Shown one piece after another: positions 1 through 64,000 of a DNA stretch of 64,000 nt (its first letter is position 1; each line of letters starts with the position of its first letter). Location: positions 2,542,001-2,606,000 of the forward strand of contig LT907983.1 of NCBI GenBank assembly GCA_900230115.1. The letters are read 5' to 3'. The stretch is from Spirosomataceae bacterium TFI 002 (GTDB lineage Bacteria; Bacteroidota; Bacteroidia; Cytophagales; Spirosomataceae). Below the pieces are notes generated by a model that made no database searches, was not told where the DNA came from, and worked only from the letters and a program-made list of their open reading frames with translations. A program made the position numbers and the translations under genes.

Positions 1-945
1 ATCCCAATTCATAAATGGCTCGTATTCGGAAGTAACGGTGATAAACCTTGCACCTTCGTTAACTAACCTTTTTGCCATGAGACAACCAAGACCAAATTTA
101 CCGGTATTGTAGATGTCATACTTTTCCTGAGGTTCTTGAGTAATGTCAAATGCTTTGGCCTCGGGAGAGTTTAACAAACGGTATGCTTGTTCCATAGAGC
201 GTTTAAGAGATTCTTTTTGATAGTCGCTACCAAACTCTCCCATTTCGCTTTCCTTTATCAACTGATTATATAGTTGATTGCGACCTTCGAATCTTTTGGT
301 CGTCATTCCTACAGGGGGTCTCACACTGTCTAGACCCTTACTTGGATCTGGTATCAAAAATGGTCCGTGCTCGCTTCCTAAAAAGCCAGCACTATGAAAA
401 GCCTTAAGTTCTTCACCCTCTCCAACTTCAAATCGCTGACCAATATTTATAAAGGATGGAATAACTTCTTTTAAGGGACCGAGCTCTTTTGAAATCCATG
501 AACCTATATGAGGAACGGTCACCGATTGCGGAGGTTCATAACAAGTGTGCCAGTGGTATTGGTGTCTGGTATGAAGAATATGTCCCAAGTCTGCGGCTAC
601 ATATGACCTAATCAAGCTTCCCTTATCCATGACCTGCCCAATTTTTTCTAGTCCTTCGGAAAAGTTAATACCATCCAATACCGTAGGTACAGACTTGAAT
701 GTACTTAGGACTGAATCTGCCTGCATTCCAGAACTAAAAGGGGTAAACTTTTTGGGATCAAAAGTCTCCGTGTGTGCCATTCCTCCAGCCATAAATAGTA
801 GAATAACGGAATCGGCAGAAGCAACTCTTGAAGAACTATTAGAGCAAGATTGTAACAAACTACTAAGTGGGGAAGCCATACCCATTGTTGCGATGGCTGC
901 GGCATTTTTTTGTAAAAAGTCGCGTCTAGTCCAGTATTTTTTCAT
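1..945 (-). CDS. DUF1501 family protein, Tat-exported (partial, C-terminus outside window)
   Basis: The frame is open from the window edge to an ATG at 945, so about 315 N-terminal residues are visible. The N-terminus has a twin-arginine signal (TRRDFLQK at residues 6-13), followed by a hydrophobic stretch and a Cys-containing segment (LLQSC), so export in folded form is likely. The body reads like DUF1501, a family of alkaline-phosphatase-superfold proteins: GGMAHTETFDPK near residues 54-65 and HTRHQYHWHTC near 126-136. The gene starts one base after the stop of the PSD1 gene upstream. That order (PSD1 then DUF1501) is the usual pairing in Planctomycetes and Bacteroidota, so the two are probably co-transcribed. 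The substrate is unknown; a role in polymer breakdown is inferred from family context only. Confidence 0.85.
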   Translation of the reverse strand, partial: MKKYWTRRDFLQKNAAAIATMGMASPLSSLLQSCSNSSSRVASADSVILLFMAGGMAHTETFDPKKFTPFSSGMQADSVLSTFKSVPTVLDGINFSEGLEKIGQVMDKGSLIRSYVAADLGHILHTRHQYHWHTCYEPPQSVTVPHIGSWISKELGPLKEVIPSFINIGQRFEVGEGEELKAFHSAGFLGSEHGPFLIPDPSKGLDSVRPPVGMTTKRFEGRNQLYNQLIKESEMGEFGSDYQKESLKRSMEQAYRLLNSPEAKAFDITQEPQEKYDIYNTGKFGLGCLMAKRLVNEGARFITVTSEYEPFMNWD

Positions 946-946
946 T

Positions 947-3313
947 TTAATAAATGATTTGAAATTCGGGTAACATTATAACTGCCCAAAACAAGTCTTG
1001 AATTTGAGACTCCGAAGGGTTTTTCCCTAAAGTAGAAAGAGCAATTTTTACTTCTTGTGGGCTTGGGTTCCTCCCTAGTGCCTCTTGATATAATGTTTTT
1101 ATTAGTTGTTCGGTATTTGGTTGTATGGTTTTCCACTTTTGAGCACCTATTTTTAAGGTACTATCTAACCTTGCACCATTTGTAAATTCTAGTGCTTGCA
1201 ATAAACTTGACTCTGTTGGTCTTGATGTGGTAACAATCTCTCGATTTGGTCTTCCCAGGGCAGTTAAAAATGAGTTATTTGATACCAATGAAGCCCTTGT
1301 AATGTAGCTTCCAGTGGGTTGATAACCAGCAAGTGCAATAGGGTCATATGAATAATCGCTAGCATTGAAAATTGGAAAAATTACCTTGCTTACTACATCT
1401 GATAACTGTTCGGCAGAAAGCCTCCTTCTTAACATACCATTGAATTGATAGCTATCTTTTAAAACCAGTGCTGGTTCTGAAGAATTTACACTTTCCATTT
1501 GATACGTATCTGAGGTTGTGATGAGAAAAAGTAACTTTTTGAGGTCGTAATCATTCTCAACAAAATTCACAGCCAACCAATCTAATAAGTCCTGACTCCA
1601 TGGCTTATTGTCCATTTCATCAACAGTTCCTACTATTCCTCGTCCCATTACTTGAGCCCACACCCTGTTAACAATGGTTCGGTACATTCTGCCATTTGAA
1701 GGCTGAACAAGTGCTTCTGCGAGTTGGCTTAATTTTTCACTTTTTGTTCCAGTACTGTCAATATTGCCTAGGCTTGGCCAAAGAAGTCTGGTATCTGCGA
1801 ATTTGCCAATTGGTTTTTCACATCGGGCAATTTCTAACCTTTCTTCTGCAAATATATTGGCAAAAGCATAGGCATCTTCAAGTTTCCAATCACTTACAAA
1901 ACTATCGTGACAGGAAGCACACTTTAGGTTCAAACCCAATAGAACCTGCCCCACATTTTGTGCAGCTTGCATTTCTGTTCTTTGACTTGCATTTACTGTT
2001 CCTCGCCACTTTATACCTTCAATAAAGCCCTTAGATTCTTCATTTGGATTCAAAAGCTCCTTTACAAACTGATTGTAAGGTTTATTCTTTTGCAATGATG
2101 TATAAAGCCAATGGTTAATGTTAAACCTTCCCTTGGTAATGTAGCCAGTACCTGTATAGTCATTGCGTAGAGCATCGTTCCAAAAAGATAGCCAATGTTG
2201 TGCATAGGGGTCATTTTGGGAAAGAAGTTTATCTACAATTCTTTTTCTTTTATCAGGGTTAGAGTCATTTTCAAAATCTTTGATTTCTTGAAATGAAGGA
2301 GTTAAACCATGAATGTCTAGGTATACACGACGCAAGTATGTTTTGTCATCAACTTTCTTTTTCCACGTAATTTCGTTTTTTGTAAAGTAGTCATTAACCC
2401 ATAGGTCAATTGGGTTTTCGAATGAGCCTTTTGGTAAAGAAGGGTTACGTGGAGCAAGTTCTGCCCTTGGAAATAGGGATTCTTTGCCAAAGTCGTCAGG
2501 CCAAAAAGCACCGTTGGCAATCCAATATTCAATAATTTCAATTTCAGATTTGGATAGTGACTTGCCTTTTGAAGGCATGGATTCTTTATGGTCGACAGGG
2601 AGAGTTATTCTCCTATATATTTCGCTTTGCTTTGCATTTCCGGGTATAATGATTTTACCATTTTTCCCACCAGCAAAAATAAACTCCTTTTCGTCAAGCC
2701 TAAGATCTCCCTTTTGTTTTGCCTCACCGTGACATTTGTAACAATTATGTGCAAAAATAGTCCGTACCTGACTGGCAAGTTTTACTTGGTCTGTATCTGG
2801 TGTTGTTAGAGCTAAACTACTTGTATCTTCACTCTTATTCCAGGGAAAAACTTCTGTCAAATAAGTATCTCCATGTGTTAGCATTGCTCCCCAATGACCA
2901 GTGACTATTGTTCCAATGGTTGCAATACCCAATAATAGGTTTTTTGCAGAATCAAGGCCTTGTTTGTTGATTGTCAAATAAAGCAGAACAAGAGAAACTA
3001 CGGCTAAGAAAATCCCAGAATAACGGTGAAAATCTAGTAGTTCGCCACTGTATTCATCTTGCCAAGCTAAAATTAGTCCTAAGCCAACAGAAAGAATTGC
3101 ACTGCTCGTACCAACAATTATTAAGAAATTGATGATCTGTTCGCCATTGTTGATTTTACGTTGGAAGAGCTTTAAAAACCCGGCAATAACAAGAAGGCTT
3201 ACAGGGAAATGGACAAATAGAGGGTGTAATCTCCCTAAAAATTGCAGTATCCAAATGGAATTAGACTCCAAAAGCAAATGATTGCTAGCGGCAAGGAGAG
3301 TTTCTGAAATCAC
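947..3313 (-). CDS. PSD1 cytochrome c protein (DUF1549/DUF1553) with membrane N-terminus
   Basis: A 788-residue protein. Residues about 25-150 form a membrane region of several helices with HPLFVHFP near 30-37, as in DUF2231-like domains. A c-type haem motif CYKCH lies at 191-195, in a planctomycete-type cytochrome c domain. DUF1549 follows from about 300 to 500 and contains a second CxxCH (465-469), and DUF1553 runs from about 515 to 770. The family is common in Planctomycetes and Bacteroidota and is usually paired with DUF1501 genes. The haems imply an extracytoplasmic redox role, but no reaction is established. The ATG at 3313 gives a complete protein, and the stop lies one base before the DUF1501 start. 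Confidence 0.9.
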   Translation of the reverse strand: MISETLLAASNHLLLESNSIWILQFLGRLHPLFVHFPVSLLVIAGFLKLFQRKINNGEQIINFLIIVGTSSAILSVGLGLILAWQDEYSGELLDFHRYSGIFLAVVSLVLLYLTINKQGLDSAKNLLLGIATIGTIVTGHWGAMLTHGDTYLTEVFPWNKSEDTSSLALTTPDTDQVKLASQVRTIFAHNCYKCHGEAKQKGDLRLDEKEFIFAGGKNGKIIIPGNAKQSEIYRRITLPVDHKESMPSKGKSLSKSEIEIIEYWIANGAFWPDDFGKESLFPRAELAPRNPSLPKGSFENPIDLWVNDYFTKNEITWKKKVDDKTYLRRVYLDIHGLTPSFQEIKDFENDSNPDKRKRIVDKLLSQNDPYAQHWLSFWNDALRNDYTGTGYITKGRFNINHWLYTSLQKNKPYNQFVKELLNPNEESKGFIEGIKWRGTVNASQRTEMQAAQNVGQVLLGLNLKCASCHDSFVSDWKLEDAYAFANIFAEERLEIARCEKPIGKFADTRLLWPSLGNIDSTGTKSEKLSQLAEALVQPSNGRMYRTIVNRVWAQVMGRGIVGTVDEMDNKPWSQDLLDWLAVNFVENDYDLKKLLFLITTSDTYQMESVNSSEPALVLKDSYQFNGMLRRRLSAEQLSDVVSKVIFPIFNASDYSYDPIALAGYQPTGSYITRASLVSNNSFLTALGRPNREIVTTSRPTESSLLQALEFTNGARLDSTLKIGAQKWKTIQPNTEQLIKTLYQEALGRNPSPQEVKIALSTLGKNPSESQIQDLFWAVIMLPEFQIIY

Positions 3314-3520
3314 AAAAAATGTTTCTTAGAGTTGAATAATTACCTTAAAGCTAGTAAAAAAGAGTAAGACTATGCTTTGCAACTGTTCTATACTGTATAT
3401 GTGATTTATTCGCATTAAATGGATAGAAACAGAAGGGAGGATTCACTAAAGTCATTTATGCTAATCTAATTCACCATAAAAATGGCTATACTTGTAGTCG
3501 AAATTTAACCTATTGACTAA

Positions 3521-4344
3521 TTGACCCTTAGAAAGAAAATACACGAAATTCTTGAGATAAAGTTTCAACGAAAACGTGGAATAAGCTTCGTCGTAAATAT
3601 TGCATTATCGATTCTCATTTTTCTAAACACTGTTGCCATAATTTTGCATACTGTTCCTAGTATAGGAAAACGTTTTGATAGGTTTTTTCTCGATTTTGAA
3701 GTGTTTTCGGTTACCGTTTTCTCCATCGAGTTTGCTTTGAGGGTGTGGTCATGTGTGGAAAGAGCAGAGTACAAACATCCAATTGTGGGTAGACTTAAGT
3801 TTATCTTTTCGCCTTGGGGTGTTATAGATTTTTTGGCAATTTTCCCATTTTACTTTTCGCTTTTCAGTACGGATCTGGGGTTTGTGCGAATACTCAGGCT
3901 GCTAAGAATTTTACGCCTATTTAGGGTGAGTAGGTACTTTCATGCTTTGAGGGTAATTCAAAACGTAATTAAAGCCAAAAAAGAAGAGCTATTACTAAGC
4001 ATGTCCTTTATAATCTTTCTTTTGCTCATATCATCAAGTCTTGTTTTTTATATTGAACATGATGCACAGCCGCAGGCATTTTCTTCTATTCCTGAGTCGC
4101 TATGGTGGGGTGTAAATGCAATGACTACAGTGGGGTATGGTGATATGCACCCAATCACGCCTTTTGGAAAAGTTCTTGGGGAATAATGGCAATTTTGGGT
4201 GTTTCTATTTTTGCTTTACCTACAGGTATTTTGGCCAGTGGTTTTGCAGAACAAATTCGAGGAACCCGACATGATTCTCAAAAAGTACATTGCCCACATT
4301 GCGATAGAACCTTTTATTTGGCCGATAGGCACAAACATAATTGA
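3521..4344 (+). pseudogene. Kv-type voltage-gated potassium channel, single frameshift in S6
   Basis: A six-helix ion-channel subunit. S1-S3 lie in residues about 20-115. S4 has regularly spaced arginines (RILRLLRILRLFRVSR, 123-138), and the selectivity filter TTVGYGD is at 202-208. The first frame stops at 4184-4186, right after GKVLG. The next frame continues the expected S6 (MAILGVSIFALPTG from 4187) and a tail with CPHC and HKH, a possible zinc-binding end, to 4344. Adding one G to the GGGG run near 4178-4181 restores a 274-residue protein. A stop codon directly precedes the TTG at 3521, so TTG is the forced start. Either the gene is inactive, since truncation falls in the pore-lining helix, or one base was missed in sequencing. 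Confidence 0.88.
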
Positions 4345-4369
4345 GCTTCAAATAAAAGCTATCAGTTCT

Positions 4370-6885
4370 CTACTTGTCTAACTTGAACTTATAGACCTTT
4401 CCTTTATTAAAAGTATTTGAAGACTCTCCGATTTTAACAACGTACTTTCCTTCGGAAAACACTTTCAAGCTAATTTCATTTCCTAAGAACCTACGCGTAT
4501 AGATCACTTCTTTTGACTTTTTGTCAATAAGCTGAACCACTGGGTTTGAGATGTCTGATATAATGGTGGGTAGATAGCCAAGAGCCTTTTTACCGTAATT
4601 GTCTTCCAGCTTTATTTTAACTGGCCATCCAGGATACTGTTCCTTGGTGCTTTGACTCATATCTGTATATCTAGGCCAACACTCCATTTTTATTTCTTGA
4701 GTTTTGGGATCAAATATTACCATTCCATAACCAGTTGCTCTGTCAAAAATAACTTCAGGTTGTAGTCCTGTCTTAGTTGGGTTTGCAACAGCGTGAACGG
4801 TTACTTTATTAGAAAACCCATCTTCGAAATTACCTGTGTAAGTTGGTTTGCCATAAAGAGGTTTGTGGTCTGATGCTAAGGTTGGCCACCATCTTCTTGG
4901 CCAAGTATTGTTCAAGGCTGGCCCAGAGAAAGCATACGAACCTTCTTCATATTCATCAATCCCATATTGCATCACAGATGCCAAATGTTGATCTCCTGCA
5001 AGCTGTAGTGCAAAGCCTTTTCTAATTAAACTAGCAGCCTTGTTTCTTTTGTTGTGAGGCCAGCCGTTTGAATCCATGTCTCGAGTAGGCTCATCTCCGC
5101 TAGGATAAATTCCTGGGAGCGGAGAGGGGAGCTTAGGAACTATTTTATCGCTTGTTTCTCCTGCGGGTAAAGTAGCCAAGGTTGCCAAGTTTGTTTGGCT
5201 AAGTACAACTTTGAATTGCGTTTTACCAGACCAATTCGAGGTCCACTTTTCTAAAAACTCTTCTTGACGTTCCCCGTATAGCTGTCCGTTTGGGGGTTAT
5301 TATATTCTCCAAGGACAAAGTCTTTGTTGGTTATAAAGCCATTTGCAATTCCAGCTTCTGCTGGGAAGATATTCTGTGGTGCCGACTTAAATTTACGATC
5401 TTCAAGAATAGCAAAACTCATGGGCCCCCAGTTCCAACTAGTATAATAGACAGGTATGTTTTGTTTAACAGGCGTAGGGTCATATGGATCTGGAAGGTGA
5501 CCTGTTTGGGTATCTTGAACCATTTTTACCCATTCTGCAGGCATCTTGTAACCACCTGCATCTTGTTCTTGATAGCCCGTAAGTCCAGAAGGCGTAGCGA
5601 TTCCTCCCTCTCCCCATATATTTCCGTGGTACATATCGTGGTCATCTGGAATAGAAATCATAGGTACATCGCGAAAAACATCTCTATACGACCAGCCAAA
5701 CATATACCACTTGCGGAGGTAGTCTAGGGTTGAACGTTCAAGATTAGTTTTTTCAACTCCAAAACCACCAAAGCCTTCGTAAAATTGATCACCTAGGAAT
5801 AGAGCAGCGTCAATTTTATGTTCTAAAATATTTTTTCTCAAATCAACATCTGGAAAGCCATGATCTTGATTACAACTGAATAAGCCAAGTTTGATTTTTT
5901 CGTCAGTTTGTGGTTCTGGTCGAATTGTACCCTTATAGGAATACGACCTTTTATCGTTAAGTTGATATACCACCATGTATTCAACCTTATTTGGGTTATT
6001 CCAGTTTTCTATACGGAAAAGTGCTGTTCTACTTAAACTTTCAACAGGGCTTTCCTCCACTTTTTGCCATCCATCTAGCTGTTTCAGCCAAAGTTCAGCT
6101 TTGTCATTTAGTTGATCAGTTGGGGCACATTGTGCTGCTATTTTTAAAGACCCATCGCAGAGTGTATATTTCACAAAGTAAATTGGCCCATAAACTCTAT
6201 TCAAATCTTCGGTTACTCCGTTTCCAGAAAGAGACCAATTGGCAATACTTACACTTTTTTCAAAATCTTGTTGATCCTTCGTTTTAAAGTCCGAGAGTAC
6301 GGCAACATTTCCGTTCAAGAAACCAATTGGGAATGCCCTTCTCACTTCCATAAGTTGGTTTTCTTCTTTGTCTAAAATTGCAAGTGTTAATCCTAATTGA
6401 TCCGTACCTAAAGAGCTGCTAGTTATTTTTATTGTTAATCCATTTTGCATCTTTTCTTTCGAAATTAATGGCAAGGATTTTTGGTCGTGAATGATCAACT
6501 CACCTTTATTACTTAGTCCTATGTTTATGCCTTTTCCGTAGACAGCAGCTGATCTATAGTCTTCATTTGGGCCTTTGGATGCTAAACGGAAGCCAACTAA
6601 ACCATCGACCTTGAAATTTTGAATTGTAAAGTTTGCTTTCATCTCAAAACCCTTTGAATCATCACTTATTTCGTGAGTTAGTAAAGAAACGGACCTATTT
6701 TTTCCTGAGATTATGCATTCAAGTTTTCCATCATTTATACTCCAATCTTGAAGCCTATTAGCCCAGAGCTCTTCTCCTGTCCAGGTCATGTTTGGCAATT
6801 CTTTCCATTTACTTTCAAATGATTTTTGAGAAAATGAATTTGTAGAAACTAAGAGAATAAAACTTAAAAATGTTAATCGAAACAT
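4370..6885 (-). pseudogene. PhoD-like secreted phosphatase, single frameshift
   Basis: A secreted metallophosphatase of the PhoD-like class. The first part (6885 to 5251) has a signal peptide (residues 1-19), an N-terminal beta-rich region to about 325, and then the PhoD core with GDQFYE (365-370) and DDHD (414-417), which supply metal ligands. It stops at 5251. The continuation in the other frame holds ERQEEFLEKW and LAGDQHLAS, another metal-binding motif, and a C-terminal domain ending at 4370. Adding one C to the CCCCC run near 5292-5296 (+ strand GGGGG) joins the parts into 838 residues reading NNPPNGQLYGERQ. The likely role is phosphate release from phosphodiesters or monoesters. It faces the broken channel gene convergently. 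A sequencing indel is a strong alternative to a real mutation. Confidence 0.88.
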
Positions 6886-6946
6886 GGCAAGGTTTTTTCT
6901 TGAAATTAATACTGGTTAAAATTTACTAGCGTACACTGACCGAAAG

Positions 6947-7345
6947 CTACAATAGTAGTTTGTTTTTCTGGGAAACATCAACTAAAAACCTTTTCCTTAA
7001 AAACTTTCTTCCGAGTAGAATGGGGTGTCTCATTTCACTTCTATCACTCAAGGTAAGTTCTATATCAAGCAGCTCGCTACCAATTCTAATATTTGTGTGA
7101 ATGCTATACCTACTTTCAGAAATACCATTTGAGCTTTTAACCAACCGAATTTTAAAATGATCGAAACTTAAACTTGTTTTTTGGTCGTTTTCGTCAACAA
7201 ATAGACACTTTAACACACCTTCTTCAACTTTTGACTCCACACAATGAATACTTGATGTGTATGCTCCAGTATCAATTTTAGCAACTATTTCACCGAGTTG
7301 AAGCTGTGGTAATTCTACTATTTCCTTTCGACCTATTATTTGCAT
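6947..7345 (-). CDS. Retropepsin-like zinc protease family protein (RimK-associated, DUF785)
   Basis: 132 residues, close to the usual length of this family. The active-site-like motif IDTGAYTSS lies at residues 24-32 and the C-terminal HPILLGRKFL motif at about 107-116; both are hallmarks of the retropepsin-like ATP-dependent zinc protease family (PF05618). Such genes often sit beside RimK-type ATP-grasp ligases, but none is present here. The protein has no signal peptide and is presumably cytoplasmic. It stands alone between the PhoD-like gene and a divergent oxidoreductase gene. The biochemical role of single-domain members is poorly known, so the name reflects family rather than a demonstrated activity. 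Confidence 0.8.
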   Translation of the reverse strand: MQIIGRKEIVELPQLQLGEIVAKIDTGAYTSSIHCVESKVEEGVLKCLFVDENDQKTSLSFDHFKIRLVKSSNGISESRYSIHTNIRIGSELLDIELTLSDRSEMRHPILLGRKFLRKRFLVDVSQKNKLLL

Positions 7346-7468
7346 TCTTTATTTTTAAAAATGATTTGGGTAAAAGTAATTATTTGGATTTTAATATTTA
7401 TTACTTCCAAAAACTGTTTCTCAAAGCATAGAAATATTAAATTGTAAGCTCAACCCTAAAAACATACG

Positions 7469-8557
7469 ATGAATTTTTCAAGAAGATCATTTATTCAAAA
7501 GGCAACCTTAGCTTCGGCTGTTGCATTTTCTCCAAACGTACTACTTGCAGCAACGCGAGCCCCTAAACGTAAACTAGGTGTGGCATTAGTTGGTCTAGGC
7601 TACTATAGTACTGATTTATTGGCTCCAGGTTTGTTAAAAACAAGTCATTGCGAACTCAAGGGAATTGTAACTGGCTCGCCAGAAAAAATTCCTGTATGGC
7701 AAGAAAAGTATGACATCTCAGATAAGAATGTCTACAACTATGGCAACATAGAGCAAATTGCAAACAACCCTGATATTGACATTATATATGTGGTTCTTCC
7801 ACCATCAATGCATAGGGAGTTTACTGTAAGAGGAGCAAATGCAGGAAAGCATATGTGGTGTGAAAAGCCTATGGCTCCTTCTGTAGCGGACTGTCAAGCA
7901 ATGATTGATGCTTGTAATAAAAGCAAAGTAAAGCTTTCAATAGGATATCGCTGTCAACATGATCCAAATATTCAGGCATATATGGAAGCTACGCGTTCGG
8001 GAAAGTTTGGTAAGGTTAAAATGATAAACTCTGCTGCAGGTTATGTAGATGGTCGTACTGACCATTGGAAACAGAAGAAAGCAATGGGCGGAGGTGTAAT
8101 GGGTGACATGGGTGTTTACTCTTTGCAAGGAGCACGTCTTGCCACTGGTGAAGAACCAATAAAAGTGATGGCGAAATCTTCCACTACAAGACCCAATATT
8201 TATCATGAAGTGGAAGAAACAATGATGTATCAATTGGAATTTCCAAGTGGAGCACTGGCTGCTTGTCAGGCTAGTTTTGGAATTAGTATGAATCACTTAC
8301 AAATTCAATATGAAAAAGGCTGGGTGCGTATGGAGCCGCAATCTGGCTATAAAGGAAATAAAGGAGAAATGAGCGATGGCACTAAGATTGGAATGGATAT
8401 TGGAATGCAGCAACCCCACCAAATGGATGATGATGCTTTATCTATCATCAACAATAAACCAATGCTTGTTCCTGGAGAAGAGGGTCTAAGGGATATTAGA
8501 GTAGTGGAGGCTATTTATAGGTCGGCGGCTATGGGAGGAAAGGAAATCACTATTTAA
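7469..8557 (+). CDS. Gfo/Idh/MocA family oxidoreductase, Tat-exported
   Basis: A 362-residue NAD(P)-dependent sugar oxidoreductase. It starts with a twin-arginine signal (SRRSFIQK, residues 4-11) and an Ala-rich hydrophobic segment. A Rossmann fold follows, with the dinucleotide loop VGLGYYST (41-48) and the family EKP motif (132-134) whose Lys contacts the cofactor. The layout resembles glucose-fructose oxidoreductase, a periplasmic enzyme that carries its cofactor through the Tat system. Residues after about 155 form the substrate-binding beta-sheet domain. The substrate cannot be told. The end overlaps the convergent response-regulator gene by 8 bp. Confidence 0.9.
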   Translation: MNFSRRSFIQKATLASAVAFSPNVLLAATRAPKRKLGVALVGLGYYSTDLLAPGLLKTSHCELKGIVTGSPEKIPVWQEKYDISDKNVYNYGNIEQIANNPDIDIIYVVLPPSMHREFTVRGANAGKHMWCEKPMAPSVADCQAMIDACNKSKVKLSIGYRCQHDPNIQAYMEATRSGKFGKVKMINSAAGYVDGRTDHWKQKKAMGGGVMGDMGVYSLQGARLATGEEPIKVMAKSSTTRPNIYHEVEETMMYQLEFPSGALAACQASFGISMNHLQIQYEKGWVRMEPQSGYKGNKGEMSDGTKIGMDIGMQQPHQMDDDALSIINNKPMLVPGEEGLRDIRVVEAIYRSAAMGGKEITI

Positions 8558-9245
8558 CAGTCCATAGTTTCTTCAGTTCTTCCATTAATCCTGAGTGATA
8601 ATTTCCGGCAATGGGAACAAAGGTGTCGTCATCGACTTGCAGTTGGTGACGTTCTATTTTTTGTACATGATGGAGGTTGACAATATTGGACTTGTGAACT
8701 CTAAAAAAGCTATCGCTTGGAAGCGTGTTCAATGCTTCAGTCATAGTCATTCGGGTTACTGTCTTTTTGTCTTTTTCAAAAAACGTAAGGTAGTTTCCTT
8801 CCGATTGAACAAAAAGTAAGTTTTCAAGAGTAATTCTAACTAAATCGTAACTGTCTTTTATAAAAAGGTAGGGAGAGGTTTCTTTATTATCTGTCAATTG
8901 GTTTTGAGCCTTTTGGCAAGCTTTTATGAAGCGTTCGAAGTTGAATGGTTTTACCAAGTAATCTATGGCATTTAGTGAGAATGCATCCACGGCATATTCG
9001 GAGTAGGCCGTTGTAAATATTACTCCCGTACTTTCGGGTAGCAATTGAGAAAAATCTAATCCCGAAATATCAGGCATATTGATATCCAAAAACAAAAGGT
9101 TGACGGGGTTTTCTTTTAAGTATTCCAATGCCTCTTTTGCACTTACAAAGGTTTCTTGAAGAGAAAGAAAGCTTACCTTTTGGGCATGTGCTTTTACTAC
9201 TTCTAGAGCAAGTGGCTCATCGTCTATCGCAATTGCTTTTAGCAT
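8550..9245 (-). CDS. LytTR-type response regulator
   Basis: 231 residues. The receiver domain (1-115) has acidic residues D8/D9, the phospho-acceptor D54 in FLDINMPD and the conserved K99 in LVKPF. The C-terminal LytTR DNA-binding domain spans about 125-230, with FFRVHKSNIVNL typical of the family. The ATG at 9245 lies one base past the stop of the histidine kinase gene, so the two form a two-component system in one transcript. The target genes are unknown; the neighbouring small membrane gene is the first candidate. Confidence 0.93.
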   Translation of the reverse strand: MLKAIAIDDEPLALEVVKAHAQKVSFLSLQETFVSAKEALEYLKENPVNLLFLDINMPDISGLDFSQLLPESTGVIFTTAYSEYAVDAFSLNAIDYLVKPFNFERFIKACQKAQNQLTDNKETSPYLFIKDSYDLVRITLENLLFVQSEGNYLTFFEKDKKTVTRMTMTEALNTLPSDSFFRVHKSNIVNLHHVQKIERHQLQVDDDTFVPIAGNYHSGLMEELKKLWTVK

Positions 9246-9246
9246 T

Positions 9247-10356
9247 TCAAGTAATTTTTATTGTTGATTTTACGGAAAAAACTCCATCTGTGTTGTCCAC
9301 AATTAGGGAATGTCTATTAGGATAATAAAGAGCCAGTCGGCGAGCAGTGTTTTCGAGTCCTGTTCCTGTACCTTCTTCTAGGTTATCTTTGAGTTTGATG
9401 ATACTATTTTTAACCTCAAAGTCAAAAATGCCATCTTTGATATTGATCTTTATGTTGATAAAACATGGATCATTCACACTTATTCCATATTTGAATGCAT
9501 TTTCTATATATGGGACAAATAAGAGAGGGGCAATTTCATAGTTGACTCCATCCCAGTTTATTTCTGACTTGATTTCGATATTTGGCCTATCTGGAATCCT
9601 CATTTTTTGTAAGTTCAAATAGTCCTTTAGAAAGTCTATTTCTTTCTCAACAGGGCTTCTTTTTGTTTTGGTTTCTTCTACCACATGTCGCATTATTCTA
9701 GATAGTTGTTGGATTCCATCTGCGGTTTTGGGACTATCTTCAACAATTGCTGTTCCGTACAAATTGTTCAAAATGTTAAAAAGGAAGTGTGGGTTTATTT
9801 GTGCTTTTAATGCTGTTAGCTCTGCTTTTGTTTTTTCGTAATTAAGTTCTCTTAGCTGTCTGAAACTTTCAGTTCCATACTTTGCAACACAGTAAATAAA
9901 ACCTCCTATTATTATAAACGAAGCGGTGTTGATGTCAGCACTTGTGGCTTGATCAGCTTGGGGAAGCAGGAGTCTAATAATAAAAAATAAAAAGACCCAA
10001 AGGAGAAGTGAAACGATACCATAGAAAAACTTTCCCCATCCGCCTGCTGCAATAAACAAATGCTTAAAAATAGTTTGATACTTGAATTCACCAAAAAGTA
10101 TTGTGAAACCCAGAATTGCTGGAACAAGGAGTTTGACTTTGAAAAAAATGGCAATTAGCTTCCCTACTTCAATGCCTTTCCTATATGGGCCACTTAATTC
10201 GGTAGCCTCTGGAAGAAGATCTTTTTGTCCCTCATAAAAAGTAAGTACAGATTGGACATTATGAAGGTACCATAGCACGTGTGATACACATGCTACAGTA
10301 ATAATTACAAGTAATGGAATCCAGTATCTTTTAAAATATAGTGGGAAACTTTTCAA
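9247..10356 (-). CDS. LytS-like sensor histidine kinase (His_kinase family)
   Basis: 369 residues. Several membrane helices occupy residues about 10-155 (near 12-30, 70-90, 110-132 and 145-158). The cytoplasmic kinase domain has ALKAQINPHFLFN with the phospho-acceptor His190, as in PF06580 kinases that pair with LytTR regulators. A C-terminal ATPase region contains the FVPYIENAFKYGI N-box and the GTGTGLEN G-box. No separate periplasmic sensor domain is visible, so the signal is probably sensed in the membrane. It overlaps the upstream small gene by 4 bp (ATGA) and ends one base before the regulator start. Confidence 0.92.
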   Translation of the reverse strand: MKSFPLYFKRYWIPLLVIITVACVSHVLWYLHNVQSVLTFYEGQKDLLPEATELSGPYRKGIEVGKLIAIFFKVKLLVPAILGFTILFGEFKYQTIFKHLFIAAGGWGKFFYGIVSLLLWVFLFFIIRLLLPQADQATSADINTASFIIIGGFIYCVAKYGTESFRQLRELNYEKTKAELTALKAQINPHFLFNILNNLYGTAIVEDSPKTADGIQQLSRIMRHVVEETKTKRSPVEKEIDFLKDYLNLQKMRIPDRPNIEIKSEINWDGVNYEIAPLLFVPYIENAFKYGISVNDPCFINIKINIKDGIFDFEVKNSIIKLKDNLEEGTGTGLENTARRLALYYPNRHSLIVDNTDGVFSVKSTIKIT

Positions 10357-10808
10357 GCCTTTGATTCAGGTTTTGTAAAATAGGATTTAAAATAATTATA
10401 AACTTGACTTCCTGCTGCTAAGAAAACTCCAGCAAACATAACTCCGTAATTTTCTGATTGAAATCCAAATCCCACAAGACCTCCAGCAATAAAAAGTATA
10501 ATGATTTTGGTAATCATTTTCCAACTCTTATGCTCAGTGGAAGAACTACATGTCGCCTTGTTTGACATAACTATGCTATCATTTCGTTTTATTTCAAATC
10601 CAATACCAGTGAAACCATTTAATGATATATCAACCTTGTACCTTACTTCACTACCTAGTTCTTTGACAGAAAATTCATGCTTGCTTCCTAAAAAGCTTCT
10701 ATGAGAAGACATTAATTCGCCATTGTAAAATACTGATTCTTTACCAGAAAAGTCGTTATCAATTGTAATGCTAGTGTTCTCGTTAATGTTAAGTGTTAAG
10801 TATCTCAT
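10353..10808 (-). CDS. Hypothetical membrane protein heading the LytTR two-component operon
   Basis: 151 residues of no family I recognise. Residues 1-90 are soluble and look beta-rich (alternating pattern, FTGIGFEIKRND). Residues about 95-140 hold two predicted membrane helices (MITKIIILFIAGGLVGFGF and a second after ENYGV). There is no signal peptide, so the N-terminal part is probably cytoplasmic. It is the first gene of a three-gene operon and overlaps the histidine kinase start by 4 bp, which implies translational coupling. It could be an accessory or sensing partner of the kinase, but this is inferred only from position. Confidence 0.75.
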   Translation of the reverse strand: MRYLTLNINENTSITIDNDFSGKESVFYNGELMSSHRSFLGSKHEFSVKELGSEVRYKVDISLNGFTGIGFEIKRNDSIVMSNKATCSSSTEHKSWKMITKIIILFIAGGLVGFGFQSENYGVMFAGVFLAAGSQVYNYFKSYFTKPESKA

Positions 10809-10917
10809 TGTTGTTTTATTTTGTTTGATACTTTAAAACTAGGGTCTTGTTTTAGGTTAGTAAAATAGAAGTTACCAATAGAGCTACTGATGTGACAAAG
10901 CATGGGAAACTTGGGAT

Positions 10918-11742
10918 TTAGAATTCGGGAAGTTCGTCAGACCTCTGCCATTCTAAAGGGTCTATTCTTGAAATTATATATAATAACCCTGCTGTTCCCA
11001 ATACACAAAAAGCAACCAGTGAGTAATAGCTGGCGTCGTTTCCAATTATTACATTTCTCCAATTATTGTTATGGAAAATATTCATATCGTAAAACAGAGC
11101 CATTACAACGTCTATATACATATAAACCAACCCAATAATGATTACCAACCAAAATGATGAAGTTTTGTAGTATATGTAAAGCATAATACCAACTAAAACA
11201 ATCATAGATAAGATTGACTTTGGCTCAAAATGAACAATGGAAACCAAAGTTGTGGTGATTGCGGCAGTTATAAATTCGTAGTTCCGCAATAAGCCATGTC
11301 CAATGAATCCAACTTGGAAAAAAATAATTACTAGTGATTGAAGTACAATGAAAGTATAATTGAATTGGCCCATTTGTTCAATGGACTCTTGAGTAATAAA
11401 GCTAAATGGAAGGTCTTCAAGTACTGAAGACAATATGCGAATAAATATGGCAATGATAATCGCAAAACCTACTCTTTGAAATGAGGGAATATTGAAGCGA
11501 GGTAGTTCTTTCTTATTAATGTAGAATGCAATGACGCATAGTATAATGTATGCTCCCAAGGTGTAATACATTGTCATTCCATATGGGTTTTCAATTACAG
11601 CACCTTCACCTCTAGCTTTCGCAATTTTGTAACCAACAATTCCACCTGTGATCAATTGTGCAATGAGCATGGAAAGAAAAAGTATCCAAGCTTTACTTAT
11701 GGTCATCCCTTTTTTTTTCTGGAATATAAGGTCGTCTTTCAT
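10918..11742 (-). CDS. CPBP-like polytopic membrane protein lacking catalytic glutamates
   Basis: About 274 residues from the ATG at 11742. A longer frame begins with TTG at 11805, but its first codons lie in the terminal repeat of the adjacent insertion sequence, so I reject that start. There are about seven or eight membrane helices. A segment resembling CPBP (Abi/CAAX prenyl protease 2) motifs is visible: FQVGFIGHGLLRNY where active members have EExxxR, and VSIVHFEP in place of the His motif. The paired glutamates are absent, so proteolysis is doubtful. The insertion sequence ends about 50 bp upstream of the start and may have replaced or altered the promoter. Confidence 0.7.
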   Translation of the reverse strand: MKDDLIFQKKKGMTISKAWILFLSMLIAQLITGGIVGYKIAKARGEGAVIENPYGMTMYYTLGAYIILCVIAFYINKKELPRFNIPSFQRVGFAIIIAIFIRILSSVLEDLPFSFITQESIEQMGQFNYTFIVLQSLVIIFFQVGFIGHGLLRNYEFITAAITTTLVSIVHFEPKSILSMIVLVGIMLYIYYKTSSFWLVIIIGLVYMYIDVVMALFYDMNIFHNNNWRNVIIGNDASYYSLVAFCVLGTAGLLYIISRIDPLEWQRSDELPEF

Positions 11743-11792
11743 TGATTCATTTTTTGGAAAAGTACTATCTTTTGCTGCGTATAGCAAAAAAA

Positions 11793-11804
11793 GAGGCTGT
11801 CTCA
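11793..11804 (+). repeat. IS left terminal inverted repeat
   Basis: The 12 bases GAGGCTGTCTCA match the reverse complement of 13499-13510 exactly. A TTG within this repeat lengthens the neighbouring leftward reading frame and could mislead automated start calling. Confidence 0.93.
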
Positions 11805-11847
11805 AAAGGGCAGTCTCTTTTTTATAGATTTTTTTGTAACTTCAGTT

Positions 11848-13395
11848 ATGAAAAAAGGAGTCAAAAAGAAGCCTGTATTTAAGGATTATGATCCTTATCA
11901 GCTATCCCTTCTTCCTCCATCGTTAAATGAATTAATTCCCGAAAATCACGTGGTTCGATTGGTACAAAGAATCATAGATGAGATAGATATTGATTCATTA
12001 TTGCAGAAGTATTCTGGAGGCGGAAGTTCATCATTTCATCCACGAATGATGTTAAAAATTATTATTTACGGCTATATCAGCAATATTTATTCCTCTCGAA
12101 AAATAGAAGAAGCCGTCAGTTCAAACATTCACTTCATGTGGCTTGCTGGCATGCAGCGACCAGACCATAATACAATAAACCGATTTAGAACGGATAGATT
12201 GAAGTCGGTATTGAAAGAGGTTTTTGGTCAAGTCGTTTTACTGATGGCAGATCAAGGACTGGTAGATTTAAAGACGGTTTATGTGGATGGAACCAAAATA
12301 GAGGCCAATGCCAATAAATACACTTTTGTATGGGGCAAGTCTATAAAGCGGAATACAGAAAGGATAAAAGAACAGCTTAAAGACCTTTGGAACTATGCCG
12401 AAAAGGTAGCCTCCGAGGAGATGAAAGATAACTCGCCCACTATTTTTGAAAAGATAGATTCTCAAAAAGTAGAACAGACTATCGGGCAAATCAATCAAGC
12501 CTTAAAAGGCAAAGAAGTAGATCCGAAAGTGAAGCAAAAGCTGAATTATGCAAAGAACAATTGGCCAAAGAATCTAAAGAAATACGAAGTTCAGCAAAAG
12601 CTGATGGGTGATCGAAACTCCTATTCCAAGACAGATCCAGATGCCACTTTTATGCGAATGAAAGACGACCACATGCTCAATGGTCAGCTAAAAGCGGGCT
12701 ACAACTGGCAGATAAGTACTTGTAATCAATGTATTCTAAACTACGACATCTACCAATATGCCAACGATGTATATACCTTACCACTCCACCTAGAAACCTT
12801 CAAAGAGCTCTATAAAAAATTACCAGAAGAAGTGGTGGCCGATGCCGGCTATGGCTCGGAAGAAAACTATCAATATTTAGAGAACAATGAACTTGAGGGC
12901 TATGTGAAATACAATTACTTCCATAAAGAGCAAAAAGCCAAAGGGAAGATAAAGCCTGAAGATGCCTTCAAGTCAGAGAACCTGTATTACGATTCGGAGA
13001 ACGACTTTTTTATCTGTCCGATGGGTCAAAAAATGGAGAAAGTCTATGAAAAAACAGAGAAAAGAAAATCTGGATACCAACAACAAATAAGCTTTTATCA
13101 AGCAAAAAACTGTGACAATTGCCCATTGAAAGGAGCCTGCCACAAAGCCAAAGGAAATCGACTTGTCCAAGTCAATCACAATGCAAAAAGATTAAAAGAC
13201 AAAGCACGACAAAAGCTACTAAGTCCAGAGGGAATAAAACATCGCTCCCAAAGGCCAGCAGATGTGGAAGCAGTCTTTGGAAACATCAAGCAAAACAAAA
13301 ACTTCAGAAGATTTATGTTAAGAGGAAAAGAAAAAGTCCTCATCGAAACGGGCTTGCTCGCCCTTGCACACAATATCCAAAAAATGGCTTCATAA
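11848..13395 (+). CDS. IS1182-family transposase
   Basis: A 515-residue DDE transposase, full length for the family. The N-terminal DUF772-like domain (about residues 15-110) includes HPRMMLKIIIYGY and DHNTINRFR. The catalytic acidic residues are likely the D in YVDGTKIEAN, the D in VVADAGYGSEENY and the E in ADVEAVFGNIKQNKNFRRF, which is the DDE_Tnp_1_6-like C-terminal part. A Cys cluster (CDNCPLKGAC) precedes the last motif, as is common in IS1182. The frame is unbroken, so the element could still move. The ATG at 11848 follows the left terminal repeat by 43 bp. Confidence 0.95.
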   Translation: MKKGVKKKPVFKDYDPYQLSLLPPSLNELIPENHVVRLVQRIIDEIDIDSLLQKYSGGGSSSFHPRMMLKIIIYGYISNIYSSRKIEEAVSSNIHFMWLAGMQRPDHNTINRFRTDRLKSVLKEVFGQVVLLMADQGLVDLKTVYVDGTKIEANANKYTFVWGKSIKRNTERIKEQLKDLWNYAEKVASEEMKDNSPTIFEKIDSQKVEQTIGQINQALKGKEVDPKVKQKLNYAKNNWPKNLKKYEVQQKLMGDRNSYSKTDPDATFMRMKDDHMLNGQLKAGYNWQISTCNQCILNYDIYQYANDVYTLPLHLETFKELYKKLPEEVVADAGYGSEENYQYLENNELEGYVKYNYFHKEQKAKGKIKPEDAFKSENLYYDSENDFFICPMGQKMEKVYEKTEKRKSGYQQQISFYQAKNCDNCPLKGACHKAKGNRLVQVNHNAKRLKDKARQKLLSPEGIKHRSQRPADVEAVFGNIKQNKNFRRFMLRGKEKVLIETGLLALAHNIQKMAS

Positions 13396-13498
13396 GGGCT
13401 ATTTCGGCCTCATTTTAAACTCCCCGCACCAAAACCAGAAGAGATTGTCACAAGAATTACACTTTTATTCAAAAAAGAAGGCTGACCCACGTTTATAA

Positions 13499-13510
13499 TG
13501 AGACAGCCTC
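13499..13510 (-). repeat. IS right terminal inverted repeat
   Basis: The 12 bases TGAGACAGCCTC are the exact reverse complement of the left end at 11793-11804. About 100 bp between the transposase stop and this repeat hold no gene. Confidence 0.93.
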
Positions 13511-13528
13511 ATAATTCATTAAACAGTT

Positions 13529-13759
13529 TTATTCTTCTACCTTAAAACTTATGATAGGTGTTGGTGCTATTTCAGGTTCTAACACTTTTTTTAACGGTTC
13601 AAGATCATTTGTATTTTCAAACTCTTTAGGCCCTATTTCAATGACTTCAATTTTTTTGGGTACATCTCCCGAATTAGTTGGTTGAATTTCTGAACGCTCG
13701 CAAGAGGTGAAAACAAATGCTATAAAACCTGTGATAATTGTTAAAAATTGCTTTTTCAT
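13529..13759 (-). CDS. Small lipoprotein of unknown function
   Basis: 76 residues. An N-terminal signal (MKKQFLTIITGFIAFVFTSC) ends in a lipobox with Cys20, so it is an exported lipoprotein. The mature part of about 56 residues is acidic and proline-rich (PKKIEVIEIGPKEFEN) with no recognised domain. It stands alone; the insertion sequence ends 18 bp past its stop, so any original downstream neighbour may have been separated from it. Confidence 0.65.
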   Translation of the reverse strand: MKKQFLTIITGFIAFVFTSCERSEIQPTNSGDVPKKIEVIEIGPKEFENTNDLEPLKKVLEPEIAPTPIISFKVEE

Positions 13760-13931
13760 AATTTGCTTTTTTAATTGTTCTAGTAATAGTTTCTTTTAAA
13801 ATTTGTTGATCCAAAAGTACAATCAGGTCGAGCACAGTTAAAATGGAAGTGATAAACAAAGGTGGATTTGTGAAGAAGTAGTAGAATTGTGTGATGATAG
13901 TTCTAACTTTGTCGAAACGAAAACTCACTCA

Positions 13932-14879
13932 ATGATTTCCATTGTTATTCCCATTTATAACGAGGAGGAAAACCTCGATAACCTTTACAGTCGAATTGTT
14001 TCATCTGCACCATCTTGGAACGAAAGCTTCGAATTACTCCTAGTAGACGATGGTTCGCAAGATAGTTCTCTCAAAATGATGCGAGAGCTGGCAGCAAACG
14101 ATGATCGAGTAAAAGTGGTAAAGCTTTCTAGAAACTTTGGACATCAACCGGCTATTTCTGCTGGAATTCAAGAAGCAAAAGGTGATTGTGTAATAATCAT
14201 GGATGGCGATTTGCAAGATCCGCCTGAAGAACTTCACCGTTTTTTGGATAAATGGAGAGAGGGTTATGAGGTGGTTTATGCTGTACGTACAAAGAGAAAA
14301 GAAGGTTTTTTCAAAAAGCTTGCCTATTCGTCTTTTTACAGGATGTTGGCTTGGATTTCAGAAGTCGATATTCCATTAGACTCTGGAGATTTTTGTGTGA
14401 TGGATCGTAAAGTGGTGGATGCAATAGTTAAGCAAATGCCAGAACAAATCCGATTTGTAAGAGGTATGAGGGCCTTTGTTGGTTTCAAACAAATAGGTGT
14501 AGAATATGAACGTGCAGAAAGAGCTGCAGGTGAAGTAAAATATACTTTCAAAAAGCTAATGCAATTGGCACTTGATGGCCTTTTTGGGTTTTCAACATTC
14601 CCGCTGCGTATGGCTACTTATCTAGGATTTATTATTGCAATACCTTCATTTCTTGTCGGTTTCTTCTTTGTAATAAACCGTTTCGTAGGATTTAAAGTAT
14701 TAGGATATAGTCCGGACCAAGTACCAGGAACAACCACTCTAACTGTGGGGATGTACTTTTTGGGGGGAATAACTTTGATTATTCTTGGTATACTTGGAGA
14801 GTATATTGGTCGTATTTATATAGAGGTAAAACGGAGGCCATTTTTTATAATTGACGAAGTGATAGAAAAGAAAGTATAA
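13932..14879 (+). CDS. GtrB/ArnC-like family 2 glycosyltransferase (polyprenyl-phosphate)
   Basis: 315 residues from the ATG at 13932; an earlier in-frame ATG at 13887 would add 15 residues unlike the family N-terminus. The protein then begins ISIVIPIYNEEE, the standard GT2 start. Nucleotide-sugar and metal motifs VDDGSQD and MDGDLQDPPE are present, followed by DSGDFCVMDR. Two C-terminal membrane helices (near the ends IIAIPSFLVGFFFV and MYFLGGITLIILGILGEY) match GtrB/ArnC-type enzymes, which transfer a sugar from a nucleotide donor to undecaprenyl phosphate on the cytoplasmic face. Donor and final acceptor are unknown. The next gene starts on the base after its stop. Confidence 0.92.
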   Translation: MISIVIPIYNEEENLDNLYSRIVSSAPSWNESFELLLVDDGSQDSSLKMMRELAANDDRVKVVKLSRNFGHQPAISAGIQEAKGDCVIIMDGDLQDPPEELHRFLDKWREGYEVVYAVRTKRKEGFFKKLAYSSFYRMLAWISEVDIPLDSGDFCVMDRKVVDAIVKQMPEQIRFVRGMRAFVGFKQIGVEYERAERAAGEVKYTFKKLMQLALDGLFGFSTFPLRMATYLGFIIAIPSFLVGFFFVINRFVGFKVLGYSPDQVPGTTTLTVGMYFLGGITLIILGILGEYIGRIYIEVKRRPFFIIDEVIEKKV

Positions 14880-15719
14880 ATGCTTCGGGTCCCATCAGAA
14901 ATAGAGCCCAATCAATTTGAATCATTAAAAATTCAGGAGCTTACTTTTGTTGCATACCGTAGTGACTTTTACCCATCTCGAAACGAGGTATTTTTTGAGG
15001 AAAATGCGGTCATTTATGTTCTTGAGGGGAAAAAACGCTTTAGCAATCCACTAGAGGAGGTAAATGTTTCTAAAGGGGATGTAGTTTTTATACGTCGGGG
15101 CTTTTATCTCATGTCTGAATCGATAGATGAGTCCTACAAAAGCCTTGTTTTCTTTTTTGATGAAAAGCTGATTAAGGATTTTGTAAATCAACATCTCGAA
15201 TTATTTGAAAAGGCAAGAAAGGAGCAAGCGTCTACACTTCTTGTTCTCCATGGTGATGAAACTTTTGGGAAGTTCATTGCCTCTATTTTCCCTTATTTTA
15301 AAAGCAAAACTAAGTTTCTTAATCACTTTTTGAAGTTGAAACTTCAAGAGTTATTACTTCATCTTTTAGCTTTTGACAACAGCAAGCATTTACTTAATGT
15401 GCTAAAAACCATATACTTGGGAGAAAAAGAGGACCTTAAATATTTAATGAACAATTATTATTTAAAGCCCTTAAGTATGGATGAGCTTGCAAAGCTTTCG
15501 GGTAGGAGTTTATCAACTTTCAAAAGAGATTTTAAGGAGCAATTCAGTACATCACCTGCTACCTGGATACGGAATAAAAGATTAGACCAAGCGGCTTTTT
15601 TACTAAAAAACCAGTCGAAATCTGTAGCTGAAGTAAGTGAAGAAATTGGATTCGATAGTGTTTCCCACTTTATAAAGGCTTTTAAGGAGCGGTTTGGCAA
15701 AACGCCTTCCAAGTATTGA
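14880..15719 (+). CDS. AraC-family transcriptional regulator
   Basis: 279 residues. The N-terminal part (1-110) looks like a cupin-type effector domain (YVLEGKKRF, VSKGDVVFIRRG). The C-terminal 90 residues carry the two AraC helix-turn-helix motifs: LSMDELAKLSGRSLSTFKRDF, then VAEVSEEIGFDSVSHFIKAFKE with the closing GKTPSKY. The ATG immediately follows the TAA of the glycosyltransferase with no spacer, so the two are likely co-translated. The regulon is unknown and the pairing with a glycosyltransferase may be incidental. Confidence 0.92.
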   Translation: MLRVPSEIEPNQFESLKIQELTFVAYRSDFYPSRNEVFFEENAVIYVLEGKKRFSNPLEEVNVSKGDVVFIRRGFYLMSESIDESYKSLVFFFDEKLIKDFVNQHLELFEKARKEQASTLLVLHGDETFGKFIASIFPYFKSKTKFLNHFLKLKLQELLLHLLAFDNSKHLLNVLKTIYLGEKEDLKYLMNNYYLKPLSMDELAKLSGRSLSTFKRDFKEQFSTSPATWIRNKRLDQAAFLLKNQSKSVAEVSEEIGFDSVSHFIKAFKERFGKTPSKY

Positions 15720-15910
15720 ATTTCGCGACATTTGGCTAGCAACGAAGAGGTTCGCTAAAAATTGTAAATTTCGCATTGCCATTAGAGACGCCATCTAAAG
15801 CGAACCACACCAAGCCCACAAAGCAAACTCTTTAATTTTTAGTTACACAAGCAAAGTTGCTTACTGAAATGGTTTACTTTTTGTAAAGTGTGATAATGTT
15901 AAAAAGCTTA

Positions 15911-16645
15911 TCACTTAAATTTTTTGAACCAGCTCCAAATTTTCATAGCAATTACGCCGAAAAATGCTTCTCTAAAAATTTTAGTAGACATTTTTGACAC
16001 ACCTTTTGTGCGATCAGTAAAAATGATGGGTACTTCCACTATTTTAAACTTATAAAGAAAAGCATTGAATTTCATTTCGATTTGAAATGCATAGCCTACA
16101 AAAGTGATTTTGTCTAAAGGTATCGTGCTAAGTACTTTGTTCGTGTAGCAAATGAAACCTCCAGTTGGATCCATAAAGGGCATACGAGTGATGAATCTGA
16201 CATAAATTCCGGCTCCATAAGACATCAAAACTCTGCCAATTGGCCAATTTACTACATTAACTCCAGTAATATACCTAGAGCCTATAGCAACATCGTGTCC
16301 TTCAACTTTACAAGCATGATACAACCTAGAAAGATCTTTAGGGTTGTGGCTAAAATCAGCATCCATTTCGAAAATGAATTGGTAATTCTTATTCAAAGCC
16401 CATTTAAAGCCATGAATATATGCTGTACCTAAACCTTGCTTTCCTGCTCTTTCTTCTATAAAAATTCTTTCAGGAAATTCCAGAGCCAATTCTTTTACTT
16501 TGTCGCCAGTGCCATCTGGAGATCCATCATCTACAACTAACACTTCAAACATTTCTGGAAGAGACATAACCGCTCTCAGAATTGCTTCAATGTTTTCAAT
16601 CTCATTATATGTGGGAATTATAACGAGGTTTTCTTTATTCTTCAT
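15911..16645 (-). CDS. Polyprenol monophosphomannose synthase (DPM1-like GT2)
   Basis: 244 residues, the length of single-domain DPM1-like enzymes without C-terminal membrane helices. The start NLVIIPTYNEIENIE, VDDGSPDGTGDKV and FEMDADFSHNP are the nucleotide-binding and metal-binding motifs of dolichol-phosphate mannose synthases. In bacteria such enzymes make polyprenyl-phosphate sugar for lipid or protein glycosylation. GSRYITG and the C-terminal FTDRTKGVSKMS also match. It overlaps the DUF4296 gene by 11 bp, a common arrangement in Bacteroidota, so they are one transcript. Confidence 0.92.
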   Translation of the reverse strand: MKNKENLVIIPTYNEIENIEAILRAVMSLPEMFEVLVVDDGSPDGTGDKVKELALEFPERIFIEERAGKQGLGTAYIHGFKWALNKNYQFIFEMDADFSHNPKDLSRLYHACKVEGHDVAIGSRYITGVNVVNWPIGRVLMSYGAGIYVRFITRMPFMDPTGGFICYTNKVLSTIPLDKITFVGYAFQIEMKFNAFLYKFKIVEVPIIFTDRTKGVSKMSTKIFREAFFGVIAMKIWSWFKKFK

Positions 16646-17003
16646 CTACTTCTTTTTCAAGCATGCCTTCTACCTGTTCGTATATCATTGCGAATTGATC
16701 AGGGTTTGATGCATAATATTCATAACTCTTTCTGTATTGCGAGGAATCAACCTCAAAGTCTTCAAAGATTTTTAACTGCAAATAATCAAAGGCGACTTTA
16801 GCAGAATCGAATGTATTAAAGCTCATTCTGCTTGTCATAGTCTCTGTTTTATGGACTTCATACAAAATTAGAGCCATTTTATCTGCGGGTATTAAATCCG
16901 TAGGGGCACCACCCTTTAAAGCGTTGCAAGCCGAAAAGAATAATACCAAACCAAATAGTGCGAGCGTTTTTTTCAAATTGTTCGTTGTACCTTTACCCAA
17001 CAA
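16635..17003 (-). CDS. DUF4296 lipoprotein
   Basis: 122 residues. The hydrophobic N-terminus ends in FFSAC, a lipobox with Cys26. The sequence LIPADKMALILYEVHKTE is the start of the DUF4296 domain, which fills the mature part. The domain is confined largely to Bacteroidota and its function is unknown. It lies directly upstream of and overlaps the DPM1-like gene. The protein is presumably anchored in the periplasm or outer membrane. Confidence 0.88.
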   Translation of the reverse strand: MLGKGTTNNLKKTLALFGLVLFFSACNALKGGAPTDLIPADKMALILYEVHKTETMTSRMSFNTFDSAKVAFDYLQLKIFEDFEVDSSQYRKSYEYYASNPDQFAMIYEQVEGMLEKEVDEE

Positions 17004-17065
17004 ATGTACAACAAGGATTGGGCTATCTCTTTAGTCATAATTGTAAAATATCTTAAATACCTGTT

Positions 17066-17926
17066 TTGCGTGACATTTTTTCAAGGCTGAATAAGTTCGA
17101 AATTAAAATTCGAAAGGCGGTGAATTCCCATCACAAGGGCAATTTCAGCTCTATTTTTAAAGGAACTGGACTAGAATTTAGTGACCTTAGAACCTATCAA
17201 TATGGTGATGATGTCCGTACTATTGATTGGATTACTACTGCAAAAGGACACGGTGCGTTCGTTAAGATATTTAAAGAAGAGAAAGAACAAAATGTATTCT
17301 TTTTACTGGATGTAAGTGCTTCTCAAGAAGTTGGTAAAAAAGGTCAATTGAAACTTGATCGAGCAAAAGAAATTTGTGGTGTATTGGCTATTTCGGCCAT
17401 AAAAGAAGGCGGCCATGTAGGACTTTTTTGTTTTTCGGATCAAAAGGAATTCTATCTCAAGCCAGATGTAGGAATGAAACATGCCTATACCTTTATTACC
17501 AAAATGTTTCAGCTCAAGCCATTGTCGAGAAATACCTCCTTGGCCACAGCAATTTTATTTGCACTTAATATTTTAAAGAGAAAAAGCGTAACAATTCTGA
17601 TTTCTGATTTTAGAGATACTGGATATGAACATAATCTTAAAGCTTTAGCAAAAAAGCACGATTTAGTAGTTGTACATATTTATGATCAAAGAGAAGTAGA
17701 CCTTCCAAGTATGGGTATTTTGCCTGTTTATGATAATGAAACTCAGCGTACTGTGTGGCTTAATACTTCTTCCCGTTCTTTCAAAGACAAAATGAATTCG
17801 GCTCATTTGGAAAACCAAAAGGCTTTGGAAACGCTTTGTAAGCAATATAATGCAAGCTACATTTCAATTTCATCAACCGAGAATTTTGTTCCACGGCTCA
17901 TAGAATTGTTTAGGGTAAGACGTTAA
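17066..17926 (+). CDS. DUF58 (VWA-like) protein of the aerotolerance-type cluster
   Basis: 286 residues. GNFSSIFKGTGLEFSDLRTY followed by DDVRTIDW is the DUF58 signature, and FFLLDVSASQE is a VWA-like metal-site motif. Such proteins are usually encoded with MoxR ATPases and BatA/B/D proteins; a MoxR gene is not in this window. A stop at 17054-17056 and the codons after it leave TTG at 17066 as the only credible start. The stop shares one base with the ATG of the next gene, implying translational coupling. Confidence 0.9.
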   Translation: MRDIFSRLNKFEIKIRKAVNSHHKGNFSSIFKGTGLEFSDLRTYQYGDDVRTIDWITTAKGHGAFVKIFKEEKEQNVFFLLDVSASQEVGKKGQLKLDRAKEICGVLAISAIKEGGHVGLFCFSDQKEFYLKPDVGMKHAYTFITKMFQLKPLSRNTSLATAILFALNILKRKSVTILISDFRDTGYEHNLKALAKKHDLVVVHIYDQREVDLPSMGILPVYDNETQRTVWLNTSSRSFKDKMNSAHLENQKALETLCKQYNASYISISSTENFVPRLIELFRVRR

Positions 17927-18807
17927 TGCTACTATCGAAAACAAAATATTGCCTACTTGTATTAAGCATTTGTACACAAATAGCTTTTGCTCAAAAACCG
18001 AAGTTGACTTTCCTTCAAGATAGCATTGGTTTGGGTAAGGTTGCTTTGGTTTCTATGACTTACACACATGGAGCTGATTTGGATGTTTTTTTTGCTCAAA
18101 GTCCAGATCTGTTTAAACCATTTGAACTCGTTGGGGTGGAAGCCTTGGAAACGAAAACAACTGGTGGGCAAAGTACGGATAGCGTCATATATTCAGTTAA
18201 AACATTTGAGGTAAATCCTATTCAAACATTGCAATTACCGATTTGGCAAATTATAGATGGCGATAGCTCAAGAATAATGTCCAATTTAGATACACTTCTT
18301 TTGAAATTTTTAATCCCAGACAGCCTTTTGGCGACAGCAGATTTTAAGACAAGAAGTAGTTACATTCCCACAAAATCAAAATTAAATTACCCACTGCTGT
18401 TGAGGTGGTTGATAGGTCTGTTTTCCTTTGTGGCTTTCTTTTTTCTTTTTTTGAAAAGACCCCTAGAGAGACTTCTACTGAAATGGCGTTTTAGACAAAA
18501 ACATTACCGCTTTACTCAGCAATTTAGAAAAGCAATGAAAACAGCTGAGGAGTTGCCTGCTTCATTGGACCTTTGGAAAAAGCATATGGAGTGGCTAGAT
18601 GATAGACCATATACCACATTGTCCACAAGTGAAATCACTAAGCAGTCTGGTGATGAGCGGCTTGGAGAAGCATTAAAAGAAATTGATGGAGCCATTTATG
18701 GAGGGATTGTAAGTGATAGAATCCTTATTGCATTGCAAATTTTGCATAACTATGCCCTTGATAAATTCCAGATCAAAAGAAGGAATTATTATAAATCTTT
18801 GAAATAA
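17926..18807 (+). CDS. BatD-like single-pass membrane protein
   Basis: 293 residues. A signal peptide (to about residue 22, ending AFAQ) leads a periplasmic region of about 130 residues with a beta-domain pattern. One membrane helix lies near 160-180 (LLRWLIGLFSFVAFFFLFL), followed by a basic cytoplasmic domain of about 110 residues. The architecture and its coupling to the DUF58 gene (TAATG) fit the BatD/DUF4381-like partners of aerotolerance operons. I see no diagnostic motif, so the name rests on context. The acyltransferase gene begins 5 bp later. Confidence 0.7.
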   Translation: MLLSKTKYCLLVLSICTQIAFAQKPKLTFLQDSIGLGKVALVSMTYTHGADLDVFFAQSPDLFKPFELVGVEALETKTTGGQSTDSVIYSVKTFEVNPIQTLQLPIWQIIDGDSSRIMSNLDTLLLKFLIPDSLLATADFKTRSSYIPTKSKLNYPLLLRWLIGLFSFVAFFFLFLKRPLERLLLKWRFRQKHYRFTQQFRKAMKTAEELPASLDLWKKHMEWLDDRPYTTLSTSEITKQSGDERLGEALKEIDGAIYGGIVSDRILIALQILHNYALDKFQIKRRNYYKSLK

Positions 18808-18812
18808 AACGA

Positions 18813-19445
18813 ATGAAAAACCCAGTACTCATTTTTGGAGCTGGCAGCTTAGGAAAAACTGCTGCCGAAATTTTTAATCAAAACGAAGTGCTCATCTATG
18901 GATTTTTAGATGACAAGACCGATTTGCACAACAAAGAGATTGGAACTGTCACGATCATGGGAAATACAGATGACGATGGTTTCTTGAAATATATAGGAGG
19001 AAAGACAGAAGCTTTTGTGGCTATCAAAAACAGAGAGGATAGAAAACGTATTGTTGGCATGCTAAACGAAAGGCGTAAAGTGATGCCCGTGAATGCCATT
19101 CATCGAAACTCAATAATGTCTGAAGATTCAAGCATTGGGCATGGAAACCTTTTAAATGCAGGTGTTATTATAGGACCTTTCTGTTCGCTAGGCAGCCATA
19201 ATATTTTACAAATGGGAGTCAAAATTGAGCCAAACTCTACTATAGGAGACTTTGTTGAAATTGGCACAGGTGCAAATATTTCTTCTGGCGTCACGATTGA
19301 AGAAGGTGTATTTATAGGTGCAGGTGTCACCATTGTTTCTGGAATAACTGTAGGAAAAAATTCAAGAATTGGTGCGGGATCTGTGGTAATTGAGAACGTT
19401 ACTGAAAACACTACAGTTTTTGGAAACCCAGCCAAAAAGCTCTAA
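18813..19445 (+). CDS. NeuD/PglD-like sugar O- or N-acyltransferase
   Basis: 210 residues. An N-terminal nucleotide-sugar-binding Rossmann-like part (VLIFGAGSLGKTAAEIF) is followed by a left-handed beta-helix built from hexapeptide repeats from about residue 100 (SSIGHGNLLNAGVIIG, NSTIGDFVEIGTGANIS). The C-terminus VFGNPAKKL is typical of PglD/NeuD enzymes that acetylate sugars of capsules, O-antigen or glycoprotein. It lies 5 bp after the BatD-like gene. No surface polysaccharide cluster surrounds it, so the substrate is open. Confidence 0.9.
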   Translation: MKNPVLIFGAGSLGKTAAEIFNQNEVLIYGFLDDKTDLHNKEIGTVTIMGNTDDDGFLKYIGGKTEAFVAIKNREDRKRIVGMLNERRKVMPVNAIHRNSIMSEDSSIGHGNLLNAGVIIGPFCSLGSHNILQMGVKIEPNSTIGDFVEIGTGANISSGVTIEEGVFIGAGVTIVSGITVGKNSRIGAGSVVIENVTENTTVFGNPAKKL

Positions 19446-19582
19446 AAAAGGGTTAAAACTCAAAGATATTTGAACTTTATCGTGATTGACGGCGGATTAT
19501 TTATGAATCGGCATGGGATCACGTTAAAAATACTATTTTTACAAGATTTTAATAAAAGTACGACTGAAACCTAGATCGGAGA

Positions 19583-22500
19583 ATGAAAGATTACGTCAAA
19601 CCAATTAAACGATTACTTATTGCTAACCGCGGAGAAATTGCCATACGTATTATGCGTGCTGCAACGGAATTGGGGATTACTACCGTGGCATTATATACCT
19701 ACGAAGATAGGTATTCACTTCACCGCTATAAAGCAGATGAAGCATATCAAATAGGTAGCGACAACGACCCATTAAAACCATATTTGGATATTGAAGGTAT
19801 TATCCAATTGGCCAAAAATAAAAAAATAGATGGGATACATCCTGGTTATGGTTTCTTATCCGAAAACGTAACCTTGGTAAGAAGATGTCAAGCTGAAGGT
19901 ATCATTTTCGTAGGTCCAGAGCCAGAAGCTATGGACCGCCTAGGAGATAAGGTTGCTGCAAAAAACCTTGCAATGGCGGCTAAAGTGCCTCTTATTCCAG
20001 ATTATAGAGGAGACATTCCTAGTATTGAGTTTGCTCTCGAAAAAGCGAAAGAGATCGGGTTCCCAATGATGATCAAAGCCGTTGCCGGTGGTGGAGGAAG
20101 AGGAATGCGTATTGTAAACGCTGAAGAAGACTTTACAAAAGCATTTAACGAAGCAAAGAATGAAGCTAAAACAGCTTTTGGAAACGATACTATTTTCTTA
20201 GAAAAGTTTGTTGTTGATCCTAAGCATATTGAAGTTCAGTTGTTAGGAGATAAGCACGGAAACCTAATTCACCTTTACGAAAGAGATTGTTCGGTACAGA
20301 GGAGGTTTCAAAAAGTAGTGGAGGTTGCTCCATCTTTTGGTTTAAAACAAGAAACAAGAAATAAGCTATACGAATATGCTCTTAAAATTGGTAAAGAGGT
20401 AGGATATAGCAATGCCGGTACTGTTGAGTTCTTGGTCGACAAACAAGAAAATGTTTACTTCATTGAAGTAAATCCAAGAATCCAGGTTGAACATACAATT
20501 ACTGAGGAAATAACAGGAATTGATATTGTTAGAAGTCAGATTTTAATAGCAATGGGTTATAAGCTTTCTGACAGTGGAATTTACATCCACAATCAGGATG
20601 AAGTGCCAATGAAAGGATATGCAATTCAATGTAGAGTAACTACAGAGGATCCTGCAAATGGGTTTAAGCCTGACTTTGGAACAATCATCGCCTATAGAAA
20701 TGCGGCTGGTTTTGGAATCAGACTTGACGAAGGAAGTGCATATGCCGGAATGAAAATTTCGCCTTATTTCGATAGCTTGATAGTGAAAGTAACTGCTCGT
20801 GGTCGTACCATGAAAGGTGCTTGTCAAAGACTTTCAAGGGCTTTAGTCGAATTTAGGATTAGAGGGGTAAAAAGCAATATGCCTTTCTTAGTGAATGTAA
20901 TTAAAAACAAAGAATTCCAACAAGGTAAGGCAAGGGTTTCTTTCATTGAAAATCACCCAGAATTACTAAAACTTCGTAAGCCAAAAGATCGCTCTACAAG
21001 AGCTATGAAATATTTGGCTGACGTTATTGTAAATGGAAACCCAACCCTAGGAAAGACAGACAAAAAGAGCTTAATAATTCCTAAAGTTCCTTTGTTTGAT
21101 CCATATGCTGCTTATCCTGATGGTAACAAACAAAAGCTGACCGAAATGGGTCCTGCTAAGTTTACGCAGTGGGTAAAAGACCAAAAACAAGTACTTTACA
21201 CTGATACTACTTTTAGAGATGGTCACCAGTCCTTGCTTGCGACGAGAGTTCGTAGCAAAGATATGATGGCTGTAGCAGAGGGGTTTGCAAAAAGCTTCCC
21301 TCAACTATTCTCTATGGAAGTATGGGGAGGAGCGACTTTTGATGTTGCAATGAGATTCTTGTACGAAAGCCCATGGCATAGGCTACAGGAGTTTAGAGAA
21401 GCAATGCCTAACATGTTGCTTCAAATGTTGCTACGTGGTTCTAACGCCGTTGGTTACACTGCATATCCTGATAATTTGGTAGAAAGCTTTATTGAAAAAT
21501 CTTGGGATAATGGAATAGATGTTTTCAGAATTTTTGATTCGTTAAACTGGATCGAAAACATGAAAGTGAGCATTAAAACTGTAACAGAACGTACTGGAGC
21601 AATAGCAGAAGCTGCGATATGTTACACTGGTGAAATGCTTGATCCAAACCAGAAGAAATACAATTTGGATTATTACCTAGATATGGCACGTCAGCTTGAG
21701 GATTTAGGTGTACATATGATTGCCATAAAAGACATGGCTGGTTTACTTAAACCATATACTGCAGAGGTATTGGTAAGAGAATTGAAAAAAGCTGTGGATG
21801 TACCTATTCATCTTCATACGCATGATACATCAAGTATTCAGTCTTCTACTTATCTCAAGGCTATTGAGTCTGGTGTAGATGTAATAGACTGTGCTTTAGG
21901 TGGTTTGTCTGGACTTACTTCTCAGCCAAACTTTAACTCTGTAGCGAGCATGCTAAAAGGTCATGAGCGTGAAAGTGAATTGGATATCGAAAAACTTAAT
22001 GTGTATTCTACCTACTGGGAAGATGTACGTACAATGTATTATCCGTTTGAGTCTGGACTTAAGTCTGGAAGTGCGGAAGTTTACGACCACGAAATGCCAG
22101 GAGGCCAATATTCGAACTTAAAGTCTCAGGCAATTTCTCTAGGTTTAGGAGATCGTTTCGATGACTTGAAGAAGAATTACGCTTTGGTCAATAAAATGTT
22201 TGGCGATATAGTGAAAGTGACGCCATCATCTAAGATTGTTGGTGATATGGCTCTATTCATGACATCTAATGACCTCAATGAAGAAGATATTTTCAAAAGA
22301 GGAGATTCTATTTCCTTCCCAGAGAGTGTGAAAGGCTTCTTTAGAGGTGACCTTGGTCAACCTCCAGGAGGGTTTCCAAAAGAACTTCAGAGCATTATTT
22401 TAAGAGACATTAAACCTTACACGGATCGTCCAAATGCTCACTTAGAACCAATCGACTTTGATAAAGACTTTAAGATATTTGATAAGAAGTTTCCTAACAA

Positions 22501-23035
22501 TGAAGGCTTCCTAGATTACTTAGCTTATAAGTTATACAACAAGGTTTATGAGGACTTCTACAAAGCTCGTGATGAGTATGGAGATGTGAGCATTATTCCT
22601 ACTAATGCTTTTTGGTATGGTTTAGAGCCTAACGAAGAGATAATGATTGAAATAGAGGATGGAAAAACCATTCTTGTGAGGTATCTTTACTCTACCGAAG
22701 CTGATGAAGAAGGAAATCGTACAGTTAGTTTTGAGCTAAATGGTCAAACTCGTAGGATCAAGGTTCGCGATAACGACGAAAAAGTGGTACGACCTAAGAA
22801 TGCAAAAATTAGTGGTGCTGGTGATATCGGTGCACCACTACAAGGACGTATTTCTAGAATTATGGTGAAGAAAGGTGATGCCGTAATCAAAAACACACCA
22901 CTTTTCGTAATAGAGGCCATGAAAATGGAGTCTATCGTTTCTTCTCCAAGCGAAGGGACGGTTATGAGTGTTGTACTTGCCGAAGGTGCAGTAGTAGAAC
23001 AAGACGACCTAGTAGTGAGTATTGATAAAGGTTAA
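19583..23035 (+). CDS. pyc: Pyruvate carboxylase
   Basis: 1150 residues, full length for the single-chain enzyme, which converts pyruvate, bicarbonate and ATP to oxaloacetate for anaplerosis. The biotin carboxylase domain covers about 8-460, with the glycine-rich ATP-grasp loop (AVAGGGGRGMRIV) and VEFLVD / EVNPRIQVEHT. The carboxyltransferase domain (about 530-1000) begins DTTFRDGHQSLLATR and has a metal-binding HLHTHDT. The biotin carrier domain ends the protein, with EAMKMES carrying the biotinylated Lys near 1114. It is a single-gene unit followed by a strong hairpin terminator. Confidence 0.97.
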   Translation: MKDYVKPIKRLLIANRGEIAIRIMRAATELGITTVALYTYEDRYSLHRYKADEAYQIGSDNDPLKPYLDIEGIIQLAKNKKIDGIHPGYGFLSENVTLVRRCQAEGIIFVGPEPEAMDRLGDKVAAKNLAMAAKVPLIPDYRGDIPSIEFALEKAKEIGFPMMIKAVAGGGGRGMRIVNAEEDFTKAFNEAKNEAKTAFGNDTIFLEKFVVDPKHIEVQLLGDKHGNLIHLYERDCSVQRRFQKVVEVAPSFGLKQETRNKLYEYALKIGKEVGYSNAGTVEFLVDKQENVYFIEVNPRIQVEHTITEEITGIDIVRSQILIAMGYKLSDSGIYIHNQDEVPMKGYAIQCRVTTEDPANGFKPDFGTIIAYRNAAGFGIRLDEGSAYAGMKISPYFDSLIVKVTARGRTMKGACQRLSRALVEFRIRGVKSNMPFLVNVIKNKEFQQGKARVSFIENHPELLKLRKPKDRSTRAMKYLADVIVNGNPTLGKTDKKSLIIPKVPLFDPYAAYPDGNKQKLTEMGPAKFTQWVKDQKQVLYTDTTFRDGHQSLLATRVRSKDMMAVAEGFAKSFPQLFSMEVWGGATFDVAMRFLYESPWHRLQEFREAMPNMLLQMLLRGSNAVGYTAYPDNLVESFIEKSWDNGIDVFRIFDSLNWIENMKVSIKTVTERTGAIAEAAICYTGEMLDPNQKKYNLDYYLDMARQLEDLGVHMIAIKDMAGLLKPYTAEVLVRELKKAVDVPIHLHTHDTSSIQSSTYLKAIESGVDVIDCALGGLSGLTSQPNFNSVASMLKGHERESELDIEKLNVYSTYWEDVRTMYYPFESGLKSGSAEVYDHEMPGGQYSNLKSQAISLGLGDRFDDLKKNYALVNKMFGDIVKVTPSSKIVGDMALFMTSNDLNEEDIFKRGDSISFPESVKGFFRGDLGQPPGGFPKELQSIILRDIKPYTDRPNAHLEPIDFDKDFKIFDKKFPNNEGFLDYLAYKLYNKVYEDFYKARDEYGDVSIIPTNAFWYGLEPNEEIMIEIEDGKTILVRYLYSTEADEEGNRTVSFELNGQTRRIKVRDNDEKVVRPKNAKISGAGDIGAPLQGRISRIMVKKGDAVIKNTPLFVIEAMKMESIVSSPSEGTVMSVVLAEGAVVEQDDLVVSIDKG

Positions 23036-23055
23036 TATCTACTCGTTAATATATG

Positions 23056-23094
23056 AGAAAGCCACTTTGCATGATGCAGAGTGGCTTTCTTTTT
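23056..23094 (+). terminator. Rho-independent terminator after pyruvate carboxylase
   Basis: A perfect 11-bp stem (AGAAAGCCACT at 23056-23066 pairing with 23080-23090) with a 13-base loop, followed by TTTT. It lies between convergent pyc and nhaA and acts best for the rightward transcript. Confidence 0.9.
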
Positions 23095-23105
23095 GGCATT
23101 AAGGT

Positions 23106-24407
23106 TTAATCTGCTTTTTCAGAACCAAACCTTAATATTGTGTAGCCTACAGCAGCTGAAAGAAGAGAGCCTATCAATATACCCACCTTGGCCGAGTCTA
23201 TGAGCTCTGGACTATCTTCAAAGGCTAGACTAGCTATGAAAATGGCCATAGTGAAACCTACTCCAGCCAAAAAAGCAACTCCAACAATTTGCTTAAAGGA
23301 TATGTCACTGGGGATTTCGATTAGCTTAAATTTATTAAATAGTAAAACCAATGAGGTTACTCCAATACTGTTACCAGCAATAAGACAAATGATCATTATA
23401 CCTATCAAATCCATATCAAGTGGTACATCACTAAAGATTTGAACTCCAGCATTGGCAAGTGCGAAGATTGGAATGATCAAATATGCAACCCATCCGTGTA
23501 ATGCATGTTCTAGGTGCTGAAGTGGTGATTGATACTTACTAACCCATTCTTGTAGGTCATCAACCTGATAGATTTGAGAATTGGACAATATTGGGTCTTT
23601 TAGCCTAGTAGCTGCTTTTATTTTATCTGTGATTTCGTTTAGGGTTTCTAGAAACTTTGGAGTATCTATTTTTTGTCTGATAGGCACTGCAAATGCTAAT
23701 AAAATTCCAGCTACTGTTGGGTGGATTCCTGATTTGAGGAAGAAAGTCCATATCAATGCACCTAAAGAAACGAGCACAAATCGAGAGTAATAACCTTGAT
23801 AAGACATAAAGTATAAGAGAGCAAGTAAGCCAACACCGAGAAGAAGATAGTTCATTGCAATATCTCCGCTATAAAAAACTGCAATTACAAGTACAGCTCC
23901 TATGTCATCTACAATAGCAAATGCAGTTAAAAACACTTTTAGACTAAGGGGCACACGTTTTCCTAAAACCTGTAGAACTGCAAGCGAAAAGGCAATATCT
24001 GTTGCCATTGGTATTCCCCACCCGTTGGAGGCTGTTGGGTTTTTATTCAGGACTAAATAAAACAGGATAGGTGCGAGCATTCCTCCCAATGCTCCTACTA
24101 GGGGAAAGGCCGTTTTCTTAAAAGTATTTAGCTCACCAATAAGCAGCTCTCGCTTAATCTCGAGCCCAATTAGAAAGAAAAAGATAGCCATGAGGCCGTC
24201 ATTTATCCATAGCATTAAAGGTTTATAAAGCTCAAATCCTTCTGTTGTAATGCCTAGTTTATAATCCCATAGAGCTGTATACGTTGATGCAAATGGGGAG
24301 TTTGCCCAAACTAGTGCGACAATAGTGGCGACTAAGAGTAAAATACCACCTAAACTTTCTATAGAGACAAATTTTTGGAATGGTGTTACAATTACTTTTT
24401 TTATCAT
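23106..24407 (-). CDS. nhaA: Na+/H+ antiporter NhaA
   Basis: 433 residues, about 12 membrane helices. It expels sodium in exchange for protons at the inner membrane. Conserved features are NDGLMAIFFFLIGLEIKRE early in the protein, MATDIAFSLAVLQVLG and the adjacent aspartates in AIVDDIGAVLVIA, which bind the ion in NhaA. A hydrophilic insert of about 60 residues lies between the halves, with the typical HALHGWVAYLIIPIFALANAG start of the second half. It is monocistronic and faces pyc convergently. Confidence 0.96.
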   Translation of the reverse strand: MIKKVIVTPFQKFVSIESLGGILLLVATIVALVWANSPFASTYTALWDYKLGITTEGFELYKPLMLWINDGLMAIFFFLIGLEIKRELLIGELNTFKKTAFPLVGALGGMLAPILFYLVLNKNPTASNGWGIPMATDIAFSLAVLQVLGKRVPLSLKVFLTAFAIVDDIGAVLVIAVFYSGDIAMNYLLLGVGLLALLYFMSYQGYYSRFVLVSLGALIWTFFLKSGIHPTVAGILLAFAVPIRQKIDTPKFLETLNEITDKIKAATRLKDPILSNSQIYQVDDLQEWVSKYQSPLQHLEHALHGWVAYLIIPIFALANAGVQIFSDVPLDMDLIGIMIICLIAGNSIGVTSLVLLFNKFKLIEIPSDISFKQIVGVAFLAGVGFTMAIFIASLAFEDSPELIDSAKVGILIGSLLSAAVGYTILRFGSEKAD

Positions 24408-24802
24408 AAAAGGTGAATATTGCTTGTTGAAATTTGGGTGCAGAAGGGGTTACGTGCACTCTTAATTGATTAACGATCGATGTTACTAGCTTTTATTTGA
24501 AATCTAATTTTAGATTTTTTGCATCTTCAAGGCCGCTGCAAATAGAATGGCTATAAAAATTAACTATCGTTATTTGGAACCCCAAGTAAGACAAAAATGA
24601 CGAAAGTGGTCTAGGAATTCACTTTAGTTTTTGCTTAAAATTTCATATAGTCTTAACCGTGTACATGATAAAGTATATATTTTTATTATTCCATTAATTT
24701 CAAAAGCACAAACAAGGATTATTTATTAATTTCATTCAAGAAGCTAGAGCTGGAAGCTTAAGTAATGGTAGAATATGCTTCTCAATTAAATTCATTAGAA
24801 AT
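24408..24802. other. 395-bp intergenic region with no recognised gene
   Basis: This divergent spacer between nhaA and the next rightward gene presumably holds both promoters. I found no RNA gene, long repeat or convincing operator in it. It is AT-rich with short frames only. Confidence 0.6.
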
Positions 24803-25423
24803 ATGAGGTGGACTTATAGCATTCAAAACAAACTCACTGCTGCAGCTGTACTGTTTTTCTTAGGTGCCTTGGTACTTTTGAGTAATTACAATGATCGTCA
24901 ACACACTAAGCAAGTGAAAGACATGATCAGTACGCTTTACCAAGATCGTCTCATTGCAGAGGAGTATATTTTCACATTAACTGTGAGTATATACAAGCTG
25001 AGAGAGCTTGCGACTTCCGAAAAATCGCCAGGGAATTCGCTAAAAATAGAAAGCATTTTAGCTAAAATAGCCTCAACCAATAGTTCATACAAAAAAACCA
25101 AACTGACGGAAAATGAAGAAGCGAAGTTTATCGCTTTTGAAAACACAGTTTCTCAACTAAGTAAAGAGATCAATACTGATAGGGAAACAGCTTTGGCACG
25201 CACAGGGGTTGCTTTAGATGGCTTAGAAGGATTATCAGACCTTCAGCTAGAAGTTTCAAAGCTTATTGTAGAAAAGTCGGAACAAGAATACCAACTGAGT
25301 AAGTTACTTTCCAACTTTGCCTTTGCAATTGCTATCATCTTACTGCTGTTCTTGCAGGCATTAGTATTCTCTTCCAAAACCTTACATATCAGTAATAGAA
25401 ATGTCAATGCTAATTTGAATTAG
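24803..25423 (+). CDS. Orphan four-helix-bundle sensory protein (MCP-type ligand domain)
   Basis: 206 residues. One membrane helix near 10-28, a helical periplasmic region (about 30-180) with heptad character and a second membrane helix near 182-202 (FAFAIAIILLLFLQALVF). This resembles the 4HB_MCP_1 sensor module of chemoreceptors and kinases. The protein ends soon after the second helix: no HAMP, methyl-accepting or kinase domain follows, and the downstream sequence does not encode one in another frame. It could pass signals by interacting with another membrane protein; function unknown. Confidence 0.7.
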   Translation: MRWTYSIQNKLTAAAVLFFLGALVLLSNYNDRQHTKQVKDMISTLYQDRLIAEEYIFTLTVSIYKLRELATSEKSPGNSLKIESILAKIASTNSSYKKTKLTENEEAKFIAFENTVSQLSKEINTDRETALARTGVALDGLEGLSDLQLEVSKLIVEKSEQEYQLSKLLSNFAFAIAIILLLFLQALVFSSKTLHISNRNVNANLN

Positions 25424-25656
25424 AGTAACTTCTCAAGTATAAATCAAATTTCATTTTTTTGTCGAGGGTATTTTTTGACCCATTTTCCCGCATAAAGTGA
25501 TTCCTGTCGCTTTTTGAAATTATCTTCTATTATCTCCAATGTCTTCTTATTGAGCTCTTTCGCTCAACTCGCTTTACCGTAAAATAACTTTTTTGATATG
25601 TAATAATCCACCAATAAGTGTGTTGCGTATGTGCTTGAAATTTAAAACTTGAAATT

Positions 25657-26688
25657 ATGAAAAAGATCAAAAGTACATTCGGAATACTATTATCAGGACT
25701 AGTTTTGTTTACTTCATGTGATAAGTCCGACAATGAAGTGCAAGCTTCTTCCACAACGGTTCTATATGCAACCAATAATTCAAATGGAGATGTAACTGCT
25801 TATGATATGAGTAGTGGCATGGCAAAGTCTACAAGTTACGCTACTAACTCTACAGCGGCAGATGGAGTGTATTTCGACGGAACAACAAACATTGTTTTAC
25901 AAGCTTCTCGTTCTCAAAAAGGAATTGAGGGTTTTTCTGCTAAAAGCTCGGACATAGGGCTAAATTTAGGAGAAATTTTAAATGTTAGCCTTCAGATTGA
26001 TGGCCCTAAAGACATGGAAAGTCCAAGAGAAATGGCGGTTAGCGGAAATTTCTATGTCGTGGCTGATAATGCAGATGTAGACAAGAATGCAGCAACACCC
26101 GACGGAAGGTTATTTGTATACCAAAGAAATGGAAATGGCCTAACCTTGCGTAATATAATAACTACAGATTTTAAATTATGGGGTATTACATTTATTGGAA
26201 ATGACCTTTATGCAGTTGTAGACGCAGACAATGAGCTAGCAGTTTATACAAACTTCCTTTCAAACTCTTCGAATGCTACAATGTCAGCAACAAAAAGAAT
26301 TGAAATAGAAGGGATTGTTCGTACTCACGGACTTGATTATAATTCTCAAACAGATACAATGGTTATGACAGATATTGGAGATGCTGCAAACACTCAGTCT
26401 GACGGTGGTTTTCATATGATTTCCAATTTCAAAAGTAAGTTTGATAAAACATCAGCCGGCGGAAAACTGAGTCTATCGGAGCAAGTTAGGGTTAGTGGGT
26501 CAATGACTAATATGGGAAACCCTGTTGATGTTGCATATGATGGAGAATCAAAAACCGTATACATTGCAGAAGCTGGAAATGGCAAAATATTAGCTTTTTC
26601 TAACATTGGAACATCTGGTGGAAATATGACGCCAACATTGTCAAATAATATGGCAGCAGCATCTGCTGTATATTTATACAAGAAGTAA
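25657..26688 (+). CDS. Secreted lipoprotein, probable beta-propeller
   Basis: 343 residues. The lipobox FTSC places the lipid-modified Cys at residue 21. The mature protein has recurring strand-turn units (VLYATNNSNGDVTAYDM, KTVYIAEAGNGKILAFSN, GITFIGNDLYAVVDADNE) that suggest a seven-bladed propeller of about 45 residues per blade, as in lactonase-like or NHL/YncE-like proteins. No catalytic residues can be assigned. It stands alone with a strong terminator after it. Confidence 0.75.
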   Translation: MKKIKSTFGILLSGLVLFTSCDKSDNEVQASSTTVLYATNNSNGDVTAYDMSSGMAKSTSYATNSTAADGVYFDGTTNIVLQASRSQKGIEGFSAKSSDIGLNLGEILNVSLQIDGPKDMESPREMAVSGNFYVVADNADVDKNAATPDGRLFVYQRNGNGLTLRNIITTDFKLWGITFIGNDLYAVVDADNELAVYTNFLSNSSNATMSATKRIEIEGIVRTHGLDYNSQTDTMVMTDIGDAANTQSDGGFHMISNFKSKFDKTSAGGKLSLSEQVRVSGSMTNMGNPVDVAYDGESKTVYIAEAGNGKILAFSNIGTSGGNMTPTLSNNMAAASAVYLYKK

Positions 26689-26710
26689 GAATTATCGAGT
26701 GTGTTTTGAA

Positions 26711-26753
26711 AAAGAAATCCCCAAAATCAAACGATTTTGGGGATTTCTTTTTT
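26711..26753. terminator. Strong bidirectional terminator
   Basis: A perfect 18-bp stem (26711-26728 with 26733-26750) and a 4-base loop AAAC, with an A-run on the left and a T-run on the right. It serves the propeller gene and the convergent VWA gene. Confidence 0.95.
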
Positions 26754-26792
26754 ATTAGCTTTCTAGTTAAATCCAGCAGCTAATTGAAACCC

Positions 26793-28652
26793 TTATCTAC
26801 TTTTCAATTTACTGTTTATAAGACTTTCGCTTAGTTTTACGAGTTGTACAAATTCACTTCTTTGTCCTTCTAAATCTGAAGATTTCGCGTTTTGTCCCCA
26901 TGAGATTACATCTTTTAGTTCAATCTCACCTTTAAATTCACTGTCTTTTAATAGCATTCCAAAACCAGCAACGGCAGATGCAAACCTGAAATCAGCATCC
27001 GTTGAGTCCCAAGTTTGTAGGTGGTAAGGCACGGCAATTTCCTTTTTTACACTTGATTCGGACTTTGGTGCCTTGTATCTGACTTTCAAAGTCATGAAGT
27101 CATCGGATACAATCGTTTGCTTTTGGTATTTAAGGTCATCCACTTTAGAAAGATACTTGCTTTCAACTCCTGAAGGAACAATTTCATATAAGGCTGTCAT
27201 GCTATGCCCAGCACCCAATTCGCCTGCATCTTTCTTGTCATTATCAAAGTCTTCAGCAGCTAAAATTCTGTTTTCGTAACCAATTAGTCTATATGCTTTC
27301 ACATACTTGGGGTTAAACTCAATTTGAATTTTTACATCCTTGGCAACAGTATGTAGTGTTCCACCAAACTCAGAAATAAAAACTTTTCTAGCTTCCTGAA
27401 GGTTGTCAATATATGCGTAATTGCCATTTCCCTTATCCGCTAAGGTTTCCATTTTATTGTCTTTGTAGTTGCCCATTCCAAACCCAAGAACGCTTAAGAA
27501 TATTCCAGATTCTCGTTTTTTTTCAATCATTCTCTCTAACTCTCCTACACCAGACAAGCCAACATTAAAATCACCGTCAGTCGCTAAAATCACTCGATTA
27601 TTACCGTTTTTAATAAAGTGCTCTTTTGCTTCTGCGTATGCAAGTTCAATTCCAGCTGCACCTGCAGTGCTCCCGCCGGCCATTAGACCATCTAAAGCCC
27701 CAATGATAATCTCTTTATTCCCTCCAGAGGTTGACTTTAAAGCCACTCTGGTATTTCCTGCATACGTAACAATAGCGACTCTATCCTTCGGTCTTAGTTG
27801 TGAAACTAATAGTTTATAACCCTTAACCAAAAGTCCAAGTTTGTTGTCGCTTCCCATACTACCTGAGACATCAATTAAAAAAACGAGGTTGCTGGCAGGC
27901 AAGTCCTTTGTATCTATTTTCTCTGTTTGTAAAGCAACACGTAATAACTGCAAGTCTGCGTTGAAAGGAGAATTTGACAAGTCTGTTTTGAAAGCCAAAA
28001 CTTCATTACCTTTAGGTTCTGGGTAATTGTAATCGAAGTAATTGAGCATTTCCTCTATTCTTACAGCATCTTGAGGAGGAGTGCTGCCATTATTTAGGAA
28101 TCTACGAATATTGGAATAACTCGCACGGTCTACATCGGCAGAAAAAGTGGTGAGAGCCTGGTTGCTAGTTCTAATAAAGCCAGTTTCTTTTAAATTGGCA
28201 TATTCTTCACGCTCTTCTCTAGGCATTGGGCTTGAGCCATATATCATTGGAGCCATTTCGTATTCGGCACGACGAATGCTTTGAGAAGCCCTCTGTTTGA
28301 AAATACTACCTACTGGTTTCTCTTTTGCATAACCAACAACGACTTCGTCAAGAGAATTTGAGCTTTGTGAAAGTTTGATAATTAGCTTTTCTTGTGCTTT
28401 TAACTCTTGAGTTTCATATCCGACAAATTGGACGATAAGCTTAGTTTCCTTTGTGGAATCCATTTTGATTTCGAAAAACCCTTTGGCATCACTTATTACA
28501 CCATTGTTTGTTCCCTTTTGAACTATACTAGCTCCCGGAATACCAAGCTTATCTGAAGCGTCAAGCACTTGGCCTTGAACAATAATGGGTGAACTTTGAG
28601 AGTGGCAGCCCATGGCCGCAACGAGAAGAATAAATACGAGTATCTTTTGCAT
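26793..28652 (-). CDS. VWA-domain protein with carboxypeptidase-regulatory domain (YfbK-like)
   Basis: 619 residues. The N-terminal signal has a Cys (AMGCHSQ) that could be a lipobox. A CarboxypepD_reg-like beta domain covers about 24-95 (GQVLDASDKLGIPGASIV). The VWA domain follows a von Willebrand N-terminal extension and carries the MIDAS motif DVSGSMGSD near 259-267. The C-terminal half matches DUF3520. Such proteins are typical of Bacteroidota and are encoded near ECF sigma/anti-sigma pairs, as here on the opposite strand. A role in cell-surface adhesion or envelope stress is plausible but unproven. Confidence 0.9.
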   Translation of the reverse strand: MQKILVFILLVAAMGCHSQSSPIIVQGQVLDASDKLGIPGASIVQKGTNNGVISDAKGFFEIKMDSTKETKLIVQFVGYETQELKAQEKLIIKLSQSSNSLDEVVVGYAKEKPVGSIFKQRASQSIRRAEYEMAPMIYGSSPMPREEREEYANLKETGFIRTSNQALTTFSADVDRASYSNIRRFLNNGSTPPQDAVRIEEMLNYFDYNYPEPKGNEVLAFKTDLSNSPFNADLQLLRVALQTEKIDTKDLPASNLVFLIDVSGSMGSDNKLGLLVKGYKLLVSQLRPKDRVAIVTYAGNTRVALKSTSGGNKEIIIGALDGLMAGGSTAGAAGIELAYAEAKEHFIKNGNNRVILATDGDFNVGLSGVGELERMIEKKRESGIFLSVLGFGMGNYKDNKMETLADKGNGNYAYIDNLQEARKVFISEFGGTLHTVAKDVKIQIEFNPKYVKAYRLIGYENRILAAEDFDNDKKDAGELGAGHSMTALYEIVPSGVESKYLSKVDDLKYQKQTIVSDDFMTLKVRYKAPKSESSVKKEIAVPYHLQTWDSTDADFRFASAVAGFGMLLKDSEFKGEIELKDVISWGQNAKSSDLEGQRSEFVQLVKLSESLINSKLKSR

Positions 28653-28803
28653 GATTATTTGTGTTTTGTTTCATGCTAGATGCAGGCTTAATGACTATTC
28701 CATAAAAGTTTTTAGTTTTTTTTATACCTCAAGTTCGAAAAGGCCAAAGTTGAATACGGTATATTTAATTATTACCTCTTATGATTGGGATAAATTTTAA
28801 ATA

Positions 28804-29208
28804 ATGAAAACACGGAATATTGGAAAAAAAACTATTCGGAATGTGATTCGAGTAGACTTTTTATTGGCTTTTATTACTGGAATTGTAGGTGTTTTGTTTC
28901 ATAAACCTTTGGTAAATATTCTTGGTCTTTCAGCTCAATTTATTGTTGTAGTTTCAGTGTTTCATTTGCTTTACTCTTGCTATTCTGGTTTTTTGTTTTT
29001 TCAAAAAGTAATCAACAAGCGGCAGATAAGATTACTCATTTTTGCCAATTTGTTTTGGACCATTGTCAGCATCGTTCTTTTGATAATATATTGGAATTCG
29101 GCATTTGTATTAGGAAAAGCATTGTTAATAATACAAGTTTTAGTCCTCGGAGTATTATCATATTTTGAAGAAAAACAGCTTAGTGTTTCCCTACTGTGTG
29201 AAGATTAA
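28804..29208 (+). CDS. Small four-helix membrane protein, unknown
   Basis: 134 residues with four hydrophobic helices (near 18-38, 42-62, 78-98, 103-120) and a basic N-terminus (KTRNIGKKTIRN). I recognise no family. It lies between the divergent VWA gene and the ECF sigma gene, 36 bp before the latter, and may share its transcript. Confidence 0.65.
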   Translation: MKTRNIGKKTIRNVIRVDFLLAFITGIVGVLFHKPLVNILGLSAQFIVVVSVFHLLYSCYSGFLFFQKVINKRQIRLLIFANLFWTIVSIVLLIIYWNSAFVLGKALLIIQVLVLGVLSYFEEKQLSVSLLCED

Positions 29209-29243
29209 ACTTAACTTCGATTGTCTTTTGTAAAATAAATCAT

Positions 29244-29801
29244 TTGTTGTTCAGAATAACCAAAAATACAACCCAAAGCGAAGAAGCCTCTCTTGAACTA
29301 TATCGCAAGAAAGGAAGCTTAAAAGTGTTGGGGGATTTATATGCTCCTTATATGGAAATGGTTTTTGGCATTTGTTTGGGGTATCTCAAAGATCGAGGAA
29401 AGTCTGAAGATGCTGTGATGAGAATTTTTGAAAAGTTAATTATCGACTTAAGAAAACACGAAGTTGGCAATCTAAAAAGTTGGTTACACTCTGTAGCCCG
29501 TAATTTCTGTTTGATGGAATTGCGTAAAACTCAAAAGGAATTTATAATTGATCACGAAGTTTTTCAAGTTCCCATTATGGATTTTGATAATGAAGTGCAT
29601 CAAGAGAGTGAACTTCAGGCATTAGAGAATTGTACCGAAGCGTTAAAAAAAGAACAAAAAGAAGTGATTAACTTGTTTTACAAGGAGCAAAAAAGCTACG
29701 CTGAAATTTGTGAAGTCATAAACTTAGAAATGAAGAAAGTAAAGAGCTTGCTTCAAAATGCCCGCCGAATGTTGAAAATATGTATTGAAAAAAGTGTCTA
29801 A
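29244..29801 (+). CDS. ECF RNA polymerase sigma factor
   Basis: 185 residues. Region 2 (about 25-90) includes YLKDRGKSEDAVMRIFEKL and LKSWLHSVARNFCLMELRK. Region 4 (about 125-180) has LKKEQKEVINLFYKEQKSYAEICEVI and VKSLLQNARRML. The start is probably TTG at 29244, with no better ATG that keeps region 2 whole. The 3' end overlaps the anti-sigma gene by 17 bp, the usual way such pairs are coupled. The sigma probably drives its own cluster and perhaps the VWA gene. Confidence 0.9.
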   Translation: MLFRITKNTTQSEEASLELYRKKGSLKVLGDLYAPYMEMVFGICLGYLKDRGKSEDAVMRIFEKLIIDLRKHEVGNLKSWLHSVARNFCLMELRKTQKEFIIDHEVFQVPIMDFDNEVHQESELQALENCTEALKKEQKEVINLFYKEQKSYAEICEVINLEMKKVKSLLQNARRMLKICIEKSV

Positions 29802-30996
29802 AAATAATTTACATATCACCGAAGAAACAATTCAAGCGTACTTGGAAGGGCGGTTGAATACTCGGGATTCCAACCACCTTGAGCGTATGGCTCTTTCAGA
29901 CCAATATTTAAGCGACCGATTGGCTGGAGTTGAAGTTCAAAAGGATCTAGGTATTGATAAAGGAGCCGTGAACTCATCATTGTTGGCTAAATTAAATGAA
30001 CGCACACAAGGAAAGAAGAAAACAGGTATTTGGCTTAGGACAATTGGTATTGCAGCAACCTTATTTATAGTGGGAGGTTTTTCTTTCTTACTTTGGAAAA
30101 ATTTGTCTCCTCAAGAAGACTTGGCAATCCTTAAAGAAGCTGATAATCAACAGGAAACAGTAAATGCTGTACCTAAAGAAAGTAACTTAGAATATCAACA
30201 AGGTGAAGCCCCGGTTGTAGAAGAAAATAACAAAAAACTGGAGAAAATTATCTCAAAGAATGAAGTTAATGAACCTAATATTCAAGATTATGGCATTGTT
30301 GAAAAGTCGAATAAAGTAATTAGCTTAGATGAAGAGCAAGAGTTTGCAGAATTAAAAAGTCCTCCTAAAACAGAGAGAGTTAGGTCCGCTCATGCTCCCG
30401 TTGCTAAGTCTAAGTCTGCAGCAATGGCTGATGTGCAAAGTAGAGTTCATAATATTACTAAAGGAAAAGTAGAAGATGAGTTTGGTGATGCACTTCCTGG
30501 TGTAAGCGTAACAAACGTAACAATGGCTATTTCTAAATCAACTGATATAAATGGGGAATTTGAAATTCCAAGTGCTTCTGATTTAGACAAGTTGAGCTTA
30601 GAATATATTGGCTTTGAAGGTAAAACGATTGAGGTGGGTTCACTATCAAAAGGCCCTGTCGTTCTTATTCCTGATAATCAAGTACTAAGCGAAGTTGTTA
30701 TTCCTAAGGAGATTAAAGATCAAGCAGCTCAACCGAAAGAAGGCTGGAAAGTGCTGAACGAAGCAAGAAGGATTGATAGCGAAATCCAAGGACGGGTAAA
30801 TGTTTCATTTGACATTAGTCCGAACGGAAGCATGGAAAACATTAAAATCACCAAAAGCTTAAACGCAAAAAGTGATGCGGAAGCTTTGGAAGTACTCAGC
30901 AGGTTTAATAGTTGGACACCACAAATTGCTGATGGAAAACCCGTCAAAACTTCTCGAAAGCTTAGTTTTAAGTTTTTGAAAAAGAAAGAAAACTAA
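29785..30996 (+). CDS. Anti-sigma factor fused to carboxypeptidase-regulatory and TonB C-terminal domains
   Basis: 403 residues from TTG at 29785. A short cytoplasmic part (1-80; ITEETIQAYLEGRL) resembles anti-sigma N-termini and is followed by one membrane helix (about 85-105). A low-complexity acidic/Lys-rich periplasmic linker leads to a CarboxypepD_reg-like domain (about 228-290, KGKVEDEFGDALPGVSV). The last 85 residues resemble a TonB C-terminal domain (GRVNVSFDISPNGSMENIKI). The protein could tie sigma release to a signal at the outer membrane. The gene overlaps the sigma gene and ends 2 bp from the convergent TRAP permease gene. Confidence 0.8.
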   Translation: MKKVSKNNLHITEETIQAYLEGRLNTRDSNHLERMALSDQYLSDRLAGVEVQKDLGIDKGAVNSSLLAKLNERTQGKKKTGIWLRTIGIAATLFIVGGFSFLLWKNLSPQEDLAILKEADNQQETVNAVPKESNLEYQQGEAPVVEENNKKLEKIISKNEVNEPNIQDYGIVEKSNKVISLDEEQEFAELKSPPKTERVRSAHAPVAKSKSAAMADVQSRVHNITKGKVEDEFGDALPGVSVTNVTMAISKSTDINGEFEIPSASDLDKLSLEYIGFEGKTIEVGSLSKGPVVLIPDNQVLSEVVIPKEIKDQAAQPKEGWKVLNEARRIDSEIQGRVNVSFDISPNGSMENIKITKSLNAKSDAEALEVLSRFNSWTPQIADGKPVKTSRKLSFKFLKKKEN

Positions 30997-30998
30997 AC

Positions 30999-32276
30999 TT
31001 ACTCTATAAAAAGAGAGGGCAAAAACAGCGACAAACTTGGTAACAAAGTTACGAGTGAAAGGACTACTAAGCTTACAAAAAGAAATGGAAGGCTTGCCTT
31101 ACTCACTTTCATGAGTGGTACTTTTCCAATACTCGATGCCACGAATAAACAAACACCTACTGGTGGAGTCGTAAGTCCAATAATCAAATTAAGTACAGCG
31201 ATTACTGAAAAATGTATGGGGTCTACCCCAACTGATACAGCCACTTTAAGTAATATTGGAAATAGGATGAGTAAGGCAGCAACTGTTTCCATAAAGGTGC
31301 CCACAAAAATCAACAATATGTTTATGAGCAAAAGAACCATATACTTATTGGTAGTTAAGCCCAAAATCTCAATTGAAATGACCTGAGGGAGCCTTTCTGT
31401 AATTAATATCCAGCCAAATAGGTTGGCGAAACCTACCAGCACCATTAGTGAAGCGGAGGTTTGCATGGAGTCCAAAATCACCACTTGAAGTTTCTTGAAA
31501 TTGATCTTTTTATAAACAAAACGACCAATTATATACGCATACACAACAGCAATAATTGACGCTTCAGTGGGAGTAAATAACCCACCAATGATTCCGTAAA
31601 GAATTATAACAGTCATCAAAAGTGCCCAAAAAGTATCTTTGAAACTTTTGAAAACCTCAACTATTGTACTTCTTTTTGCTTTAGGGTAATTACGCTTTTT
31701 TGAGATATAGAAGGCCATTAGCATAAAGCCGAAACCGAGCAAAAACCCAGGAACAGCACCAGCCAAAAACAATTTTCCAATAGAAAGTCCACTAAGTGTT
31801 GCGGCTATAATCATAGGAACGCTAGGTGGAATAATTGGGCCTACTGTAGAAGATGCAGCTGTAACAGCACAAGAAAACTCTTCGTCGTACCCTTCTTTAT
31901 TCATTGCAGGAATCATTACTGACCCAATACTCGCCGTATCAGACACCGCTGTACCAGAAATTCCTGCAAAAATCATTGAGGCTCCGATATTTGCCAAAGA
32001 AAGCCCTCCGCGAATATGTCCTAATAAATGGTTGCAAAAATCTACAATCTTAGCAGTGAGTCCACCTTGATTCATGAGGTTTCCTGCTAGAATGAATCCT
32101 GGTACACTGAGCAATACGAAAACATCAATTCCCGAATACATTTTCATGGGAACGATAATAAGTGGAACCCCTTTCCCTACAATATATACCAGACAAGATA
32201 GACCAAGGGCAAAAGCAATAGGAAAACGAAAAAGTATGGCCAATATAAAAACCGCAAAAACGACTATCAATATCAT
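30999..32276 (-). CDS. dctM: TRAP transporter large permease (DctM)
   Basis: 425 residues, about 12 membrane helices, the transport subunit of a sodium-driven TRAP importer. MYSGIDVFVLLSVPGFILAG and ASSTVGPIIPPSVPMI are hallmark segments. It overlaps the small permease by 4 bp. The three TRAP genes lie downstream of xylan genes on the same strand, so a sugar acid such as a uronate from xylan side chains is a reasonable substrate guess. Confidence 0.95.
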   Translation of the reverse strand: MILIVVFAVFILAILFRFPIAFALGLSCLVYIVGKGVPLIIVPMKMYSGIDVFVLLSVPGFILAGNLMNQGGLTAKIVDFCNHLLGHIRGGLSLANIGASMIFAGISGTAVSDTASIGSVMIPAMNKEGYDEEFSCAVTAASSTVGPIIPPSVPMIIAATLSGLSIGKLFLAGAVPGFLLGFGFMLMAFYISKKRNYPKAKRSTIVEVFKSFKDTFWALLMTVIILYGIIGGLFTPTEASIIAVVYAYIIGRFVYKKINFKKLQVVILDSMQTSASLMVLVGFANLFGWILITERLPQVISIEILGLTTNKYMVLLLINILLIFVGTFMETVAALLILFPILLKVAVSVGVDPIHFSVIAVLNLIIGLTTPPVGVCLFVASSIGKVPLMKVSKASLPFLFVSLVVLSLVTLLPSLSLFLPSLFIE

Positions 32277-32719
32277 TTTAGATCTTTAAAAATTTTCAAA
32301 ATATCGATAATAGCAAAGAAGCAGATAGAAGCAGCCATGATAAACATACTAAAGAATGCAATGGACATGCTAATCTTCATGCTTGGAGATTTTTCGGGAA
32401 TGCCTAATTGAACAAACTTGAAAGAGGCATAGCTCATAAGGGTGAACAACAAAACAATTCCTACGTAAATAAGAACCATCAGAACTTTTTGGCTTCGAAG
32501 ATTCATATTATCATAAAATAACTCTAGGTAGACGTAATAATTGTTTTTTAAGGCTAATCCAGCCGCAAAAGACATTGTGTAAATAAAGAAAAGCCGGGAG
32601 GCTTCTTCTGTCCATGCTGGAGTATTGTCCATGAAAAAGCGGGCATAAATCTGTAGCAATACACTTGCAACTAAAAGATAAGTGCTGATGATTGTACCGT
32701 ATTTCAAGAAACGTGTCAT
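32273..32719 (-). CDS. dctQ: TRAP transporter small permease (DctQ)
   Basis: 148 residues with four membrane helices, the DctQ pattern. Typical features are the amphipathic segment NTPAWTEEASRLFFIYTMSF and the conserved WTEE motif. Both ends overlap neighbours by 4 bp, so synthesis of the three subunits is coupled. Confidence 0.92.
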   Translation of the reverse strand: MTRFLKYGTIISTYLLVASVLLQIYARFFMDNTPAWTEEASRLFFIYTMSFAAGLALKNNYYVYLELFYDNMNLRSQKVLMVLIYVGIVLLFTLMSYASFKFVQLGIPEKSPSMKISMSIAFFSMFIMAASICFFAIIDILKIFKDLK

Positions 32720-33690
32720 TTCTTTTGGCTTAATTTAATTTCCCTGTAAACTTCTTTCATTTCTGAAGTCAGGCTTTCATAAATCCCTTTCTCACATTTT
32801 GCTGCGAAAAGTGACTTATCGACTTCTATAATTTCCATTCCATTTGACCTAAGCACATCTTTAATTTTAGCTTCATTTTTTAAGAAAAGGTCATGTTCAT
32901 AAACTTGCATGTCTATGGCTGCATCCAAAACTAATTTTTGTAGATCAGCGGGTAGTCGTTGAAATTGTTTTTCCCCAATTACGGGATAACTCCAACTCAT
33001 CACGTGTTCGGTAAGCGTTACATATTTTTGTACTTCTTGTAGACCTGCATTCAAAATCATATCGAATGAGTTCTCTTGTGCATCAATAGTCCCTTGTTGC
33101 AAAGCTGTGAAAATCTCTGAATATGCCATTGGAGTTGGTTTTGCTCCCATTGCAGCCCATGCGGTTACAAATGACGGCACATTGGGAACGCGTACAATGA
33201 GTCCCTTTAGATCTTCAGGAGTATGAATGGGTTTATTCGAAGTGAGATGCCTTGGCCCACGCAAAAAGTAAGTTAATGGACGTAACTGAGTTTCGTCGAT
33301 CATTGCTTGCTCAATTCTTTTACCTACAGGTCCAGTAATGAGCTGTTTGAGCTCTTCGTCACTGTTGATCAAATATGGCAATTCACAAAAAGTCGCGATA
33401 TCAGACCAATTGCTTAATAAAGATCCAGTTAGGGTCATGTCAATCACATTTGCTTGAATTAACCGAATGGACTCTATTTCCTTTGCTAATTGCTCCGAGT
33501 GGTATACTTCGAGCTTCATTCTACCATTGGAGCGGTCTTCGATTAATTCACCAAAATGTTCAAAGGCTTTGGACCAAATATGATCTTCATTTACAAATAA
33601 GCTTGCCCTTAGTAGAAAGTCAGGTTCTTTTGGGGCTTTGCAGCCTAAAAAGAGGATAAATGCCAGTAAAAGAAAGCGTTTAGACTTCAT
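32716..33690 (-). CDS. dctP: TRAP substrate-binding protein (DctP), lipoprotein
   Basis: 324 residues. The signal ends in LFLGC, so the protein is probably lipid-anchored. The mature part matches DctP: VPNVPSFVTAWAAMGAKPTP holds the arginine region that binds the substrate carboxylate, and MAYSEIFTALQQGTIDAQEN is a strongly conserved stretch. It binds the solute in the periplasm and delivers it to DctQM. It lies 64 bp downstream of the GH43 gene, so it may belong to the xylan operon. Confidence 0.95.
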   Translation of the reverse strand: MKSKRFLLLAFILFLGCKAPKEPDFLLRASLFVNEDHIWSKAFEHFGELIEDRSNGRMKLEVYHSEQLAKEIESIRLIQANVIDMTLTGSLLSNWSDIATFCELPYLINSDEELKQLITGPVGKRIEQAMIDETQLRPLTYFLRGPRHLTSNKPIHTPEDLKGLIVRVPNVPSFVTAWAAMGAKPTPMAYSEIFTALQQGTIDAQENSFDMILNAGLQEVQKYVTLTEHVMSWSYPVIGEKQFQRLPADLQKLVLDAAIDMQVYEHDLFLKNEAKIKDVLRSNGMEIIEVDKSLFAAKCEKGIYESLTSEMKEVYREIKLSQKK

Positions 33691-33753
33691 ACGATATACT
33701 AATATAGTTTTTTCGTAGATGCTAAAACAAACTATTACATAGATTTTAAATTA

Positions 33754-34785
33754 TTAAGTATATGGCTTAATCGTTTCAATCGTCCCATCTTCTAAATGAA
33801 CAAGTTTTGCCATTTTTACACTTCGCAAGTGTGTTACTCCTTTTGATAAGCTGGAGTCATGGTAAAATAAATACCAATCTTTTTCGACTTTACAAATAGA
33901 ATGATGTGAAGTCCAACCAACTACGGGTTCCAAAATTAGTCCTTGATAGGTAAATGGCCCATATGGATTGTCTCCTGTGGCATAGCAAATGAAATGAGTA
34001 TCTCCCGTAGAGTATGAGAAGTAGTATTTCCCATTATGCTTGTGCATCCATGCAGCTTCAAAAAATCTCCTGTCAGCATCACCATTCAAAAGCGGTTTTC
34101 CTTCTTCATCCAAAATAACAAGGTCTTTTGCTTTATGCTCAAACTGTAATAAGTCATCCGTCATTTTTGCCACTTTGGGGCATAGTGCGGGTTCACTATC
34201 TTCAGGTAAGTGAGCTAGTGGGCCTTCTCCTTCCGACTTAAAAACACCCTCTCTCCACCTTTGTAATTGACCACCCCATATTCCACCAAAGTACATGTAG
34301 TAGGCCCCGTCATCGTCTTTGAAAACAGCCGGGTCAATTGAAAAGCTGTCTTTTATTGGTTCTGGTTGTGGTACGAAAGGACCAACCGGAGAATCACTGA
34401 TAGCGACACCAATTTTAAAAATACCATCATAACCCTTAGCTGGAAAAAAAAGATAATATTTTCCATCCTTTTCGTTTGCGTCTGGTGCCCACATTTGCTT
34501 TTCTGCCCACGGGACATCACTCACGTGTAAAGCAACTCCATGGTCGTGAGCCGCACTATCGATTGAATCGAGTGAGATAACATGGTAGTCCTCCATTGCA
34601 AAGTGACTTCCGAGGTCATCAAATGGGATATTGGCTTCTACATCATGTGATGGATATATGTAAATCTTTCCATCAAAATAATGTGCAGATGGGTCTGCTG
34701 TATAAATATGTTTTACAAGTGGCTGTGAAACCGCTCGTTTATTTAGTTCATCAAAATCTAAATGGTCAATATTAACCTCGGGCAT
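33754..34785 (-). CDS. Glycoside hydrolase family 43 (cytoplasmic xylosidase/arabinofuranosidase)
   Basis: 343 residues forming one five-bladed propeller, with no signal peptide, so cytoplasmic. The three acidic catalytic residues can be placed: D31 in TADPSAHYFDG (base), D151 in FSIDPAVFKDDDG, and E243 in FFEAAWMHK (acid). It probably trims xylo- or arabinoxylo-oligosaccharides brought in by the neighbouring symporter. The exact activity (beta-xylosidase or alpha-L-arabinofuranosidase) cannot be told from sequence alone. Confidence 0.93.
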   Translation of the reverse strand: MPEVNIDHLDFDELNKRAVSQPLVKHIYTADPSAHYFDGKIYIYPSHDVEANIPFDDLGSHFAMEDYHVISLDSIDSAAHDHGVALHVSDVPWAEKQMWAPDANEKDGKYYLFFPAKGYDGIFKIGVAISDSPVGPFVPQPEPIKDSFSIDPAVFKDDDGAYYMYFGGIWGGQLQRWREGVFKSEGEGPLAHLPEDSEPALCPKVAKMTDDLLQFEHKAKDLVILDEEGKPLLNGDADRRFFEAAWMHKHNGKYYFSYSTGDTHFICYATGDNPYGPFTYQGLILEPVVGWTSHHSICKVEKDWYLFYHDSSLSKGVTHLRSVKMAKLVHLEDGTIETIKPYT

Positions 34786-34827
34786 GAAAACAGTTTTTTA
34801 TTATTATAAAAATGAGTTTGATTGGTT

Positions 34828-36249
34828 TTAGGCCAATCTTCTTTCTTTTAATTCGGCTTCTAACTTGAGCTCCATGCTTTTATTAATTTTATAAAAAAAC
34901 AAGAGTCCAACTGCTATTAAAAAAGGAATGGCTGGGAATATGCTTACAAGAAGTTTTATACCGTTTATCGTTTCAGCAGATTGGGCAACTTCAGAGCTTG
35001 GCTGATAGTTAAATATTCCAAGAATCATTGTTAAAAGAGAACTTCCAATACTGAGGCCTCCCTTCAAACCAACCATCATTGCTGAGAATATGATAGCAGT
35101 TGCTCTTCTATTGTTTTTCCATTCGGAATAATCTGCAACATCGGCAATCATTGTCCATAAAATAGGGGTGCTTATTCCATAGAAAAACATGTGCAGGATT
35201 TGTGATCCAAATATCAGCCCAATTGATTGTGGTGGATAAAAGTAGAATACAATAATGAATAGTGTAGATATAAAAAGGGATGCTCCAAATACGTTTCTTT
35301 TTCCGTATTTGTCAGCGAGATTTTTGGAAAGCATTATACCAATAAGACCTATTAAAATACCACCTCCATTGAATACCCCTAATCCCATTGAAATGTCATT
35401 TTCAAAAGCAGGCAAGAATGCTTTCATTGGTTCCAGAAAGCTGGTTAGTTGCTCCTTGTCGACATAATTTTCGAAGTAATAGACATAAGAGCCACCCTTC
35501 ATTGCGAGTGTTACAAACACCAGTGTTGTAATCACCAACATGATAATCCAAGGAACATTCTTGAACAGATCGCTCAAATCTTCTTTCAAGGTAGACTTCT
35601 GTTCTGGCTTAGGAATTACACGCTCTTTAGTCGTAAAGAAAGTAATCAAAAGCAAAATGGTGCCTACAATGGCCAAAATGGTCATGACTTTTTCAATACC
35701 TAAAGCTTTATCTCCATTTCCAGCTTTTATGATCAGGTTGTACATAAAAACTTGAACAAAAAATTGCGAAAACATTACAGCAACAAAACGATAAGCCGAC
35801 ATGCTATTTCGTTCAGCCATATCACCCGTTATTACACCACTCAATGCAGAGTAGGGCAGGTTGTTTGCGGCATAAAGCAATAGTAGCAGACTATACGTGA
35901 TCACTGCGTAAAAGACTTTTCCTTGATACGAAAAGTCTGGGGTGCTAAATGCGAGTAAGGCCGCTATTCCAAGTGGAAGGGCTGTCCATAAAATCCAAGG
36001 CCTAAACTTACCCCAGCGGGTGCTTGTTCTATCCGCTATTGCACCCATTACAGGATTAAAAACAAATGCAGCGAACAACCCGACAAAGAGTGTTACCAAA
36101 GTAGCATCTTCTGGCTTTAAGCCGTAAATGTCCGTATAAAAGTAAGCGAGATAGGTTACCAAGGTTTGAAAAACCAAATTGGCAGCTAAGTCTCCTAGGC
36201 TATATCCAACCTTCTCAAGAACAGACAACTTATGTGATACTACTTTCAT
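34828..36249 (-). CDS. GPH-family sugar:cation symporter (xyloside/oligosaccharide importer)
   Basis: 473 residues, about 12 membrane helices, of the glycoside-pentoside-hexuronide family (MelB/XynP-like MFS). Diagnostic segments are KVGYSLGDLAANLVFQ at the N-terminus, NPVMGAIADRTSTRWGKFRPW after helix 2 and WTMIADVADYSEWKNNRRATA. Its place between GH10 and GH43 genes suggests it imports xylo-oligosaccharides made by the xylanase. It lies 18 bp from the xylanase stop and 42 bp from the GH43 start. Confidence 0.94.
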   Translation of the reverse strand: MKVVSHKLSVLEKVGYSLGDLAANLVFQTLVTYLAYFYTDIYGLKPEDATLVTLFVGLFAAFVFNPVMGAIADRTSTRWGKFRPWILWTALPLGIAALLAFSTPDFSYQGKVFYAVITYSLLLLLYAANNLPYSALSGVITGDMAERNSMSAYRFVAVMFSQFFVQVFMYNLIIKAGNGDKALGIEKVMTILAIVGTILLLITFFTTKERVIPKPEQKSTLKEDLSDLFKNVPWIIMLVITTLVFVTLAMKGGSYVYYFENYVDKEQLTSFLEPMKAFLPAFENDISMGLGVFNGGGILIGLIGIMLSKNLADKYGKRNVFGASLFISTLFIIVFYFYPPQSIGLIFGSQILHMFFYGISTPILWTMIADVADYSEWKNNRRATAIIFSAMMVGLKGGLSIGSSLLTMILGIFNYQPSSEVAQSAETINGIKLLVSIFPAIPFLIAVGLLFFYKINKSMELKLEAELKERRLA

Positions 36250-36267
36250 TTTGTTTCGATTAAAAGT

Positions 36268-37371
36268 TTACTGAGCTTTTTTTAAATTCATGACAGCGTC
36301 GTACGCTTTTTTAGGAGCATAGTTTCTATCAAATAGTAATGGGTAGTTAGTCCTATCTTTAATTGGCCAATTATTTAACCAAGAGTGTCCGTCGTTTACA
36401 CCCCAAAATGTAACTCTACTTATTTTGTCTTTATGCTTTAAAAACAACTTAAACAGACTTTCGTAGCTGTCTGCTAGTTTTTGACTAGCGTCTTCGGGTA
36501 AGCCATCAGTATATGGATTCATAAATGGGCTGCCTTCGAAGTTTTGGTTTACGTCTGCTCCTTTGAGGTCCCAAGGGTTGGGTAGCACCGTAAGGTCCAA
36601 CTCTGTAAACATCACCTTTAATCCTAAGTCATGATATGCCAAAATACTTTTTTCAATCTCATTTAATGGTAAGCCATTGATACTCCAGTGACCTTGAATA
36701 CCTACTCCATCAATTCGAACCCCGGCCGCTTTTAGCATTTTAACTAACTCTATGGTTCCTGCTCTTTTTTGAGGCTGTTCATTATTATAATCGTTGTAAT
36801 ATAATTCAGATGATGGCGAAGCCTCTTGGGCTAGCTTGAAAGCATCAACTAAGTATTGCTCTCCAAGCTTTTCAAAAAAGATGGAGTTTCTATAAGTCCC
36901 GTCTTCATTAAGTGCTTCATTAACAACATCCCACCCCATTACTTTTCCTTCATATCGACCAGCTACTGTAGAAATGTGATTTTTCATAAATAGTCGTAGT
37001 GAATCTGGGCTTATCGATTCTTTAATAAAAGGAGAAAGTTGGCTGTGCCATACGAGTGTATGACCAACTATAGGTATCCCATTTTTTTCACCTAGTGCTA
37101 TCACTTTGTCCGACATCGTAAAGTTATACTCATCCCAACCTGAATGAATCACTTCACTTTTCATTACATTTTCTGGCGTAATCACTGCAAATTGATCTGC
37201 AATCAATTTGTTTGCTAATGGGTTTGTCTCGTTTAAATGATCGTTACCCACAGCAGTTCCTACTAAGAAGTCATTTTTAAATTCGGACTTTAGAGATGGG
37301 GTTTCTTTTTCTACTTGTTGACATCCTGAAAGTGCAAGGATGGTGACGCCTATTAGTGATATTCTAAGCAT
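36268..37371 (-). CDS. GH10 endo-1,4-beta-xylanase, lipoprotein
   Basis: 367 residues from the ATG at 37371. An upstream in-frame ATG at 37413 would spoil the signal peptide, so I prefer the shorter form, in which LALSGC gives a lipobox with Cys17. The GH10 barrel has acid/base E152 in WDVVNEAL and nucleophile E257 in FTELDLT (numbered from this start), plus VVGHTLVWHSQ-like and GIQGHW motifs. It cleaves the xylan backbone at the cell surface or in the periplasm. It is first in a leftward operon and is divergent from the NrtR-like regulator. Confidence 0.94.
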   Translation of the reverse strand: MLRISLIGVTILALSGCQQVEKETPSLKSEFKNDFLVGTAVGNDHLNETNPLANKLIADQFAVITPENVMKSEVIHSGWDEYNFTMSDKVIALGEKNGIPIVGHTLVWHSQLSPFIKESISPDSLRLFMKNHISTVAGRYEGKVMGWDVVNEALNEDGTYRNSIFFEKLGEQYLVDAFKLAQEASPSSELYYNDYNNEQPQKRAGTIELVKMLKAAGVRIDGVGIQGHWSINGLPLNEIEKSILAYHDLGLKVMFTELDLTVLPNPWDLKGADVNQNFEGSPFMNPYTDGLPEDASQKLADSYESLFKLFLKHKDKISRVTFWGVNDGHSWLNNWPIKDRTNYPLLFDRNYAPKKAYDAVMNLKKAQ

Positions 37372-37397
37372 AATTTTTCGGTTCAATTTGATACTTA

Positions 37398-37447
37398 TGG
37401 TAAATAGTACCACAAGATAATGTTAAATTCTCTATTTCTAAGAATTT
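37398..37447. promoter_or_regulatory. Candidate operators between xylanase and NrtR-like regulator
   Basis: Two inverted repeats lie in the divergent spacer: TGGTA-aatag-TACCA (37398-37412, 5-bp arms) and AAATTCT-9 bases-AGAATTT (37425-37431 and 37441-37447, 7-bp arms). Either could bind the regulator encoded to the right. This is inferred from position and symmetry; no consensus is claimed. Confidence 0.4.
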
Positions 37448-37541
37448 TTTGTAGTTTAAGTTGTTTAATTGATAAGTCAGTTTCAAAAAAGTACTTAAAT
37501 TTAAAGATTGGTAAGAGGGGCACATTAACAATAAATTAGTT

Positions 37542-38228
37542 TTGAGTTTATCAAGTAAAAGTATTGAGGCACTTTCTATAGATTGTGTCATATTTGGTTT
37601 TAAAGGAGCAGAACTATCGGTTCTGTTAGTTAATCATGGCACTGGACCTACTCGTGGACAATGGGCTCTGCCAGGAAGCTGGATAAACTACAAAGAGAGT
37701 TTGGAATCTGCCGCAAACAGGATACTTTCTTCTCAAACATCTGTTAGCAATATTTACCTAGACCAATTTAGGACTTATGGAGATGTTGACCGTTTTCCTG
37801 AAAGGAGAGTAATTACAGTCGCATACTATGCTTTGGTTAATAGCGATAATTTTGAATTAAAGCCGGGTGCATCCATGTCCAAAGCTCAATGGTTTAAGAT
37901 TTCGGAAATGCCTAAGATGCCTTTTGATCATCAATTTATTTGGAGGGATTGCTTCCAATTTCTAAAACATAAAGTATTACACGAACCTATAGGGTTTAAC
38001 TTATTACCCACAAAATTCACATTACTTCAGCTTCTTTCTCTGTATGAGGCGATTCTGGAAACAAAGCTTGATAAGTCAAATTTTAGAAAGAAATTTCTAA
38101 AGATGGATTTATTAATTGATACAAAAGAAGTTCAAAAACAAGTTTCTCATAGGGCTGCAAAGCTATACCGGTTTGATGAAGGAAATTATAATCGCTTGTT
38201 AGAAAAAGGCTTTAATTTTGAAGTATAG
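37542..38228 (+). CDS. NrtR/AraR-like Nudix-fold transcriptional regulator
   Basis: 228 residues: a Nudix-like domain (about 8-140) and a C-terminal winged helix (about 150-225, PTKFTLLQLLSLYEAIL and FRKKFLKMDLL). The Nudix box is degenerate: after GSWINYKE the glutamate cluster REUXEE is replaced by NRILSSQT, so hydrolase activity is unlikely. This matches the NrtR-type sugar regulators of Bacteroidota such as AraR, which bind sugars. Divergent orientation from the xylan operon suggests it controls that operon. The start is probably TTG at 37542. Confidence 0.88.
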   Translation: MSLSSKSIEALSIDCVIFGFKGAELSVLLVNHGTGPTRGQWALPGSWINYKESLESAANRILSSQTSVSNIYLDQFRTYGDVDRFPERRVITVAYYALVNSDNFELKPGASMSKAQWFKISEMPKMPFDHQFIWRDCFQFLKHKVLHEPIGFNLLPTKFTLLQLLSLYEAILETKLDKSNFRKKFLKMDLLIDTKEVQKQVSHRAAKLYRFDEGNYNRLLEKGFNFEV

Positions 38229-38359
38229 TTAACTATTTTAACGGTTAGCATTCGCTACTTTCTTCTTTTACAAAAACATAAATAAGAGTTCATTCAGGCT
38301 TCTCAGCAATTAAGTGAAGTCCTTCTTAATACTACAGTTTGTACCATTCTTTTTAATTC

Positions 38360-38373
38360 TTGAACTGGTTCAA
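38360..38373. promoter_or_regulatory. Perfect palindrome upstream of fasciclin gene
   Basis: TTGAAC-TG-GTTCAA, 6-bp arms with a 2-base centre, lies 133 bp before the fasciclin ATG. It may be a repressor site; no binding protein is known. Confidence 0.3.
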
Positions 38374-38505
38374 TATAGCTACTCAAGTGTCAAAAATCCG
38401 AAACAATTTGCTTGAACGGAATAAATTAATTTTTCATAAACATTCTTCCGAACAAGGTGTTGGACGTTCTGTAATCAATTCATTAACAGATAAATAATTA
38501 CAATT

Positions 38506-39039
38506 ATGAAAAAGATTTTTGCATTATTACTGATGGGAGCAATGAGTTTCAACACTGCATTTGCCAATGAAGATAAACCAGTAAAAGGAGTAGAGCCGAC
38601 AATAGTGGGTGTAGCTGCTGGAAATGAAAATTTTACTACCCTTGTTGCCGCAGTTAAGGCTGCAGATTTGGTGGCAACTTTGAATAGTGCAGGACCATTT
38701 ACTGTTTTTGCCCCTGTAAATGCTGCTTTCGAAAAATTACCCGAAGGTACTGTTGCTAGTTTATTGAAACCTGAGAGCAAAGCTACTTTGACGGCAGTTT
38801 TGACTTATCATGTTGTAGCTGGTAAATTCTTGGCGGGAGATGTACTTGCTGCTATTAAGGAAAATAACGGAAGTTTCACAATTGCAACAGTGCAAGGTGG
38901 TGTATTAACTGCAAGTTTAAAAGATGGTAAGGTGGTTCTAACCGATGAAAAGGGTGGAATGTCTACAGTGGTATTGACTGATGTAGCAGCGTCAAACGGC
39001 GTTATACATGCGATCGACACAGTAGTAATGCCTAAATAA
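38506..39039 (+). CDS. Secreted fasciclin (FAS1) domain protein
   Basis: 177 residues: a signal peptide (to about residue 20, TAFA-NED) and one FAS1 domain. The H1 and H2 boxes are clear: GPFTVFAPVNAAFEKLP and the closing NGVIHAIDTVVMP, with the YH motif in VLTYHVVAGKF. FAS1 proteins are extracellular adhesion modules. It is monocistronic with a hairpin terminator 22 bp downstream. Confidence 0.95.
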   Translation: MKKIFALLLMGAMSFNTAFANEDKPVKGVEPTIVGVAAGNENFTTLVAAVKAADLVATLNSAGPFTVFAPVNAAFEKLPEGTVASLLKPESKATLTAVLTYHVVAGKFLAGDVLAAIKENNGSFTIATVQGGVLTASLKDGKVVLTDEKGGMSTVVLTDVAASNGVIHAIDTVVMPK

Positions 39040-39061
39040 AATCGAGGGTTTATTAAACAGA

Positions 39062-39093
39062 AAGGACTGCTTCTTTATAGGGCAGTTCTTTTT
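39062..39093 (+). terminator. Rho-independent terminator after fasciclin gene
   Basis: Stem AAGGACTGC (39062-39070) pairing with GCAGTTCTT (39082-39090) with one G-U pair, followed by TTT. It lies between the fasciclin gene and the convergent amidase. Confidence 0.8.
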
Positions 39094-39115
39094 AGTTTAG
39101 ATGGTGGTTGCGGTT

Positions 39116-40666
39116 TTACTTTAAAAACTTCGGTGATCTTCTGTGTTTAGTTCCTTGTTCGTATGCATAAGCAATTTCAATTAGTTTGGCTTCGCTCCAA
39201 GCTTTTCCAAAGAAAGAGATATTAACGGGAAGCTCTCCTATGAACCCCATAGGTACGGTGACATTTGGATAGCCAGCTATAGCAGCGGGAGAGGAGCTGC
39301 CCAAGCCAAATGTGTCTCCGTTTTTCCAGTCGGTCTTCCAGGCAGGGCCACCAGTAGGAGCAATAATCCCATCTAGTTTATATTCATTCATGAGTTTATC
39401 AATTCCTTCTTCTCGCATGGATTTATGCATGTATAATTTGGCATCCAAATAGGCCTTATCTTGTAAAGAACCCTTGGAAATTGCCATTTCTATTAGTTTT
39501 TGGTCAAAAATCCCAGTTTCAATACTGTCGTTTTGATTGAAATTAAATAGGTCTTCAATACTTCTCACGTTAATATTTGGACTTAGGCCAGCAAAATAAT
39601 TATTTAGACCATCTTTAAACTCATAAAGAAGTACTTCAAACGAGTTTTTCCCAGTTTCTTTTTTCCCTATTTGATCTATTTCGACAAACTCAACCCCTTG
39701 GCTTTTCATGTAATCCACGGCTTTATAAAAAAGACTATCAACTGCGGCCATTTTGTCAAGTGGCTGCTTGTAAATGCCCAATTTCTTTCCCTTTAGTCCG
39801 TCCGTTTTTAAAGCTGTCAAATAATCTACTGGGTATTTTCCTTCTGCATCATTTGTAAGTGAATCTCTGGCATCTTTGCCAGTCATAATGCCAAGTGCGA
39901 TAGCGGCATCTCGTACATTTCGAGCCATTGGGCCAGGAGTGTCTTGTGTAAATGAAATAGGAATTATTCCTGATCTGCTTAACAAACCTACTGTTGGTTT
40001 TATGCCGACAACACCATTTGCATTGGAAGGACACACGATGGAGCCATTGGTTTCTGTTCCTATTGCAAGTAGGCAGAAATCAGAAGAAACAGCAACTCCC
40101 GAGCCAGCACTTGACCCACAAGGGTTACAATCTAATTTATAGGGATTGTTGGTTTGTCCACCTATTCCGCTCCAGCCACTAGAGGAAACATCTGACCGGA
40201 AGTTAGCCCATTCACTTAGGTTAGCTTTACCTAAGATAATAGCCCCTGCATTTCTTAGTTTCTCAACGATAAAGGCATCCTTTTCGGCAATTGAATTCAT
40301 CAATGCCCTAGATCCGGCAGTGGTTGCCATTTTATCATGAGTGTCAATATTATCTTTTAGAATAACTGGAATGCCGTGAAGTGGTCCTCTATATTTTCCT
40401 TCGGCAATTTCTTTGTCTAGGTTCGCTGCAATCTCTAATGCGTCGGGATTTACAACAATCATTGCATTAACATGAGGCTCTAAGGAGTCTATTCTTGCTA
40501 AATATAGATTGGTTAGTTCAGTTACAGTAAGCTCTTCATTTTGAAGCCTCTGACTGACATTCTCTATTGTCGCTTCTTCAAAGTTATAAGAATTAGGCTC
40601 AAATGGCTTTTTGGTAGTACACGATCCTATGAATAGTAGGAGGGATAGAAGGCAAATGTTTTTCAT
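39116..40666 (-). CDS. Amidase-signature family lipoprotein
   Basis: 516 residues. The signal ends in FIGSC (lipobox, Cys16). The amidase-signature catalytic triad is visible: Lys in PVILKDNID, the first Ser in CGSSAGSGVAVSS and the nucleophile Ser in TETNGSIVCPSNANG. It hydrolyses amide bonds, and the export signal suggests a periplasmic or surface substrate rather than the tRNA-dependent GatA role. It is a single gene; no GatB or GatC gene is nearby. Confidence 0.92.
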   Translation of the reverse strand: MKNICLLSLLLFIGSCTTKKPFEPNSYNFEEATIENVSQRLQNEELTVTELTNLYLARIDSLEPHVNAMIVVNPDALEIAANLDKEIAEGKYRGPLHGIPVILKDNIDTHDKMATTAGSRALMNSIAEKDAFIVEKLRNAGAIILGKANLSEWANFRSDVSSSGWSGIGGQTNNPYKLDCNPCGSSAGSGVAVSSDFCLLAIGTETNGSIVCPSNANGVVGIKPTVGLLSRSGIIPISFTQDTPGPMARNVRDAAIALGIMTGKDARDSLTNDAEGKYPVDYLTALKTDGLKGKKLGIYKQPLDKMAAVDSLFYKAVDYMKSQGVEFVEIDQIGKKETGKNSFEVLLYEFKDGLNNYFAGLSPNINVRSIEDLFNFNQNDSIETGIFDQKLIEMAISKGSLQDKAYLDAKLYMHKSMREEGIDKLMNEYKLDGIIAPTGGPAWKTDWKNGDTFGLGSSSPAAIAGYPNVTVPMGFIGELPVNISFFGKAWSEAKLIEIAYAYEQGTKHRRSPKFLK

Positions 40667-40728
40667 CTCACTATTGGGTTAAGTTCGAAATTAAACGCTT
40701 TTAACTTCAAATAGTGAAAAGCATTAAA

Positions 40729-41442
40729 TTATTTCAAAAGCACAAGATCATCTCCTTTTATAATAGGCACAATATCAAACCTATCAAATTCAAGGCAAAA
40801 GGGAATATCTTCTCCCGAACTAAGGTTTTTGAGCCTTCGTAAATGAGATGCGTTTTCTAGAAATCCTAACATATCATCTTGAGAAGCTTGAAACGCTGTT
40901 ACGGCAAGTAGAGTGCTGTCTTCTGTGGATTCGTAGCCTTCTGCTTTAAGTCTTTGTGCCAAAGCTCCGGCAAACAATGTGTCTTCAAGATTTGGACGAC
41001 CTTTCCATCCTGCACATATTACCAAAACATCAAATGGTTGAGAAAGTAAGTATTTCTCAATGGCAGAAATGTTTAGGAACGATGCTGCAAGTATTTGAAC
41101 CGCCGTCGGTTTTGCCCTTGTGATAGACAAAGTCCCATTGGTAGTCGTCATGGCGATCCTCTTGCCTTTATATTCTTCTTTCATGTAAGAGAAAGGAGAA
41201 TTGTCCAAGTCGAAGCCTTCAATCATTTGGGCGTGTCGTTCTCCACCAGCCAAATAACCTTGTGCTTGTAAAGCTTGACACTCCTCTACTGTCAATACTG
41301 GTGTTATACTGGCGACCCCACTCGCCAATCCAGAAACCATACAGGAAGTTGCCCTGAAAATATCAGCCACAACTACAATAGCGTTGCTTAAATCGTGCTG
41401 TTCAATTAAATCTGGAGTAAGGCAAACGTCTATTTTTTTCAA
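40729..41442 (-). CDS. comB: 2-phosphosulfolactate phosphatase (ComB family)
   Basis: 237 residues. VVADIFRATSCMVSGLASG, YLAGGERHAQMIEGFDLDNSP and IAMTTTNGT are the conserved segments of ComB, which removes phosphate from 2-phosphosulfolactate to give sulfolactate. In methanogens this feeds coenzyme M; in Bacteroidota the purpose is less clear. No ComA or ComC gene is nearby. It is followed on the same strand by nothing until the amidase. Confidence 0.92.
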   Translation of the reverse strand: MKKIDVCLTPDLIEQHDLSNAIVVVADIFRATSCMVSGLASGVASITPVLTVEECQALQAQGYLAGGERHAQMIEGFDLDNSPFSYMKEEYKGKRIAMTTTNGTLSITRAKPTAVQILAASFLNISAIEKYLLSQPFDVLVICAGWKGRPNLEDTLFAGALAQRLKAEGYESTEDSTLLAVTAFQASQDDMLGFLENASHLRRLKNLSSGEDIPFCLEFDRFDIVPIIKGDDLVLLK

Positions 41443-41451
41443 TTTTAAAGT

Positions 41452-41758
41452 TTATTTTTGGTCGATACTTCTTTTACTGAGATCACGAGAAGTGTGATGG
41501 ATCATTAATATCTCGATTTGATTTTCTGTCTTAATTCGGTAAATGAGTCTATATTTTGGAAAAATAATTTCGCGAATATGTTCTATTTCGAACTCAGGAA
41601 CTACCCGTCCGAGTAAAGGATGTTCTGCTAGAATTTTTGCTTTGTTAAAAATGATGATTACTTCTTTTTTTTGTAGCCTTCAATGAGGTTTGACTCAAGT
41701 ACTCGCCAATTTCATTCAAGTCATGAATTGCAGATTTATTCCACCTTATTTGAGCCAT
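41452..41758 (-). pseudogene. RelE/ParE-type toxin, frameshifted in an A-run
   Basis: The ATG at 41758 begins MAQIRWNKSAIHDLNEIGEY, a clear ParE/RelE start. After LKATKK the frame runs into a stop. The next frame continues with VIIIFNKAKILAEHPLLGR, REIIFPKYRLIYRIKTEN and ends IHHTSRDLSKRSIDQK at 41452. Removing one A from the run of eight (T-run at about 41665-41672 on the + strand) restores about 101 residues. The start overlaps the antitoxin end by 13 bp, as expected of a toxin-antitoxin pair. As read the toxin is dead, unless the run is miscalled or slips. Confidence 0.85.
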
Positions 41759-41928
41759 TTGGAAAGTTGCTTTTCTGCTTCTTTGTAGGTGACGGTTTCA
41801 TTGCGATCAGCCTCCTGAATTCGCTCTTCAAGCTTTGAGATAAAAAGAAGTTTTTCAATTGCCTCCTCTATTGTCATTTCATCGGGCAACTTGTCAATAT
41901 GTTCATGAAGTCTTTCTTTCGTTATCAT
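41746..41928 (-). CDS. Small antitoxin of RelE/ParE-type module
   Basis: 60 residues, mostly helical and charged (LPDEMTIEEAIEKLLFISKLEE), with an acidic C-terminal half of the kind that wraps a toxin. The 3' end overlaps the RelE/ParE-like frame by 13 bp. The gene is intact although the toxin is frameshifted. I do not recognise the exact antitoxin family. Confidence 0.75.
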   Translation of the reverse strand: MITKERLHEHIDKLPDEMTIEEAIEKLLFISKLEERIQEADRNETVTYKEAEKQLSKWLK

Positions 41929-42012
41929 AATCCACTGATTATTGGTATAAAATTATTTCTAAATTAAATATATTACTTCTTTTCTTTAGAAATACGGTTT
42001 TCAAAAGAATCA

Positions 42013-43110
42013 TTAAACGCCAGGTTTCACAAAAGGAGCTTTGATAACCTTTGCTTTCAGTAACTTCTCTCTAATCTTAATATAAACTTCAGAGTCTACT
42101 TTAGCATATGCTTTTGGCACATAACCCATTGCAATTCCTTGATTCAAAAGTGGTGATTGTGTCCCAGAGGTTATTTCCCCAATAGTGTTTCCTTCTGCAT
42201 CACAAATTTCGTAGTGCGAGCGAGGAATTCCACGGTCTTCCATCAAGATACATACCATTTTATTAGTAAGCCCTGCTTCTTTCTCGGCTTTAAGTGCCTT
42301 GCTGTTTGTGAATTCTTTGGTGAATTTGGTAACCCAGTTTAGTCCAGCTTCTAATGGGGAAGTGGTGTCTGTAATGTCGTTTCCGTATAAGCAATATCCC
42401 ATTTCTAACCTCAATGTATCCCTTGCTCCAAGACCAATTGGTTCAATCTTAAATTCTGCACCAGCCTCAAAGATTTTATTCCAAACCTCTTCTGCATTTT
42501 CCTTTGGTACATAAACCTCAAAACCACCTGCTCCTGTATATCCCGTTGCGGATAAAAAGACATTTGGTACACCCGCAAACGTACCTTTCGTGAAGGTGTA
42601 GTATTCTACGTGATCAAGTGGAATGTGAGTTAGTTTTTGAAGCGTGGGAATTGCATTGGGCCCCTGAACAGCAAAAAGGCATAAATCATCGGACCAATTA
42701 ACCATTTCAACACCTTCAGTATTGTATTTCTGGATGTGATTCCAATCTTTTTCAATATTGGAGGCATTTACTACGAGCATGTATTCGTCCTCATCGATAC
42801 GATAAACTAATAAATCATCTACAACTCCTCCAGTTTCATTTGGCAAATAGCTGTATTGTACTTTTCCATTGTAAAGCACACTTGCATCATTTGCACTTAC
42901 TCGCTGAATAAGATCTAGTGCTTTTGGTCCCTTGAGATAAAACTCTCCCATATGACTAACATCAAAAACGCCAACATTTTCACGCACACAGATGTGCTCT
43001 CCCTTGTCGGAAGTGTATCGAACTGGCATATTGAAGCCTGCAAAAGGCACCATTTTACCACCAAGCTTTTCATGTAAATCGTTTAAGGGAATTTGTTTGA
43101 TGTCAGACAT
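42013..43110 (-). CDS. gcvT: Aminomethyltransferase, glycine cleavage T protein
   Basis: 365 residues, full length. It transfers the aminomethyl carbon of glycine to tetrahydrofolate within the glycine cleavage system. Conserved stretches are MVPFAGFNMPVRY, GVFDVSHMGEF, VNASNIEKDWNHI and GYTGAGGFEVYVP, then GARDTLRLEMGYCLYGND and a C-terminal beta-barrel ending KAPFVKPG. No gcvH or gcvP is adjacent, which is usual in Bacteroidota. It is divergent from the iron operon. Confidence 0.97.
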   Translation of the reverse strand: MSDIKQIPLNDLHEKLGGKMVPFAGFNMPVRYTSDKGEHICVRENVGVFDVSHMGEFYLKGPKALDLIQRVSANDASVLYNGKVQYSYLPNETGGVVDDLLVYRIDEDEYMLVVNASNIEKDWNHIQKYNTEGVEMVNWSDDLCLFAVQGPNAIPTLQKLTHIPLDHVEYYTFTKGTFAGVPNVFLSATGYTGAGGFEVYVPKENAEEVWNKIFEAGAEFKIEPIGLGARDTLRLEMGYCLYGNDITDTTSPLEAGLNWVTKFTKEFTNSKALKAEKEAGLTNKMVCILMEDRGIPRSHYEICDAEGNTIGEITSGTQSPLLNQGIAMGYVPKAYAKVDSEVYIKIREKLLKAKVIKAPFVKPGV

Positions 43111-43222
43111 TGATAAAGGGTTTTATTTCGAATGCAAGTTAAGGAATTCTATCATTTATTGAGTAATAGTATAAGGGAACAAGTTCTTTCTTGATCAATA
43201 ATTTTGGCTATTTAAATAATAT

Positions 43223-43238
43223 TTTAGGCGAGTCTAAA
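43223..43238. promoter_or_regulatory. Putative DtxR-family operator upstream of the iron operon
   Basis: TTTAGGC-GA-GTCTAAA, a 16-bp palindrome with one mismatch between arms, 59 bp before the ATG of the DtxR-FeoA gene. The form resembles the TTAGGC-type half-sites of DtxR/MntR-family metal regulators. Autoregulation by the first gene is inferred from position. Confidence 0.5.
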
Positions 43239-43296
43239 CGTATTCTGAAAAATATTGTTTTAATTGTAGAGAAAACGCAATAATTGTGCAGTAGAA

Positions 43297-44319
43297 ATGA
43301 GTAATTACAATCCAGTTTGGGCCCTAGCTATTTTTTCAGGCTTATCTGTTTTATTATATTTTATTTTTAGACCTGGAAACGGTTGGTTTTGGCTTGTTAA
43401 ATCTGGCTCGCAGTTTAGCCAAAAGGTTTTGATTGAGGACATTCTAAAGTTTTTATATCACAGCGAAAATGAAAACAGACCAGTCAACATAAATGATATC
43501 TCTCGTACAATTAAGGACCCTGACAAAGATATTGTAGAGTCGTTAAAGGAAATGGCAACTATTGACCTAATAAGTCTTTCAGGAAATCATGTGAAACTGA
43601 CCAAATCGGGGAGTGATTATGCTTTGAGAATGGTTCGTGCCCATAGGTTGTGGGAGAAGTTTCTTGCAGAAAAAACTGGATATGCAGAAGCTGACTGGCA
43701 CCATATTGCAGAAAAAAAGGAACACGAATTGTCCCACGATGAAACAGAAAAGCTAGCAGAAAGGCTTGGATTTCCTCAGTTTGACCCCCATGGTGACCCC
43801 ATTCCTACCACGACAGGAAAGGTAGCTCCTATGCCAGGTAAAACACTTTCGGACTTAGAAGTTGGCACAATTGGGCGTATTGTTCATATCAAGGATAAGC
43901 CAGATGTTGTATATCGCCAGATTTTAGCCGAGAATATTCACATAGGCTCACATATCAGAATTGTAGAAAAGGATACAGAAAGAATTGTTTTCCACTCAGA
44001 AGGAGAAGCATTTATTCTTGCTCCTATTGTTGCCAGTAACATTACTGTCAATGTATTAAAAAAGGAAATTTATTTTGAAGAAGATATTGTTAGGCTTAGT
44101 TCGCTTGGAACAGATGAAAAAGCAACAATTGTGGGCATATCACGTGAAATACGAGGGGAAGCCAGAAGGCGACTGCTAGACCTTGGTTTTGTAAAAGGTG
44201 CCGAAGTCGGGCTTGAATTGGAAAACCCTCTTGGAGACCCAAAAGCGTTTTTGATCAAAGGAACAAACATTGCTTTGAGGAACAATCAAGCGTCAAAAAT
44301 TTTAATTAAAAAAGCATAA
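43297..44319 (+). CDS. Membrane-tethered DtxR-like regulator fused to FeoA domain
   Basis: 340 residues. A hydrophobic helix (about 6-25) leads to a winged helix (about 40-105, [20 protein letters not shown]) and a DtxR-type dimerisation and metal domain (about 112-170) with AHRLWEKF and [16 protein letters not shown], whose His/Glu pattern matches metal ligands. C-terminal FeoA/SH3-like domains follow; the last is clear, [15 protein letters not shown] and [15 protein letters not shown]. Normal DtxR proteins are soluble. It starts an operon with split FeoB, 4 bp before the next gene, so it probably senses iron and modulates FeoB directly, gene expression, or both. Confidence 0.85.
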
Positions 44320-44323
44320 TCAA

Positions 44324-45091
44324 ATGGAATTAAAGCCAAATAGTGCTTGCGAAGCCTGCCCCCAGTTTAATGCAAGTGGGCTGAAGAAACTAGGTGTAAA
44401 TACAACCAGTTTTGATTATGTTGTTGCTTTGGCAGGAAATCCTAATACAGGGAAAAGTACGGTTTTTAATGCTTTAACTGGTTTAAAACAGCATACAGGT
44501 AATTGGCCTGGTAAAACGGTAACTCGTGCTGAGGGTGGTTTTGAATATAATGATCAAAAGTTTAAGTTGGTCGACCTTCCAGGTACATATTCTCTACTTT
44601 CTACATCAGAAGATGAAGAGGTAGCTCGTAACTTTTTGTTATTTGGGCAACCAACTGTTACTGTTATTGTAGCGGACGCCAGTAGGTTGGAAAGAAACCT
44701 AAACCTTGTGCTTCAAGTATTAGAAATAACCGATCGAGCTGTTTTATGTCTGAATTTAATGGACGAAGCAGAAAGAAACGATATAGAAATAGACACAAGG
44801 ACACTGGCTCGTGACCTCGGAATACCAGTAGTGGCCACAAGTGCACGTTACCAAAGAGGTATCCCCGAGTTAATTCAAACAATAAGCGAGCTAGCAAATG
44901 GTACAATAGTTTGCAAGCCTCATAAGATTAAGAGTATTCCAAAAAACATAGAGGATGCGGTACAAAAGCTAAGTACTGATATAAAGAAGGAATACCCTTC
45001 AATACCCAATAGCCGCTGGATTGCTCTTAGGCTTTTGGAAGGAGATAGTCATGTCATAGAAATGCTTAGAAATGGAGAGTTTATAAAATGA
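44324..45091 (+). CDS. feoB: FeoB N-terminal G-protein domain (split FeoB)
   Basis: 255 residues, only the cytoplasmic part of the ferrous iron transporter. G1 [11 protein letters not shown]3 DLPGTYS and G4 NLMDEAE are present, with the switch I segment [11 protein letters not shown] short N-terminal extension has a CEACP cysteine pair not usual in FeoB. The permease half is encoded separately and overlaps by 4 bp (ATGA), so this is a genetic split rather than a random frameshift: each half has its own start and both are conserved to the ends. Confidence 0.93.
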
Positions 45092-46503
45092 AAAACGAGA
45101 ATATTGAAAAGCTTATTTCCCTTTCAAATGACCTCCGATGGCAACTAGGTGATGAGTTTCATGATGACCTTACGGAGGGGATTTATGCCGATGCATCAAG
45201 TATCGTTAAAGCCTCAGTGCATAAAAAAGGGGTTGGAGGACAGCTACGGTTTGATGCAAAAATTGATCGAATTATTACTAGTAAAACTTGGGGGTTTCCT
45301 TTAATGTTTTTGGTGCTTTCGGTGGTTTTATGGCTAACGATTATAGGAGCAAATTACCCATCAGCAATGTTGGGCAACTTGCTACTGGAACATGTTCATC
45401 CTTTTCTAAAAAACCTAGGGGTAACTATTGGCCTACCTGAGTGGCTTAATGGCTTTTTAATAGACGGAGTTTATTTAGCTGTTGCATGGGTCATTGCAGT
45501 GATGTTACCTCCAATGGCGATATTCTTCCCATTGTTTACATTATTAGAAGATTTTGGCTACTTACCACGAGTAGCATTTAATCTCGATAACCTTTTCAAA
45601 AGAGCCGGAGCTCATGGAAAGCAAGCTTTAACTATGAGTATGGGTTTTGGTTGTAATGCGGCAGGTGTGGTGGCAACTCGAATAATCGATAGCCCAAGAG
45701 AGCGATTGATAGCGATTATTACAAATAATTTTTCGCTTTGTAATGGTAGGTGGCCAACTCAAATTTTGATTGCAACTATTTTTATTGGAGCAATTGTACC
45801 TCAAGCATTCTCAGGAATTGTGTCACTCGCTGCTGTAATTGGTATCGCTGTATTGGGAATGGGATTTATGTTTTTTACCTCTTGGGCTTTATCAAAAACT
45901 GTTTTAAAAGGAGAAGTTTCAACTTTTGCTTTAGAGCTGCCTCCATTCCGTCCTCCAAGATTTTGGAAAACTATTTATACTTCGCTAATCGATCGTACTT
46001 TGATAGTTTTGTGGAGAGCAATTGTTTTTGCTGCTCCTGCAGGAGCGGTAATTTGGCTTATCTCCAATGTTAGCATCGGAGATCAATCCATTGCAGTTTG
46101 GTCAATTGACTTTATGGAACCCTTTGGCTTTTTGCTTGGTCTAAATGGAGTTATCTTACTGGCTTACATTGTTGCTATTCCAGCCAATGAGATTGTAATT
46201 CCAACAATACTTATGCTAACTGTCTTAACAACCGGGTTAGCGGGAGGTTCTGGAGCAGGGGTTATGTTTGAAGCGGACTCAGCAAGTGCAACAGGTGAAA
46301 TACTGAGGGCTGGAGGTTGGACATTGCTTACTGCAATTAACTTGATGCTTTTTAGTCTTTTGCACAACCCTTGTAGTACCACAATTTATACCATTTATAA
46401 AGAAACGAAATCTCTCAAATGGACTGTAGTAGCTTCTATATTACCAGTTATTATGGGTTTTGTGGTAACATTTGTGGTAGCTCAAGTGTGGAGGTTGTTT
46501 TAG
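45088..46503 (+). CDS. feoB: FeoB C-terminal membrane permease (split FeoB)
   Basis: 471 residues. A cytoplasmic N-terminal stretch (about 1-60) precedes the FeoB core of roughly eight helices with two inverted Gate/nucleoside-recognition domains. Conserved stretches are [34 protein letters not shown] and [15 protein letters not shown], which carry Cys residues proposed to line the iron path. It takes up Fe2+ across the inner membrane together with the separate G-protein. A short hairpin terminator follows. Confidence 0.93.
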
Positions 46504-46546
46504 TTCGATTGTTGAAACCAAAAGAGCTTAGCATTTCCATTCTATC

Positions 46547-46568
46547 TCCCTAGAATTAGGGATTTTTT
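46547..46568 (+). terminator. Rho-independent terminator after the iron operon
   Basis: Stem TCCCTA (46547-46552) pairing with TAGGGA (46557-46562), loop GAAT, followed by six T. It lies 43 bp past the FeoB permease stop. Confidence 0.75.
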
Positions 46569-46618
46569 AAAGCAGAAGGACGCTCGAAATTTGCAGTTCA
46601 TATTTTACTTGAACTCTT

Positions 46619-47215
46619 ATGAAAAAAATCCTATTGCTTCTGATACTAAGCACTTGTTTTACTCACCTTTTTGGGCAACTTACTGTGAGTGGAGCATCTC
46701 ACGGTTCTGTAAACAGTAACTACACCCTAACAACCTCTAGCCCACCGCATTATATTGTAGATGCAGGAACAAATAAATATAGGTACAGCTACCAACAGCA
46801 AGACTTTCACCACTTTTTTTATATCGTTAGAATTAATAATAAATGGACGCTACTGACGGATAGCTATTATACAGATTTTGGAGGTGGGGTTTGGTACTAT
46901 GCACTTAATATAGACCAAAACACGAGTACGGATATTGATCCGCCGTGTACTGGAATTTTTGATTCATACAGTGGGGTCTATCCTAATAGTCAATTAATTG
47001 GGGTTGACAATATTATAATGACAGGAGCCACATGTATAGTTCAACCTGTCACCTCTATGGCATCAATAATTAGCCCTTTTGGAATTAGTTTGCCTCAAAT
47101 GACAACAACACAAATAAATGCACAGGCAAACCCTACTGCCGGCACAGTTGTATGGAATTCAACACTTGCTTGCCTCTATGTATTTAATGGAACAACTTGG
47201 GTTTGTAATAATTAA
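46619..47215 (+). CDS. Secreted hypothetical protein
   Basis: 198 residues. A clear signal peptide (MKKILLLLILSTCFTHLFGQ) is followed by an aromatic-rich region (YRYSYQQQDFHHFFYIV, GGGVWYYALNI) and a threonine/alanine-rich C-terminus (QMTTTQINAQANPTAGTVV) ending in LYVFNGTTWVCNN, similar to the tail region of secreted Bacteroidota proteins with collagen- or tail-fibre-like ends. Cys residues could pair outside the cell. I recognise no family. It overlaps the convergent ABC gene end by 4 bp. Confidence 0.65.
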   Translation: MKKILLLLILSTCFTHLFGQLTVSGASHGSVNSNYTLTTSSPPHYIVDAGTNKYRYSYQQQDFHHFFYIVRINNKWTLLTDSYYTDFGGGVWYYALNIDQNTSTDIDPPCTGIFDSYSGVYPNSQLIGVDNIIMTGATCIVQPVTSMASIISPFGISLPQMTTTQINAQANPTAGTVVWNSTLACLYVFNGTTWVCNN

Positions 47216-48669
47216 GATATCACTTTACCATCTTCCAACCTTAATGTATGCTGCACACAAGAAGGAATCTCTTCTAGATTGTGAGTTACATAAATAAGGG
47301 TTTTGTCAAGTTTAGTGACCAATTCATCCACCAATTCTCTAAAATAGACCATGTGGCTGTAATCCAAGTTTTGGCATGGCTCGTCAAGGACAAGTAGGGG
47401 AGGGTTTTTGATCAATGCCCTGGCAAGTAAAACTTGTCTTTGCTCTCCTGTAGAAAGTTCTCCAAGAGGTCTTTCTTTTATTTCTTCCAAATTTAGGAGC
47501 TTGAGGTAAGCATTGGTTTTTGCAAGCTCTTCTTCATTCAAGGTTTTTATTAAGCCGATGGTATCAAACAAACCGGAAGCCACTACCTTCCATACCCTTT
47601 GGTTTTTTGGAAAAAAGAGATGCAGCTCTGGCGAAACAAAGCCAGTACGCTTCTTTAAGTCCCAAATACTTTCACCAGTACCTCTCTGCTGATCAAATAA
47701 CACTAAGTCATTTTGATAAGCCTGAGGGTTATCTGCCATGATTAAGCTGAGTAATGTGCTTTTACCTGATCCATTTGGTCCCATAAGAGCCCAGCGTCCA
47801 CCACGTTTCACCTCCCAGTTAATATTGTCCAAAACACGCTTTTCTCCGTATTTGACCCAGCCATTGGTGACTTTCACAGCTGTAGTAAAGTCATTTAAGT
47901 AAGTTTTGTCAATGGATCGAAGCATTGCTTCATCTAGCGATAGTTTATTTGGCTTATATGCTGATAAGGTAAACGGACGTTGATGAATTTGTTTTATTTC
48001 TCCTTTATCAAATTCAATGATTTCTTCAACATTGTCTGGAAAGTCACTTGGAGAAGCAACAAGAATAAACTGGGTCTTGATATTACTCAATAGTGACTTG
48101 AGAGCTGTTTTGCTTTTGGTATCCAAGCCAGTAAATGGGTTGTCAAGCAACAATATTTCGGGCTCTTCTAATAATGCCATTGCAATTAAGCTTCGGCGAG
48201 TTTCACCGTTGGAAAGGGTAGCAACTTTGCGATCTAGCAAATGAGAAATGTTCATTTGTTTTGCAATGTTCTTAACTTTTTCAATTGCATACTTGGGATC
48301 TGGTAATTCAACGGACTTTTCATCTATTGTACCAATAGGTTTTACTTGATTTTGTAAAACTTCAAATACCGTAGGCCCTATCTCCGAGTCATAGGCTTGA
48401 TATCGCTGTTGGTAATATTGATATGCAGCTCCTACGATTCTATGAAATGAATAATCTCTAGCTACCTGCTGTATTTTGGAATAGTGAGGCTTGCTTATTT
48501 TCCCCTGAAATGGAAATATTCGTCCCGAAATTGCGTCTAAAAAGGTGCTTTTTCCCGAAGCATTTGCTCCTACAATTCCAATGTTCTTTCCTTTTGGAAT
48601 AGAAATACTTATGTTTTTAAGGACAATATTTGTCCCCTTTTTGATCTTAACATTTGAGAATTCAATCAT
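47212..48669 (-). CDS. ModF-like protein with two ABC ATPase domains
   Basis: 485 residues with two tandem ABC domains and no membrane segments. Domain 1 has Walker A GANASGKST, signature LSNGETRR and Walker B ILLLDNP; domain 2 has GPNGSGKST, LSTGEQRQ and LLVLDEP. The layout fits ModF/PhrA, which is linked to molybdate but of unclear function. No permease or binding-protein gene is adjacent. The promoter must lie in or before the repeat-rich region that begins about 110 bp upstream. Confidence 0.85.
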   Translation of the reverse strand: MIEFSNVKIKKGTNIVLKNISISIPKGKNIGIVGANASGKSTFLDAISGRIFPFQGKISKPHYSKIQQVARDYSFHRIVGAAYQYYQQRYQAYDSEIGPTVFEVLQNQVKPIGTIDEKSVELPDPKYAIEKVKNIAKQMNISHLLDRKVATLSNGETRRSLIAMALLEEPEILLLDNPFTGLDTKSKTALKSLLSNIKTQFILVASPSDFPDNVEEIIEFDKGEIKQIHQRPFTLSAYKPNKLSLDEAMLRSIDKTYLNDFTTAVKVTNGWVKYGEKRVLDNINWEVKRGGRWALMGPNGSGKSTLLSLIMADNPQAYQNDLVLFDQQRGTGESIWDLKKRTGFVSPELHLFFPKNQRVWKVVASGLFDTIGLIKTLNEEELAKTNAYLKLLNLEEIKERPLGELSTGEQRQVLLARALIKNPPLLVLDEPCQNLDYSHMVYFRELVDELVTKLDKTLIYVTHNLEEIPSCVQHTLRLEDGKVIS

Positions 48670-48780
48670 TACGTAAATATAGTGGTCTTTGCGGAAGCTT
48701 TGGTATTTTTGAATATTGCTCAGAATGCAAAGTCTATGAAAAAAGGAATGACTTCCTAAAGCCTTTCAAAGAAAACATCC

Positions 48781-48931
48781 GCTGTGCGAAGCTTGTAGCT
48801 TCGTACGTGTGTTATGAGGCCGCTGGCCGTTTTCAATATGACTTACTCAGAAGTTAGGCCCAAATCAAGGTATGACCTTTCTTGGATTTTCCTAGTTTTG
48901 TTTCCTTGAGATCTTTTCAAATATTGTAGTG
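48781..48931 (+). repeat. Repeat B, copy 1 (structured intergenic repeat)
   Basis: It starts GCTGTGCGAAGC and ends ATATTGTAGTG. It contains a perfect hairpin CGAAGCT-TGT-AGCTTCG and a second, GGCC-GCT-GGCC, followed by GTTTT, then GTTAGGC and CCTAGTTTTG. It is similar along its length to 50381-50600 and 51752-51990 but lacks their last 60-90 bases and runs straight into element A copy 1. Confidence 0.85.
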
Positions 48932-48935
48932 CTTT

Positions 48936-49169
48936 TTCGTCCTCTCAGGGTCTTCGTTTCGAGACCCTGAGATTGTTATAATGCTTTGCAATATTAATTC
49001 AACTTTTTTTGTCAACTCCGTGAAGTATTTATTCACTCCTATTTTTATTATGCATTCTAGGAGGTTGTTATTTTAATTTTCAGAGGAACATACATAATTG
49101 ATAAGGGAATTTTTATATATAATTTAGCATCCTCAGGGTCCCAAAATGGAGACCCTGAGGCGACTGAAA
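48936..49169 (+). repeat. 234-bp element A, copy 1
   Basis: Bounded at the left by a hairpin CTCAGGGTCT-8 bases-AGACCCTGAG and at the right by CCTCAGGGTC-11 bases-GACCCTGAGG. The outer ends form an imperfect inverted repeat (TTCGTCCTCTCAGGGTC against the reverse of GACCCTGAGGCGACTGAAA). The interior is AT-rich and without a gene. Copies 2 and 3 are the same length and differ at only a few positions. No target duplication is seen. Confidence 0.92.
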
Positions 49170-49217
49170 TGCAAAGTACATGGAGTTTCCGTCCTCTTAA
49201 GTCTCATTTTTGAATTC

Positions 49218-49451
49218 TTCGTCCTCTCAGGGTCTTCGTTTCGAGACCCTGAGAATGTTATAGTGCTTTGCAATATTAATTCAACTTTTTTTGTCAACTC
49301 CGTGAAGTATTTATTCACTCCTATTTTTATTATGCATTCTAGGAGGCTGTTATTTTAATTTTCAGAGGAACATACATAATTGATAAGGGAATTTTTATAT
49401 ATAATTTAGCATCCTCAGGGTCCCAAAATGGAGACCCTGAGGCGACTGAAA
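49218..49451 (+). repeat. 234-bp element A, copy 2
   Basis: Nearly identical to copy 1; differences seen include GAATGTTATAGTG for GATTGTTATAATG and one base in AGGAGGCTG. It is separated from copy 1 by 48 bp, and its right end lies about 30 bp before the start of a membrane-protein gene. Confidence 0.92.
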
Positions 49452-49480
49452 AGTGACGTCAAACCAAATTGCCAAGATTA

Positions 49481-50314
49481 ATGTTTAAACAAGTAAAAAA
49501 ATTTCTACTACTTTATTTAGCCCTAGGATTATTTGACGCATTTCTATTCGTGATTATTACAAAGTATTCACCAGAAAATATTAATTACGATTGGAGTTTC
49601 TATCAGTTTTTATACGTTCTATTTTCTCCAATGTTTTATTTTTACTATATATCGTTTGTCATCTTGTTTTTATTATTCAGAGGTGTTTTAAGTGTTATAA
49701 AGTTTAAATATATATTTTTGGCTTTACTATTATCAGGCGTAGCATCCTCTTTTTGTGTTCAATTTGTTACTAATCTAATAAATGGAAACACATTTAATTC
49801 TACTTATGGTTATGAAAAGGCGTTTTTAATTGCAAAGTATGCGGCAAGAGGGTTATTTTTAGGAGTTGGTTACTTTTATTTTTTTGAAAAAGTAAAGGAA
49901 AACGAAAGATTCAGCCTGCGTTCAAATGACTTCAATAGAATTGTTCTGTTGTCAATTTTAATGGTTTTTTCACGTTCCTTATTAGTGTGGTTTTTGGATT
50001 CTTTTAATGAAAGTGGAACATATCAAACTAAGGTATCGGTCTTTTCTATTTCAACATTAACTTGGATTGGATCGTATTTTGTTTTTATCATAACTTTTTA
50101 CTTTTTAGAAATTTTATTGAGCAATAAAATGGGTGAAAAATTCAAAATTCTGCACCAATATTTACTCAGTTTTGGATTGACTTTTCTCTTTTTTTATCTG
50201 CCTTCAATAATTCGGTTTTCAAGTCCGGATTATTTTAAATTATCGATTATTTTCATGCTGTCTTCTTTATTGTTCGTATTCTTAAATAATCATATAAAAA
50301 AAATATTTAATTGA
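49481..50314 (+). CDS. Multi-pass membrane protein of unknown family
   Basis: 277 residues from the ATG at 49481; a TTG four codons earlier is also possible. Seven or eight hydrophobic helices span nearly the whole protein, with short charged loops (KVKENERFSLRSNDFNR). I recognise no family. The gene is strikingly AT-rich, unlike the core genes around it, which suggests recent acquisition. It is framed by element A on the left and repeat B on the right and has no obvious partner. Confidence 0.65.
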   Translation: MFKQVKKFLLLYLALGLFDAFLFVIITKYSPENINYDWSFYQFLYVLFSPMFYFYYISFVILFLLFRGVLSVIKFKYIFLALLLSGVASSFCVQFVTNLINGNTFNSTYGYEKAFLIAKYAARGLFLGVGYFYFFEKVKENERFSLRSNDFNRIVLLSILMVFSRSLLVWFLDSFNESGTYQTKVSVFSISTLTWIGSYFVFIITFYFLEILLSNKMGEKFKILHQYLLSFGLTFLFFYLPSIIRFSSPDYFKLSIIFMLSSLLFVFLNNHIKKIFN

Positions 50315-50380
50315 CTTCGTCTAACTGTGCTGAGCTTTAATCTTAGTACGTCTGTCATTGTACCTTCAGCCCTTTTCTCT

Positions 50381-50603
50381 GCTGTGTGAAGCTTTTGGCT
50401 TCGTACGTATTTCACGAGGCCTCTGGCCGTTTTCAATATGACTTACTCAGAAGGTAAATTCAAACTAAGGTCTGACTTTTCTTGCATTTTCCTAGTTATG
50501 TGGTGTTTACTTTGCTTTCTTCAATGAATGTAATGCTTGTAAGCCCGGTCGAAGACCTAGAAACATAGCTGCGAACCGGGACGCCGGAGCGGGCAGAGCC
50601 TTT
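50381..50603 (+). repeat. Repeat B, copy 2
   Basis: Matches copies 1 and 3 from GCTGTGTGAAGC onward. The first hairpin has changed to GAAGC-TTTTG-GCTTC, still paired, and the second is GGCC-TCT-GGCC. Its distal part (AAGCCCGGTCGAAGACCTAG to GGCAGAGCC) is shared with copy 3 but missing from copy 1. It abuts element A copy 3 directly. Confidence 0.83.
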
Positions 50604-50837
50604 TTCGTCCTCTCAGGGTCTTCGTTTCGAGACCCTGAGATTGTTATAATGCTTTGCAATATTAATTCAACTTTTTTTGTCAACTCGGTGAAGTATTTAT
50701 TCACTCCTATTTTTATTATGTATTCTAGGAGGCTGTTATTTGAATTTTCAGAGGAACATACATAATTGTTAAGGGAATTTTTATATATAATTTAGCATCC
50801 ACAGGGTCCCAAAATGGAGACCCTGAGGCGACTGAAA
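50604..50837 (+). repeat. 234-bp element A, copy 3
   Basis: Same length as copies 1 and 2, with a handful of substitutions (for example CCACAGGG for CCTCAGGG in the right hairpin, GTTAAGGG for GATAAGGG). The right end is 14 bp before the toxin gene ATG and is in frame with it for about 30 codons. Confidence 0.92.
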
Positions 50838-50851
50838 AAATTGATGATATA

Positions 50852-51337
50852 ATGGAAAATATTATAAATGCAAATATTGAAACGTCAAGAAATGCAAACT
50901 TGGCTGAATGGGTTGATCTGGTTAGACCCAAGGGTCAATGGGACTATAAGGATACTAAGAAACAAGAAGATAACATATTTGGATTAGCAAATAAGCTAAG
51001 AGAGGAATCTGAAGATCAAAACGAATACACGGTACATACAGCATTCCAATGGAAGAGTTATGTTTTTAATGATCCCTCCGATATTGGTAATTTTAATTAT
51101 GGGCTCACAGGTAGATTTATAGGAAACGTTGGGTTTAAAAAACAAACATTGAATGATTGGGCGGGTTACCTTCAAACGCTAAAAGATACAGTCTATGGTG
51201 ATTTTGAAAAAGCATTTGATGAGTGGGAAACTATAAATACAAGTCCACCATTTGGCGATGAACCAGATGATTATTACTGGTCAAATCAAGGAATGAAATA
51301 TGCTGAATCCATTTTAAATTGTCCTTGCCCAAACTAA
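50852..51337 (+). CDS. Orphan polymorphic toxin domain, type 44 (Ntox44-like)
   Basis: 161 residues with no signal, delivery or repeat region. The C-terminal half resembles bacterial toxin 44: GNFNYGLTGRFIG (79-91), a helical stretch with WAGYLQTL (103-110), FGDEPDD (134-140) and SNQGMKYAE (144-152). In known proteins this domain is the C-terminal tip of large secreted polymorphic toxins and is predicted to be a nuclease. Here it stands alone, directly after element A copy 3, with a membrane protein gene stop-start coupled after it. It may be a displaced toxin tip. Family assignment is from remembered motifs. Confidence 0.7.
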   Translation: MENIINANIETSRNANLAEWVDLVRPKGQWDYKDTKKQEDNIFGLANKLREESEDQNEYTVHTAFQWKSYVFNDPSDIGNFNYGLTGRFIGNVGFKKQTLNDWAGYLQTLKDTVYGDFEKAFDEWETINTSPPFGDEPDDYYWSNQGMKYAESILNCPCPN

Positions 51338-51768
51338 TGAAAACTGTAAATAAACTATTGGACGTCATCTTTATAATTGTGGTTACGGCTTTCTTAATTA
51401 TATACGTATATTTTACAAGGAACGATGTCTTTCACTTTAATTACCCTTATAGATTGAGCTATGGCGAAGTATTTTTTCAAATAGTAATTATTCTAACAAT
51501 TTTAGCAGCAATTTATTTATTGATTATTAAAGCTAAATTTTTATTTAATTCAAAATACACTTTTCAATTAAGGATTGATTCTGTATTCATTAAGCTAATC
51601 ACTATGGTATTTTTATGTTTGTTTTTAACATATATATTTTCAATTGATTTTCTTCGAGTTTTAATAGATGGTTCGAATAAGATGCATATATCTATAATTT
51701 GGTTTCATATTAGCATAAGAATTATTGGGTTCTATTTTTTTATTAAATCCCCTGTGCGACGCTTGTAG
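51337..51768 (+). CDS. Small membrane protein coupled to the toxin gene, candidate immunity protein
   Basis: 143 residues from the ATG at 51337, which shares its A with the toxin stop codon (TAATG). An earlier TTG at 51319 is less likely. Four hydrophobic helices are visible (near residues 5-25, 40-58, 75-98 and 115-135). I recognise no family. The coupling to a toxin-44 domain suggests an immunity protein. The last few codons (SPVRRL) and the stop lie in repeat B copy 3, so the original C-terminus may have been replaced. Confidence 0.65.
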   Translation: MKTVNKLLDVIFIIVVTAFLIIYVYFTRNDVFHFNYPYRLSYGEVFFQIVIILTILAAIYLLIIKAKFLFNSKYTFQLRIDSVFIKLITMVFLCLFLTYIFSIDFLRVLIDGSNKMHISIIWFHISIRIIGFYFFIKSPVRRL

Positions 51769-51990
51769 CTTCGTACGTGTGTTATGAGGCCTCTGGCCGT
51801 TTTTTACAAGGCTTACACAGAAGTTAGGTCCAAATTAAGGTCTGGCTTTTCTTGGATTTACCTAGTTTTGTAGTGTTTCCTTGAGACCTTTTTAAATATT
51901 GTAGTGTTCGAAAGCCCAGTCGAAACTTGTTCCGCCCATGTTCATGTGGATGACCTAGAAACACAACTGATAAGGCAGAGCCTTTTAAGG
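51752..51990 (+). repeat. Repeat B, copy 3
   Basis: Starts CTGTGCGACGC within the end of the preceding gene. It contains the imperfect first hairpin, GGCC-TCT-GGCC, CACAGAAGTTAGGT and the distal part CCCAGTCGAA to GGCAGAGCCTTTT shared with copy 2, with about 20 extra bases in the middle. No element A follows it. Confidence 0.83.
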
Positions 51991-52018
51991 GTGAAGAAAT
52001 AGTAGTTCAACTTATATC

Positions 52019-52391
52019 CTATTTCAGGAAAAAGTTTTGAGGTGTTGACCATGAATCAATTTCTAAGCACCCTATATTTTCATATTCCTTACTTGCAACA
52101 AAGTCTTTAATATCATTTGCAAACTCATTAATTATTTTGGCAATGTTATTTGTTGTCAAATTACCTGTTCTAATCCAAATGATTTTGGGGGGTGGCCAAA
52201 TAGGTTGGCGAGTTCATAGAAATCAGCGTCGAAAGTGACTATGGTTTAACTATTCAGTTCACAGTGTTTTCTAACTTCCCTGTTCGTTTTGCCATTCAAA
52301 CCTATGCTTGAAGTATGGGCTGAGTTGGGAAATGAATTTTCAATTTTTTAAGTATTCGACATGAGATATTTTCATCAAAGAAAAGCTTCAT
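52019..52391 (-). pseudogene. DUF5615 PIN-like toxin remnant
   Basis: The ATG at 52391 begins MKLFFDENISCRILKKL, the DUF5615 start. The frame is lost at CATTTCCCAAC; the next frame reads SIGLNGKTNREV, an in-frame TAA, then TIVTFDADFYELANLFGHPP. A second shift at the CCCCCCAAAA run gives IIWIRTGNLTTNNIAKIINE to a stop at 52019. Two one-base losses plus one nonsense change mean a real pseudogene. The start overlaps the DUF433 antitoxin stop by 4 bp. Confidence 0.88.
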
Positions 52392-52612
52392 GACGCAATT
52401 CTTATATTATGCTCTTTGTCAGCAGCATATAATAAACAAGACTGAATTGCTTCTTTTTTCAGCTGAGGGTAATCTTCCAATATTTCGGCAATTGACATTT
52501 CATTTGCTAGCCAATTTAGAACTTCAGAAACACTGATTCTTGTCCCTTTAATAACTGGTCTGCCAAATCGTACATTTGCGTCTATCTCAATATGTTCTCT
52601 ATAGTTTATCAT
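52388..52612 (-). CDS. DUF433 antitoxin
   Basis: 74 residues, full length for DUF433. RFGRPVIKGTRISVSEVLNWLA followed by ILEDYPQLKKEAIQSCLLYA is the family pattern, a helix-turn-helix-like DNA-binding antitoxin. It is paired with the eroded PIN-like toxin through an ATGA overlap. The antitoxin is intact, so it may persist for regulation or to neutralise related toxins elsewhere in the genome. Confidence 0.9.
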   Translation of the reverse strand: MINYREHIEIDANVRFGRPVIKGTRISVSEVLNWLANEMSIAEILEDYPQLKKEAIQSCLLYAADKEHNIRIAS

Positions 52613-52995
52613 ACTTTGAATTGATTAATCAAATATATAAATTTCAAACGATTTTTTCCTTTAACCCAAACTGTTTATAGCTTCGTGTTGCAAGTTGTGC
52701 AGGGCTTATAGCATCTAAGGGGTGAATTGAAGGCTCAAATCCCTCCTTCTTGATAGGCATTTAGTTTACAATAAACTAGCTTTTCTAATTTTTAACGAAA
52801 TCACAACCTCTGTGTAAACCTTTGTGTCCTCTGCGGTTAAATAAAACTAACCTTAAACTTCAAAAACAATTCTCATTTGGGATACTTTCGAAAAAAGTAG
52901 TGTAGAGAACCTCAACTCTTCCGAGTTTACATCTTTTTGTTTATGCCTTTCAAAGAAAACACCTAAATTTAAAAACTATTCAACCTTTTGTTTAA
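52613..52995. other. 383-bp intergenic region with a short Bacteroidota-type repeat
   Basis: No gene is seen. Bases 52806-52845 read CCTCTGTGTAAACCTTTGTG then TCCTCTGCGGTTAAATAAAA, a phrase I recognise as a common intergenic repeat in Bacteroidota and some other phyla. Also, 17 bases at 52945-52961 (GCCTTTCAAAGAAAACA) match 48761-48777, just left of repeat B copy 1, exactly. The rest is the sulfatase promoter region. Confidence 0.55.
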
Positions 52996-54477
52996 ATGAA
53001 AAAAACGTTATTTCTAATTACACTAAGCTTTCTATGTATTTCTGGTTTCTCTCAAGATAGACCAAATGTAATCGTGATTTTGGCAGACGACATGGGATAT
53101 GGGGACATTGCAGCGATTAATCCAGACTCAAAGATTCCTACGCCGAACCTTGACAAACTTACTCGCTCGGGAATGTATTTCTCCGAGGCACACTCTGGTT
53201 CAGGGGTATGCACACCTACAAGATATGGATTGTTAACTGGTAGGTATGCTTTTAGGTCTAGCATGAAAAGTGGGGTACTTACAGGTTATGATCCACCGTT
53301 GATAGAATCAGACAGAACTACAATTGCTGATATATTCAAGCAGAGAAACTACAAAACGGCATGCATTGGTAAATGGCACTTAGGACTTGGTTGGCAAGCC
53401 AAAAACACTTGGGAGCCACTTGTGACGGGTGATGTATGGAGTGAAATGAATACTTCAAATGTGAATTACAATGCTGGCTTATCAGAAAGTCCGAATGACT
53501 TGGGTTTTGACTATAGCTTTATCATTCCATCTTCCTTAGATATTGCCCCTTATTTCTATATCGAGAACAAGCAGTTGACAAGTACTAACTACACACGTAA
53601 ACCTGCCTGGAAAAATGACAGTGGGAAAGGAATGTGGTATAGGCTTGGAGATACCGCAGGTGACTTTAAGCATGAGGAGGTGTTAGAAAAATTCACTGAG
53701 AAAAGCATTGATTTTATTGATCAAAATGCTGGAAATCCATTTTTTATGTATGTTCCATATTCTGCCCCTCATTCTCCTTGGTTGCCGTCTAAAGAATTTA
53801 TGGGTAAATCAAAAGCAGGTGTTTATGGCGATTTCATGATGATGGTGGATGCCCAAGTGGGTAAAATAATGGATAAGCTTGAAGCCGAAGGGATAGCCGA
53901 TAACACAATGATAATTTTCACGTCGGACAATGGGGCTAACTGGGAAGATTGGGAAAAAAAGGAATTTGGTCATGAAGCTAATTTTTCTAGAACAGGCAGA
54001 AAGTCAGATGCTTGGGATGGTGGGCATCATGTACCATTTGTTGTTTCTTGGCCTGCAAAAATCAAAGCAGGTAATAAGAGTGATGCCTTAATCTGTCTTA
54101 CTGATGTATTTGCTAGCATGGCGGAGTTACTTTCTGTAGACGTTAATAAAATGGAAGGTGGTGATAGCTTTAGTTTTTTACCTAATTTAATGAGTAAAAA
54201 GACTGAAAGTAGAGACTTTGTAATCCATCACGGAATCTCAGGAAATTTTGCGATTCGGCAAGGAGACTGGAAATATGTAGAAGCTTATGGCTCGGGAGGT
54301 TGGACTTTACCTGAAAAGGAGGCAAAGGAGAAGAACTTGTCTTATGGACAGCTTTATAATATGAAATCAGATCCTTTTGAGGAAAATGATGTGATTAAAA
54401 GTAATCCTAAGATTACTAGTGAATTGATGGATTTGCTTCAAAAGGTGAAAGCTCGTCCAGAAAACAACATCAAATAA
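52996..54477 (+). CDS. Secreted sulfatase (arylsulfatase family)
   Basis: 493 residues with a signal peptide (to about residue 20, SGFSQ). Metal ligands D31/D32 in ILADDMGYGD and the active-site motif CTPTRYGLLTGR with Cys72, the residue converted to formylglycine by a sulfatase-maturing enzyme, are present. TSDNGANWE and KWHLGLG are further conserved parts. It hydrolyses sulfate esters, perhaps of algal or host polysaccharide. The next gene starts directly after its stop, so it heads a three-gene operon. Confidence 0.95.
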   Translation: MKKTLFLITLSFLCISGFSQDRPNVIVILADDMGYGDIAAINPDSKIPTPNLDKLTRSGMYFSEAHSGSGVCTPTRYGLLTGRYAFRSSMKSGVLTGYDPPLIESDRTTIADIFKQRNYKTACIGKWHLGLGWQAKNTWEPLVTGDVWSEMNTSNVNYNAGLSESPNDLGFDYSFIIPSSLDIAPYFYIENKQLTSTNYTRKPAWKNDSGKGMWYRLGDTAGDFKHEEVLEKFTEKSIDFIDQNAGNPFFMYVPYSAPHSPWLPSKEFMGKSKAGVYGDFMMMVDAQVGKIMDKLEAEGIADNTMIIFTSDNGANWEDWEKKEFGHEANFSRTGRKSDAWDGGHHVPFVVSWPAKIKAGNKSDALICLTDVFASMAELLSVDVNKMEGGDSFSFLPNLMSKKTESRDFVIHHGISGNFAIRQGDWKYVEAYGSGGWTLPEKEAKEKNLSYGQLYNMKSDPFEENDVIKSNPKITSELMDLLQKVKARPENNIK

Positions 54478-55338
54478 ATGTACATTGATCTTCACATTCT
54501 ACTTTATATTCTAATTGCCTACGTAGTATTGAGCATCACGGCTTACTATATCCAAGAGTGGATGATCTTTAAACCCGAAAAGTTGGCGGATGATTTTGAA
54601 TTCAATTATTCATATCCTTTTGAAGAGCTCAAGTTTCCAATAAGTGAAGGGACGAAAATTAGTGGATTACGTTTTTTTACAGAAGAAAAAGAAAAGAGAG
54701 GCCTAGTCATTTATTTTCATGGTAATACACGAAGTGTTAAGGGTTGGGCAAAATACTCAAGGGACTTTACGGTACACGGTTACGATGTGGTGATGATCGA
54801 TTATCGTGGATTTGGTAAAAGTACAGGAAAAAGAACGGAGAAAACACTTTATGAAGACGCTCTTCATGTGTATAACCGAATGCGATTTGACCTAAAATAT
54901 AAAGAAAGTGACATTGTGATTTATGGTAGATCCTTGGGGTCTGGTTTTGCGGCTAAGTTGGCATCTTCTGTAAAGCCAGAAATGTTAATCTTAGATGCTC
55001 CATATTATAGTTTTTCGCATTTGACAAGTCGTTATTTGCCATTTTTGCCAATTTCAATGCTGTTGCGATTCAAAATCAGAACAGACGAATGGTTGAAATA
55101 CTGTAGATGCCCCATATACATTATTCATGGAACTAAGGATCGGTTAATTCCTTTGTCGTCAAGTGTGAGGTTGTCGAAAGTCGCTCCACTTAATACTCAC
55201 TTAGCTCCAATCTATGGTGGAGGTCATAATAACCTTCCCACTTTTCCTGAGTATCATCGAGTATTGAGGGATATTTTATTAGATCAATTTGATGCTTTTG
55301 AAAAACAAATTTTAGGTGATATAGGCTTCAATGCATGA
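54478..55338 (+). CDS. Membrane-anchored alpha/beta hydrolase
   Basis: 286 residues. An N-terminal membrane helix (about 5-25) anchors an alpha/beta-hydrolase fold: HGNTRS oxyanion region near 81-86, nucleophile elbow YGRSLGSG with Ser152, Asp in IIHGTKDRLIPL and His in GGGHNNLP. It resembles the FrsA/BEM46-like group. The ATG follows the sulfatase TAA directly. The next gene is a paralogue overlapping by 4 bp. Substrate unknown; a membrane-proximal esterase is the safe description. Confidence 0.9.
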   Translation: MYIDLHILLYILIAYVVLSITAYYIQEWMIFKPEKLADDFEFNYSYPFEELKFPISEGTKISGLRFFTEEKEKRGLVIYFHGNTRSVKGWAKYSRDFTVHGYDVVMIDYRGFGKSTGKRTEKTLYEDALHVYNRMRFDLKYKESDIVIYGRSLGSGFAAKLASSVKPEMLILDAPYYSFSHLTSRYLPFLPISMLLRFKIRTDEWLKYCRCPIYIIHGTKDRLIPLSSSVRLSKVAPLNTHLAPIYGGGHNNLPTFPEYHRVLRDILLDQFDAFEKQILGDIGFNA

Positions 55339-56147
55339 GTAAGAAACTACTTATTGGAATATTTAAATGGTTGCTGGGCTTTTACCTCGTTGTTTTATTG
55401 TTGCTTTACCTTTTTCAGGATAAGATTATTTTCCAAGCTACATCACTGCCTCAGGACTTTAAATTTAGTTTTGACCAACAGTTTGATGAGAAAACATTTA
55501 CAACTCCTGATGGAGTAGCTCTAAATACGCTGTTTTTTCCTGCCAATGGAAAGTCAAAGGGCTTAATTTTTTATTGCCATGGAAACAGAAGAAATCTTAA
55601 AACTTGGGGTCGATTCGCAAGGAGCTTTACCAAAAATGGATATGATATTTTCATGTGGGACTATAGGGGTTTTGGTAAAAGCGAAGGAAAACCTAGTGAA
55701 TACAACATCTTCAGTGATGCAGAGTTTATTTATGATAAAATGAGTGAAAAATATCCTGAAAATAAGATAATCGTATATGGAAGATCACTAGGAACAGGAG
55801 TAGCGACTAAATTAGCAGCTGGATACTCTCCAAAGAAGCTATTACTTGAAACGCCTTATTATAGCATGGCGGATGTAGGTAAAAAGCAATTCCCTTTCCT
55901 GCCGTATTCTCTTTTAATCAAACACCCATTTAGGACAGACAGGTATATTTTGAAAGTCAAATGCCCTATCCATATTTTTCATGGCACTGATGATGAACTT
56001 GTTCCTTATGAGTCCAGTCTTGACTTAGCTAAAGTTTTAAATAAAGAGCCAACTGAATTGATTACTACCATAGAAGGCGGTGGTCACAGAGGATTGGAGC
56101 GATTTGATGAGTATCAAATAAGACTATCCGAGCTTTTGGAGAATTGA
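55335..56147 (+). CDS. Membrane-anchored alpha/beta hydrolase, tandem paralogue
   Basis: 270 residues, similar throughout to the preceding gene product: N-terminal membrane helix (about 8-28), HGNRRN near 82-87, YGRSLGTG with Ser151, HGTDDELVPY and GGGHRGLE. Tandem duplication followed by divergence is the likely origin. The ATGA overlap with the first copy points to coupled translation. Last gene of the sulfatase operon. Confidence 0.9.
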   Translation: MSKKLLIGIFKWLLGFYLVVLLLLYLFQDKIIFQATSLPQDFKFSFDQQFDEKTFTTPDGVALNTLFFPANGKSKGLIFYCHGNRRNLKTWGRFARSFTKNGYDIFMWDYRGFGKSEGKPSEYNIFSDAEFIYDKMSEKYPENKIIVYGRSLGTGVATKLAAGYSPKKLLLETPYYSMADVGKKQFPFLPYSLLIKHPFRTDRYILKVKCPIHIFHGTDDELVPYESSLDLAKVLNKEPTELITTIEGGGHRGLERFDEYQIRLSELLEN

Positions 56148-56274
56148 ACGGTATAATTTTTCACGACTGTTTTGTGCTAAATCTTTAAAAGTTTAACAAT
56201 TTCAAACATTCTATATCCATGCCTTTTTACAGCCTAAGTATTTGAAATTATGACCTTCTAACAGAGCTCGTCTA

Positions 56275-59200
56275 CTACACCTTCGGAGGCAACAACTTAT
56301 ACATTACAGGGGTAACAATTCTTGTTAGAATAAGAGAAGAGATCAATCCACCGATAATTACTAAGGCAAGTGGAGAATAGAGCGGAGAGTGCTCCATTAC
56401 TAATGGAATAAGTCCACCAATTGCTGTTAAAGTTGTAAGAACTATCGGAATAAATCGTGTTTCACCTGCTTTTTCTATGGCTTCATCTATACTAAGACCT
56501 TCTTCTTTGCGGAGGTAGTTTGTGAAATCCACCAGCAGAATAGAATTTTTGACTTCAATTCCGGCAAGAGCAATGATACCTACAATGGCTGTGAAAGAAA
56601 GCGAGTATCCACCGATAAACAGGATTCCTACTGCTCCAATCATTCCAAGCGGAATAACTGATAAGACAATGAAGGAGCTTTTGAAAGTTCTGAACTCGAG
56701 CACAAGAATGGCCAAAATTCCGAAAATTGTAATGATAATTATGTTGCCCAAACCGCCAAACGTCTCAGCTTGCCTTTCTGCTTCACCAGAAATTTTGAAT
56801 TGGTAACCTTCTGGAAGTTTGATTTCATCTAGTTTAGACAAAAAATCTTTCTGAACTGAAGGGGCTAAATAACCATCAGCCACAAATGCGGAAACAATTG
56901 CATAACGTTCGCGATCGTAGTGAGTGATAAAGTTTGGAGAACTCTCAAACTGTACAGTTGCTAGTTGTGAAAGGGGTATTTGTGCTCCATTGGCGGCAGG
57001 AATATATATTTTGTCGAAGACATCTAAATTTGGCTTTATTCCTGTTTTTATTCCAACACTTATGTCAAACTCATCGCCGTTATTAGCTCTGTAAGAAGAA
57101 ACTGTAAGGCCAGCAATTGCCATTCGAATAGTCTTGTCAATTTCTGTAAGTGGTATTCCAAAAAGACCTGCCTTGTCCTTGTTGATATGAACTCTTAGAT
57201 CCGTATTTACTGCTGTGGCTGGGTTATCAACATATATTGTTCCTTCAGTTGCTTTGTATGCTGCTTCTACTTTTCGAGAAATAGAACGAAGTGTATCAAT
57301 ATTTTCTCCAAATACGCGAATTGCTAGAGGTGCCGTGACAGGTGGACCTTGTTCAAACTCTTTTACTTGTATCTTTGCACCAGGATAGTCTTTAAAAACA
57401 CCGCGTAGCTTATTGATTAGAGTTGTTCTTTCTGGGACCTCGGTATTTTCTTGAAGCTGCACAAATATTTGAGCAAAGTTAGAACTCGTACCTCCTCTCG
57501 GAAGCAAGTTGTAATAAATTCTTGGATTGTCTTTTCCTACATTGGATGCATAATTAAGTACCAACTCGTGAGCTGCTAGCTCTTTTTCTACAAACCTTGC
57601 GGCTTGATCAGTAACATCTAGATTGGTACCAATTGGTGTATTTATATTAACCAAAAACTGTGGCTTTTCAGAAGAAGGAAAAACACTTATTCCTATGACG
57701 GGTATGAGAGCTAGACTTCCCACAAAAATTAGAACTGCAATTAAAAGTGTAGCTGCTGGATGTCGCAATGACCAATGTAAAATACGCCTATATGAGCCTT
57801 CAATCCCAATTTTCATGTATTTAAGTACAATGTTTCCTTCTTCAGAACTTGTTTTTGGCATAATCAAACTAGCCAAGAACGGAACAATTGTAACAGACAC
57901 AAAAAGAGAAGCTAAAACGGTAGTAAAAACTGCCATAGGCATACTTCTAATAAACTCTCCCGCCGCCTCTGGTAAAAAGGTCAGTGGTAAGAAGGCAAAC
58001 AACAGAGTAGCAGTGCAGCCAACTACGGCCAATCCAATTTGCTTAGTTCCTAATACAGCAGCATCACGCCGCGAATGCCCTTCTCTAAGGAACCTGGCAA
58101 TGTTTTCGACAACGACAATGGAGTCATCTACCAACAACCCAAGAGCGATCACTAAACCAACTATACTCAATTGGTTTATGCCAAATCCTAATAAATCCAA
58201 CCCTGCAAGACCTATAGAGAGAGAAAGAGGAATAGAGATCATAACGATCAATGCTGCACGCCAACCTAGTGGTATTAATGTTATCATGACTAAGAGAATC
58301 GCTATTCCAAAATCCTTTGCCAAGCCTAGTAACCTCTTAGAAACACTTTTTGCCTGATCAAAACTTTTTTCAAAACCATAAGAACTAGGTAGGTTTTGAG
58401 CAAATTCTTCAATGATAGGTGAGATCTGGTCATTGACTTCAAAAATATTAGTGTTCTTTTTCTGTGTTGCTGTGATAAAAACTGCTCTTTTCCCGTTTAG
58501 CCTTCCTAAATATGAGTTCTCTTCGTACTCAAAATTCACATCAGCAATATCTCTGAGTTTTGTAACTTGAGTTCCTGAGCTGCTCACAATAGTTTGCTCA
58601 ATTTCTAAGAGAGATTCATAGCTACCCGATGTTTTAACATTAAGTTTTCGCTGACCAATTTCGATAGCACCTGCTGGAATGTCTGCATTCTCAGCTTGTA
58701 TTAGACCAATTACCCTATTCAATGGAATGTGTAATTGAGCCATGCGGTCGGTATTGAGAGATACCTTAACTTTTCGCTTTGGAAAAGCGTGTATCTCCAC
58801 AGATTTTAAAGTTTTAACCTTTTCTAGTTTCGTTTTTAGTTCATCAGCCTTCTGTTCCATATCAGCGTACGGAATGGTTTCGGACATCAGTGCACATTGA
58901 ATAATATTTACTGATTCGGGAGTGTATTTGAATACGTCAATACTAAAAATATCTTGAGGTAATTTGCTTCTTATTGCATTGACTTCACGTACGGTCTCAC
59001 CATATTTTTCTTTTTCGTCTATATGGTGTTGAAACTCTATGGTGATGGTTCCTATCCATCGGCCGAATTGGAAAAAATAGTCTTGATATCATCCAGCTCA
59101 GCCAGTTTTTCTTCTATTGGGTCTACTACAAGCTTTTCTATATCCTCCGGACTTGTACCAGGATACACGACTACTACGGTGTTATAAGTGGCTTTAAGTA

Positions 59201-59315
59201 CTGGATCTTCAGCTTTGGGCATGTTCAATAATGAACTCACACCAAGGGCTATGATCATTAAAAAGATAATGACAGTAAATTGATAATTTTTGACAGAGAA
59301 CTCAGCTATTTTCAT
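56275..59315 (-). pseudogene. RND efflux pump inner-membrane subunit, frameshifted near N-terminus
   Basis: The ATG at 59315 starts MKIAEFSVKNYQFTVIIFLM, the first helix of an AcrB-type pump. After TIFSNSADG a stop occurs at 59052. The adjacent frame continues IGTITIEFQHHIDEKEKYGE and runs to 56275, with the proton-relay aspartates in GLVIALGLLVDDSIVVVEN. Adding one base at GATGGATAGG gives 1013 residues, the full family length. The ATG at 58887 is internal, not a true start. It ends an efflux operon (TolC, adaptor, pump). Either the pump is lost or one base is missing from the read. Confidence 0.88.
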
Positions 59316-60346
59316 GGATTTACGGCTTTAACTTTTTGTCCATTACTGAGGAAATTTGCTCCTTGGCTGATAATCTCTTGATTTTCGCTTAGCCCTGCTA
59401 ATACTTCTACTTTTTCATTCCCAATTCGACCCGTTATAATTGCTTGCTTCTTTGCAACGCCATTTTCATAAAGAAAAACATATGCTTCAGTACCATTGGC
59501 TTCTACAAGACTTTCGATGGGAACACTCAGGACTAATTGTTGCCCTGGAGGTGTAATTGTTGCCTTTGCGACGAATCCTGAAATAAGCTTTTCGCTTATT
59601 TTCTCTAAAGTCAATTCTGCTTCGAAAGTACCAGTTGCGGGGTTTATCATTTCGGCCAATTGTGTGACTCTCGCGTCAAAAACACGACCAGGATAGGCAT
59701 CTAAACTTACTTTTGCGGGGTAACCTTTTTTTACTTTTACAATATCTCTGTCAGACAAGCCAACGTTAAGTAAAAAAGCTGATGAGCCAGTGCCCATTAT
59801 AATAGCTGGGGCAAAAGGAGTGATCAATTCACCAGCTTCTGATATCTTTCTTAAAATCCGACCTGATTGTGGAGCGTATATTTTAGAAAGCTTTTGGTTG
59901 TATTTGGCAACTTGTAGTCCTTGTTGAGCTAGTTCAAATCCTGTGGTTGCATCGTCTAGGTTTGTTTGCGTTGCGGCCTCGTCTTCTACCAGTTTTTTAA
60001 CTCGCTCTAGGTCTCGTTGAGACTTTTGAAAACCTAGCTGTGCTTGATTTACTTGAGCGTCAATTTCGGACATATCAAGTTCAGCAAGTAGCTGTCCCGC
60101 TTTTACAAACTGGCCTTCGGACACTAACATTCTTTTTATTAGCCCACCTGTTTTGAAGGCTAACTTCAATTCTTCTTTAGAACTTAATACCCCACTCGCG
60201 ACGATATTGTCCTGAATTGATGATTTTTGCACATTGGTAATTGTAACGGCAATAAGCTCAGCTTCAATAACCTTTTCCTCTTTAGTACTTTCTGTCCTAC
60301 AGGCATTAAAGGTTAAGAGTAAAACTAAAATTAATAGTCTATTCAT
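59312..60346 (-). CDS. RND efflux periplasmic adaptor, lipoprotein
   Basis: 344 residues from the ATG at 60346; a GTG 21 bases earlier is possible but gives a poorer signal. LTFNAC sets a lipobox at Cys16. The adaptor pattern is present: barrel-sandwich hybrid (LVSEGQFVKAGQLLAELD), a coiled coil (about residues 100-150) and the beta-barrel and membrane-proximal domains. It links the inner-membrane pump to the TolC channel. It overlaps the pump start by 4 bp. Confidence 0.93.
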   Translation of the reverse strand: MNRLLILVLLLTFNACRTESTKEEKVIEAELIAVTITNVQKSSIQDNIVASGVLSSKEELKLAFKTGGLIKRMLVSEGQFVKAGQLLAELDMSEIDAQVNQAQLGFQKSQRDLERVKKLVEDEAATQTNLDDATTGFELAQQGLQVAKYNQKLSKIYAPQSGRILRKISEAGELITPFAPAIIMGTGSSAFLLNVGLSDRDIVKVKKGYPAKVSLDAYPGRVFDARVTQLAEMINPATGTFEAELTLEKISEKLISGFVAKATITPPGQQLVLSVPIESLVEANGTEAYVFLYENGVAKKQAIITGRIGNEKVEVLAGLSENQEIISQGANFLSNGQKVKAVNP

Positions 60347-60382
60347 TGTTTTCTTTTTTTTGGACACGAAGTCTCTAAGGTT

Positions 60383-61738
60383 TTACATCCCACTAACCTT
60401 TCTTAATTCCGTAATTTTTAGCCAAAAGTCGTACTTAGCTATTACTTGGTTTAAGCTAGCTGTTAGCACATCATTTTGAGCTTTTAAAATTTCGATAGTA
60501 AGAGCATTGCCATTTTTATATTTACTTTCTAAAATTCGTAGCACTTCACTTGTCTGTTCTATTCCTGGTAGGGATTCATTCAAATAGCTTTCACTCGCCC
60601 CACACTCCAAAAACGCTTGAGTAACCTGAAGTGCAACTTGCTGTTTTACTTGCTCTACTTCGTGATTTAAGATGTTTTTTTGAATGGTTGCTTGCTGAAT
60701 TTTGTATTGCTTTTCTTTACCGTGAAATAAATCCCATTTAAGACCAATTTGCCCTACTGCAAAAGCTTGGTCTTTGAAAGTGTATCCAAAACCTTGGAAA
60801 CCTGCACTTCCACCTAAGAACAATTCGGGTAGTTTGGCATTTTTCTCAGCTAGTTCAATGGCTGTTTCGTTTATTTTTAGTCCACTTTGTAGTTGCATGA
60901 ATTCTGGGCGATGAATTGTTGCACTATTTTGGTAAAACTCACTTTCGTTAATGCTGGGAATCGTTTCCACATAAATTAAATCAACCTCTATATCACTGTT
61001 CGCTGGTCGATTGAGAAGGAAATTGAAATAGGCCTTTGCTATTTTTGATTGACTTTCTACTTGTGTCAGTTGCTGCTTAACCTTGCTTTGCTCGTATTTG
61101 GCGGATAAAACGACGTCTTTTAAGGCTACTTTGTTCTTTACCAAGTTTTCATTGAAGGCGATTAATTTGTCCAAAAAGACAATGGATTCTTTAATGGTTT
61201 TTATTCCTTCAAGACTTTTGAGGTATTGGAGGTATGCAGTGCTTATTTGATAACGCAATTCGTGCTTGAGCACTTTTTGTTTAGCAATTTCAGATTGCAA
61301 AAGCTCTTTTTGAATGAGCCAATTATACTTGATATTAGAATTGAATAAAGGGTATTGAACCTTTAAAACTGTTTCATGAAAATTGTTGGGAGCAAACTGA
61401 ATGTCTACATTCTCTACAGAAGGAAAATTATTCGTGTTGGTCAATTGATTCAGTGTTCCATAAACAGGATTAAGTAAATCGCCAATGGGAAATTGTAAAC
61501 TCCTTCCGCCAGAAGCTAAGGTGTAGGTTGGATTAAAGCTGATTAACGGTGCAAAGTTTGACCGTGCTAAATTTATGCTGTTCAGAGCCTTTTCCAGCGA
61601 AATTTCTTGTTTCTTTAGTCCAATATTATTTTCGAGACCCTCTTCTATATATTTTTCTAAAACGGCAGATTCTTGAGCCATTCCAGTTATGTTGAAAAGA
61701 AGAAATATAAGGAAACCTAATATTCTTATCATTGTCAA
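60383..61738 (-). CDS. TolC-family outer-membrane efflux protein
   Basis: 451 residues with a signal peptide (to about 21, NITGMAQ). Two repeats of long coiled coils and short beta segments match the outer-membrane efflux family. It forms the exit duct of the pump encoded downstream. Its start overlaps the thioesterase stop by 4 bp, so it is in the same operon as the small enzymes upstream. Confidence 0.92.
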   Translation of the reverse strand: MTMIRILGFLIFLLFNITGMAQESAVLEKYIEEGLENNIGLKKQEISLEKALNSINLARSNFAPLISFNPTYTLASGGRSLQFPIGDLLNPVYGTLNQLTNTNNFPSVENVDIQFAPNNFHETVLKVQYPLFNSNIKYNWLIQKELLQSEIAKQKVLKHELRYQISTAYLQYLKSLEGIKTIKESIVFLDKLIAFNENLVKNKVALKDVVLSAKYEQSKVKQQLTQVESQSKIAKAYFNFLLNRPANSDIEVDLIYVETIPSINESEFYQNSATIHRPEFMQLQSGLKINETAIELAEKNAKLPELFLGGSAGFQGFGYTFKDQAFAVGQIGLKWDLFHGKEKQYKIQQATIQKNILNHEVEQVKQQVALQVTQAFLECGASESYLNESLPGIEQTSEVLRILESKYKNGNALTIEILKAQNDVLTASLNQVIAKYDFWLKITELRKVSGM

Positions 61739-62154
61739 TAGCTGGTTTTAACCATGTTACTTGTTGCTTTCGATATCAATTTATTTTCTTGATTGTAAAT
61801 TCGACACTCAACATGAACCATTGTTTTACCCGCACGAATTATCTCAGAAACCACCTTTATAGTTTCTCCTTTTTTTCCCGGTCTTAAAAAATCAACATTT
61901 AAATTGGCCGCAGCGAAAAAAGCCTCATTTCCAAGCGTATATGTTGTCATACCAATCACTTCGTCCATCATGGCTGCAGCAATGCCGCCATGCATGATTC
62001 CTGCAGGATTGGTCATTTCGTCCCTGATTACAAAAGAAACAGTCATTGTTCCATTCTCAACGGCTAATAAGGTTCCATTGAGCCATTTCCCAAGTGGGGA
62101 TGGACTTGAATCTTTTGATTCTTTACCTATAAGTTGTTTAAATTGATCTATCAT
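61735..62154 (-). CDS. PaaI-like hotdog-fold thioesterase
   Basis: 139 residues. NPAGIMHGGIAAAMMDEVIG carries the HGG motif and catalytic Asp region of PaaI-type thioesterases, and NLNVDFLRPGKKGETI is the second conserved strand. It hydrolyses acyl- or aryl-CoA thioesters. It sits between membrane and efflux genes with 4-bp overlaps on both sides, which is unusual and suggests a role in handling a toxic acyl compound. Confidence 0.92.
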   Translation of the reverse strand: MIDQFKQLIGKESKDSSPSPLGKWLNGTLLAVENGTMTVSFVIRDEMTNPAGIMHGGIAAAMMDEVIGMTTYTLGNEAFFAAANLNVDFLRPGKKGETIKVVSEIIRAGKTMVHVECRIYNQENKLISKATSNMVKTSY

Positions 62155-62504
62155 TGTTTTCCTATTATTCCTAGATGAGTGTATTTAAAACCGGTGTTCA
62201 GTTTGAGACCGTAGCCAAAGAGCCTGTCCATTGCAGAGTGGGCAAAAAGTATGATTCCTGTTAGTTGTATGGGCTGTGAAAGTACGAAATAGCCTATTAT
62301 GAAAATAATAATTCCTAAGGCTTTATGATGAAATAAATTATAAAGAATTGCCCCAACTTTTGGTCCCATTGTATAACCTATCATTGAGAGGTCTGGTAAA
62401 AGTATCAAGGCTAAAAACCACCACCAAGTATAATCCAATTGAGAGAATAAGAAAATACCTAAGGCAAATTGGGCTAGTTCTTCTAGTTTAATTAAGTTTT
62501 TCAT
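62151..62504 (-). CDS. DUF4260 membrane protein
   Basis: 117 residues with four hydrophobic helices. LEELAQFALGIFLFSQL, LLPDLSMIGYTMGPKVGA, YNLFHHKALGI and HSAMDRLFGYGLKL are DUF4260 hallmarks; His and Asp residues in membrane-proximal positions could bind a metal. Function unknown. Overlaps both neighbours by 4 bp. Confidence 0.92.
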   Translation of the reverse strand: MKNLIKLEELAQFALGIFLFSQLDYTWWWFLALILLPDLSMIGYTMGPKVGAILYNLFHHKALGIIIFIIGYFVLSQPIQLTGIILFAHSAMDRLFGYGLKLNTGFKYTHLGIIGKQ

Positions 62505-62968
62505 TTCGCTATTCTTTGTTTAGCTGTTTGATAATCTGCTGTAGAATCTTGAGTTCCTATAAATTTACCCAAGCCAAAACTGGGCATGTTTCCGTATACG
62601 CTTTCGTACGTCCCTGGTTTTTGAATATAAGTTTCGTGCCAAATACCTATGGCTTCTCCACTGTTTTTGATCTTTTTGTAGTAATCAATCCATGCTGGGT
62701 AATGCTCTTGATTTCTATCTTTAGCATATGCATCAAGTTTCTCAAAAGACTCCCAATATTGAACCATAATGGTTGTTCTTCCAAACCAACTTTCAGCTCC
62801 AAGAAAACCGCTTTCGGGTTTCGAATAAAGTTCTTTTATCATTCTTCCCATTGCTGATCCGACTTGCATTATTGAACCAAATTTCCACCACTTATTTACT
62901 CGCATACCTATAAGAAACACAACAAACTCTTTATCCTTTATGGCTGAGACACGCTTGGCAGTATTCAT
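62501..62968 (-). CDS. DUF4188 (monooxygenase-like) protein
   Basis: 155 residues from the ATG at 62968, chosen because it forms an ATGA overlap with the upstream gene like the rest of the operon; a longer frame to 63007 would overlap by 43 bp. FVVFLIGMRVNKWWKF, WFGRTTIMVQYWESFEKLDAYA and GIWHETYIQKPGTYESVYGNMP mark DUF4188, a haem-free dimeric-barrel-like family sometimes labelled monooxygenase. Cytoplasmic. Confidence 0.9.
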   Translation of the reverse strand: MNTAKRVSAIKDKEFVVFLIGMRVNKWWKFGSIMQVGSAMGRMIKELYSKPESGFLGAESWFGRTTIMVQYWESFEKLDAYAKDRNQEHYPAWIDYYKKIKNSGEAIGIWHETYIQKPGTYESVYGNMPSFGLGKFIGTQDSTADYQTAKQRIAK

Positions 62969-63543
62969 GATTCTTTCAATGCTATTTTGTTGATTTTTGA
63001 AATCCACTTTGCCCTAAACTCATCAGTAGAAAGTCTTATAGGGCCAATAGAGGTTATGCTGACTGGTTTGATTCCAACAAACTCAAAAGTCATTTTTTTA
63101 AGTGCCCTGTGACTGGGTGCTTTGTTAAATAACCAATAAAACCAAACAGGTTGATCCATTGTAGCTATGATCCTAGCCGATTTACCTTTTAGCAACTTAT
63201 CCCACCATAATGATCCTTCTCTTTTTTGAAATGCCATACCAGGTAGAAATAATCGATCAAAAAAACCTTTTGCAAGAGCAGGAATACCCCCCCACCAAAG
63301 CGGATGAATAAAAACGATATGATCGGCCCATTGAATTTTTTCCCAAGCCTGTAAAAGGTCTGGTTCTAATTCCATTCTTTTGCTGTAACCATAGCTTAAG
63401 TTTGGATCAAAATTCAAATCAGGAATTACAATTTCTTGTACTTCCGCTCCATTAGTTATGGCTGTTGATTTATAAGCCTGTCCCAAGGCAACGCAAAAGC
63501 TTTCTGGGTTGGGATGAGATTGAAGAATGAGTATTTTTTTCAC
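62965..63543 (-). CDS. NAD(P)H dehydrogenase (quinone), KefF/MdaB flavodoxin-like
   Basis: 192 residues from the GTG at 63543. The start is fixed by a GTGA overlap with the upstream gene stop; a frame to 63588 adds 15 non-family residues. KKILILQSHPNPESFC, FIHPLWWGGIPALAKGFFDR and LLKGKSARII are the flavin-binding motifs of Flavodoxin_2 quinone reductases. It reduces quinones by two electrons and protects against electrophiles. It belongs to the efflux operon. Confidence 0.93.
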   Translation of the reverse strand: MKKILILQSHPNPESFCVALGQAYKSTAITNGAEVQEIVIPDLNFDPNLSYGYSKRMELEPDLLQAWEKIQWADHIVFIHPLWWGGIPALAKGFFDRLFLPGMAFQKREGSLWWDKLLKGKSARIIATMDQPVWFYWLFNKAPSHRALKKMTFEFVGIKPVSITSIGPIRLSTDEFRAKWISKINKIALKES

Positions 63544-63962
63544 GGAATAAAGGTTATTAATATTGAACTTATACCTAGCCAAAAACAAAGCGGAATGAAT
63601 AATTGACTGTCTTTTTTTGCAAAAACGGTTTCTTTAATTTTCTTTTTTATACCCACATAATTAAAATCACCTATCGCTCTAATAATAAATATGGCACCAA
63701 TAACTCTTGTAAGAATTACACTGTAAAGTGTGTCTTCATAGATGCTAATATTGCTCCCTACGATCACAGAAAAAGCCAGTAAACCAAGCCCAACTATCAT
63801 AGTTGCAAAGAACCCAGGACTAAAATTTAGAGATGAGGTAGGATTGGTATTAGTTGGCAAGGCGTAAACCAGCCACTTTTTTCCACCCAATGCCCAATAG
63901 AAATGTACGCAGGAAAGAAAAAAAAGTATAATTGAATTGATTATAACCAATGACTCTTTCAT
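63540..63962 (-). CDS. DUF3995 membrane protein
   Basis: 140 residues with four membrane helices. HFYWALGG near residues 21-28 and FATMIVGLGLLAFSVIV followed by ILTRVIGAIFIIRAIGDFNYVG mark DUF3995. Function unknown. It is the first gene visible in the leftward detoxification/efflux operon; the ATG at 63962 leaves 38 bp to the window edge, so the promoter and any regulator lie outside. Confidence 0.9.
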   Translation of the reverse strand: MKESLVIINSIILFFLSCVHFYWALGGKKWLVYALPTNTNPTSSLNFSPGFFATMIVGLGLLAFSVIVGSNISIYEDTLYSVILTRVIGAIFIIRAIGDFNYVGIKKKIKETVFAKKDSQLFIPLCFWLGISSILITFIP

Positions 63963-64000
63963 TCTAAATGGCTTTTAGCATGGTTGTAAAAGTTTGAAAT

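Follow-up and report, generated by a model that had tools for sequence, protein, structure and literature searches.

A metal-transport locus of Spirosomataceae bacterium TFI 002, contained in a stretch of 64,000 nucleotides (the window), raises the question whether a single protein can serve at the membrane as metal sensor, DNA binder and partner of FeoB, as a sequence-only reading had proposed. The locus consists of three ORFs, all on the plus strand, spanning 43297–44319 (340 aa), 44324–45091 (255 aa) and 45088–46503 (471 aa). The second encodes a FeoB G-protein (Pfam FeoB_N PF02421, 1.4e-60) and the third a FeoB-type permease (Gate PF07670, 2e-24; FeoB_C PF07664, 7.9e-12). The two genes share 4 bp (ATGA at 45088–45091), so that FeoB is indeed split as that reading had it. 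An N-terminal CxxC motif of the G-protein (C9, C12) was present in 100/100 aligned homologues, and each position of the G motifs, including NLxD, was conserved in at least 98 of these 100. According to the homologue alignment, the permease departs at many invariant positions from the full-length FeoB that the genome also encodes, and a sequence search with the permease against solved structures gave no match. With a G-protein bearing G motifs, a separately encoded Gate permease and FeoA within the product of the first gene, the operon has the parts of a Feo transporter. A terminator-like hairpin with a T run follows at 46547–46562 on the plus strand (consensus match only).

The first gene was assigned from its ORF, Pfam matches, an AlphaFold2 model and homologues as a fusion of a membrane helix, a DtxR module and two FeoA domains, all features lying on the plus strand. 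The model and the hydrophobic N-terminus predict a transmembrane (TM) helix at residues 6–24 (43312–43368). Model and alignment place a long helix at residues 30–58 (43384–43470), leading from the membrane into DtxR helix α1 with the ligand E47. The winged helix (residues 59–101, 43471–43599), whose recognition helix is diverged and acidic, was modelled in the expected fold at a mean pLDDT of 91 (helices 65–71 and 76–88, strands 92–95 and 98–101). It is followed by the metal-binding/dimerisation domain (residues 102–171, 43600–43809; Fe_dep_repr_C PF02742, 7.2e-25), a first SH3/FeoA-type domain supported by a Pfam FeoA stretch and the model (residues ~181–253, 43837–44055) and a second FeoA domain (residues 265–338, 44089–44310; PF04023, 3.6e-23), which matches solved FeoA structures, e.g., 2k4y and 7r7b. 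The layout had thus been anticipated correctly, but with a single FeoA domain instead of two. The fusion matched neither Fe_dep_repress (PF01325), even at E 0.1, nor the ABC-3 permease family (PF00950).

A survey yielded at least 111 homologous fusion loci, 12 of them from Verrucomicrobiota. The set combines 30 loci from one listing, the best 80 of another and four from family relatives and the window, the duplicates L062, L092 and L093 having been removed before counting. FeoB is split in 97 of the 111; a 736-aa frame at L164 was rejected as an intact FeoB, since the G-protein is absent from it, and was not counted as such. The predicted membrane tether recurred, with a 19-residue hydropathy of at least 1.6 in 107/111 listed fusions versus 0/65 soluble MntR proteins.

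The 16-bp palindrome TTTAGGCGAGTCTAAA (43223–43238, no strand assigned) is separated from the ATG by 58 bases, and six of its eight base pairs match. Its standing as a genuine, if putative, MntR-type operator was upheld by conservation of the core across loci. TTTAGN6CTAAA occurs once in the window (about 0.0003 expected by chance per 100 bp) and, in 42/111 listed fusion loci, the window included, lies no more than 200 bp ahead of the gene that opens the operon; dinucleotide shuffles of the upstream regions gave a mean of 0.04 loci with the core and a maximum of one. From the fusion start to 2.5 kb past the fusion end, only three sites were found in 349,141 bp over all loci. The strict box was absent upstream in 69/111 listed loci, including all 12 from Verrucomicrobiota, and from the mntR locus of this genome. 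It is this conservation across loci, not enrichment genome-wide, that gives the palindrome its weight: the loose pattern TTTAGNNNNNNCTAAA was found at 19 places versus 41 for a backward-pattern control, and a scan of the genome with TTTAGNCNNNNCTAAA gave seven strand matches at four places versus 13 strand matches for the backward control. Only TTTAGRCNNGYCTAAA stood out in the genome (2 places versus 0.15 expected), a tight form defined post hoc with the sites already seen. One scan match, C1:1109310, lies between type IX secretion-like genes and seemed unrelated.

In genomes without the fusion, the core occurred in the 600 bp preceding soluble mntR at 19/26 loci (counted by eye from printed lists, without a shuffle control), and in 13/14 fusion-free mntR loci that have MntH as divergent neighbour. 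The palindrome is therefore best read, from its distribution, as a box for soluble MntR, an operator that the fusion locus shares with mntR/mntH loci, as members of an MntR regulon would. In 57/111 listed loci the gene immediately upstream of the fusion encodes soluble MntR, a count that includes a 130-aa piece (L097) and one copy within an over-long 865-aa frame (L164). The other 54 have no adjacent soluble gene, the stretch being too short to judge in, e.g., L143, L152 and L170. In the genome of the window, soluble MntR is encoded elsewhere (C1:1054350). Altogether, PF01325 matches, adjoining or elsewhere, occurred in 41/44 fusion genomes. G387, G446 and G105 had none and G271 had a single weak one (1.2e-5, 150-aa frame); in these four, another regulator, or the fusion itself, must act. 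No strict box precedes the fusion at L075, L076 and L082, which belong to genomes without a PF01325 match.

The substrate of the cassette was approached through its relation to MntH. Strong MntH (E < 1e-120) was found in 0/4 fusion genomes versus 29/33 other genomes of the family, and it adjoins mntR in 25 of these 29. Among the four family genomes lacking both the fusion and strong MntH, three are merely 63–82% complete. A draw across the phylum (E < 1e-100) gave 2/41 fusion genomes versus 145/354 others. Both thresholds were set after viewing the scores, the MntH and adjacency counts were made by eye from printed lists, and the relatedness of the compared genomes overstates their significance. 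The exclusion is not absolute (exceptions G105 and G348), and the genome of the window retains three weaker Nramp paralogues. A C-terminal DtxR-type sensor in Nramp proteins of ~630 aa was considered and rejected, the one scanned having a Usp domain. The link to the MntR/MntH context is also seen in one genome that carries mntR, mntH, fusion and feoB in a single row. The cassette tends to replace MntH, occupying the MntR/MntH slot, and for this reason the equation of FeoB with iron is doubtful here. Judging from this genomic context, the substrate is probably Mn2+, possibly Mn/Fe. The same sensor design could also serve Fe2+ import, with MntR control reflecting Mn/Fe cross-regulation, a reading that overlaps the one we prefer and does not exclude it. 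Membership of the FeoB family speaks for iron, as does the MntH regulator DR2539, a DtxR-type protein described as able to respond to both metals (PMC3327659). However, the genome already has its full-length FeoB, the cassette anticorrelates with MntH and bears the box of MntH loci, and Porphyromonas gingivalis FeoB2, encoded beside a twin-FeoA MntR, is reported to be a manganese transporter (PMC4805248, PMC8749426). We regard iron as possible but doubtful.

The fusion itself showed a marked imbalance between its metal site and its DNA-reading surface. The ligand positions E47, H116, E120, H135, E142 and H143 were present in 111/111 listed fusions across phyla, E139 in 91/111, and PF02742 matched all 111. 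PF01325 matched only 11/111, with weak similarity, versus 66/66 soluble MntRs, a set chosen by similarity to the canonical MntR of the genome and hence biased toward such matches. In the 65 loci with both proteins, the metal/dimer domain was conserved alike (fusion 0.57 versus soluble 0.56), while the recognition helix (0.23 versus 0.49) and the wing (0.32 versus 0.47) were not. The charge of the recognition helix was –0.95 in the 111 listed fusions versus +1.03 in the 65 solubles. The fusions of the window and three same-family relatives have differing recognition helices and an identical operator core. Of the two hallmarks of a DtxR/MntR repressor, the window fusion has the metal/dimer domain with conserved ligands but lacks a recognisable PF01325 winged-helix domain. 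It appears, on the evidence of these alignments, to have lost the DNA-reading surface and kept the metal site.

The same pattern was encountered in ABC-3-DtxR fusions of Bacteroidota (loci L055–L060 and L183–L212). Like the window fusion, they have a P-x-x-G junction and the layout of TM segment, loop and long helix (modelled at 283–313), but with a full ABC-3 permease in place of one TM helix. PF01325 matched neither the six that were opened nor the best 30 of a longer match list. In all of these best 30, six of the seven ligand positions were present, the E47 position being E in 27 and D in three. A FeoA tail is rare (1/6 opened, 0/30 best), and soluble MntR lies in the neighbourhood of 4/6 opened loci. 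Could the DtxR part then be no more than a dimeric membrane anchor for FeoA, its metal sensing gone? Its fold is kept while DNA recognition is lost, and FeoA is described as acting on the FeoB G-protein in a Bacteroides FeoAB fusion (PMC8980893), yet ligand positions that are invariant in the listed Feo fusions across phyla, and retained in the ABC-3-DtxR proteins, make such a scaffold rather improbable.

Less probable still is a tethered repressor that, when metal-bound, would grip the palindrome from the membrane, repress its own operon and also bind FeoB. In its favour are the modelled winged-helix fold, the conserved upstream box, the three of 44 fusion genomes that lack any PF01325 match, and PgMntR of P. 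gingivalis, a DtxR protein with two FeoA domains encoded in an operon with FeoB2, which is reported to bind the promoter DNA of that operon (PMC4805248). Against this stand the acidic, decayed recognition helix and wing beside a conserved metal domain, the PF01325 proteins of the other 41 genomes, the box before mntR where no fusion exists, and the lack of a strict box before the fusion in the three genomes without a PF01325 match. The proposal of one protein as sensor, DNA binder and FeoB partner is thus not supported as a whole: a membrane tether, a retained metal site and FeoA beside a split FeoB are consistent with it, and the part of DNA binder apparently falls to a separate soluble MntR. 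Least probable is release of a cytosolic DtxR-FeoA repressor from the membrane helix, by analogy with Chlamydia YtgC/YtgR, whose layout is similar and whose cleaved YtgR part is reported to bind DNA in an Fe2+-dependent manner and to repress (PMC5599777), because the DNA-reading surface is decayed likewise, a soluble repressor exists and the long helix is continuous in the model with no obvious linker for cleavage.

We therefore lean, with slightly more confidence than doubt, towards an MntR-controlled Feo-type importer, probably for Mn2+, in which a membrane DtxR-FeoA subunit gates transport and not transcription. The three genes would form a divalent-metal importer of the Feo superfamily, and soluble MntR (C1:1054350) would repress them from the palindrome. 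The first gene's product would act as a sensor subunit that derives from DtxR and is anchored in the membrane. Its retained MntR-type site, lying between helix α1 (E47) and the dimer domain, may bind metal from the cytosol. In a normal DtxR a hinge motion brings the winged helix into position for DNA; here this motion could be relayed through the continuous helix 30–58 to the membrane, and the signal might also reach the FeoB G-protein by way of the C-terminal FeoA domain, so that import would be slowed when metal is replete. We further suggest, a little more tentatively, that the unrelated FeoB-type and ABC-3 importers carry the same membrane DtxR module, with operator recognition erased and metal sensing kept, as a feedback sensor whose rigid helix relays the hinge motion, here on a Mn-importing FeoB in parallel to soluble MntR. 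If this is true, metal importers would have gained a direct post-translational brake built from a repressor, beside transcriptional control; it would also suggest that a whole group of annotated DtxR regulators are not transcription factors, and that some "FeoB iron transporters" import manganese. The role of FeoA would become testable where it is fixed to a metal sensor.

Among the closest known systems, PgMntR has a DtxR module, two C-terminal FeoA domains, a related Mn/Fe ligand set and an operon shared with a FeoB-type transporter. Its DNA-binding domain is predicted to span residues 13–65, and the part of the account available mentions no membrane helix (PMC4805248). By that description, the window fusion differs in its TM anchor, decayed recognition helix, separate soluble MntR and split FeoB. 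In YtgC/YtgR, too, a DtxR module follows the membrane portion of a metal importer, but there the permease belongs to the same polypeptide, from which the DtxR part is reportedly cut free (PMC5599777); the window fusion has one TM helix, a FeoA tail and FeoB as separate proteins, and the TM-helix layout alone is shared. With Feo systems, FeoAB fusions (PMC8980893) and the proposed "Meo" manganese systems (PMC8749426) the locus has FeoA, G-protein and Gate-type permease in common, but here FeoA is fused to a membrane-bound DtxR, FeoB is split and the permease motifs are unlike those of the genome's full-length FeoB. The MntR/DtxR repressors (5zr6, SloR, ScaR, IdeR and DtxR) share fold and metal site with the window fusion, which differs in lacking a canonical DNA-recognition helix and in having a membrane anchor and a second FeoA domain.

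The origin of the module was addressed by a tree of 38 of the 111 Feo-fused, 33 of 65 soluble and 30 ABC-fused sequences, built on 100 columns, few for this number of rows. Since the tree is unrooted and the long branches of both fused groups meet, it is compatible with either a shared or a separate origin of the two. A recent local joining of MntR and FeoA was rejected, as the tree groups the Feo-fused modules on one side of a branch (100/96), the ABC-fused ones falling together likewise (100/98) and the solubles weakly (68/53). By this sequence grouping, the Feo fusion looks like one old family.

As the sequence-only reading had proposed, a 16-bp palindrome (43223-43238), albeit an imperfect one, precedes three co-directional open reading frames, of which the second and third represent FeoB divided into a G-protein and a permease gene with an overlap of 4 bp. 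The first gene (43297-44319) encodes the fusion, a 340-aa protein in which a DtxR metal domain and FeoA are indeed joined behind a predicted membrane helix. Pfam searches and an AlphaFold2 model gave the order transmembrane (TM) helix (6-24), long helix (30-58), winged-helix fold, DtxR metal/dimer domain and two FeoA-type domains. The G-protein starts with a CxxC pair (44348-44359) that was kept in all 100 of 100 aligned homologues and is a possible metal or redox site; the full-length FeoB of the host starts directly at the G domain and lacks the pair. At many positions of the permease (45088-46503), 72-74 of 74 aligned homologues agree, including the motifs GCNAAG, CNGRxPT, IPANEI and HNPC. 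Since these positions differ from those of the host's full-length FeoB, the permease looks, by sequence, like a distinct subfamily. A gene downstream of the operon (46619-47215) encodes a protein of 198 aa whose N-terminus is signal-like and for which no Pfam match was found at E 0.1.

Among the host, a single 5.46-Mb contig (C1), and 58 relatives, four of 59 genomes carried the full fusion (host, G014, G019 and G021), the three relatives showing 66-74% identity to the window protein. The nearest named record among the matches listed was Jiulongibacter sediminis (Leadbetterellaceae, Cytophagales; 74% identity). A draw across Bacteroidota yielded the fusion in 41 of 395 genomes, host included. 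The best 80 loci of a named-genome scan include Arenibacter, Maribacter, Tenacibaculum, Polaribacter, Cyclobacterium and Ancylomarina, as well as bins named Chloroflexota, Verrucomicrobiota, Planctomycetota, Acidobacteriota and Omnitrophota, one Methylomirabilota bin and one Bacillota bin. This wide spread demonstrates an established family rather than a one-off joining. After removal of three duplicates, 111 fusion loci were analyzed; 97 of them have a split FeoB and 5 an intact one, while in 9 the gene was only partly visible.

The fusion had been suggested to sense metal and bind DNA in one protein. At the level of the site, the sensor half of this suggestion held: E47, H116, E120, H135, E142 and H143 were invariant in all 111 fusions and E139 was retained in 91, positions that correspond by alignment to the known MntR/DtxR ligands. 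The DNA-binding half was not supported. The Pfam DtxR DNA-binding model PF01325 matched only 11 of 111 fusions, but 66 of 66 soluble MntRs. Within 65 loci holding both proteins, and hence at equal species and depth, mean pairwise identity of the metal domain was the same (0.57 in the fusion vs 0.56 in soluble MntR), whereas the fusion scored lower both for the recognition helix (0.23 vs 0.49) and for the wing (0.32 vs 0.47). Recognition-helix charge averaged over all sequences was -0.95 for fusions and +1.03 for soluble MntRs. Moreover, no two recognition helices are alike among the window and its three family relatives, yet all four share one operator core. Judged from these comparisons, the fusion is probably not the repressor of the operon.

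In 57 of 111 loci the fusion is directly preceded by a soluble MntR gene, in many cases with a short overlap of a few bases, and PF01325 matches were present in 41 of 44 fusion genomes (G271 being weakly matched) and absent from three. The host's soluble MntR (221 aa) is encoded at C1:1054350. The palindrome core, TTTAGN6CTAAA, occurred within 200 bp upstream of the first operon gene in 42 of 111 fusion loci: 24 of the 57 that start with the soluble gene (where the region searched, and the box, precede that gene) and 18 of the 54 that do not; shuffles gave a mean of 0.04 loci and downstream DNA 3 sites in 349,141 bp. No box was found upstream in 69 of 111 loci, including 12/12 Verrucomicrobiota and 3/3 Omnitrophota, nor at the host's own mntR locus. 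Because the box also precedes soluble mntR in fusion-free genomes (19/26 loci, including 13 of the 14 with MntH as divergent neighbour), the palindrome is best read as a predicted MntR box. Of the Arenibacter and Maribacter loci, L095, L098 and L109 have a full-length soluble mntR in front of the fusion and L097 a short one; none was found adjoining the fusion in L099-L101 and L111, the box still being present in L100, L101 and L111. The tight form TTTAGRCNNGYCTAAA occurs in the host genome only at the operon and 20 bp 5' of a TonB-dependent receptor gene (box L018:3690-3705, C1:1347189; gene L018:1453-3669, minus strand). This 738-aa receptor, with a CNVC...GDIHINGM motif, is a candidate outer-membrane manganese receptor.

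The search with the window protein also matched C-terminal parts of frames of ~424-501 aa, and six that were opened proved to be ABC-3 permeases joined to DtxR. In the 30 best matches from another search, H116, E120, H135, E139, E142 and H143 were invariant, the E47 position held 27 E and 3 D, and a P-x-x-G junction was retained (P 27, G 30). PF01325 matched 0/30, and identity was 0.26 in the recognition helix vs 0.60 in the dimer domain. The AlphaFold2 model (mean pLDDT 85) placed the last TM helix at 259-277, followed by a short loop and a helix (283-313) running into alpha1, the same TM-loop-long-helix arrangement as in the model of the fusion. A soluble MntR-like gene was present in four of six opened neighbourhoods. 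Common to both proteins, as far as sequences tell, is a membrane-bound DtxR module with metal sensing apparently kept and operator recognition dropped.

In the DtxR family, the hinge closes when metal binds between alpha1 and the dimer domain. Metal bound at this place in the fusion would do likewise, and because alpha1 there extends in the direction of the membrane helix, it could carry the motion to the permease, while the FeoA tail could pass it to the G-protein. In the Bacteroides FeoAB fusion, FeoA is reported to stabilise GTP-bound FeoB (PMC8980893). We infer both this transmission and its sign: high cytosolic metal would lessen import, with the expression level set by soluble MntR. A search of the titles and abstracts of mostly open-access papers found no description of a DtxR-FeoA protein that is membrane-anchored and accompanied by a split FeoB.

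As to the metal, strong MntH matches (E<1e-120) were present in 0 of 4 fusion genomes of the family, against 29 of 33 that lack the fusion (p 0.001); in 25 of the 29, MntH adjoins mntR. In the phylum draw (E<1e-100), the counts were 2/41 fusion genomes vs 145/354 others (p 7e-7, kinship ignored). G348, with mntR-mntH-fusion-feoB in a single row, is an informative exception. The host retains three weaker Nramp paralogues and a full-length FeoB. Porphyromonas gingivalis FeoB2 is reported to be a manganese transporter sharing its operon with a twin-FeoA MntR (PMC4805248; PMC8749426), a precedent for the Mn2+ reading of the window operon. Given the MntH distribution and this precedent, Mn2+ is the more likely substrate, with Fe2+ or both metals less likely. 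At L213:5275-7200 (minus strand), mntR and the fusion flank the gene of a 641-aa Nramp transporter whose C-terminal part is a universal stress protein (Usp) domain.
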